Source of the DNA: Phycisphaera mikurensis NBRC 102666
Lineage (GTDB): Bacteria; Planctomycetota; Phycisphaerae; Phycisphaerales; SM1A02
Length of the DNA: 33,025 nt
Assembly (NCBI GenBank): GCA_945890745.1
Contig: CAMDCW010000008.1
Span: 1 to 33,025 of the forward strand
Reading direction: 5' to 3'
Shown in pieces: positions 1 to 33,025 of the stretch. Under the pieces are notes generated by a model that saw only the letters and a program-made list of their open reading frames with translations, had not been told where the DNA came from and ran no database searches. The position numbers and the translations under genes are program-made. The number at the start of each line of letters is the position of its first letter. Within the stretch, counting starts at the first letter, position 1.

Positions 1-365
1 CCTCGGACGCGGACGGCTGCGCTCCACAAGGTTCCGCTTAGCCTCGGGCGAATCTGTTCGTCCGGTTGGCACCCACGGGGCGTACGTCCAACTGCCGGAC
101 TTCTCAGTTTCACACGCCGCTTACCGAGGATCCCGTGCTCACTGCGGGGGCTCGCACACGGAAAGCACTTGGACACCACGGGCTGTGAAAAACCCCCACC
201 TGGCCGCAGGCGCCGGAGAGGACAGGGCCGCGCTCAGCGGCCGTCCTCGTAAGGCGAATGCGGACCAGTAAGCGGGCGTGATGCCACAACGCCAGCCGAG
301 ACAATTGATGCCTCCGTCCACGCCCCGATTGAGCAGGAATCCGCTGCCAACTAGGATCCCGCCCC
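1..365. other. Gene-free, hairpin-rich stretch (possible structured RNA)
   Basis: I see no convincing gene here. Several frames are open on both strands, but their translations are arginine- and proline-rich and resemble no family, as expected of GC-rich non-coding DNA. The stretch is rich in inverted repeats: a 7-bp stem with a 4-nt loop (46-52/57-63, one G-T pair), a 12-bp stem with a 2-nt bulge (218-223 and 226-231 against 237-242 and 243-248), and a 7-bp long-range stem (274-280/319-325). I looked for the conserved cores of RNase P RNA, tmRNA and SRP RNA and did not find them. It could be an unassigned structured RNA or the 5' region of the gene starting at 366. Confidence 0.3.
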
Positions 366-719
366 ATGATCACACGAATCTCAACCGGTACCGGTCTCGT
401 CCTGCTCGCAGGCGCCGTCGTCTTTCATGCCGTCGTCACTACTGGCGCCGGAACCACCGAAGCCATCGCCGCACCCGTATGGACACCAGTCCTGGCACCA
501 GCGGCGACCGAACCACAGAACGCGCCCCCAGGTTCCGCGCCCACCCCCGCGCCTGTCATCCAGCCAATCGGCTTCGCGGTGGTCCCCACCGCAAGCAACG
601 GAAACGGCACCGTGCTGTTCCGACTTTGGCCCAACGGCACGATCGAGCGGCGACTCATCAACTCTGCCGCTGGGCTCTCGTACCAGAACGGTTGGCAACC
701 GCTCGTCACCACCCCGTGA
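366..719 (+). CDS. Small exported protein of unknown function
   Basis: This encodes a 117-residue protein that I do not recognise. The N-terminus (MITRIS, then a hydrophobic run at about residues 9-26) looks like a signal peptide or membrane anchor. A linker rich in Ala, Pro and Thr follows (about 30-65). The last 50 residues look like a small beta-rich domain, with conserved-looking features such as FAVVP, a glycine/asparagine turn, LFRLWPNG and a C-terminal NGWQPL. The ATG is preceded by AGGA at a suitable distance. The gene faces the ribosomal protein operon and shares the hairpin at 744-775 with it. The reading is supported by the signal sequence and the non-random C-terminal composition; no function can be assigned. 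Confidence 0.6.
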   Translation: MITRISTGTGLVLLAGAVVFHAVVTTGAGTTEAIAAPVWTPVLAPAATEPQNAPPGSAPTPAPVIQPIGFAVVPTASNGNGTVLFRLWPNGTIERRLINSAAGLSYQNGWQPLVTTP

Positions 720-743
720 TGTCATCCGCACAAGCCAAAAACA

Positions 744-775
744 CGCGCGCCCCAAGGTAAGCCTTGGGGCGCGCG
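744..775 (-). terminator. Rho-independent terminator of the ribosomal protein operon
   Basis: A perfect 14-bp GC-rich stem (744-757 with 762-775) has the 4-nt loop TAAG. Read on the minus strand it is followed by TGTTTTTGG, a T-rich tract, and it lies about 40 nt past the rplQ stop codon, as expected for the end of the S10-spc-alpha operon. On the plus strand it lies 24 nt after the small exported protein gene but has no T-tract, so it may act only weakly in that direction. Confidence 0.85.
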
Positions 776-817
776 GAATTCACTTGGTATCAATCAAGAA
801 CACGGACGCGTCAGGGC

Positions 818-1414
818 TCAGCCCTTCGCAGCGACCGCCTTCTCCTTCGCCTTCTTGGCGAATGCTGTGCGCTTGTCCGCAACAGTGCGTCGCGTGGACT
901 TGCGTCCCTTGACCTGCGGACCTTCTTCGCCACCAACCAGCTGCAGCATGACCAAGTCCGACGCATCGCCGAGGCGGCGCTTGTCAAGCTTGATGATGCG
1001 GGTGTAGCCGCCGGCGCGATCCTTGTAGAGCGGAGCCACCTTGGTGAGAAGGTGCTGGATCAGGCGCGGCGCCTTGCGGAGCTCGCCGAATCGATTGAAC
1101 TCGATCTCGTCGGTCGCGGGAAGCTCCCAGAGTCGGCTCTGGGCAGTCTTGACCTCGTCCTTCGTGTTCGGGTCCGCAACCCACGCAAAGACCATGCGGT
1201 CAGTCAAGCGTGAGGTCAACTCGCGTCGCGATGCCAGCGTTGGACGCTTAGCGATCGTGATGAGTTGCTCGACGAACGGCTGAACAGCCTTCGCCTTCGG
1301 GAGCGTGGTGGTGATCTGTCCGTGTTCGAACAGACCGGCCGCTAGGTTCCGAAGCATGGAGCGACGGTGAGCGGACGTAACGTTGAGTTGGTAACCGGCA
1401 ATACGATGACGCAT
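818..1414 (-). CDS. rplQ: Ribosomal protein bL17, extended form
   Basis: Protein bL17 of the large subunit, which lies near the exit of the peptide tunnel. The N-terminus (MRHRIAGYQLN, then the HRRSMLRNLAAGLFEHG block that is characteristic of the family) is unmistakable. The protein has 198 residues, against about 120-130 in most bacteria. The extra length comes from the middle and from a basic, lysine/alanine-rich tail after about residue 165. The start is fixed by the family N-terminus and by AAAAGGAAACA upstream of the ATG. It is the last gene of the operon, 23 nt after rpoA in transcription order, and is followed by the terminator at 744-775. Confidence 0.97.
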   Translation of the reverse strand: MRHRIAGYQLNVTSAHRRSMLRNLAAGLFEHGQITTTLPKAKAVQPFVEQLITIAKRPTLASRRELTSRLTDRMVFAWVADPNTKDEVKTAQSRLWELPATDEIEFNRFGELRKAPRLIQHLLTKVAPLYKDRAGGYTRIIKLDKRRLGDASDLVMLQLVGGEEGPQVKGRKSTRRTVADKRTAFAKKAKEKAVAAKG

Positions 1415-1437
1415 GGTTGTTTCCTTTTAGGACCGGC

Positions 1438-2451
1438 TCAGCCCGCGGTCGGGGGCGTGAAGCCCTCCGGCAACGGCATTCCGAGATTGAGTCCCATGTC
1501 CTCGAGCTTCTTCTTAACTTCACGGAGACTCGTACGTCCGAACGCACGCAGTTCCAGCAGATCATTTTCAGTCTTGTTCACCAGTTCGCTGACGAATCGG
1601 ATCTTGCCACCTTCGAGGCAATTGCCGGCACGCACCGAAAGGTCCAGGTCGGCAAGCGACATTCCGAGCTTCTTGAAGAGCTCGAGGTCCTTGTCATTCT
1701 CCTGTGAGATTTCATGCGGCACCACCTCGTTGCCAACCACGTCGTACTGAACGAAGGGGTTGAGGTGCTTGCGCAGGATCTTGGCAGCTTCAACCATCGC
1801 CATGTCCGGAGACACAGTGCCGTTGGTCCAAACGTCCATGATCAATCGGTCATAGTTGGTGCGCTGTCCAACGCGGGTGTCCTCGACACGGAAACGCACG
1901 CGCTGCACTGGGCTGTAAATCGCGTCAACAGCGATCTCGCCGAGCACTTGGTCTTCTTCACGCTTGTGCTGCTCGGTGGCGGGCATATAGCCACGACCGC
2001 GCTGCACGGTGAACTCGACTGCAAAGTCGCGCTTGTCGGTCAGCGTGGCGATGATCTTGTCGGGATTATGAATGGTGATCGAAGGATCAGCCTCGATCAG
2101 ATCAGCGGTGACTTCGCCTGGGCCTTCGGCCATCAGACGCATGGTCTTGGGTTCATCGCACTCGATGTCCATGCTGACAATCAGGCCCTTGATGTTCAGG
2201 ATGATGTCAGTGACATCTTCAAGAACGCCAGGCATGGTCGAGAATTCGTGGGTCACGCCCGCGATCTTGACCTTGGTGATTGCTGCACCTTCGAGACTTG
2301 AGAGCAGCGTGCGGCGAAGGCTGTTGCCAATCGTCGTACCGAAGCCACGCTCAAAGGGCTCTGCTGTGAATCGTCCGAACGTCGGGGTAGCCGAGCGCTC
2401 GTCTTTTTCGAGGCGGTAGGGAAGTTCGAGTCCACGCCAGCGGATATGCAT
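1438..2451 (-). CDS. rpoA: DNA-directed RNA polymerase alpha subunit
   Basis: The alpha subunit dimerises to scaffold RNA polymerase assembly, and its C-terminal domain contacts UP elements and activators. The 337-residue protein has a full N-terminal domain, with FGTTIGNSLRRTLLSSLEG at about residues 37-55 as the dimerisation signature, and a C-terminal helix-hairpin-helix domain (about 265-325, with LLELRAFGRTSLREVKKKL). Length is normal. The ATG has AGGAG just upstream. In E. coli rpsD sits directly before rpoA; here that place is a 160-nt gap and rpsD is not in the window. rplQ follows closely, as in the classical alpha operon. Confidence 0.98.
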   Translation of the reverse strand: MHIRWRGLELPYRLEKDERSATPTFGRFTAEPFERGFGTTIGNSLRRTLLSSLEGAAITKVKIAGVTHEFSTMPGVLEDVTDIILNIKGLIVSMDIECDEPKTMRLMAEGPGEVTADLIEADPSITIHNPDKIIATLTDKRDFAVEFTVQRGRGYMPATEQHKREEDQVLGEIAVDAIYSPVQRVRFRVEDTRVGQRTNYDRLIMDVWTNGTVSPDMAMVEAAKILRKHLNPFVQYDVVGNEVVPHEISQENDKDLELFKKLGMSLADLDLSVRAGNCLEGGKIRFVSELVNKTENDLLELRAFGRTSLREVKKKLEDMGLNLGMPLPEGFTPPTAG

Positions 2452-2611
2452 GATTCAATCTCCTAGTAACGGTCCGGCAGGACCTCGGGCTGACCACTTG
2501 CTGGTCGATGAACCCTTTGTGAGGAATCCTCTGCCTGTTCGGATGGGCGTGACCGCTGCCGGAGCCGGTCGCGCCCCCCTGTTGCGGCAGAGGGACAAAG
2601 TCGATGCCGCT
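2452..2611 (-). other. rpsK-rpoA gap where rpsD would be expected
   Basis: This 160-nt stretch separates rpsK from rpoA and contains no reading frame resembling uS4 (about 200 residues in the family), so rpsD has moved elsewhere rather than decayed in place. It holds a small perfect hairpin (2471-2475/2480-2484, loop GGCA) close to the rpoA start. It could carry a processing site, an attenuator or an internal promoter; no convincing promoter hexamers were seen. Confidence 0.4.
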
Positions 2612-2986
2612 TTAGACGCGGCGCTTCTTCGGTGGACGGCAGCCATTGTGCGGAATCGGCGTGCAATCTTCGATGGTGGTGACCTTCAGGCCAGCGGCGT
2701 AAAGGGCAGTGACGGCGCTCTCGCGACCCGGACCCGGGCCCTTGACGCGCACTTCCACTTCCTTCATGCCAAGACGACGCGCCTTGCCGGCGGCCTTCTC
2801 GCTCGCGCGGCTCGCCGCAAACGGCGTGCTCTTGCGGGCGCCCTTGAATCCAACGCTGCCAGCTGAGTCCCATGAAATGGTCTCGCCATTGACGTCGGTG
2901 ATGGTCACCATGGTGTTGTTGAACGAAGCGTTGACGTGAACTACGCCCTTCGTTACGTTCTTGCGGACCTTTTTCTTGCTTGCCAT
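2612..2986 (-). CDS. rpsK: Ribosomal protein uS11
   Basis: uS11 lies on the platform of the small subunit and helps form the mRNA exit channel. The 124-residue protein shows the family signatures [18 protein letters not shown] (about 17-34), the [18 protein letters not shown] block, and the C-terminal [18 protein letters not shown] with the usual basic end. Length is slightly below the usual 129. The ATG is preceded by AAGGAGCACACAGAC, a good ribosome binding site. It follows rpsM by 60 nt in the operon and precedes the gap where rpsD is missing. Confidence 0.98.
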
Positions 2987-3046
2987 GTCTGTGTGCTCCT
3001 TGAGGTGCTATCAGTCGGTAATCGGTGAACGGGGTATCGGGGCTAA

Positions 3047-3424
3047 TTAGCCCTTCACGCCCTTCTTGCCGGCAACCGTCTTCTTGCGACCCTTGCGGGT
3101 GCGTGCGTTGGTGCGAGTGCGCTGTCCACGCACTGGGAGGTTCTTGCGATGACGCTCGCCGCGGTAGCTCTTGGTGTCCTTCAGTCGCTGAATGTCCTGC
3201 TGGACCTGGCGACGGAGTGCACCTTCCACTGGATGATTGGCATCGATTTCGCCTGCAATGCTGGCGACTTCTTTGTCATCAAGAGTGCTGGCGCGACGCT
3301 CACCGTCGATGCCGAGCTTGGCGAGAATGTCGTCCGCGACCTTCGGACCAATGCCGAAGATGTAGCGGAGCGAGAAGCGAATCTTCTTCTTTTCCGGGAT
3401 GTCGATGCCTGCGATACGGGGCAT
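3047..3424 (-). CDS. rpsM: Ribosomal protein uS13
   Basis: uS13 is in the head of the small subunit and contacts the P-site tRNA and the large subunit. The 125-residue protein begins MPRIAGIDIPEKKKIRFSL, has the helix-hairpin-helix region IFGIGPKVADDILAKLGI (about 23-40), and ends in the typical arginine/lysine-rich tail with RGQRTRTNARTRKG. The start has AAGGAAACACACT directly upstream. A 14-bp palindrome (3040-3053) spans its stop codon. It is flanked by rpmJ upstream and rpsK downstream in transcription order, the standard arrangement. Confidence 0.98.
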   Translation of the reverse strand: MPRIAGIDIPEKKKIRFSLRYIFGIGPKVADDILAKLGIDGERRASTLDDKEVASIAGEIDANHPVEGALRRQVQQDIQRLKDTKSYRGERHRKNLPVRGQRTRTNARTRKGRKKTVAGKKGVKG

Positions 3425-3460
3425 AGTGTGTTTCCTTCGTTGCGTGCCGTGATTGTCTTG

Positions 3461-3477
3461 TGCATCAGGTTGATGCA
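3461..3477 (-). repeat. Intercistronic hairpin between rpmJ and rpsM
   Basis: A perfect 7-bp inverted repeat (3461-3467 with 3471-3477) with a 3-nt loop lies in the rpmJ-rpsM gap. There is no T-run after it, so it is unlikely to be a terminator. It could stabilise or help process the polycistronic mRNA. Confidence 0.45.
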
Positions 3478-3502
3478 GGAGGACGGTGATCAGCGGCGGT
3501 TC

Positions 3503-3619
3503 TTAGCCTTGACGCTGCTTGAGACGGGGGTTCTTCTTGTTGATGACGAAGCGCTTGCCCTTGCGGACGACGATTTGGCAATCCATGGTTCGGCGCTTGA
3601 TGCTGCTGCGGACTTTCAT
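3503..3619 (-). CDS. rpmJ: Ribosomal protein bL36, zinc-ligand-poor form
   Basis: A 38-residue bL36, a small protein of the large subunit. It starts [10 protein letters not shown] and ends PRLKQRQG, as the family does. In the zinc-binding form, ligands stand at positions 11, 14, 27 and 33 (three Cys and a His). Here they are Thr11, Cys14, Asn27 and Leu33, so only one remains and zinc cannot be bound in the usual way. The ATG has AAGGAAACACC immediately upstream. The gene sits between infA and rpsM, its standard place. Confidence 0.95.
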
Positions 3620-3688
3620 GGTGTTTCCTTGTGGTTAAGTGACTGGTGTTCGAGGCGGTGAAATGCGGTTGTCGCGCGAGGCGCGGGT

Positions 3689-3904
3689 TTAGAAGCGGTA
3701 GACGATGCGGCCTTTGGTCATGTCGTATGGGCTGAGTTCAATGGTGACTTTGTCGCCAGGAAGAATTCGGATGAAGAACTTGCGCATCTTGCCGCTTACG
3801 TAAGCCAGGATCTCCTGGTTGTTCTGGAGCTTGACCCGGAACATTGCGTCCGGCAGAGCCTCCACCACTTCAGCGTCGAGCGTGATCTTGTCTTCCTTAG
3901 CCAT
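3689..3904 (-). CDS. infA: Translation initiation factor IF-1
   Basis: IF-1 binds the A site of the small subunit during initiation. The 71-residue protein is a single OB fold: [19 protein letters not shown], then [21 protein letters not shown] (split by family-typical turns), and the end GRIVYRF. Length is exactly that of the family. An in-frame ATG 54 nt upstream exists, but the family N-terminus and an AAAGAG site support 3904. The gene lies 25 nt after map and before rpmJ, the arrangement seen in many bacteria. Confidence 0.98.
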
Positions 3905-3929
3905 GTAACTCTTTCGTAGCCATATGACG

Positions 3930-4967
3930 TCAGCCGAGGAGTCGGCTGCTGCCTCCATTGCAATCGTTCAGGGCGATGCCGGCACGGACGCCCGTGCGGC
4001 GAGTGAGAATGCGAGGACCCGAGCGGGTCACTGCAATTGTGTGTTCAACATGAGCGGCCACCAGTCCAGGGGCAACAGCCACTGTCCATTGGTCGGCTGC
4101 TACTGATACTGGTACGGGGATCAGGCATCCGGAATCATCAATGACGCCCTGCGCACCCATGACCACGATCGGCTCGATCGCCAGCACCATGCCGGGGAGC
4201 AGCGTGAAATCACGGAACTCGCGCAGACCAGCTGAAACGTTCGACGGAGCCTGCGGAGCCTCGTGCACCGAACGACCAACGCCATGTCCGTGCCAGCCAT
4301 CCACCATGCCGTGCCCGCGAGAAACCGCAAAGCGCTGCATACGGTCAGCTACTTCGCTCCAGCGCACACCGGGCTGCATGGCAGCGATGCCAACATGCAG
4401 GGTCTGCCATGAGTCGGCGATGAATGCATCAATGGCTGCATTGCTGATGACCATGGCATCAGTAGCGTGCGCATTGAATGCGTGATTCGTGTTCGCAGGA
4501 ACGCGCACGGTGACGGCGGCATCAGCGCACCATCCCGCAAAGCGTGCTCCAACATCAATCTTTACTACGTCGCCTGCATTAAGTACGCGTGCGCCGGGAA
4601 TGCCGTGCACCACTTCATTGTTCACGCTGATGCAGGACGATGCCGGGAAAGCCGGTCCACCTGCAGCATGCGGATATCCAAGGAAGGATGGCTCTGCGCC
4701 GTGCGCAACGATGGTCGCGCGCACCAACGCATCAAGCTCGGCCGTGCTCACGCCAGCAACAACTGCTGCTTCAGCGGCTTCGAGGGCAGCAGCCACAACA
4801 ACACCAGAGCGTTCGATGGCGACAATCTCTTCTGCAGAACGAAGGTTCATGGCAGCGCGACCACTTGAAACGGAAGTGCCTGCCTGAGCAATCGGTGTTC
4901 CATGCGAAAGTGCGCTTGGGAGCGCAGCGTTCGTGGATCCATGAAGCTCGGCAGCGACTTGATTCAT
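3930..4967 (-). CDS. map: Methionine aminopeptidase, type I
   Basis: This enzyme removes the initiator methionine from new proteins. All five metal ligands of the pita-bread fold are present: Asp138, Asp149, His228, Glu265 and Glu308. The helper histidines are His121 (VVHGIPG) and His235 (GRSVHE). At 345 residues it is longer than the usual 250-265. There is an N-terminal extension of about 37 residues rich in Ala and Ser, before MNLRSAEEI, and a longer C-terminus. The ATG overlaps the secY stop (ATGA), which favours the long form; a start at the internal Met40 is the alternative. adk, often found between secY and map, is missing. Confidence 0.95.
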
Positions 4968-6370
4968 CCGCGTGCGCTCCTCATCCGACTGCCACGAGCG
5001 TCGCCGCCCTGACCGGAGAAGCCTTCGTAGTTACGCATGACCAAGTTGGCCTCGAGGCGCTGAATCAGATCCAGACCAACGGAGACAACAATCAGAAGAC
5101 CGGTACCACCCAGGAACTGCGAAACCTGGAAGGGAATGCCCATGGCCTGCGTCACCAAGGTTGGAATCACGGCGATGATCGCCAAGAATCCAGCGCCGAC
5201 GTAGGTGATCCGACCAAGGACGGTCTGCAAGTATTCAGCGGTGCGCGGCCCAGGGCGAAGACCAGGGATGAAAGAACCGTGGTCCTTCAACTGCTTGGCC
5301 ATATCGTCGGGGCTCATCTGAACAGTGGTCCAGAAGTACGCAAAGAAGTAGATCATGGCGATTTCGCACACGATGTACGGGAACGTTCCAATTTGACTCT
5401 CGCGGGCGATGAAGGTGGTGAAACCCTTCACAACCGAATCATTGGCGGTGGCGTTATCCCAAGCACCAAAGATGGCGGACGGGAAGATCATCAACGAACT
5501 CGCGAAGATGATCGGCATCACGCCCGAGTGATTGATGCGCAACGGCAGGTAGTGCTTCTGACCGCCGTAGACCTTGCGACCACGCGTGTGCTTGGCCTGC
5601 TGAATCGGAATGCGTCGCGTGGCAACGGTCATGATGACTGCACCAGCGGTGATGCCTACGAAACTCAGCACCAGAATGGCGAGTCCAGCAATACCAATCT
5701 TGCCCGGCTCGGCGGTCTGGCGTGGGTCAAAGTTCTCAACAACCCAGCCGATAGCGTTCGGCATGCGGCTGAGGATGCCCGCGGTCAGAATGATGGAGAC
5801 GCCGTTACCAATGCCGTACTTGTCGATTTGCTCGCCGAGCCACATGAGGAACAGACTGCCGGCCGTCAATGCGGTGATACCCACCACAAAGAAGATGGCG
5901 ATCTGCGGTGCACTCTGCAGGAACATCGGCTGCACCAGGTTGGTGCCGCGCAGGTAATTGAGCCAGATATAGCCCTGAACAATGCAGAGACCCACGGTGA
6001 CGTACCGGGTCCACTCCATGATCTTCTGCTGGCCAGACTGCCCTTCCTTCTTCAGTTCCTGCAGTGGCGGGTAGACCGCTTGCAACAACTGGAAGATGAT
6101 CGAAGCAGTGATGTAGGGCATGATGCCCAGGCCGAAGATGGTGCTTTGACCGAGCGAGCCGCCCGAGAAGATGCTGGCAAACTGCAGCAAGCGACCAAAG
6201 CCAGTGGCGTTGGTTGCCGCAGTCTTGGCATTTTCAACCAAGGCTGACTGATCAACTCCAACCACCGGAATCCAGAATCCGATGCGATAGACGGCCAACA
6301 CGCCAAGCGTGAAGAGCACGCGGTTGCGCAACTCGGCGATACGGAAGATGTTGGCGAAGGCGCTAAGCAT
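4964..6370 (-). CDS. secY: Protein translocase channel subunit SecY
   Basis: SecY forms the membrane channel for Sec-dependent export and protein insertion. The 468-residue protein has ten predictable membrane segments. It carries family signatures such as FSGGSLGQSTIFGLGIMPYITASII (in two parts around residues 68-93), WLGEQIDKYGIGNGVSI (about 180-196), and the cytoplasmic loop with PGLRPGPRTAEYL (about 386-398). The C-terminus carries an extra glycine/arginine-rich tail. The start, MLSAFANIFRIAELRNRVLFT by family pattern, lies 8 nt after the rplO stop. Its end overlaps the map start by 4 nt, so translation of the two is probably coupled. Confidence 0.98.
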   Translation of the reverse strand: MLSAFANIFRIAELRNRVLFTLGVLAVYRIGFWIPVVGVDQSALVENAKTAATNATGFGRLLQFASIFSGGSLGQSTIFGLGIMPYITASIIFQLLQAVYPPLQELKKEGQSGQQKIMEWTRYVTVGLCIVQGYIWLNYLRGTNLVQPMFLQSAPQIAIFFVVGITALTAGSLFLMWLGEQIDKYGIGNGVSIILTAGILSRMPNAIGWVVENFDPRQTAEPGKIGIAGLAILVLSFVGITAGAVIMTVATRRIPIQQAKHTRGRKVYGGQKHYLPLRINHSGVMPIIFASSLMIFPSAIFGAWDNATANDSVVKGFTTFIARESQIGTFPYIVCEIAMIYFFAYFWTTVQMSPDDMAKQLKDHGSFIPGLRPGPRTAEYLQTVLGRITYVGAGFLAIIAVIPTLVTQAMGIPFQVSQFLGGTGLLIVVSVGLDLIQRLEANLVMRNYEGFSGQGGDARGSRMRSARG

Positions 6371-6378
6371 TCAGGTTC

Positions 6379-6825
6379 TTACTCAACAACGGTGGCGGTG
6401 CCGCCAACCTTCTCGATCTTTTCCTTGGCAGTCACGGAGAACTTCGCGGCGACGATCTTCAGCTTCTTGGTGATGTCACCATGGCCGAGGACCTTGAGCG
6501 GCAACGTCGCGTCCGGCACGAGGCCGATCTTGGCGAGCGCAGCCACATCAACGGTGGCGCCATTTTCGAAGTGCTTGTCGAGGACCTGCACGTTGACCAC
6601 GTGGAACAGGGTTCGGAAGCCATTCTTAAAGCCACGCTTGGGGAAGCGACGCATGAACGGCGTTGCGCCGCCCTGGTAGCCGGGTCGGCTCGACCAACCT
6701 GCACGGCTCTTGGCGCCGTTGTGACCGCGGGTACTGGTACCGCCAATACCGCTGCCTTCGCCGCGACCAACGCGCTTGCGAGGACGGTGTTTGCCGGCGA
6801 CCTTCGTAATGTCATGAATCATCAT
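6379..6825 (-). CDS. rplO: Ribosomal protein uL15
   Basis: uL15 is a large-subunit assembly protein. The 148-residue sequence has the family N-terminus with HRPRKRVGRGEGSGIGGTS and the glycine-rich loop RGHNGAKSRAG, followed by PFMRRFPKRGFKN, and ends in the conserved globular domain (VEKVGGTATVVE). Two ATG codons stand side by side at the start; the first has AAGGAACA upstream. In transcription order it comes after rpsE with a 93-nt gap where rpmD would normally lie, and is followed 8 nt later by secY. Confidence 0.97.
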   Translation of the reverse strand: MMIHDITKVAGKHRPRKRVGRGEGSGIGGTSTRGHNGAKSRAGWSSRPGYQGGATPFMRRFPKRGFKNGFRTLFHVVNVQVLDKHFENGATVDVAALAKIGLVPDATLPLKVLGHGDITKKLKIVAAKFSVTAKEKIEKVGGTATVVE

Positions 6826-6848
6826 GGCGGGGGGTGTTCCTTGCCTTG

Positions 6849-6865
6849 GAAGCTATGAAAGCTTC
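6849..6865 (-). repeat. Hairpin in the rpsE-rplO gap (rpmD position)
   Basis: A perfect 6-bp inverted repeat (6849-6854 with 6860-6865) with a 5-nt loop sits in the 93-nt gap where rpmD (uL30) normally lies. The gap is too short for uL30 (about 60 residues). No T-run follows, so a role in mRNA processing or stability is more likely than termination. Confidence 0.4.
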
Positions 6866-6918
6866 GAGGAAGTAAAGAGGTGTATGGATCGTTAACTAAA
6901 TCAGGAAACTGTAGAAAT

Positions 6919-7620
6919 TCAGGAGGCTGGTGGCGCGGACGGTGCTGGAGCAGCTGGAGTAGCAGGCGCAGCAGCTGGGGACTCGTCGAAACGACGCGGA
7001 GCGCGTGGGCCGCCGCGACCACCACGACGACGCTCGTCGCCGAGGGTGTTCTTTGGAGCCTGCATCTTGTCGCCAGACTTGGCTTGCGGCATTGCAGCCA
7101 AGCCACGTTCAACTGACTCTTCGACGTAGGTAGCACCGATGCTCACGCCGCGGAGTTGTTCAACCTTTTCACGGGTCTGCAACTGCTCGAGCGCATTGAT
7201 CACGGCCTTGACGAGGTTCTTTGGGTTGGTCGAGCCGTAGCCCTTGGTGAGGCAGTCCTGGATGCCGAGCATCTCAAGAACAGCGCGCACTGCGGCGCCG
7301 GCGAGAACGCCGGTACCTGGGTTGGCAGGAACCAAGCGCACCTTTGAGGCACCGAAGTGACCTTCAACGGCATGCGGAATGGTCTTGCGGAGCAGCGGGT
7401 AGCGAACCATCTTGCGACGGGCTTCCTTCTGCGCCTTCTCAACAGCAAGCGGAACTTGCTTGCTCTTGGCGTAGCCGATGCCGATTTGGCCCTGCTTGTC
7501 GCCGACCACGACGAGCGCGGCAAAGCTGAAGCGGCGTCCGCCGGCAACGGTGGAACTGGTGCGATACACGCCCACCGTAGTGGACTCGATGCTTGATGAT
7601 TCGTCGATGAGCTCAGCCAT
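6919..7620 (-). CDS. rpsE: Ribosomal protein uS5 with a long C-terminal tail
   Basis: uS5 lies near the mRNA entry channel and affects decoding fidelity. The double-stranded RNA binding domain (RRFSFAALVVVGDKQGQIGIG, about residues 29-49 in two parts) and the second domain (ASKVRLVPANPGTGVLAG, about 91-108) are clear. At 233 residues it exceeds the usual 160-170. The N-terminus is short, and after about residue 170 a tail follows that is first rich in Arg and Gly and then purely Ala, Pro and Ser. The tail is probably disordered and exposed. It follows rplR in the operon. Confidence 0.97.
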   Translation of the reverse strand: MAELIDESSSIESTTVGVYRTSSTVAGGRRFSFAALVVVGDKQGQIGIGYAKSKQVPLAVEKAQKEARRKMVRYPLLRKTIPHAVEGHFGASKVRLVPANPGTGVLAGAAVRAVLEMLGIQDCLTKGYGSTNPKNLVKAVINALEQLQTREKVEQLRGVSIGATYVEESVERGLAAMPQAKSGDKMQAPKNTLGDERRRGGRGGPRAPRRFDESPAAAPATPAAPAPSAPPAS

Positions 7621-7677
7621 GTCTTGGACTCGCTTTAATTCGTCTGCGTAGGCAGTGGATTCGGGTGTTTAATCGGC

Positions 7678-8040
7678 TCAGAACAGCAGGCCGCCCTCGC
7701 GGGCGCCCTCAGCAACAGCCTCGACACGGCCGTGGTAACGGAAGCCGTTGCGGTCGAAGACAACGGTGGTAACTCCAGCCTGCTTCGCGCGCTCGGCGAG
7801 GGCCTTGCCAATTTCCTTGGCGGCACCAATGTTGCCGCCCTTCTTGGCCACGGCAGAAACATCGAGCGAGCTTGCGGATGCAACGGTGCATCCGGCCAGA
7901 TCGTCGATGAGCTGCGCGTAAATGTGTTGCAGCGAGCGATAGACGCTGAGGCGGGGACGCGTTGGCGTACCCGAGAGGGTCTTGCGCATGCCCTTCTTGC
8001 GTCGGTCGCGGCGGAAAGTCTTTGCTGTGCTCTTGTCCAT
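7678..8040 (-). CDS. rplR: Ribosomal protein uL18
   Basis: uL18 binds 5S rRNA and helps anchor it in the central protuberance. The 120-residue protein has the basic N-terminus ([15 protein letters not shown]), then [20 protein letters not shown] (20 residues, about 28-47), and ends with the conserved [25 protein letters not shown] block in normal position. Length fits the family. The start has AAGGAATACGACC just upstream. It lies between rplF and rpsE, as in the spc operon. Confidence 0.98.
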
Positions 8041-8064
8041 GGTCGTATTCCTTCAATGCGCGGC

Positions 8065-8616
8065 TTAGGAGCCGAACGCCTTACCCTGCTTGCGCTGGAT
8101 GACTTCAGTGGTGTATTTGATGCCCTTGCCGTTGTACGGTTCTGGCTTACGCTTGGCGCGGCACTTGGAGGCGAACTCGCCAACCGCCTGCTTGTCCGGT
8201 CCGCTGACGGTGATCATCATCTGGACCACCTCAACCTTGACGCCATCGGGGATGGCAACATCGAGGGTGTTGGCGAAGCCCACGGTGAGCACGAGCTTCT
8301 TGCCCTGCACCTTGGCACCCCAACCGACGCCGACGATTTCGAGCTTCTTCTCGTAGCCCTTGAGCACGCCTTCAACCGCCGTAGCGATGAGTGCGCGAGT
8401 GGTGCCCCAGAAGGCCCGGTTGCTGCCGAGGTCCACGATCGCGGGATCCATGGTGACTTCGACAATGGCACCCTCAAGTTTGACGCCGACTTCTGGTCGG
8501 TACGTCATTGAGAGTTTGCCCTTGGGACCCTCGAAATTAACAGTTCTGGAAGCCGGATTAACGGCAACCTTTACTCCTGCGGGGATCATGACGGGCTTAC
8601 GTGCGATGCGAGACAT
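8065..8616 (-). CDS. rplF: Ribosomal protein uL6
   Basis: uL6 lies at the base of the L7/L12 stalk near the sarcin-ricin loop. The 183-residue protein begins MSRIARKPVMIPAGVKV and has two similar domains. The C-terminal signature is KPEPYNGKGIKYTTEVIQRKQGKAFG, seen in parts: PEPYNGKGI and the K-rich end. Length is normal. The ATG is preceded by AGGAGCAGCAGC. It lies between rpsH and rplR with gaps of 24-28 nt, the conserved order. Confidence 0.98.
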   Translation of the reverse strand: MSRIARKPVMIPAGVKVAVNPASRTVNFEGPKGKLSMTYRPEVGVKLEGAIVEVTMDPAIVDLGSNRAFWGTTRALIATAVEGVLKGYEKKLEIVGVGWGAKVQGKKLVLTVGFANTLDVAIPDGVKVEVVQMMITVSGPDKQAVGEFASKCRAKRKPEPYNGKGIKYTTEVIQRKQGKAFGS

Positions 8617-8644
8617 GCTGCTGCTCCTGAGTCGCTGTGAATGG

Positions 8645-9043
8645 TCAACCGACGGTCGCGACGACTTCGCCGCCGAGGCGCTTCTCGCGGCACTCGCGAT
8701 CGCTCATGACGCCGTGGCTGGTGGAAACGATGGCAATACCGAGACCCGACATCGGGCGCGGAAGTTCCTCGACACCGCGGTACACGCGGCAACCGGTACG
8801 CGAAACGCGCTCGAGGTGATGAATGAGCATCTCGCCACGGGGGCCGTACTTGAGGTCGACGCGGATGAGGCCTTGACGGCCGTCGGCGACGAGTTCGAAG
8901 CTGCGGATGTAGCCCTCTTTGACGAGGACTCCAGCCACTCCGTGGTTGAGCTTGTTGTTGAGGACGAGCACCTGCTTCGCCCGATTTCGGCAGGCGTTAC
9001 GGATGCGGGTGAGCATGTCAGCGGTGAGGTCTTGAAGCGCCAT
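8645..9043 (-). CDS. rpsH: Ribosomal protein uS8
   Basis: uS8 binds the central domain of 16S rRNA early in assembly. In E. coli it also represses the spc operon by binding its mRNA. The 132-residue protein has the N-terminal DMLTRIRNACRN and the C-terminal signature block with GLGIAIVSTSHGVMSDRECR, ending in GGEVVATVG. The start has AAGGAGCCGAAC upstream. No mRNA mimic of the 16S binding site was recognised by eye near rplE, where E. coli has its own. Confidence 0.98.
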   Translation of the reverse strand: MALQDLTADMLTRIRNACRNRAKQVLVLNNKLNHGVAGVLVKEGYIRSFELVADGRQGLIRVDLKYGPRGEMLIHHLERVSRTGCRVYRGVEELPRPMSGLGIAIVSTSHGVMSDRECREKRLGGEVVATVG

Positions 9044-9079
9044 GTTCGGCTCCTTCTAATTCGTTGATCTTGGAGAGGG

Positions 9080-9265
9080 TCACCAGGACGCCTTACGCAT
9101 GCCGGGGACCATGCCCTGGAGCGCGAGCTCCCGGAGCATGTGTCGGCAAATACGGAACTTGCGATAGTTGCCACGGGCGCGGCCTGTGATCTCGCACCGG
9201 AGCTGCTCTCGGCTTGAGAACTTCGGCTTCCGACTCATCTTTGCAAATACTCGCTTGCTAGCCAT
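9080..9265 (-). CDS. rpsN: Ribosomal protein uS14, short form with zinc ligands lost
   Basis: uS14 lies in the head of the small subunit. The protein has 61 residues, the length of the short zinc-binding type, with ICRHMLRELALQG and the family end PGMRKASW. The four Cys that bind zinc in this type stand at 24, 27, 40 and 43. Here they are Cys24, Thr27, Cys40 and Met43, so half are gone. This looks like a short-type uS14 that no longer depends on zinc. The ATG is preceded by AAGGAACACCTGA. It lies between rplE and rpsH. Confidence 0.97.
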   Translation of the reverse strand: MASKRVFAKMSRKPKFSSREQLRCEITGRARGNYRKFRICRHMLRELALQGMVPGMRKASW

Positions 9266-9357
9266 TCAGGTGTTCCTTGTCGAGCTTTCGGTCAGTTCGA
9301 TCGTTCAGTGATTCGTTCGTTTGGGCCGGCGCGTGCCGACCTCTGGGTTTGTTTCGA

Positions 9358-9960
9358 TTACTTCTTCTTGCGGTCTTCAGGCTTCTCAAACGGCATTCCC
9401 AATTCAGCCAACGCGAATCGGCTCATCTTGGGATCGCTGTTGCGGAAGACGATGGTGATGTTCATTCCGTGGAAGAACGTCACGCTCGCCATGTTGATCT
9501 CCGGCCACACGGCCTGCTCGCTGAGGCCGAAGCTCCAGGAACCGCCCTTGTCGAATGATCGATCATTGACGCCTCGGAAGTCCTTGATACGCGGAATCGC
9601 GAGGTTCATGAGACGATCGAGGAAGCTCCACATCTTGTCGCGACGAAGCGTGACCATGAAGCCGCTGGGGGCGCCTTCGCGAACCTTAAAGTTCGAGACG
9701 CTCTTCTTGGCAATGGTCATGACGGCCTTCTGGCCGGTGATCTTGCGATAGGTGTCGTACACCGTGTCGCGGATCTCGGGCTTGAGCTTCTGGTTTTCCA
9801 GTTGCTTGCCGACGCCGGTGTTGACGATGACCTTCTCGATCACCGGAACTTGGTTGATGTTGGTCAGACCGAACTCTTTCATGAGTTTCGGGGCGACCTG
9901 CTCCATATACATCGTGTGGAGCCTGGACTTGGTGGCTGTGGTGGTCATGTTTGGGCTCAC
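9358..9960 (-). CDS. rplE: Ribosomal protein uL5
   Basis: uL5 binds 5S rRNA and contacts the P-site tRNA. The 200-residue sequence contains VPVIEKVIVNTGVGKQ (about 38-53), KVREGAPSGFMVTLRRDKMW (20 residues, about 92-111), and the C-terminal GMNITIVFRNSD. The C-terminus has a short basic tail. The start used is a GTG that overlaps the rplX stop (GTGA) with AAGG 4-5 nt upstream. An ATG 12 nt further on (9948) is the alternative and has no good Shine-Dalgarno site. Confidence 0.96.
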   Translation of the reverse strand: MSPNMTTTATKSRLHTMYMEQVAPKLMKEFGLTNINQVPVIEKVIVNTGVGKQLENQKLKPEIRDTVYDTYRKITGQKAVMTIAKKSVSNFKVREGAPSGFMVTLRRDKMWSFLDRLMNLAIPRIKDFRGVNDRSFDKGGSWSFGLSEQAVWPEINMASVTFFHGMNITIVFRNSDPKMSRFALAELGMPFEKPEDRKKK

Positions 9961-10322
9961 TTAGCCTTCTTGCCGGCGGCTGCGGCCGGGGTCTTGCGAG
10001 CTGGGGAGACGACGCCGAGTTCCTTGCCGCTCTTAGCAGCAACGCGAACCTTGGAGCCGTCGGCCTTCACGGCGAAGCGCACGCGAGTGGGCTTGCCGTC
10101 AGCGATCGGGCTGACCTTGGAAATGTGGATCGGGAGTTCAAGCTTGACGATCGCGCCCTTTGGACGCAATTGAGTCGGCTTCATGTGCTTGGTGCGGAGA
10201 TTGATCCCCTTCACCACGCAGCGCGAGGTTGAAGGATCAACTGAGACGACCTCACCGGTCTTGCCCTTGTCGGAGCCAGAGCGGACGAAGACAACATCAC
10301 CCTTGCGGATGTGGGCTGGCAT
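9957..10322 (-). CDS. rplX: Ribosomal protein uL24
   Basis: uL24 starts large-subunit assembly and lies near the tunnel exit. The 121-residue protein has the KOW motif near the start (HIRKGDVVFVRSGSDKGKTG, residues 4-23) followed by VKGINLRTKHMKPTQ. An Ala/Lys-rich tail extends past the usual length of about 105. The ATG shares its A with the rplN stop (TAATG) and the gene overlaps the rplE start by 4 nt, so rplN, rplX and rplE are probably translationally coupled. Confidence 0.97.
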   Translation of the reverse strand: MPAHIRKGDVVFVRSGSDKGKTGEVVSVDPSTSRCVVKGINLRTKHMKPTQLRPKGAIVKLELPIHISKVSPIADGKPTRVRFAVKADGSKVRVAAKSGKELGVVSPARKTPAAAAGKKAK

Positions 10323-10708
10323 TAGATGACCTCCGTAGCGAGGGACACGATCTTCATGAAGTTCTTCTCGCGAAGCTCACGAGCGACGGCGCCGAAGATG
10401 CGGGTGCCCTTCGGATTGCCTTCCTTGTCAACGAGGACGCATGCGTTCGAATCGAATCGAACGTAGCTGCCATCGGAGCGGCGGGTCGGTGACTTCACGC
10501 GGACGATGACTGCCTCAGCCTTATCGCCGGACTTGACTTGGCCGTTCGGGATCGCGTCCTTGATGGCGCAGATCACGCGGTCACCGACGCCCATGGAGGC
10601 GCGGGTGAAACGTCCGGTGGCGGTAGAGACGCCGAGTACGCCGATCACCATGGCGACCTTTGCGCCACTGTTGTCAGCCACTTCGAGTCTGGATTCCTTC
10701 TGAATCAT
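10322..10708 (-). CDS. rplN: Ribosomal protein uL14
   Basis: uL14 forms part of the inter-subunit bridge region near the factor-binding site. The 128-residue protein begins [17 protein letters not shown] and ends with [20 protein letters not shown] plus a short tail, both family signatures. It is a few residues longer than the usual 122. ACAGGAACAAGC precedes the ATG. The gene follows rpsQ after a 65-nt gap with two hairpins and overlaps rplX by one base. Confidence 0.98.
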
Positions 10709-10727
10709 GCTTGTTCCTGTCTTCGTT

Positions 10728-10767
10728 GTCCCGAAATCGGGACGTGTTGCGCGGGGCTCATTGCCCC
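10728..10767 (-). repeat. Two adjacent hairpins in the rpsQ-rplN gap
   Basis: Two perfect inverted repeats stand side by side: a 6-bp stem (10728-10733/10738-10743, loop AAAT) and a 5-bp stem (10753-10757/10763-10767, loop TCATT). They fill most of the 65-nt gap. Neither is followed by a T-run on the minus strand, so they are not simple terminators. Confidence 0.45.
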
Positions 10768-10773
10768 ATCAAT

Positions 10774-11100
10774 TCACTTCTTCTTCTTGGTGCCAGCGTC
10801 TGCTTCAAAGACCATCTCGGCCTTCGCCGGAGCCTTCTCTACAACGCGGACAACGGTCCAATGCTTGGTTCGGGAAATCGGACGGCACTCCGCGATTTCA
10901 ACGCGGTCGCCGACGCCGGTCTCATTCTTCGCATCATGCACATGCAGGACGGTGCGCTTACGCACGTACTTGCCGTACTTGGGGTGCTTGGAGACGTACT
11001 GGATCGTCACCTTGCGCGTCTTCTCGCGCGAGGCGGTTTCGACGATGCCGATGCGATGCTGAGCGTTCTCAGTGACGTTGATCTCTGCCTTGGTACTCAC
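10774..11100 (-). CDS. rpsQ: Ribosomal protein uS17
   Basis: uS17 binds the 5' domain of 16S rRNA. The 108-residue protein contains the OB-fold core with KTRKVTIQYVSKHPKYGKYV and RKRTVLHVHDAKNE, then the family signature GDRVEIAECRPISRTKHW (about 63-80). It is longer than the usual 85 because of a C-terminal acidic-then-lysine tail. The start is a GTG that overlaps the rpmC stop by 4 nt (GTGA), a coupling arrangement also seen at rplX-rplE. Confidence 0.96.
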   Translation of the reverse strand: MSTKAEINVTENAQHRIGIVETASREKTRKVTIQYVSKHPKYGKYVRKRTVLHVHDAKNETGVGDRVEIAECRPISRTKHWTVVRVVEKAPAKAEMVFEADAGTKKKK

Positions 11101-11297
11101 GTGGTGACCTTCTTCATGCGGGTGGTTCGCTCGGTCAGAAGACGCGCCAAGAGTTGGCGATTCTTCTTGAACTGGGACGAGTCCTTGATCTTCTCAGTGA
11201 TCGTCTGGGCGCGGAGCTCATAGAGCTTCTTGCGGAGACGGGCTGCTTCGGCGGCGATTTCTTCGTCGCGGAGCTTTTTGACTTCAGCTGCCTTCAT
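11097..11297 (-). CDS. rpmC: Ribosomal protein uL29
   Basis: uL29 is a small two-helix protein by the tunnel exit, where SRP and trigger factor dock. The 66-residue sequence MKAAEVKKLRDEEI, followed by ELRAQT and the second helix with RQLLARLLTER, fits the family in length and pattern. It lies between rplP and rpsQ, its invariant place, and overlaps the rpsQ start by 4 nt. Confidence 0.96.
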   Translation of the reverse strand: MKAAEVKKLRDEEIAAEAARLRKKLYELRAQTITEKIKDSSQFKKNRQLLARLLTERTTRMKKVTT

Positions 11298-11347
11298 CTT
11301 TTGGCTGCCTTTCGAGTGGAGTAGTTCGGGTGGAATTCAATGACTGA

Positions 11348-11770
11348 TCAGACTGCAAGTCGGCGGCCGACGAAGCGGCAACGAACTGGCATCTTGTGTG
11401 CGATACGCGCGAATGCCTGCTTGGCCAGATCCTCGGGCACGCCCGCGATCTCAAACAGCACGGTGCCAGGCTTCACGCAGGCAGCCCAGAAGTCCACTTC
11501 AGCCTTACCCTTACCCATGCGGGTTTCGAGCGGCTTCTTGGAAATTGGCTTGTCTGGGAAGACACGGATGAACACCTTGCCCTGGCGACGCAGGAAGTGC
11601 TGCGCTGCAACACGGCCAGCTTCAAGCTGACGGCCGGAGAGCCAATGCGTCTCGAGGCACTGAAGGCCGTAGTCACCGAAGGCGACATAGTTGCCGCGGG
11701 TGGCTTTGCCCTTCATCTTGCCGCGCTGCTGCTTGCGGAATTTGACTCGCTTTGGAATCAGGTTTGACAT
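11348..11770 (-). CDS. rplP: Ribosomal protein uL16
   Basis: uL16 lies near the A site and helps tRNA accommodation. The 140-residue protein begins MSNLIPKRVKFRKQQRGKMK and has the signatures RVFPDKPISKKPLETRMGKG (20 residues, about 88-107) and the VKPGTVLFEIAGV block. The normal length and family ends confirm the frame. CAGGACCAAACG precedes the ATG. It lies between rpsC and rpmC as in the S10 operon. Confidence 0.98.
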   Translation of the reverse strand: MSNLIPKRVKFRKQQRGKMKGKATRGNYVAFGDYGLQCLETHWLSGRQLEAGRVAAQHFLRRQGKVFIRVFPDKPISKKPLETRMGKGKAEVDFWAACVKPGTVLFEIAGVPEDLAKQAFARIAHKMPVRCRFVGRRLAV

Positions 11771-11797
11771 CGTTTGGTCCTGTTTGCTTCTTCTTTA

Positions 11798-12499
11798 TCA
11801 GCGACGGCCGCGGGCGCGTGCGCGTCCGCCAGCTGCGTTGGTGGTGGTGTCGTCTTCGGCTTGCTCGAACAGGCCCTTGTAGACCCAGACCTTGATGCCG
11901 ATGATTCCGTAGGTGGTTTCAACGTGGGTGATCGAGAAATCGATGTTGGCCTGCAAGGTCGACAGTGGGATGGAACCCAAGCGAGTGTCGAAGGTGCGTG
12001 CGAGCTCGGCGCCGCCGAGTCGACCAGCCATGAGGATGCGGATGCCCTTGGCACCGTTCTGCATTGCGCCTTCGGCACGCTGCTTCACGACGCGGCGGTA
12101 GTTCGCACGCTTCTTGATCTGTTCGGCCATCGACTCGCCGATGAGGCGGGCAACGATTTCCGGATTCTTGATCTCGATGATCTTGATGCCAACCTTGCGG
12201 CCGGTGAGAGCCTCAAGATCCTTGGTGAGACGCTCGATCTCGGCGCCCTTGAGGCCGACGACCTGGCCCGGACGGGCGGTCTTCACGATGACCGAGAGTT
12301 CTTCACGGGTGCGCTCGATGTAGACATCGCTCACTGCCGCGTAAGGAGGCGTGCGGTTCAGGCGCTTGTCGATGAACTTGCGGATCTTGTAATCCTCGAC
12401 GAGCAGTTCGCCGAAGAGCGCCTTAGGTGCAAACCAGCGGCTCTTGTGAGCCTCGGTCACTCCGACGCGGAATCCGAAAGGGTTGGTCTTCTGTCCCAT
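11798..12499 (-). CDS. rpsC: Ribosomal protein uS3
   Basis: uS3 forms part of the mRNA entry tunnel and its helicase site. The 233-residue protein begins MGQKTNPFGFRVGVTE. It has the KH domain (residues about 38-108, with RPGQVVGLKGAEIERLTKDL) and the C-terminal domain with NGAKGIRILMAGRLGGAELA. A short Arg/Gly-rich tail ends it. Length is normal. The start has AGGAACACCCACA upstream. It lies between rplV and rplP. Confidence 0.98.
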   Translation of the reverse strand: MGQKTNPFGFRVGVTEAHKSRWFAPKALFGELLVEDYKIRKFIDKRLNRTPPYAAVSDVYIERTREELSVIVKTARPGQVVGLKGAEIERLTKDLEALTGRKVGIKIIEIKNPEIVARLIGESMAEQIKKRANYRRVVKQRAEGAMQNGAKGIRILMAGRLGGAELARTFDTRLGSIPLSTLQANIDFSITHVETTYGIIGIKVWVYKGLFEQAEDDTTTNAAGGRARARGRR

Positions 12500-12523
12500 T
12501 GTGGGTGTTCCTGTGTGTGGACG

Positions 12524-12871
12524 TCAGCGGACGTCGACGGAGACGTGAATGTGGCTAGTGCGCTTCATGATTGGGTGCGAACGACCGCGATCCTTTGGCT
12601 GGAAACGCTTGATGGTCGGACCTTCGTCGACGCGGCTTTCGCTCACGAAGAGACGACCAACATCGAGGTTGGCCTCCTCTGCATTTGCAACCGCGCTGCG
12701 AAGGACAGTCTTGATGAACCACGCGCCGCGGCGTGGGCTGAAGTCGAGGACGGCAATCGCGTCTTCGATCTTCTTGCCGCGAATCATGTCCGCAACCAGT
12801 CGCGCCTTGCGGGGCGCGATGCGGGCGAACTTGTGGGACGCGGCGTACTGTTTGGTGTCTTTGGAAGCCAT
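12524..12871 (-). CDS. rplV: Ribosomal protein uL22
   Basis: uL22 lines the exit tunnel with a long beta hairpin, a site of macrolide resistance changes in other bacteria. The protein contains FARIAPRKARLVADMIRGK (19 residues) near its start and the hairpin end with DRGRSHPIMKRTSHIHV. The ATG at 12871 gives 115 residues. An ATG at 12883 adds four residues. Neither has a clear Shine-Dalgarno site, but AACACC before the inner ATG matches the spacer seen before rpmJ. It lies between rpsS and rpsC. Confidence 0.95.
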   Translation of the reverse strand: MASKDTKQYAASHKFARIAPRKARLVADMIRGKKIEDAIAVLDFSPRRGAWFIKTVLRSAVANAEEANLDVGRLFVSESRVDEGPTIKRFQPKDRGRSHPIMKRTSHIHVSVDVR

Positions 12872-12894
12872 GGTGTTATTCATTCAAGTGCATG

Positions 12895-12911
12895 ATGGCG
12901 CGGGGCGCCAT
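12895..12911 (-). repeat. Hairpin in the rpsS-rplV gap
   Basis: A perfect 7-bp inverted repeat (12895-12901/12905-12911) with the loop GGG lies in the short gap between the rpsS stop and the rplV start. It lies 12-40 nt upstream of the candidate rplV starts. It could hold back ribosomes or nucleases, and may explain the poor ribosome binding site of rplV if translation is coupled. Confidence 0.45.
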
Positions 12912-12918
12912 CGCGGAC

Positions 12919-13194
12919 TTAGATGCCTTCCTTCTTGTTGGTGTGACCCTTGAAGGTGCGCGTGTGCGAGAACTCGCCGAGCTTGTGCCCGACCATCTCT
13001 TCACTGATGAAGACTTCGACGAAACTGCGACCGTTGTGGACCGCAAAGGTCAGGCCGACAAACTCTGGAACGACCGTGCATGCACGGCGCCAGGTCTTGA
13101 TCGGCGAGCGCTTGCCGGTGCTGGCCTGCATTGCCTCCGCGCGACGGAACAACTTCTCGTCAACAACGGGGCCTTTCTTAAGTGAACGGGACAT
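12919..13194 (-). CDS. rpsS: Ribosomal protein uS19
   Basis: uS19 lies in the small-subunit head beside uS13. The 91-residue protein begins [15 protein letters not shown] and has the C-terminal signature with [17 protein letters not shown] (about 70-86). Length is normal. The start has GGAGAACACGCC upstream. It lies between rplB and rplV, the fixed order in S10 operons. Confidence 0.98.
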
Positions 13195-13218
13195 GGCGTG
13201 TTCTCCGGGGGTGTGTTC

Positions 13219-14073
13219 TTAGAGCTTGAGCTGGCCGTAACGGCGACTCTTGCGACGACGAATGATGAGCTTGTCGGACGAGAGTCCGTAGCGACGAGTG
13301 CGACCGCCCTTTGAGAGCGTTCCGCTTGCGTTGGAAGGATCCTGGCCGCCCTTGGAGCGACCTTCACCACCACCGTGTGGATGCTGATGATGACTCATTG
13401 CAACACCACGGGTGCGTGGGCGGCGACCGAGCCAACGAGCGCGACCAGCCTTACCGAGGACAACGTTTGAGTTGTCAGGGTTGCCGACCATTCCGACGGT
13501 TGCACGACACTCGAGAAGCACTTGGCGAATTTCGCCCGATGGCATCACGAGGGTTGCGAAGCGACCTTCCTTGTTGGTCAAGCGGGCGCCGATGCCTGCA
13601 GCACGAACCATGGTGCCGCCGCGTCCGGGAGTGGCTTCGATGTTGTGAACTTCGAGACCAGTTGGGATGTGCTTCAACGGCATGCAGTTGCCGGCGCGCG
13701 GATCGATTTGATCAGCGGAGCTCAACACCGAATCGCCAGCGGTCAGGCCCTTCGGAGCCAAGATGTAGCGAAGCGTGCCGTCTTCGTACTTCAAGAGAGC
13801 AATGTGGCACGTGCGGTTTGGGTCGTATTCGATCCCGACCACCGTTGCCTTCATGCCGTCCTTCTGGCGCTTGAAGTCAATGAGGCGGTAGCGGCGCTTG
13901 TGACCGCCACCCTGTTGAATGACGGTGAGTTTGCCCTGGCAGTTACGGCCACCCGTCTTGTGCAAGGGGCGAAGCAGGCTCTTCTCGGGTGACTTCTTAG
14001 TCACCTCGATGTGCATGTTCACCGAGGCATTACGCCGGGCGTTCGTTGTTGGTTTGTAGACGCGAATTGCCAT
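13219..14073 (-). CDS. rplB: Ribosomal protein uL2
   Basis: uL2 is needed for subunit joining and peptidyl transfer. The 284-residue protein begins MAIRVYKPTTNARR, has the N-terminal domain with LLRPLHKTGGRNCQGKLT, and carries the catalytic-region signature RGVAMSHHQHPHGGGEGRS (about 223-241). In E. coli the matching segment is VAMNPVDHPHGGGEG, so this protein has a modified two-histidine insert just before the conserved HPHGGGEG. Length is near the usual 275. CAGGAGCAACAC precedes the ATG. Confidence 0.98.
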   Translation of the reverse strand: MAIRVYKPTTNARRNASVNMHIEVTKKSPEKSLLRPLHKTGGRNCQGKLTVIQQGGGHKRRYRLIDFKRQKDGMKATVVGIEYDPNRTCHIALLKYEDGTLRYILAPKGLTAGDSVLSSADQIDPRAGNCMPLKHIPTGLEVHNIEATPGRGGTMVRAAGIGARLTNKEGRFATLVMPSGEIRQVLLECRATVGMVGNPDNSNVVLGKAGRARWLGRRPRTRGVAMSHHQHPHGGGEGRSKGGQDPSNASGTLSKGGRTRRYGLSSDKLIIRRRKSRRYGQLKL

Positions 14074-14095
14074 GTGTTGCTCCTGTTCCTATTTC

Positions 14096-14371
14096 TTAGA
14101 ACAGCTCGATCTTTTGTCCGTCGGCGACGCGGACCATTGCCCGCTTCCAAGTCTTACCGAGGGTCTTGCCGTACTTGTAAGTGCGATCACGCTCTTGACG
14201 GACCTGAGTCCGTACCGCGACAACCGTGACGCCGTAGATGGCTTCAATAGCCTTCTTGACGTCGGTCCTCGTTGCGCGGTGGTCAACGTGGAACGCGTAT
14301 TGGTTGAATTCACTGGCAGCCGTCACCTTCTCGGTGATGATCGGCATCTTGATGACTGTTGTGGGTTCCAT
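14096..14371 (-). CDS. rplW: Ribosomal protein uL23
   Basis: uL23 lies at the tunnel exit and is a docking site for trigger factor and SRP. The 91-residue protein has IKMPIITEKVT near its start, then the central FHVDHRATRTDVKKAIEAIY (20 residues, about 28-47) and the second half GKTLGKTWKRAMVRVADGQKI, ending ELF. Length is normal for the bacterial form. It lies between rplD and rplB, with 22-23 nt gaps. Confidence 0.97.
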   Translation of the reverse strand: MEPTTVIKMPIITEKVTAASEFNQYAFHVDHRATRTDVKKAIEAIYGVTVVAVRTQVRQERDRTYKYGKTLGKTWKRAMVRVADGQKIELF

Positions 14372-14394
14372 CGTTGATTGGCCTTTCAGAGGGC

Positions 14395-15051
14395 TCAGGC
14401 CTCAGTCTTCTCGGCGACTGGGTAGCAAGTCTCATCGATGAACGAGGCGAGTGAGGCCTTGTCAACAACGAGGAAGCGGTGGTTGAGGAGGTCGAACACA
14501 TTGAGCTGCTCGATGCGGCGAACATCAACGCCTTCGATGTTGCGCGCAGACGCCATGGCAGTTCGGTTGGCTGGGTTCACGGCGACGAGGCAGGTTCGGT
14601 TGATACCGACCTTCTTCATCATGCCGGCGAAGGTCTTGGTGTTCGGCTCGGCAAATGCCAGTGAGTCGAAGCACTTCACTTCGTTGTCAACAAGCTTCGC
14701 CAGGAGGGCGTTGCGGTTGGCAAGTCGGCGCATCTTCTTGGTGAGGTCAGTGCGGAAGTCCTCGCGGGTGCGGGTCTTCGCAAACGCAACGCCACCACCC
14801 TTGCGTCCGGGGACGCGCGAGGCGCCGACGCGGGAGCTTCCCGTGCCCTTCTGCTTGTAGAGCTTGCGGGTTGAGCCCTGCACGGAGCCGCGGCTCTTGG
14901 TGCGAGCTGAGCCCTGGCGCTGGTTACCGTGGGTGACGACGTAGGCCTGCTTGAGCAGGGCGTGGCGGATTTCGCCACCTAACAGGGTCTCGTCGATCTT
15001 GAGGACGTCGACCTGCTTGCCTTCGGAGTTGAGAATCGGAAGTTCGATCAT
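14395..15051 (-). CDS. rplD: Ribosomal protein uL4
   Basis: uL4 lines the exit tunnel. In E. coli it also represses its own S10 operon by binding the leader RNA. The 218-residue protein begins MIELPILNSEGKQVDVLKID, has the tunnel loop rich in basic and glycine residues (about 50-95, with GSSRVGASRVPGRKGGGVAF), and the C-terminal globular domain. Length is normal. The ATG lies only 2 nt after the stop of a strong upstream mini-ORF (15054-15080), so initiation here is probably linked to that leader. The gap to rplC is the longest inside the operon (195 nt). Confidence 0.97.
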   Translation of the reverse strand: MIELPILNSEGKQVDVLKIDETLLGGEIRHALLKQAYVVTHGNQRQGSARTKSRGSVQGSTRKLYKQKGTGSSRVGASRVPGRKGGGVAFAKTRTREDFRTDLTKKMRRLANRNALLAKLVDNEVKCFDSLAFAEPNTKTFAGMMKKVGINRTCLVAVNPANRTAMASARNIEGVDVRRIEQLNVFDLLNHRFLVVDKASLASFIDETCYPVAEKTEA

Positions 15052-15053
15052 TG

Positions 15054-15080
15054 TTACTTACCTTCGCGGGTTGTCCGCAT
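15054..15080 (-). CDS. Candidate leader peptide of rplD (8 codons)
   Basis: Just upstream of rplD there is an exceptionally strong Shine-Dalgarno stretch (GGGAGGAGGAGG, 15084-15095). Three nucleotides later comes ATG, then seven codons and TAA, giving the peptide MRTTREGK. Its stop codon lies 2 nt before the rplD ATG and in a different frame. This is the layout of termination-reinitiation coupling or a translated leader. Alternatively, the strong site may serve rplD from a distance of 32 nt, which is unusually far. Such an ORF is too short to judge from composition. Confidence 0.4.
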   Translation of the reverse strand: MRTTREGK

Positions 15081-15130
15081 TCGCCTCCTCCTCCCGACGC
15101 CTGTTATTCAGTGGCGGCGGGCAGGATTTG

Positions 15131-15171
15131 ACTCAGGTTCCTTGAGTTGCTGGCAGGTTTAGGCTGCCAGC
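15131..15171 (-). repeat. Paired hairpins in the rplC-rplD gap
   Basis: A perfect 8-bp inverted repeat (15149-15156/15164-15171, 7-nt loop) adjoins a 5-bp one (15131-15135/15143-15147). They lie midway in the 195-nt rplC-rplD gap, upstream of the leader ORF of rplD. On the minus strand no T-run follows, so a regulatory or processing role is more likely than full termination. A uL4 target site is one possibility, by inference from E. coli. Confidence 0.45.
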
Positions 15172-15246
15172 AGTTCGTTTATTTGTCGTGACCGCGTGGT
15201 TCCGCGCCTGAATGGCGACGGCCTTCGCAATCCCAAGTTAACGCCA

Positions 15247-15951
15247 TTAGGCGCTAGCCTGGATACGCACCTTTCGCTTGTAGAGTCGACCAGGGGTCTT
15301 GATGAAAAGAATCCCGTTGCTGGCGCCGGGGACGGCACCCTTCACGAGAAGAATGTTGTTTTCGACATCGATCTTCACGACATCGAGCGAGCGGATGGTG
15401 ACTTGTTCGTCACCCATGCGACCAGCCATGCGCTTGCCCTTTTTGATCTTTGCACCGTGTCCACGGTCAGTACCGTGCGAACCGATCGATCCAGGGGAGC
15501 GATGCTTACGCTCAACGCCGTGGGTAGCAATCTGGCCCTTGAAGCGGTAACGCTTCATGACGCCGGCGAAGCCCTTACCCTTTGAAGTTCCGATGATGTC
15601 AACGAACTTCAATGCAGCGAGCGTGTCGATCTTGACTTCTTGACCAACGGTGAAGGCCTCGGCCTCAGCGTCGCTGGCAAGACGAAGTTCGCGGTGCTGG
15701 CGCTTCGGGGTGCTGCCGGCCTTCGCATCGTGGCCGATCATGGCCTGCGTGCTCGTGCGAGCCTTCATGTCGTCGAAGGCGAGCTGGACGGCTGAGTAGC
15801 CATCGCTTGCAACGGTCTTCACCTGTGTGACAACGCAGGGTCCCGCCATGATGACGGTGACGGGGATGTTGGTTCCATCGGGCTTGAAGAATCGGGTCAT
15901 GCCGATTTTCTTGCCAAGGATGCCGGTCTTGCCAGGCGCTGTGTGCGTCAT
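15247..15951 (-). CDS. rplC: Ribosomal protein uL3
   Basis: uL3 helps start large-subunit assembly and reaches close to the peptidyl transferase centre. The protein shows GILGKKIGMTRFF near the start and the central signature block KGKGFAGVMKRYRFKG, followed by GSHGTDRGHGAKIKKGKRMAGRMG in family position. It has 234 residues, slightly longer than the usual 205-210. Two ATG codons lie 6 nt apart; AGGA stands 9 nt before the second (15951) but only 3 nt before the first (15957), so I use the second. It follows rpsJ after a 151-nt gap. Confidence 0.97.
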   Translation of the reverse strand: MTHTAPGKTGILGKKIGMTRFFKPDGTNIPVTVIMAGPCVVTQVKTVASDGYSAVQLAFDDMKARTSTQAMIGHDAKAGSTPKRQHRELRLASDAEAEAFTVGQEVKIDTLAALKFVDIIGTSKGKGFAGVMKRYRFKGQIATHGVERKHRSPGSIGSHGTDRGHGAKIKKGKRMAGRMGDEQVTIRSLDVVKIDVENNILLVKGAVPGASNGILFIKTPGRLYKRKVRIQASA

Positions 15952-16068
15952 GTGCATTGTTCCTGCGCTGCGGTTCCGTCAGGTTGGCGCCCACTGGCGC
16001 GTCTGCGGTTCCTGGTGATTTGCCGGAGGTCGGTTTGCTTGATGCAAGCGACGCGGCAGGTGAAGAAT

Positions 16069-16092
16069 GGGTTGCGCGTGGAGCGCGAACCC
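16069..16092 (-). repeat. Hairpin in the rpsJ-rplC gap
   Basis: A stem of 5 + 4 bp with one bulged base (16069-16073 and 16074-16077 against 16088-16092 and 16083-16086) and a 5-nt loop follows the rpsJ stop. A second small stem lies at 16037-16041/16045-16049. There is no T-run after it. It is one of several intercistronic hairpins in this operon. Confidence 0.4.
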
Positions 16093-16102
16093 GACGAGTG
16101 AC

Positions 16103-16411
16103 TTAGGCCTTGATCTTTACAAAGACGCCGGCGGGCACAACGAGGCGGTTGAGGGCCTCGACCGTGCGGTGATTTGGTTCGATGATGTCGATGATGCGCT
16201 TGTGAGTGCGGATCTCGAACTGCTCGCGGCTCTTCTTGTCGACGAACGGCGAACGAAGGACGGTGTAGATCTCTCGGCGCGTTGGCAGCGGCACCGGGCC
16301 GGCAACGTGCGCGCCCGTGCGCTTTGCGTGATCCACGATTTCCCGTGCAGACGCGTCAAGCGCCTGGTGGTCGTAGGCTTCCATTCGGATTCGAATCTTG
16401 CCGCCCTGCAT
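16103..16411 (-). CDS. rpsJ: Ribosomal protein uS10
   Basis: uS10 lies in the small-subunit head. In some bacteria it also joins antitermination complexes as NusE. The 102-residue protein begins [19 protein letters not shown] and has the signature [20 protein letters not shown] (20 residues, about 39-58) and [10 protein letters not shown]. An upstream in-frame ATG would add 22 residues without family support. The first gene of the operon, it is preceded by its own promoter about 95-120 nt upstream and not by fusA or tuf. Confidence 0.98.
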
Positions 16412-16504
16412 GGGTGTATCTGTCCTCAATCCAGCTTCGTCATCGTTCCAATCAGTGCTCAGCACGTTGCCGGGCACATGTGGCTGGAAAGACGCGAATC
16501 GGGG

Positions 16505-16532
16505 AGGATACCCAAACTCCGCAAACTGTCAA
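16505..16532 (-). promoter_or_regulatory. Sigma70-type promoter of the ribosomal protein operon
   Basis: On the minus strand a perfect -35 hexamer TTGACA (16527-16532) is followed after 16 nt by TATCCT (16505-16510). Transcription would start near 16498 and give a leader of about 87 nt before rpsJ. This is the only strong promoter-like pair I found for the 28-gene cluster. The region is shared with the divergent plus-strand gene at 16673. Confidence 0.65.
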
Positions 16533-16672
16533 CACCCCTGTTCAGAGAACCGATGACAGACCCTTGGGTCAAACCGACGTTAACCTCATTGAGTTGGAAC
16601 AGCTAGCCTTCCACGGACTTCGGGCACTCCGCCCTTTACCGGACCACGGCTTTCTTGAGACAGGAACCCCCC

Positions 16673-18262
16673 ATGCGCCAATTTCTCCAGAGAAATGCCT
16701 GCCTGTTTCTAACTAGTTTCAGTGTGATATTGTCGATTCAGGCCCACGGTCAAGCCCCTGAGGCTCCTCTGCAAAGTCCCAATAACACCGGGAGCGGTCG
16801 CCAAACTCCGCCGAAGAAGCCGACCAACGCGCCGGGCGCGAGCAGTTCCGCCACCACCCCCCGCGCGCCGGCAGGCACCGGCACCCCCCCGCCCGGAGCC
16901 GCGGCAGCAGCGAATGATGGGCTCGACCCCAAGTACCTGGAGTTTGAAGTGCTGGGAATGCGCTTTCGACCGCCCGTGCAGAGCATCATGCGCGCCGATG
17001 GCAGCGGCATCTCTGCGCAGTGGACTATTTCGGAGCGCGCCGATCCGCCGCGATTCGTTCTCCGGGTTTCGCGCTTGGTGGCGAGCGATGCAACAAGTAC
17101 GCCCGCGCAACAGATCGACTCCTACGTCAAGAGCGTCAGCGAGCGCCCATCGCCAAACGCTGTGTTTGCCGTTCGCTCGCGCAAGGAGTTTGAACTTGAT
17201 GGGCGCCCCGCTGCCCTGCTGTACACGTCCTTGCGCGAAGGCAGTGGTGACGATGAAGTTTCGGCCGTTCAGGGCTACTTCATTCTGCAATTTGCACCCA
17301 ATGAGTTTGTAGTGATTTCGTCGCTCTTGGCGGAACAAGACTTCGCTTCGGTGTCACAGCTCTTGGAACGATCGTTCCGCACCATGCAGGTTGCCAACCA
17401 AGCCGCTCTTGCGGACGAACGCTCTGGACGCATTGCGCGCGGTGATCACCTCCTCCGGGGCCTTGATGAAGAAGCAATGCGTCGCGCACTTGATCCCGTG
17501 GGAGCAAAGGGCGAGGCCCCTGCGCCGCGCTGGTACCGGATCACGCGCGTTGATGCCACGGGTGATGTGAAAGATGTGGGCTACATGACCATGGTGGTGA
17601 TCGATGCCGCGCAGGGTTTGGCCAATCCAGATCGGCGCGAGTCGGAATGGACCAAGACCGAAAAAGAGCGTGGATTGCTGGTGCGCATGCAGGTTCGCAC
17701 GCTTCTTGACGCTACTGGCACGGCCTTCAGCGATACCGAGGCGCGCTACTGGACGCGCTGGGATCGTGGGCGCGAATTCTGGACCGTGCGCTCCACGATG
17801 CGCAAGGATCGCGCGAGCAGCACATCAACGCAATTGGGTATTCGCAGTGAACCAACCAGCGGATCGCCACGACCGATTCTGGAGGTGGCGGACGTGGTGC
17901 CGAAGGAAGTTGCCACGGAACCACGGCGCTGGCCGATTCCGGAAGTTGGCTATCTGTCGCAAGCAGAGTCACTGGTCTTGCCACGCCTCTTCCCGAAAGT
18001 TGACGCGCCCGCTGACTACGGTTTCTATTGCTTCGATCCACGGAGCGGCCGACTGGCGCAGCGTGTTGATCGCCAAGTACCCACGGCCAAGGGATACAAC
18101 ATTGCAACGCAGACCACGCTGGAGGCGCCGGCGATCGCACAGTTGGTTGATGAGCGCGGCATTCTGCTGAAGCGTTCCAGTGATGATGGTTCAGTCATTG
18201 AGGCAACTACTGGGCAAGCACTGCTTGATTTGTGGCAGAAAAAGGGACTTCCAACCAAATGA
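16673..18262 (+). CDS. Exported protein of unknown function
   Basis: A 529-residue protein with a signal peptide (MRQFLQRNACLFLTSFSVIL and on to about residue 26) and a Pro/Ala/Thr-rich linker (about 30-80). The first domain (about 85-240), with YFILQFAPNEFVVISSL and a helix before FRTMQV, recalls the DcrB/PsbP-like fold; this is inference only. The C-terminal half (about 280-529) begins RWYRITRVDATGDV and contains YGFYCFDPRSGRLAQRV and DERGILLKRSSDDGS; it parallels the N-terminal part of the transglutaminase at 23111-24763. The ATG has AGGA upstream. Its stop overlaps the next start by 4 nt, so the two genes form an operon. I do not recognise a function. Confidence 0.75.
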   Translation: MRQFLQRNACLFLTSFSVILSIQAHGQAPEAPLQSPNNTGSGRQTPPKKPTNAPGASSSATTPRAPAGTGTPPPGAAAAANDGLDPKYLEFEVLGMRFRPPVQSIMRADGSGISAQWTISERADPPRFVLRVSRLVASDATSTPAQQIDSYVKSVSERPSPNAVFAVRSRKEFELDGRPAALLYTSLREGSGDDEVSAVQGYFILQFAPNEFVVISSLLAEQDFASVSQLLERSFRTMQVANQAALADERSGRIARGDHLLRGLDEEAMRRALDPVGAKGEAPAPRWYRITRVDATGDVKDVGYMTMVVIDAAQGLANPDRRESEWTKTEKERGLLVRMQVRTLLDATGTAFSDTEARYWTRWDRGREFWTVRSTMRKDRASSTSTQLGIRSEPTSGSPRPILEVADVVPKEVATEPRRWPIPEVGYLSQAESLVLPRLFPKVDAPADYGFYCFDPRSGRLAQRVDRQVPTAKGYNIATQTTLEAPAIAQLVDERGILLKRSSDDGSVIEATTGQALLDLWQKKGLPTK

Positions 18263-19041
18263 CACGAAGCCACGCAGAAACCCTGCATCGTCATCACGGG
18301 GCCGCATGTTCGCCAGCCATGGTGTTCATGGCGTTGCTACTTGTGCCATTCGCGCTGGCACGCTGCGCAGCAACAAAGCCGGTCGCGCCCGACAACGGTG
18401 CATTCTTTTCCGTGCTTTCAGAGCGAGCACCGCAGACTGACGCACAAGTGCTGTCAAGCAATTTGGAGCCAACCCGCGCCACCATTGAACGTTGGGGTGT
18501 TGTTGGTGAAGTCACCGCATTTGAAGTTCGGATGTCGGTCACCGGTAACGAAGACAACGAACGCTGGTCGCGCAGCGAGCCCGCCGCAACGCGCGTCATG
18601 GCGCGAAGCAAGGCTGATGAAGTGACACTCATCGAGCAGACTGATTCATCCGACGGCTCCACGACACGCTTTCTACAGCCACTCGTTCTGGCGCCAGCCG
18701 TCTTGCGCGCCGGCGAGGAATGCACGAGCACCAGCGTGGTAGTGACTGTTCGTGGCGATGCGATTGACAACGAGGGCGGGCGCGCACAGCGTTCGATGAA
18801 ACTTGCTTCCGAGGACCGCATTCGCACCCCACTTGGCGAATGCGACGCGTTGCGGATTGACTCCGTATTTACTATGAAAGTGCCGTTTGCCAGCATGAGG
18901 CGCGAGACGTCAACATGGGTACGAGCCGGTGATGGACCGGTGGCCATCCGCAGTGTTGAGAAGATCTTGGTGATGGGCGTGGTGCCACGCAATCGCTCAG
19001 AAACGCGCGTTCGATTGCCCGCCACCGGATTGACTCCATGA
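18259..19041 (+). CDS. Exported or lipoprotein-like protein, unknown function
   Basis: A 260-residue protein whose ATG overlaps the previous stop (ATGA). A hydrophobic segment at about residues 21-36 (MVFMALLLVPFALARC) is a signal peptide. The Cys could be a lipid site, but the Arg before it is unusual for a lipobox. The mature part is beta-rich. Its second half contains TPLGECDALRIDSVFTMKVP and TSTWVRAGDGPVAIRSVEKI, a pattern reminiscent of DUF3108-like envelope proteins (inference). It lies in the same operon as the exported protein before it and the glycosyltransferase after it, which suggests an envelope role. Confidence 0.7.
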   Translation: MTRSHAETLHRHHGAACSPAMVFMALLLVPFALARCAATKPVAPDNGAFFSVLSERAPQTDAQVLSSNLEPTRATIERWGVVGEVTAFEVRMSVTGNEDNERWSRSEPAATRVMARSKADEVTLIEQTDSSDGSTTRFLQPLVLAPAVLRAGEECTSTSVVVTVRGDAIDNEGGRAQRSMKLASEDRIRTPLGECDALRIDSVFTMKVPFASMRRETSTWVRAGDGPVAIRSVEKILVMGVVPRNRSETRVRLPATGLTP

Positions 19042-19054
19042 CAGGAACAAGCCC

Positions 19055-19834
19055 ATGATCGGAATGCCGCGCGTACTCCTTGCCATTCCCGTCTTTAACG
19101 AGGCGAAGTCGATCGATCGCGTGTTGAGTGCGCTCAAGCCGTACGTTCAAAACATCTTGATGGTGGATGATGGTTCCACTGACGACACGCCCGCCCGCAT
19201 TGCCGCGCACTCGGTGGAAGTGATCCGACACTGCCACAACCGTGGCTACGGACGATCCATGCAAGACATCTTCCATGCCGCAGAGGCGGATGGCTACGGC
19301 TGGGTCATCACTATGGATTGCGACGAACAACATTCGCCTGCTTCTATCCCAGACTTTCTGCAAGCGATCCGTGCTGACAACACTGATGTGGTCAGCGGGA
19401 GCCGATACCTCCGGTCAAGTCCGGAAGACAACGACGCTCCTGGGCGGCGCCGCGAAGTGAATATGACGCTGACCGTCGAGATCAATGCGCGGCTCGGCGC
19501 GGTGCCGTCGGCCAGCGGGGCACGCACGGCTCTTGGCAGCGGACTCACCGATTCTTTCTGTGGTTTCAAGGCGTATCGCGTGGCGTCATTGCGAACCCTG
19601 AGCTTGGATGTTGATGGCTATGACTTCCCGCTGCAGTTCTGGGTGCAAGCGGTGGCGCACGGGTTACGTGTGGATGAGATTCCTGTTCCGCGCATCTATG
19701 TCGACCCGAATCGATCATTTGGTAGCGAGCTTGATGATCCAACCCGCAGGATGGCCCTGTACCGCGCCACCTTCGAACGCGAACTCGTGCGCTGCACGGG
19801 GAGACTTCGCTTGGCTACTGGGAGCGAGGCGTGA
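19055..19834 (+). CDS. Family 2 glycosyltransferase (DPM1-like)
   Basis: A GT2 glycosyltransferase, which uses a nucleotide-sugar donor. The 259-residue protein is the GT-A fold without membrane segments. It starts with VLLAIPVFNEAKSIDRVL, has the nucleotide-binding DDGSTDDT (38-45), and the metal-binding DCDEQH (88-93, the DxD motif). Then come DVVSGSRYL and DSFCGFKAYR, as in dolichol-phosphate mannose synthase-like enzymes. It would transfer a sugar to a lipid carrier or envelope glycan; the acceptor cannot be told. It lies 13 nt after the previous gene and overlaps the next start by 4 nt (GTGA). Confidence 0.88.
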   Translation: MIGMPRVLLAIPVFNEAKSIDRVLSALKPYVQNILMVDDGSTDDTPARIAAHSVEVIRHCHNRGYGRSMQDIFHAAEADGYGWVITMDCDEQHSPASIPDFLQAIRADNTDVVSGSRYLRSSPEDNDAPGRRREVNMTLTVEINARLGAVPSASGARTALGSGLTDSFCGFKAYRVASLRTLSLDVDGYDFPLQFWVQAVAHGLRVDEIPVPRIYVDPNRSFGSELDDPTRRMALYRATFERELVRCTGRLRLATGSEA

Positions 19835-21168
19835 ACCACGCGGCGAATGATGCGCTCACCACCGTGGAGAGCGCCGGCCCGCTGCGCGCGGCGCAGGGCA
19901 CCATCATGGGCGCCGAACTGTCCTACTGGCGCGATGCCATGCGCGAAGAACTACAGATGCCGAGCGGCATATTGGTGGGCACCGGGCACCAAGTGGAGTG
20001 GTGGCATCCGGGAATCGCTGCGAAATTCATGTGGGCGAACGCCGTGGCCACGCGCGCGGGCGCCGCGTCCGTCTGGCTGATTATTGATACAGACATTCGT
20101 GATCCGCGCGAACTGCGCGTACCCGTGAGTGTCAATGGAGATATCGAATCCGCGCTGCATCGCTTTGGACCACGCGCGCTGCATGGCACGCCGGCATGTG
20201 TTCGAAGCGTGTGCCAACCGACGCCCTTTGATGACGCGCGCGGGGGAGCCATTCCGCCGTGTGCAGCAGCGGGAACAGACGCTGCCTATCGCGCATTGTT
20301 GGCGCACTCCAATGCTGCGGACTGCACCACGCAAGTGCTCGCTGCCGTGCGCGACTGCACGCCGGAACTCGGCGCGCCAGGCTGCACGGTTCGTTCATCG
20401 CAACTCATGAAGACTGCGCTGGGCGTGGCGATCGTGGAGCGCGCCGCGCGCGATCCGCACGCATGCGCCCGGGCGTTCAACGCAGCGGTAGCGGTGGTTC
20501 CGCGCGTTGCTCGAATGCTCGCCGAAGATGGTCCGCTCGGCCCTGAACTTCCCTTGTGGACGCGCGGCAGCGACGGAACCCGGCACCGCGTGCATGCAGC
20601 CGAACTTGCCGGACTGCGCGCGGCAGATGCCCCGCTTTGGCCGCGCGCATTTCTCACCAGCGCCATGGCACGAGCGGTGCTCTCCGATCGATTCGTGCAC
20701 GGAACTGGCGGCAAGATCTATGAACGCGCCACCGATATGTTTGCGCAATCATGGCTTGATGCGCGGCTTCCGGCCTTTGACGTGGCGAGCGCCACATTGC
20801 GCCTTCCGTTCAGTGGTGACGCGCTGCCGCCACCCGTCACGGCTGCGGCTCGCCGCGCCCGATGGTTCGACCCGGATGCAGCGGGAAACGCCCCAAGCGC
20901 AAGTAAATTGGCGGCACTTGCAACCATTGCACATGCGCCGCGGGCGAGTGCCGCACGCCGCAGCGCGTGGCTTGCGATGCACGCGGAATTAGGACGGGCG
21001 CGTTCAGTGCATGCAGCTGAAATTCAAGCGTTGGACGCCCAGCACGCTGCCGACCGAATCCGCGCTCGTGCTGCGCAATTGCGCGCCGATCGAACGTGGG
21101 CTGCGGTGCTGCATCCCCCACACGCACTGGCAGAGTTGGCGGAATCACTCCGTCGGCAATGTCGATGA
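19831..21168 (+). CDS. Conserved-looking protein with weak BshC-like motifs
   Basis: A 445-residue cytoplasmic-looking protein, rich in Ala and Arg, with no signal peptide. The segment ILVGTGHQVEWWHPGIAAKF (20 residues, about 47-66), then a strand WLIIDTDIRD, recalls the N-terminus of bacillithiol synthase BshC (TGQQ motif and GEDHD strand). A second block, RFVHGTGGKIYERATDMF and then ATLRLPF, recalls the later part of such proteins. The resemblance is by eye and weak. The GTG start overlaps the glycosyltransferase stop by 4 nt. Its end overlaps the convergent OB-HD gene by 24 nt. It is the last gene of this four-gene group. Confidence 0.65.
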   Translation: MNHAANDALTTVESAGPLRAAQGTIMGAELSYWRDAMREELQMPSGILVGTGHQVEWWHPGIAAKFMWANAVATRAGAASVWLIIDTDIRDPRELRVPVSVNGDIESALHRFGPRALHGTPACVRSVCQPTPFDDARGGAIPPCAAAGTDAAYRALLAHSNAADCTTQVLAAVRDCTPELGAPGCTVRSSQLMKTALGVAIVERAARDPHACARAFNAAVAVVPRVARMLAEDGPLGPELPLWTRGSDGTRHRVHAAELAGLRAADAPLWPRAFLTSAMARAVLSDRFVHGTGGKIYERATDMFAQSWLDARLPAFDVASATLRLPFSGDALPPPVTAAARRARWFDPDAAGNAPSASKLAALATIAHAPRASAARRSAWLAMHAELGRARSVHAAEIQALDAQHAADRIRARAAQLRADRTWAAVLHPPHALAELAESLRRQCR

Positions 21169-22200
21169 CGAGGCCGCCAACGGATCGGGGCGGAACAGCC
21201 GCGTATCCAGGCTCCACACTTTGTCTGTGAATTCCTGACCAGGATGAACGCCCTTGGAACGCTGTGCCGCGTGAATGGCAATGGCAGTCTTGGCATCCAA
21301 ATTGTCAAGCATTGCAACAAAGATCGCTTCCGGAGTGGAGGGGATCTTGGTGGCACCAAACTCAAGCGATCCATGGTGACTCAGCACGATGTGCTGCAAG
21401 ACCAAGAGTGCATCGGCAGGAATGCGAACGTTTCCATCGCGGGAAACCTTGCTTGCCATCGCGCTGAGCATGATGACGCCCTTCACGGTGTGGCCAAGCA
21501 GATTTCCTTCTGCGGTGTAACTGAATCCACGCTCCCACGTGAGTTCGGAAGTCTTCCCTAAATCATGCAGGAACAGACCAACCAAGACGATGTCGCGATT
21601 GAGTTCCGGATAGAGAGGAAGCATGCCCTCAGCAAGACGCAGGAGCTGCAGCGTGTGCTCAAGCAGGCCGCCAATCCATGCGTGGTGCACACTCACCGCG
21701 GCAGGCGCTTGGCGGACTCGTGCCATAAACGGTTCGTTGGAGAGGTACGCATCCGCGAGGGCACGCATGGCTGGATGTGTCAGGGAACCCATGACGCGGC
21801 GCAGTTCCAGTTCCATGGCAGGAATGTCATGCTGCGATGCCGGAAGGAGCCGCGCAAGATCTTCAATGTCCACCTCAACGGAGCGGATTGAATCCACCAC
21901 AATCTGCACTTGACCGTTGTACTCCTGCGCTTGTCCGCCGATCCAAACAAATCCGGTCCGCGCAATCTCACCAAGTTGGGACTCGTCAAAGGTCCATTGG
22001 CGAATGGCTACTTCACCACTTGCATCACGAATGATGCCCTTCAAAAAGTGCTTGCCATTCTTGGCAGTCCCGCACTGCGGGTTCACCAGCGAATAGGTGC
22101 CGTCCACGTATGTATGTGGGCGGATCTTGTCGATCGGAACATGTGCAACATGCGATCGTGGCTGGCTTGGGCCGGACGGCTGCGTTTCTGCCTGTGTCAT
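21145..22200 (-). CDS. OB-HD domain protein, YhaM-like 3'-5' exoribonuclease
   Basis: The 351-residue protein has an OB-fold nucleic-acid binding domain (about 30-105) followed by an HD phosphohydrolase domain (about 165-310). HD metal ligands are visible: EHT (His182), LHDLGK (His212, Asp213), the HHG pair near 275 and LDNLDAK (Asp299, Asp302). This order is that of YhaM/Cbf1, a 3'-5' exonuclease of RNA and DNA known from Firmicutes. The ATG overlaps the nnrD stop by 4 nt. An upstream in-frame start would lack family support. The C-terminus overlaps the convergent gene by 24 nt. Confidence 0.87.
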   Translation of the reverse strand: MTQAETQPSGPSQPRSHVAHVPIDKIRPHTYVDGTYSLVNPQCGTAKNGKHFLKGIIRDASGEVAIRQWTFDESQLGEIARTGFVWIGGQAQEYNGQVQIVVDSIRSVEVDIEDLARLLPASQHDIPAMELELRRVMGSLTHPAMRALADAYLSNEPFMARVRQAPAAVSVHHAWIGGLLEHTLQLLRLAEGMLPLYPELNRDIVLVGLFLHDLGKTSELTWERGFSYTAEGNLLGHTVKGVIMLSAMASKVSRDGNVRIPADALLVLQHIVLSHHGSLEFGATKIPSTPEAIFVAMLDNLDAKTAIAIHAAQRSKGVHPGQEFTDKVWSLDTRLFRPDPLAASSSTLPTE

Positions 22201-23114
22201 GGGCGTTCGAGTGTACGCAGTGTGGCAACGGCCGCGGGGATTTCCGCCGCAAGTTCTGCGGCAAGCATTCCTGCAGTGCCACCAGCGCGAGCGGACCACT
22301 GTTCGCCGGCAATGGCGTGTGCCTGCACTGCGAGCCGTGCGCAGTTGTAGAGGCCCAGTGAATCTCCATACTGCGCCACCAAACCAGCAATGACGCCGGA
22401 AAGAACATCGCCGCTCCCGCCGATCGCCAGTGCATCATTGCCGTGCGTGCATGTCCAGGTGCGGGCTCCGTCGGACACGACCGTCCCGTGACCCTTCAAC
22501 ACCACAATGCATCCAAGCCGCTGCGCCAAACGCTCCGCTGCAGCGGGACGCGCCACCGGATCAATCGGATCGACGTTGAGATGCAGTGCATCCGCAAGGC
22601 GCGCAAATTCACCGGGATGCGGAGTCATGATGATGGGAGCGCGCAAGTCAAGATCAAAGCGCGGAGTGGCAGCCAGGCAATTGAGCGCATCGGCATCAAC
22701 AATCACCGGGCGATTGTCATCCTGAGCGAGTACGCGAATCACTACTTGTGCTTCGGCAAATCCAGTTCCCATTCCCGGACCGATCACTAAGACATCGGCA
22801 CGGCGCGCCTGGGTATCGAGTGCTTCGGCGACTGCGTGTGGAACAAGGTGACCATCGCTATCCACTGCGAGCGGAATTCCGGTGGCGGAGGGGTTTGCTG
22901 CAAGAATTGCTGGCAACAGTGGCTCGGGCGCTGCGGCAATGCATAGCGCGGCACCCGCCCGCAATGCTCCGAGTGATGCGAGCACGACGCTGCCAAGCAT
23001 GGTGATCGGATGCGCAGCATGACCGCCGATCACACAGACCGTGCCGAATGTTCCTTTGTGGCCGGCGGGGTCACGGGCGGGCAGTGCCGGAAGTGCATCA
23101 CTCGCTTGATTCAT
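22197..23114 (-). CDS. nnrD: ADP-dependent NAD(P)H-hydrate dehydratase
   Basis: This enzyme repairs hydrated NADH or NADPH using ADP. The 305-residue protein is the ribokinase-like dehydratase domain alone, without the epimerase NnrE that is fused to it in many bacteria. Motifs are GHKGTFGTVCVIGG near residues 18-31, VLVIGPGMGTG (about 108-118), IIMTPHPGEFARL (about 160-172), VVLKGHGTVV (about 204-213) and NDALAIGGSGDVLSGVIAG (about 226-244) with the catalytic Asp. Overlaps of 4 nt on both sides place it in an operon with the transglutaminase upstream and the OB-HD gene downstream. Confidence 0.93.
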   Translation of the reverse strand: MNQASDALPALPARDPAGHKGTFGTVCVIGGHAAHPITMLGSVVLASLGALRAGAALCIAAAPEPLLPAILAANPSATGIPLAVDSDGHLVPHAVAEALDTQARRADVLVIGPGMGTGFAEAQVVIRVLAQDDNRPVIVDADALNCLAATPRFDLDLRAPIIMTPHPGEFARLADALHLNVDPIDPVARPAAAERLAQRLGCIVVLKGHGTVVSDGARTWTCTHGNDALAIGGSGDVLSGVIAGLVAQYGDSLGLYNCARLAVQAHAIAGEQWSARAGGTAGMLAAELAAEIPAAVATLRTLERP

Positions 23115-24763
23115 CGTGCGGCTCCCTTTGCGTTGCCGATTGGTTTGCCGTCAATCGACTGCACTTCGATCACGGTGTCTCCCATCAGATCCACAATGCG
23201 CGCAAGGTCGGTATCGATGGACGCGCCGTCCGCTGCACTTAGCCCAGTGAGTAGATGTGAGGCGTCAAAGCGTGGTCCGCGTGCGGATAGCACCGCGTCA
23301 AAGTCGACCCATTTCCCGTCAATCATGGCTTGGGTCCACATGTGCCATCCGTAGGAGTTGCGAATGGCACCGGACTCTGCAACGTAAAGAAGCCCGGAGG
23401 CCACGCGCGCGGGGATTCCCTGCGTTCTGAGAAGAGCGCACAGCAACACCGCGTGCTCAGTGCAGTCCCCGGAGCGAGATTTCAATGCCTCGCTGGCTGT
23501 CGCAAATCCACTGGCAAGATTCTTGTTGGTGATGTAACGATTGACCGCTGCTCGCAACGCTTCGGCACGCGCAAGCGGAAGTGGCGCGCATCCCTCCAAT
23601 GCTTTCTGGGCGAGACCGCGAATGGCAGGGTCATCGCTGTCGGCCATGACGCTTGCGCGAGTGAATCGAGCGTCGGAGGCGTCGGCCACGGGCGCCATGG
23701 AACTGGAATCGGCATCAATGGATAGTCGCGCGGCGCCGGCAGCCGTGCGCACAAAGACCTGTGACCCCGCGCTGGGAAGATCAGCAAGGACGCTGTCTTT
23801 GGCGGTCACCAGCAACTCGGCGCGTCGCGATTCGCTGAGGGCACGCGCGTTGCTGGTGAGCGGGATGAACGTTCGCGCCATGATCTCTACCGGCGCGGCG
23901 GCCGCGGTAGCGATGGCGCGTGTGGTGAGCCGTGACTCCAAGATTCCAACGCCAAGGTCGGTTCGGCTTTGCACCAATACGCCATCGGATGACATGAACT
24001 CTGATGATGGACGTTCGATCAGTGAAGTCTTTGTGCTCCACTCTGTCAGGCGTACGGTACGACCATCCACCTCAGTATCCGCCGTTCCCTTGAGGACGCT
24101 TTCCACCTGCACGGCATCTGGGCCGCTTTCTGGATCGAGCGTGGTGTAGCGCAACTCCTTTGCGCCGGACGCAAGCCTGCGCCGAACAAATTCGTCGGCG
24201 GCGTAGGGAGGCAACCATCCAGCAGCGGGCAGCGAATGGCGCTGCACCGTGCGACGCCCCGACTGTTCGTCGGCAATCTCCATGTCGTCGGCAGCGAAGG
24301 TCCATGTGCATCGCACCGGTGCGGCGCCGGATGTCTTGACGATTTCCGCGCGCACCGGAACGCCGCGCGTGGTCTCTTCAAACATCGTTCGAGTGCGCAG
24401 CGTGACGCCCTGCCCCATTCGCCCAACGCTCATTTCCGTTTCGGTCATGCTGCGGATGGTGTTCTGGTCGCGTTCGACCCATTCATGAAACCAACCGCAC
24501 GGCTTACCGCCGAGCGAGAGCAGATACCAGCGATCTTCAAGCGTCTGCGTGGCAACGGATGGCGCAGCGGTGGCGGGCGCAGTGGACGGCGCAGCGGGTG
24601 CAGGTGCCGCGGGCGCTGGCGCGACGGGCGCAACAGGCACCGGCGGCGCGATCAACCACGCTGCCACGAACGCGTGCGCGCGCGTTGGCATTGCCAACGC
24701 GAGCACCACGCACAACAGTGGCGCGCACTTACTGATGGCGCATGAGCGGGAAGAGAATGACAT
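23111..24763 (-). CDS. Exported transglutaminase-like protein
   Basis: A 550-residue exported protein. A signal peptide (about residues 1-31, ending THAH-like at TRAHA) precedes a long Ala/Pro linker (about 40-70). Two beta-rich segments without a family name follow (about 75-390). The C-terminal transglutaminase core is complete, with the triad Cys434 (SRSGDCTEHA), His474 (YGWHMW) and Asp487 (WVDFDA). Such cores act as cysteine proteases or acyl transferases. The start lies 35 nt inside the end of lysS, and the stop overlaps nnrD by 4 nt. The segment from about 75 to 260 parallels the C-terminal half of the exported protein at 16673-18262. Substrate unknown. Confidence 0.88.
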   Translation of the reverse strand: MSFSSRSCAISKCAPLLCVVLALAMPTRAHAFVAAWLIAPPVPVAPVAPAPAAPAPAAPSTAPATAAPSVATQTLEDRWYLLSLGGKPCGWFHEWVERDQNTIRSMTETEMSVGRMGQGVTLRTRTMFEETTRGVPVRAEIVKTSGAAPVRCTWTFAADDMEIADEQSGRRTVQRHSLPAAGWLPPYAADEFVRRRLASGAKELRYTTLDPESGPDAVQVESVLKGTADTEVDGRTVRLTEWSTKTSLIERPSSEFMSSDGVLVQSRTDLGVGILESRLTTRAIATAAAAPVEIMARTFIPLTSNARALSESRRAELLVTAKDSVLADLPSAGSQVFVRTAAGAARLSIDADSSSMAPVADASDARFTRASVMADSDDPAIRGLAQKALEGCAPLPLARAEALRAAVNRYITNKNLASGFATASEALKSRSGDCTEHAVLLCALLRTQGIPARVASGLLYVAESGAIRNSYGWHMWTQAMIDGKWVDFDAVLSARGPRFDASHLLTGLSAADGASIDTDLARIVDLMGDTVIEVQSIDGKPIGNAKGAAR

Positions 24764-26327
24764 CGCGAATCGACTCCGAATTGGTCATGAGCATCACCAG
24801 GCGATCGATACCCATACCCATTCCGCCCGCGGGCGGCATGCCCACGCGCAGACTCTCCACGAAATCATGATCAAGCGTGCGGAACGTGCTCTCTTCGTCA
24901 TCGGCGCCAACAAGCTGCTCAGTGAACTTGGAAAGTTGAATGTCGGGATCGTTGAGTTCCGTATACGCCGGTCCGATTTCCATACCGGCGATGAACAAGT
25001 CCCAGCGTTCCGCAATCTCCGGGTGCGCGCGGTTTGGGCGCGTCAACGGACTGATGGCGCTTGGATAGTCAAGCACGAAAGTTGGTCGCGCGGGATCAAT
25101 CAGTGCCTCGGCCTTCTCCTCAAAGAGATGATTGACGAGTAACCAATGATCAAGCGTGGCGGCCTTATCAATGTGATGCGCGATGCCGGCGGCACGCACC
25201 TTTGCCTCATCACGCATGTCAAAGCCGAACGCACGCATGAAGAGTTCTTCGTAACGCACGCGCTCAAACGGCGCGCGGTAGTCGATCTGCAGCGCGCCGA
25301 ATGGAAGCACCGGACCAGCACCGCGCTCCGGGCACTGCGCCATAGCGCACGCCACGTGATGCACGAGACTCTCCACCATCTCCAACATGGTCATGTAATC
25401 GCCGAAAGCCTGATACGCCTCCATGGCGGTGAATTCCGGATTGTGGCTGCGATCAACGCCTTCGTTGCGGAAGTTGCGATTGATCTCAAAGACCTTGCGC
25501 ATGCCGCCCACCATGAGTCGCTTCAGATAGAGCTCCGGCGCAACGCGCAAAAAGAGCTGCATATCAAGGGCATTATGCGTGGTCACAAAAGGACGCGCCG
25601 CCGCGCCGCCGGCAATCGGCTGCATCATGGGGGTCTCTACCTCCAGATAGCCGCGCGCCTCCATGAAGCGGCGCACCAAGCTCACAATCTGCGAGCGCTT
25701 CTCAAAGGTTCGCACCGTCTCCGGATTGGCGAACATGTCCATGTACCGCTTGCGATAGCGAATCTCGGCGTCTTCAAGGCCGTGCCACTTTCCGGGCGGC
25801 GGAGCCATGCTCTTGGTGGCGATCTCTATCGTGGAAGCCCAGATGCACGTCTCGCCCTTGTTGGTGCGGCCGATCGGACCTTCAGCAACGACTAGGTCGC
25901 CGTAGTCAAGCATCTTGGCGAGCGCAAACTCTGCATCGGAGACATTGGCCTTACTGACGGTGACCTGCAGGTCGCCCGATGAATCGCGCAGCCAGAAGAA
26001 CACCAACTTGCCCAAGTCACGGTGCTGCATGACGCGGCCAGCAATGCGAACGCGTGCACGTTGGTCAACGGTCGGCGCGGTGGGGTCAGCCTTGCGCGCC
26101 TGTTGCGATGCATCAAAGGCAAGGTGAGTTGCCTCATCAAAGCGCGCCCGGGCTTCGGCAGCGGACTCCAACTCATCCACGCGTCGCCCGTACGGCTCGA
26201 TGCCGGAAGAGCGCAATTGCTCCAACTTTGCGCGACGAGCGGCAACGAGTGCGCCCTCGTCCTCAGGGGTCGAAGGCTGGTTTGCGTCGGGGTTTGGCTG
26301 CATTGCGCTGGGCGTGTTAGTAGTCAC
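24729..26327 (-). CDS. lysS: Lysyl-tRNA synthetase, class II
   Basis: Attaches lysine to tRNA-Lys. The 532-residue protein has the OB anticodon-binding domain (about 80-190, with IAGRVMQHRDLGKLVFFWLR) and the class II catalytic core. Motif 2 is visible as FRNEGVDRSHNPEFTAMEAY (20 residues) and motif 3 as GMGMGIDRLVMLMTNSESIR near the C-terminus. Length is near the usual 500; the N-terminus is extended by about 20 residues rich in Asn, Pro and acidic residues. The start is a GTG; the ATG at 26303 is an alternative. It heads the minus-strand chain lysS-transglutaminase-nnrD-OB/HD. Confidence 0.97.
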   Translation of the reverse strand: MTTNTPSAMQPNPDANQPSTPEDEGALVAARRAKLEQLRSSGIEPYGRRVDELESAAEARARFDEATHLAFDASQQARKADPTAPTVDQRARVRIAGRVMQHRDLGKLVFFWLRDSSGDLQVTVSKANVSDAEFALAKMLDYGDLVVAEGPIGRTNKGETCIWASTIEIATKSMAPPPGKWHGLEDAEIRYRKRYMDMFANPETVRTFEKRSQIVSLVRRFMEARGYLEVETPMMQPIAGGAAARPFVTTHNALDMQLFLRVAPELYLKRLMVGGMRKVFEINRNFRNEGVDRSHNPEFTAMEAYQAFGDYMTMLEMVESLVHHVACAMAQCPERGAGPVLPFGALQIDYRAPFERVRYEELFMRAFGFDMRDEAKVRAAGIAHHIDKAATLDHWLLVNHLFEEKAEALIDPARPTFVLDYPSAISPLTRPNRAHPEIAERWDLFIAGMEIGPAYTELNDPDIQLSKFTEQLVGADDEESTFRTLDHDFVESLRVGMPPAGGMGMGIDRLVMLMTNSESIRDVILFPLMRHQ

Positions 26328-26416
26328 GGACGCCGAATCCTAGCAGTGGAACGCGGGGAGATCGCCACGGTGCACATGGATTCAGGAAGCGCGGATCGCC
26401 CGTTAGACTTCAGGTG

Positions 26417-27541
26417 ATGCAGCGCAATCGACGAAGCATGGTTGATATTGAAGTGATCGCTCCGAATCTCAAGCGGAAGTACTCCGGCGTCACGTCAACG
26501 GTTGCGGCCCTGCTGCCGATACAAGAACGCGAACTGCGCATTGCCACCATCGGCCCGCGCCTCCCGCTCGACTGGCCCCAAGTCGGCGCCATGGATGTGC
26601 TCTGGAACATTCGAAGTCCAATTAAGGGACGGCCGTTCCGTATCTGGCACGCGCGCCGCAACGGCGAGATGCTGGCGGGGGTGGTTCTGAAGTGGATGAG
26701 CGGCAAGAAACTCAAGCTGGTCTTCACTTCCGCCGCGCAACGCGAACACACTCGTTGGACGCGCTCCCTGATTCGACGCATGGATGCGGTGATTGCGGTC
26801 TCGCCGGAATCCGCTTCCTACCTCAAAGTTCCCTGCACGGTGATCTCGCACGGCGTGGACACCAGCAAGTTCCATCCGTCGTCCGATCGTGTTCAGGAAT
26901 GGAAGGCGGGTGGGATGCCGGGCCGCTACGGAATTGGCATCTTCGGCCGCGTGCGGGCGCAAAAGGGAACTGATCGCTTTGTCGACGCCATGTGCGCGCT
27001 GCTGCCCAAGTACCCGGATTTCACCGCCGTGATTGTTGGGTCGATCAAGCCGGAAGAAATGGCCTTTGTTGCGGACCTCAAAGCGCGCGCTGCTGCTGCT
27101 GGAGTGGCATCACGGATCGTGTTTCTTGGGGAGTTACCCATGGAGGAAGTGCGCACTTGGCTGCGCCGAGTCATTGTGAACGTTTCGCCGCAGCGCTGGG
27201 AAGGATTTGGGCTGCTGCCACTGGAGGCCGGTGCCAGCGCCACCACCACCGTGGCCACGCGCGTTGGCGCCGCGCCGCGACTGATTGTGAACGGAGAGAC
27301 GGGATACTTGGTGGACATGGACGACATGGAATCGCTGCAGGCGCGGCTTGACGAGCTCATGGCGTCACCCGATGCAACCATCGCCATGGGAATCGCTGCG
27401 CATCGTCATGTTCTTGCGGGATTCTCAATCGAACGAGAATCCGCCGCCATTGGCGCGGTGTATGACGGATTGTGGCAACAATCGCTATCCTTGCCGCCCC
27501 AACCACCATGTCACACTCCATTAAGCGCATCGGCGTACTAA
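26417..27541 (+). CDS. Family 4 glycosyltransferase
   Basis: A GT4 (GT-B fold) glycosyltransferase of about 374 residues. The N-terminal domain carries LKRKYSGVTSTVAALLPIQ and the linker VISHGVDTSKFHPS. The donor-binding C-terminal domain contains GIFGRVRAQKGTDRFVDAM and the retaining-transferase signature EGFGLLPLEAGA (the E-x7-E motif), then GYLVDMDDMESLQ. It may act on envelope glycans, but the acceptor is unknown. Starts at 26414 (GTG), 26417 (ATG) and 26438 (ATG) are possible; CAGG lies just before 26414. Its last 34 nt overlap the phosphofructokinase gene. Confidence 0.88.
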   Translation: MQRNRRSMVDIEVIAPNLKRKYSGVTSTVAALLPIQERELRIATIGPRLPLDWPQVGAMDVLWNIRSPIKGRPFRIWHARRNGEMLAGVVLKWMSGKKLKLVFTSAAQREHTRWTRSLIRRMDAVIAVSPESASYLKVPCTVISHGVDTSKFHPSSDRVQEWKAGGMPGRYGIGIFGRVRAQKGTDRFVDAMCALLPKYPDFTAVIVGSIKPEEMAFVADLKARAAAAGVASRIVFLGELPMEEVRTWLRRVIVNVSPQRWEGFGLLPLEAGASATTTVATRVGAAPRLIVNGETGYLVDMDDMESLQARLDELMASPDATIAMGIAAHRHVLAGFSIERESAAIGAVYDGLWQQSLSLPPQPPCHTPLSASAY

Positions 27542-28665
27542 CCGGCGGCGGCGACTGCCCCGGCCTCAACGCAGTCATTCGAGCTGTTACCAAGACTGCC
27601 ATTTGGAAGCACGGCATTGAAGTATTCGGCATTGAAGACGGATTTCAAGGTCTCATTGAAGATCGCGTTCGCCCGCTGAGCGCACGCGATGTCAGTGGAA
27701 TTCTGACGCGCGGTGGCACCGTGCTTGGTTCAAACAACCGCGCCAATCCACGCCGCTACTGCGTGCGTGTTGACCCAGTCACTGGTCCGGTGTGGGAAAA
27801 CGTCACCGAACGCTGCGTGGATACTGCGCGCCGCCATCAACTTGATGCCATCATCGTCATCGGTGGCGATGGCACCATGGCAAGCGCTGCTCCGCTGGTG
27901 GAGAGCGGCGTGAACATCATTGGTGTTCCCAAGACCATCGACAACGACATTGTTGGCACAGAGATCACTTTCGGATTTTTGACAGCCGTCAACACCGCCA
28001 CCGAAGCGCTCGACAAATTGCAGTCCACTGCGGATAGTCATCACCGCGTGATGGTGTGTGAAGTCATGGGCCGCAATGCTGGATGGATAGCGCTGACCGC
28101 TGGAGTTGCCAGCGGTAGTGACATCATCCTGCTTCCAGAAATTCCGTTCGATCTTGACCACATCTGCGAGAACATCGATTTCCGGATGAATAAGGGCCCC
28201 GGCTTTGCGATCATCGTTGCCGCCGAAGGCGCGCGCCCGCGTGAAGGCAAGCAGATGGTCGATCGCGTTGATCCAACTTCGCCGGATCCAATTCGTCTCG
28301 GCGGCATTGGTCGCTGGGTAGCGGACGAAATCTCCAAGCGAACTGGCGTGGAGACGCGCGCCAGCGCATTGGGTCACATTCAGCGTGGCGGCGGGCCAAT
28401 TCCGGCCGATCGCATCCTGGCTACGCACTTTGGCTACCACGCCATCAAGACACTCTTGGAAGGCAAACAAAGCCGCATGGTGATGCGCCAAGGCAATGTG
28501 TTCGGTGATGTTGACATCATGCACGCTGTTGGAAAGCAGCGCTTGGTGCCGCTGAACAATCCACTTATCGAGGCTGCTCGCGCCATCGGTACAGGGTTCG
28601 GTGATGGCCGAACGCCAGAGCCAGCGCCGGCAACCAGTGAAGACAACCACTCAGTAGTTGTCTAG
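27508..28665 (+). CDS. pfkA: 6-phosphofructokinase (probably ATP-dependent)
   Basis: Phosphorylates fructose 6-phosphate in glycolysis. The 385-residue protein has the family motifs GVLTGGGDCPGLNAVIRAV near residues 9-27, VIGGDGTMA (117-125) and PKTIDNDIVGTE (141-152), then EVMGRNAGWIALTAGVA. Gly122 in GGDGT is typical of ATP-dependent enzymes, whereas PPi-dependent ones have Asp there; Lys142 in PKTIDND occurs in PPi enzymes and some ATP enzymes. The combination points to ATP. An in-frame TTG at 27472 lacks family support. The start lies inside the GT4 gene (34 nt overlap). Confidence 0.93.
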   Translation: MSHSIKRIGVLTGGGDCPGLNAVIRAVTKTAIWKHGIEVFGIEDGFQGLIEDRVRPLSARDVSGILTRGGTVLGSNNRANPRRYCVRVDPVTGPVWENVTERCVDTARRHQLDAIIVIGGDGTMASAAPLVESGVNIIGVPKTIDNDIVGTEITFGFLTAVNTATEALDKLQSTADSHHRVMVCEVMGRNAGWIALTAGVASGSDIILLPEIPFDLDHICENIDFRMNKGPGFAIIVAAEGARPREGKQMVDRVDPTSPDPIRLGGIGRWVADEISKRTGVETRASALGHIQRGGGPIPADRILATHFGYHAIKTLLEGKQSRMVMRQGNVFGDVDIMHAVGKQRLVPLNNPLIEAARAIGTGFGDGRTPEPAPATSEDNHSVVV

Positions 28666-28675
28666 CATCGCGCCC

Positions 28676-29398
28676 ATGTTCACTGATGCACTCGCGTCGA
28701 TCGACGCGTTCACCCCAGCGCACTGGTCGATTGCAGCACTCGCCGCTTTCGGGTGCGGAAGCATTCCATTTGGACCGATCGTGGCACGCATGAACGGCGT
28801 GAACTTACGCACGGTTGGCAGTGGAAACATTGGAGCCACCAATGTTTCGCGGGCGCTCGGATGGAAATGGGGCGTGTTGGTGTATCTGCTTGATGCGGTC
28901 AAGGGCGCTGCTCCGGTACTGCTCGCGGGCATGATGGCCGGCATTCTTGGGCACCCAGCTGATGAAATTCCACGCGCTGATATGTGGTGGTGGTTGATGA
29001 TGCCCATCGCCGCAGTGCTTGGGCACATGTTCAGTCCGTTCGTTGGATTCAAGGGCGGCAAGGGCGTGGCGACCGGCAGCGGCGCCATGTTGGCGATCTG
29101 GCCGGTGCTCACCGGACCGCTCTTGGTGGCGATTGGGCTGTGGGCGATCATGATTGCGCTCACGCGCACCATGAGTATCGCCAGCATGCTGGCGGCTGTT
29201 TCCATTCCGCTGACCGTGGCTGCCGCAGCGATTCTGACCACCGGCACAGGCACCACGGACGGCGAACTACCCGTTGCCCATGCCCTGCCCGCCATCATCG
29301 TCACGGCGGGCGTTGCGGCGTTGGTCGTGTGGAAACACCGCAGTAATCTTGAACGAATCCTCAAGGGGACCGAACCCCGCTTAGGAAGCAAGAGTTAA
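28676..29398 (+). CDS. plsY: Glycerol-3-phosphate acyltransferase PlsY
   Basis: A membrane enzyme that transfers an acyl group from acyl phosphate to glycerol 3-phosphate, the first step of phospholipid synthesis. The 240-residue protein has several membrane segments and the three PlsY motifs: VGSGNIGATNVSRALGWKWG (20 residues, about 48-67), GHMFSPFVGFKGGKGVATGSG (in part), and HRSNLERILKGTE near the end. It is longer than the usual 200-210 because of insertions between membrane segments. The ATG lies 10 nt after the pfkA stop; an in-frame TTG at 28658 would overlap pfkA. Confidence 0.92.
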   Translation: MFTDALASIDAFTPAHWSIAALAAFGCGSIPFGPIVARMNGVNLRTVGSGNIGATNVSRALGWKWGVLVYLLDAVKGAAPVLLAGMMAGILGHPADEIPRADMWWWLMMPIAAVLGHMFSPFVGFKGGKGVATGSGAMLAIWPVLTGPLLVAIGLWAIMIALTRTMSIASMLAAVSIPLTVAAAAILTTGTGTTDGELPVAHALPAIIVTAGVAALVVWKHRSNLERILKGTEPRLGSKS

Positions 29399-29446
29399 CC
29401 GATCGCGGCCTGCCCACGCGGTGCATCGGGCACTACGATCTATCTC

Positions 29447-30907
29447 GTGACGAAGGACGCAACACACGCCGTCGATGAGCATTCGGGATATCGCTCGCCG
29501 CTTGAAACTCGCAACGCCAGCGCCCGCATGCGCAGCACTTGGAGCGCGCGCCGCAAGTTTGGTACGTGGCGCCGTATCTGGTTAGCACTGGCGGAGTCGC
29601 AACACGAACTTGGACTCTCAGTGACCGCCGCGCAGATCACGGAGCTGCGCGCGCATTTAGATGACATCGATTTCGCCAACGCCGACGCGCACGAAGCGCG
29701 CCTCCGCCATGATGTGATGGCGCACGTGCACGCCTTTGGGGACGCTGCACCGCACGCGCGTGGAATCATCCATCTTGGTGCCACCAGCCAAGATGTGGTG
29801 TGCAACGCGGACACACTGATCCTGCGCGACGCGCTCACCATCATCGCCGAGAAACTCGCGCGCGCCATTGATCGCGCCGGCACGTTCGCCACCGATCATC
29901 GCGCCCTGCCCACGCTTGGGTGGACGCACTTTCAGCCCGCGCAACCGACCACGGTCGGCAAGCGCGCCACCCTGTGGGCGCAGGATTTGGCGATCGCGCT
30001 CTCAGAAATCGAAGGCCGCATCGATGGCATGCGCCTGCGCGGCCTGCGCGGCGCCACCGGAACGCAGGCTTCATATCTGGGACTCTTGGGTGGTGATGCC
30101 GCCAAGGTGGAAGCCCTGGAGCGCAGCTTTGCAGCCAAGCTCGGTTGGCCAGCGGATCGCTGCTGGCCAGTATGCGGGCAAACCTACCCTCGCCTGGTAG
30201 ATGCACAGATTCTTTCTAGTCTGGCGATCGCCGCCGCTGCCATCCACAAGTGCTGCAACGATCTTCGACTGCTGGCAAACCTCAAGGAAATCGAGGAGCC
30301 GTTTGAAGCCGAACAGATCGGCTCCAGCGCCATGGCCTACAAGCGCAACCCGATGCGCTGCGAACGAGCCACTGGACTGGCACGCTTCGTGATGAATCTC
30401 TCCGGCAACGGTCTTGATACTGCGGCCACGCAGTGGCTCGAACGCACACTGGATGACAGCGCCAATCGCCGCTTGTCGCTACCCGAAGCGTTCTTGGCAC
30501 TCGATGGGGCGCTCGACATTCTTGCCAATGTCTTGGGTGGCTTAGTAGTGCACCGCGCTTCCATTCGCGCCCGCTTGGATGCCGAACTTCCGTTCATGGC
30601 AAGCGAAGACATCCTCCTTGCTGCCACCGCGCGCGGCGCGGATCGCCAGCATGCGCACGAGGCGATCCGTGTTCATAGTCAAGCCGCTGGACATGCAGTG
30701 AAGAGCGAAGGAAAGCCCAACGATCTGCTGGCGCGCCTCCGCGACGAGCCGCTCTTTGAAGGTTTGGATCTTGATGTCCTCCTTGATGCATCCGCGTACA
30801 TCGGTCGCGCGCCGGAGCAAGTGGACGCGTTTGTTGCAAGCGTCGTGCAACCCATTCGAACCCGATACCGCGCAACCATCGCCGACGAACCACAAGTACG
30901 GGTGTAG
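29447..30907 (+). CDS. purB: Adenylosuccinate lyase, eukaryote-like type
   Basis: Splits SAICAR and adenylosuccinate in purine synthesis. The 486-residue protein carries the family signature QIGSSAMAYKRNPMRCER (about 292-309) with the catalytic serine in SSAM, and HLGATSQDVV (about 107-116). The closeness to animal enzymes is striking: RLRHDVMAHVHAFG, PTLGWTHFQPAQPTTVGKR, GTQASYL, LRLLANLKEIEEPFE and ERTLDDSANRR all have direct counterparts in human ADSL. The start is a GTG with the conserved YRSPLETRNAS following at residue 15. It lies 48 nt after plsY. Confidence 0.96.
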   Translation: MTKDATHAVDEHSGYRSPLETRNASARMRSTWSARRKFGTWRRIWLALAESQHELGLSVTAAQITELRAHLDDIDFANADAHEARLRHDVMAHVHAFGDAAPHARGIIHLGATSQDVVCNADTLILRDALTIIAEKLARAIDRAGTFATDHRALPTLGWTHFQPAQPTTVGKRATLWAQDLAIALSEIEGRIDGMRLRGLRGATGTQASYLGLLGGDAAKVEALERSFAAKLGWPADRCWPVCGQTYPRLVDAQILSSLAIAAAAIHKCCNDLRLLANLKEIEEPFEAEQIGSSAMAYKRNPMRCERATGLARFVMNLSGNGLDTAATQWLERTLDDSANRRLSLPEAFLALDGALDILANVLGGLVVHRASIRARLDAELPFMASEDILLAATARGADRQHAHEAIRVHSQAAGHAVKSEGKPNDLLARLRDEPLFEGLDLDVLLDASAYIGRAPEQVDAFVASVVQPIRTRYRATIADEPQVRV

Positions 30908-30997
30908 GCGCACATTCACGCGCGTGAACTCCACCGCCCACGCATCATTCACTGACACCGCGCCCGGCAACAGCGAATCGCAACAAAGGTCCCCACT

Positions 30998-31567
30998 ATG
31001 GCACTTCCCCGACTTCGCCCTGAATCCACCGCGCTCCTTGTGATTGACGTGCAGGACCGACTGATGCCCACGATCGCAGCCCGCGAGCGCGTGGAGACCA
31101 ATTGCGCGTTGCTCGCACGCGCTGCCGGTGCCCTGGGAATGCCGGTCATCTGCACCGAGCAGTACGTGCGCGGCTTGGGGGGAACGGTTGACACCATCCG
31201 TGAAGCGCTTCCTGCCACCACGGAGGTGATTGAGAAGACCCAGTTCAGCGCTCTTGTGGACGGAGTGCGCGCCGCACTCCGAACGCAACGACGTCCAACG
31301 GTGTTGGTCTGTGGCGTTGAAGCACATGTGTGCGTTCTGCAAACCGTGCTGGACTTGGTTGCCGCCGGCTGGACGGTCTTCTACGCCACCGATGCAATTT
31401 CTGCGGGTCAAGTTGACCAGGTGGAACACGCATTCCGCCGCATGGATCGCGCCGGCGCACTTCCCACCGGAACGCTCGGAGCCATGTACGAGTTGATCGG
31501 CGATGCGTCACACCCGTCCTTCCGCGACATCTTGGAGCTGGCCAAGCGGGTGCCTAAAAACGCCTAA
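30998..31567 (+). CDS. Isochorismatase-like cysteine hydrolase
   Basis: A 189-residue single-domain hydrolase of the isochorismatase-like superfamily. The catalytic triad is visible: Asp17 (LLVIDVQDRL), Lys80 (VIEKTQFSAL) and Cys112 (VEAHVCVLQT). Such enzymes act on amides, e.g. nicotinamide or other small substrates; the true substrate is not determinable here. It resembles the YcaC/ADP-ribose-free hydrolase group in length. It lies 90 nt after purB and ends near the convergent Hc1-like gene; a perfect 8-bp inverted repeat (31567-31574/31592-31599) follows its stop. Confidence 0.9.
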   Translation: MALPRLRPESTALLVIDVQDRLMPTIAARERVETNCALLARAAGALGMPVICTEQYVRGLGGTVDTIREALPATTEVIEKTQFSALVDGVRAALRTQRRPTVLVCGVEAHVCVLQTVLDLVAAGWTVFYATDAISAGQVDQVEHAFRRMDRAGALPTGTLGAMYELIGDASHPSFRDILELAKRVPKNA

Positions 31568-31599
31568 CGCGTCGCCAGCGGAATTCGCCAACGACGCGT
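31567..31599 (+). terminator. Inverted repeat after the isochorismatase-like gene (weak terminator?)
   Basis: An 8-bp perfect stem (31567-31574 with 31592-31599) begins at the stop codon, with a 17-nt inner part that can pair further around GCGGAATTCGC. It is followed on the plus strand by CAGGACTTCATTTGAGTT, only mildly T-rich. It is placed between convergent genes and might serve as a weak terminator. Confidence 0.35.
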
Positions 31600-31671
31600 C
31601 AGGACTTCATTTGAGTTGACTTGCGCCCCACGCGCCGAGCCGCGGGAGCACTGGCTCCAGAAGTCGCCTGC

Positions 31672-31863
31672 TTACTGAGCAGGACCGCCTTCTGCTGCAT
31701 CACGGAGGTTCAGGACGCCCTGACGAACCGACTGGGCGCACTCCTTGACTTCCTGCATGGTCTTACGGACGCGGGTGCCCGCAGCCTTGTTACCGCCAAC
31801 GGCCTTCTTGATGTCGTCATCGCACTCCACGATGAGCTTCTTCATTCTTTCATATGCATCCAT
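31672..31863 (-). CDS. Histone H1-like (Hc1-type) protein
   Basis: A 63-residue, lysine/arginine-containing protein with the core GGNKAAGTRVRKTMQEV (about 23-39). NKAAGTRARK-type sequences are the hallmark of the Hc1 family, which in Chlamydia condenses the nucleoid and is widespread in Planctomycetota. Unlike Chlamydia Hc1, it lacks the long lysine/alanine-rich tail, and its ends are acidic or neutral, so DNA binding may be weaker. The start has a strong AGAGGAGATC site. Its 5' region carries a 7-bp hairpin (31902-31908/31914-31920) that may lie in the transcript leader. Confidence 0.82.
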   Translation of the reverse strand: MDAYERMKKLIVECDDDIKKAVGGNKAAGTRVRKTMQEVKECAQSVRQGVLNLRDAAEGGPAQ

Positions 31864-31993
31864 GGTCTGATCTCCTCTGGAATTAGGTTTCTTCGTACGT
31901 GCGCCGCGGGGTTCGCGGCGGGCAATTCGTGAATCGGGACCCCCAAGGACCCCTCTTGCATCTCAAGCGTACCCGGGGCGGACGCTCCAAGTG

Positions 31994-32005
31994 GGCAGAT
32001 CTGCC
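31994..32005. promoter_or_regulatory. 12-bp palindrome, possible operator
   Basis: A perfect palindrome (GGCAGATCTGCC) followed by AAAAAT lies midway in the 252-nt gap between the divergent Hc1-like and FabZ-like genes. A 10-bp palindrome (GCTGCGCAGC, 32043-32052) lies nearby. Such a position suits an operator for either gene, but it could be chance. No clear -35/-10 pair was settled. Confidence 0.25.
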
Positions 32006-32115
32006 AAAAATACCGGGTTCAGGACGCTAAAAACGCCCCTGCGCTGCGCAGCAGGTTCTGAATCCACACATTATCATTTCCCTGATACCCCCGTCCCGAC
32101 CCCCCGGAGACGCCC

Positions 32116-32589
32116 GTGGCTACCGAATTCGTCGTTGACCTTGCTGCCGTTGACACCACTCGGGTTCTCTTTGGCGGCGACGCACTGAATGACTGCCTTC
32201 CACAAATGGGGCACATGCGCCAATGCGACGGCGTGCTGTGGCACAATCCCGAATTCACCCTCGGAGTCGGCCACAAACTGGTGCGACCAGACGAATTCTG
32301 GGTCGAGGGGCACATTCCGGGCCGACCGCTCCTTCCTGGAGTGCTCATGATCGAAGCCGCGGCGCAATTGGCCAGTTTTCTGAACACCAAGAGCGGGCGA
32401 GTGCAAGGGTTCCTTGGTTTCACCCGCTGCGATGAGGTGAGCTTCCGGGGCCAGGTGGTCCCGGGCGACACCCTATACCTCTTGGCGAGTCTCATGGAGT
32501 TCAATCGACGCCGATTCGTCTCGCACTGCCAAGGGGTGGTCAATGGCAAGTTGGTCTTTGATGGCAAGATCACGGGAATGACCCTCTGA
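32116..32589 (+). CDS. FabZ-like 3-hydroxyacyl-ACP dehydratase
   Basis: A 157-residue hotdog-fold protein. FabZ catalytic residues are present: His66 in EGHIPGRPLLPGVLMIEAAA (residues 64-83) and Glu80 in the same block. The upstream LPQMGHMRQCDGV matches the LPHR..MLLVDRV region of FabZ in a divergent form. It would dehydrate 3-hydroxyacyl-ACP in fatty acid elongation; a role with a related acyl thioester is the alternative. The start is a GTG with GGAG upstream. It lies alone, divergent from the Hc1-like gene and 34 nt before manA. Confidence 0.88.
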   Translation: MATEFVVDLAAVDTTRVLFGGDALNDCLPQMGHMRQCDGVLWHNPEFTLGVGHKLVRPDEFWVEGHIPGRPLLPGVLMIEAAAQLASFLNTKSGRVQGFLGFTRCDEVSFRGQVVPGDTLYLLASLMEFNRRRFVSHCQGVVNGKLVFDGKITGMTL

Positions 32590-32623
32590 CGGCAGCGCTC
32601 GCAGGCGGTACCGTGGTTCCTCC

Positions 32624-33025
32624 ATGCCGCTTCCTCCGCTCCGATGTGCCCCGATCCTGAAGCCTCGTGCCTGGGGCGGTCGTTCCTTGAAGCAACTTGG
32701 CAAGTTGGTGCCCCCAGCGCCGGCGGCCCCCGTTGGAGAGAGTTGGGAAATCGCAGACCTCGCCGCGCCCGTCGTTGATGGCATCTCCCACGTAGCCAGC
32801 GGGCCGTTCGCGGGCCAAGGACTTTCACAACTCATTGCCACCCATGGCACCGCGCTGCTTGGTCGCGCGCGTGCAAATTCCGGACTCTTTCCACTGCTGA
32901 TCAAGTACCTCGATGCCGCAGAGAATCTCTCCGTGCAAGTGCACCCGACTGCCGAGTATGCGCGCACTCACCCCGGCGCGCACCTGAAGACCGAGGCGTG
33001 GTTTGTGATTTCTGCCACTCCGGGG
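32624..33025 (+). CDS. manA: Mannose-6-phosphate isomerase, type I (5' part)
   Basis: The first 134 codons of a type I phosphomannose isomerase, which interconverts mannose 6-phosphate and fructose 6-phosphate; the gene runs off the window end. Seen are PILKPRAWGGRSL near the start, ESWEIADL, and the zinc-site block FPLLIKYLDAAENLSVQVHP (20 residues, about 91-110) with the Gln-x-His ligands, then KTEAWFVI with the next Glu ligand. The ATG at 32624 lies 34 nt after the FabZ-like gene. GDP-mannose supply would suit the glycosyltransferases nearby, but this is inference. Confidence 0.92.
   Translation, partial: MPLPPLRCAPILKPRAWGGRSLKQLGKLVPPAPAAPVGESWEIADLAAPVVDGISHVASGPFAGQGLSQLIATHGTALLGRARANSGLFPLLIKYLDAAENLSVQVHPTAEYARTHPGAHLKTEAWFVISATPG

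Follow-up and report, generated by a model that had tools for sequence, protein, structure and literature searches.

Known and proposed uL4 leaders and the rplC-rplD gap of Phycisphaerales

In Escherichia coli, uL4 regulates the S10 operon at a 5' leader located before rpsJ, acting on translation as well as by transcription attenuation (PMC10931766, PMC7186457). The regulatory site is reported not to be widely conserved even in the gammaproteobacteria (PMC10931766). A candidate r-leader has been described for the rplC, rplD, rplW, rplB operon of Archaeoglobi, for which uL4 was suggested as the ligand, a candidate that its authors rate as uncertain (Eckert and Weinberg 2020, PMC7247131). Targets in the middle of an operon are known for uS7, whose E. 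coli binding site in the str operon is the rpsL-rpsG gap, just ahead of the uS7 gene, and for uS8 in the spc operon; in both cases, retroregulation extends the control to genes further upstream (PMC10931766).

Here, we describe an RNA from Phycisphaerales that lies between rplC and rplD and most likely serves as a valve in the feedback control of ribosomal protein synthesis. To our knowledge, such feedback control is known from few phyla. The window, i.e. the whole stretch of 33,025 nt that was analysed, carries a ribosomal protein operon on its minus strand, the genes of which were identified by Pfam as uL3, uL4, uL23 and uL2, with uS10 upstream. Between the stop codon of rplC (uL3; 15247-15957, PF00297) and the ATG at 15051 of rplD (uL4; 14395-15051, PF00573 with 166 bits), the gene that would be regulated, lie 195 nt. 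The preliminary description had noted this spacer in an operon with short gaps. Its length does stand out: the median gap is 195 nt in 55 Phycisphaerales loci vs 35.5 nt in 40 genomes from the rest of the Phycisphaerae. The operon has another long gap, however, with 145 nt separating rpsJ and rplC.

The element resembles the E. coli S10 leader in that it belongs to the same operon, is an RNA structure expected to control ribosomal protein genes and probably has uL4 as its regulator. Unlike that leader, which precedes rpsJ and contains an attenuator hairpin, it is located between rplC and rplD, shows no terminator-like site on the coding strand and has no Rfam match; it is not an E. coli-type S10 leader. 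With the Archaeoglobi candidate it shares a proposed role as a uL4 leader of a rplC-rplD-rplW-rplB operon and its discovery by comparative genomics. That candidate is archaeal, however, whereas the Phycisphaerales leaders examined match no Rfam family: a search of the window against Rfam 15 at the gathering threshold returned no match, and with eight loci and E values up to 10 only chance-level matches were obtained. The likeness to the uS7 and uS8 targets consists in the intra-operon position; these differ in that they serve 30S proteins, are 16S-like, belong to other operons and have an unrelated structure. The gap RNA is thus a previously uncatalogued family of Phycisphaerales, and the literature searched, which was limited to one collection, contained no such leader for Planctomycetota, in line with the preliminary description, which knew of none.

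A conserved and covarying leader RNA

A structured RNA of about 190 nt (15232-15060; this and all following features are on the minus strand) fills the rplC-rplD gap, from the 5' strand of helix P1 to the rplD Shine-Dalgarno (SD) sequence. Two covariance models, R1, built on P1 and P2 with 16 family members (close relatives) as the seed, and R2, an order-wide model trained on Phycisphaerales loci, match the window at 15238-15049 with 131.4 and 110.3 bits, respectively (E 3.7e-38 and 3.0e-26). The 196-nt leader folds better than its dinucleotide shuffles (minimum free energy (MFE) z = -2.86; 0 of 200 shuffles as good), and the single-sequence MFE fold of the window reproduces P1, P2 with its bulged G, and a third helix, P3.

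In P1, the 5' strand GAUUGCG (15226-15232) pairs with CGCGGUC (15190-15196), and all seven pairs have changed on both sides among relatives. The helix contains an internal loop with two sets of near-invariant columns, AAGGCC (15220-15225) and GGAACC (15198-15203), whose CC/GG is paired in 100% of cases, and is capped by an apical stem, P1a, between 15219 and 15204. A segment conserved in the sequences of relatives, ACGACAA (15183-15189), follows 3' of P1. Further downstream lie ACC (15136-15138), with invariant CC/GG, which would form the 5' strand of a helix P0 with GGU (15062-15060) in the rplD SD, and the conserved GAGUC (15130-15134), of which GUC (15132-15130) pairs with GGC (15085-15083) to form the base of P2. 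One pair of this base is U.G in 84 of 84 sequences; the third is C-G, U-A, U-G or G-C. The 5' strand of P2 consists of UCCU, a bulged G (15122) and CCC (15119-15126), and covaries with GGGAGGA (15089-15095), again with all seven pairs changed on both sides. The segment GGA GGC GAA (15080-15088) comprises an internal loop, the P2 base and a junction GAA, and is conserved as rrGGCGAA across the order. The P3 hairpin, UGCGG-ACAAC-CCGCG (15065-15079), lies directly 5' of AAGGU (15060-15064), the rplD SD and putative 3' strand of P0. P3 ends 0-6 nt ahead of the GG of the SD in relatives, such that the structure adjoins the expression platform. Across the order, the pattern of the gap is strongly conserved. 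From 5' to 3', the marks found order-wide are AAGGCC...GGAACC in a stem, CGACAA, CC(U)GAGUC, CCUnCC...GGAGG, rrGGCGAA, a hairpin and AGGU, the rplD SD.

Because the alignment used for covariation (A3, 92 sequences) was fitted to the model, we compared it with controls in which the pairing partners were slid, and with a tree-aware null based on FastTree and parsimony-matched random substitutions. In P1 and P2, 93.5% of the cells were paired vs 37-50% with slid partners, and the covariation score was 0.473 vs 0.057-0.117. Six P1/P2 pairs scored above every value of the tree-aware null (P1 alone: four of seven pairs), and most of the top-scoring column pairs under this null were P1/P2 pairs; four of the others are duplicates, in which the construction had entered the same columns a second time. 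For P3, 45 distinct stems occupy the same place, with all Watson-Crick types represented. Since the P3 columns were picked for pairing, the sole independent test of this helix is the mean length of the longest stem, which was 5.6 bp vs 4.2 bp in shuffles. The gap RNA therefore has the conserved, covarying structure expected of an r-leader. In A3, a strongly covarying pair was also seen outside the modelled structure (columns 22-70), which may reflect a longer P1a or the alignment itself.

The data on P0 are suggestive of SD sequestration by ACC/GGU. Positions 3 and 4 were paired above shuffles (p 0.0015 each) but not above the tree-aware null (p 0.40 and 0.10), and we therefore retain the helix as a proposal. 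Variants of P0 comprise UCC/GGA and GCC/GGC in other genera and ACCGCC/GGCGGU in one locus (L196).

The eight-codon reading frame and the upstream hairpins

The preliminary description had proposed that a strong SD sequence drives an eight-codon leader ORF immediately before rplD, with two hairpins upstream. All of these elements are present in the window: the purine run GGGAGGAGGAGG at 15095-15084, the ATG at 15080-15078, the frame ATG CGG ACA ACC CGC GAA GGT AAG TAA encoding MRTTREGK (15054-15080), which ends at 15054 and thus 2 nt ahead of the rplD ATG, and the hairpins at 15171-15149 and 15147-15131, both of which form in the MFE fold of the window leader. Alignment of the gap across relatives had been set beforehand as the test of the leader ORF, and refuted it as a conserved function: start, stop and spacing all vary. 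Only 19 of 80 distinct homologous cores have a start codon (ATG, GTG or TTG) at most 9 nt away from the SD-like strand, and none of the other cores encodes MRTTREGK with the same stop. In those relatives that carry a start codon, the lengths, frames and stops of the ORF differ. Even within the genus, the frame continues into rplD in two loci (L007 and L009) and stops 8 nt within rplD in two others (L008 and L124), the last with GTG as its start. The frames of the genus read MRDSPQKAKND..., MRLTREGETHD..., MRRTREGQNHD* or VRDTREGQNDD*, and have their stop within rplD or none at all.

What had been taken for an SD sequence is the 3' strand of the covarying helix P2. The first half of GGGAGGAGGAGG is the GGGAGGA strand, and its remainder falls, together with the A of the ATG, in the segment 15080-15088. 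In relatives, the GGAGG strand gives way to GGAGGGUGAGGCG, GGGAGAACAAGGC and other sequences, and the strand with which it pairs changes accordingly. The ATG itself results from the junction GAA running into the base of P3 (UGCGG), and the tiny reading frame is a by-product of the RNA fold. A tempting misreading, in which a purine run followed by an ATG passes for a translation start, can thus be corrected: the run is a helix strand. We rejected the frame both as a regulatory upstream ORF and as a conserved leader peptide, as its start, stop and spacing are not kept among relatives. Control of rplD by translation of this ORF, through ribosome occupancy or coupling, would draw on features that are real in the window, i.e. 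the ORF, the SD-like stretch and the 2-nt spacing, but given their lack of conservation within the genus and the pairing of the SD-like stretch in P2, we regard it as highly improbable.

The hairpin at 15149-15171 is a linker insertion at the genus level, which lies outside the conserved core and is lacking in the family's other genera. The hairpin at 15131-15147 shares sequence with the conserved CCUGAGUC; in more distant relatives we did not see it, judging by eye rather than by counting. Both were rejected as functional elements on these grounds.

Distribution of the leader and its predicted function

For the comparison, we read the gap in about 55 genomes of the order, plus 80 additional named Phycisphaerales contigs. 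The core motif was present in the rplC-rplD gap in 54 of 55 Phycisphaerales loci and in none of 51 Phycisphaerae genomes outside the order. In a genome of family f6 (G053, locus L037), the gap is only 38 nt long and the leader has apparently been lost, which implies that it can be lost within the order. Of 151 Phycisphaerales genomes, 79 are matched by R2, with one strong site per genome, showing that the leader is single-copy; each of the 27 loci that were newly fetched falls between rplC and rplD. This model fails to detect some members of families f2, f5 and f6, although the core CC-GAGUC...GGC can still be made out there by eye; in f5 and f6, the 5' domain is reduced and some members are missed by the covariance models. 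R1 recovers left-out family members and also hits this gap in further genera and families (E 1e-10 to 1e-20). Across 294 genomes of the phylum, it produced matches in 14, and the five within the order are all located before rplD. The nine matches outside the order, none of which contains rplC or rplD, were counted as chance (L080-L089); the two best, which were inspected, sit in long reading frames of the opposite strand. The RNA thus occupies a consistent cis position upstream of ribosomal protein genes.

This distribution also bears on the idea of a riboswitch, or of an sRNA or attenuator, unconnected with ribosomal proteins. Metabolite-binding RNAs likewise have complex conserved junctions, but strong in-order matches were found only before rplD, no terminator-like site was found on the coding strand of the rplC-rplD gap, and there is no similarity to Rfam families; we give this explanation almost no weight.

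The preliminary description had suggested a control point directly before rplD, an arrangement unlike that of E. coli, and the comparative evidence bears this out as a conserved structured leader. Judging from its sequence, the gap RNA belongs with the r-leaders in structure and position, with putative protein binding. We consider it probable that it is a cis-acting r-leader through which uL4 represses the translation of rplD. Translational control is the simplest reading because the fold abuts the SD and the gap lacks a terminator-like site on the coding strand; uL4 is our preferred ligand because it is the product of the controlled gene and the known regulator of the operon in E. coli. In the fold, P1 with its AAGGCC/GGAACC internal loop lies upstream, followed by the junction of P2 and P3; P2 is formed by CCUnCC/GGAGG with a bulged purine and is closed by GUC/GGC with the invariant U.G, and the RNA ends 3' on the rplD SD. 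In the proposed mechanism, free uL4 that has yet to be incorporated with 23S rRNA would bind the leader and stabilise the junction. The SD would then be held in the short helix P0 or be otherwise blocked, resulting in repression of rplD, which may extend through coupling to the genes downstream.

Structure and SD position are also compatible with a fold that needs no ligand and simply sets the rate of rplD translation, couples it to rplC or provides a site of mRNA stability or processing, and some cis RNAs that regulate ribosomal proteins may bind none (Eckert and Weinberg, PMC7247131). However, the conserved unpaired AAGG/GGAACC, the bulged purine, the invariant U.G and the junction GAA are typical of a recognition site, and unpaired motifs of this kind are unnecessary for simple SD masking. 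We therefore hold ligand-free tuning to be improbable.

r-leaders of uL4 often, but not always, resemble the uL4 site in 23S rRNA. No such resemblance was found for the Phycisphaerales leader. Short motifs are common to the leader and 23S domain I (AAGGC..GAACC and ACCGA..GGCGA..GGUGAA), but they pair otherwise in 23S rRNA, and the covariance model found no consistent site in the 23S rRNA of 15 Phycisphaerales relatives or of E. coli; mimicry of domain I was therefore rejected. With no such mimicry singling out uL4, and with the gap lying inside one ribosomal protein operon, the ligand could be uL3, encoded just upstream, uL23 or uL2, encoded downstream, a pair of these or another protein. Naming the ligand is uncertain when several ribosomal protein genes are regulated (Eckert and Weinberg, PMC7247131). 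Against another ligand stand the end of the fold on the rplD SD and the established role of uL4 as regulator of this operon elsewhere, and we regard an r-leader bound by another protein as unlikely, if somewhat less so than one that binds nothing.

Returning to uL4 as the ligand, we lean towards the view that in Planctomycetota this protein controls the operon from within, through an undescribed RNA family that is unrelated in architecture to the E. coli S10 leader, has no evident rRNA mimicry and would represent an independent invention restricted to one order. Control of the uL4 operon could then sit mid-operon, and the leader would provide an example of how r-leaders arise anew with different architectures. 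With covarying leaders available from dozens of genera, it is a ready target for binding tests.

A few minor observations were made beside the leader. The rpsJ-rplC gap (window 15958-16102) contains a partly conserved C-rich motif, ACC(C/T)C(C/T)GG(C/T), found in 26 of 92 distinct upstream regions and often located 3' of a small hairpin; it may possibly mark a second leader, before rplC. In five relatives (L018, L022, L024, L028 and L029), terminator-like hairpins with a T run were seen by eye immediately 3' of rpsJ. These suggest that rpsJ can end a transcript in several relatives, with the remaining S10 operon starting at rplC.

In domain I of 23S rRNA, at the region of E. coli 460-475, each of the 15 Phycisphaerales sequences (L061-L075) reads GUAAGGCGACUGAA or a close variant, and E. 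coli reads GUACCGUGAGGGAAA. One of these 23S sequences (L065, from G043) has an insertion of about 300 nt in domain I at about E. coli position 543-550, one frame of which resembles, by eye, a GIY-YIG-type nuclease.
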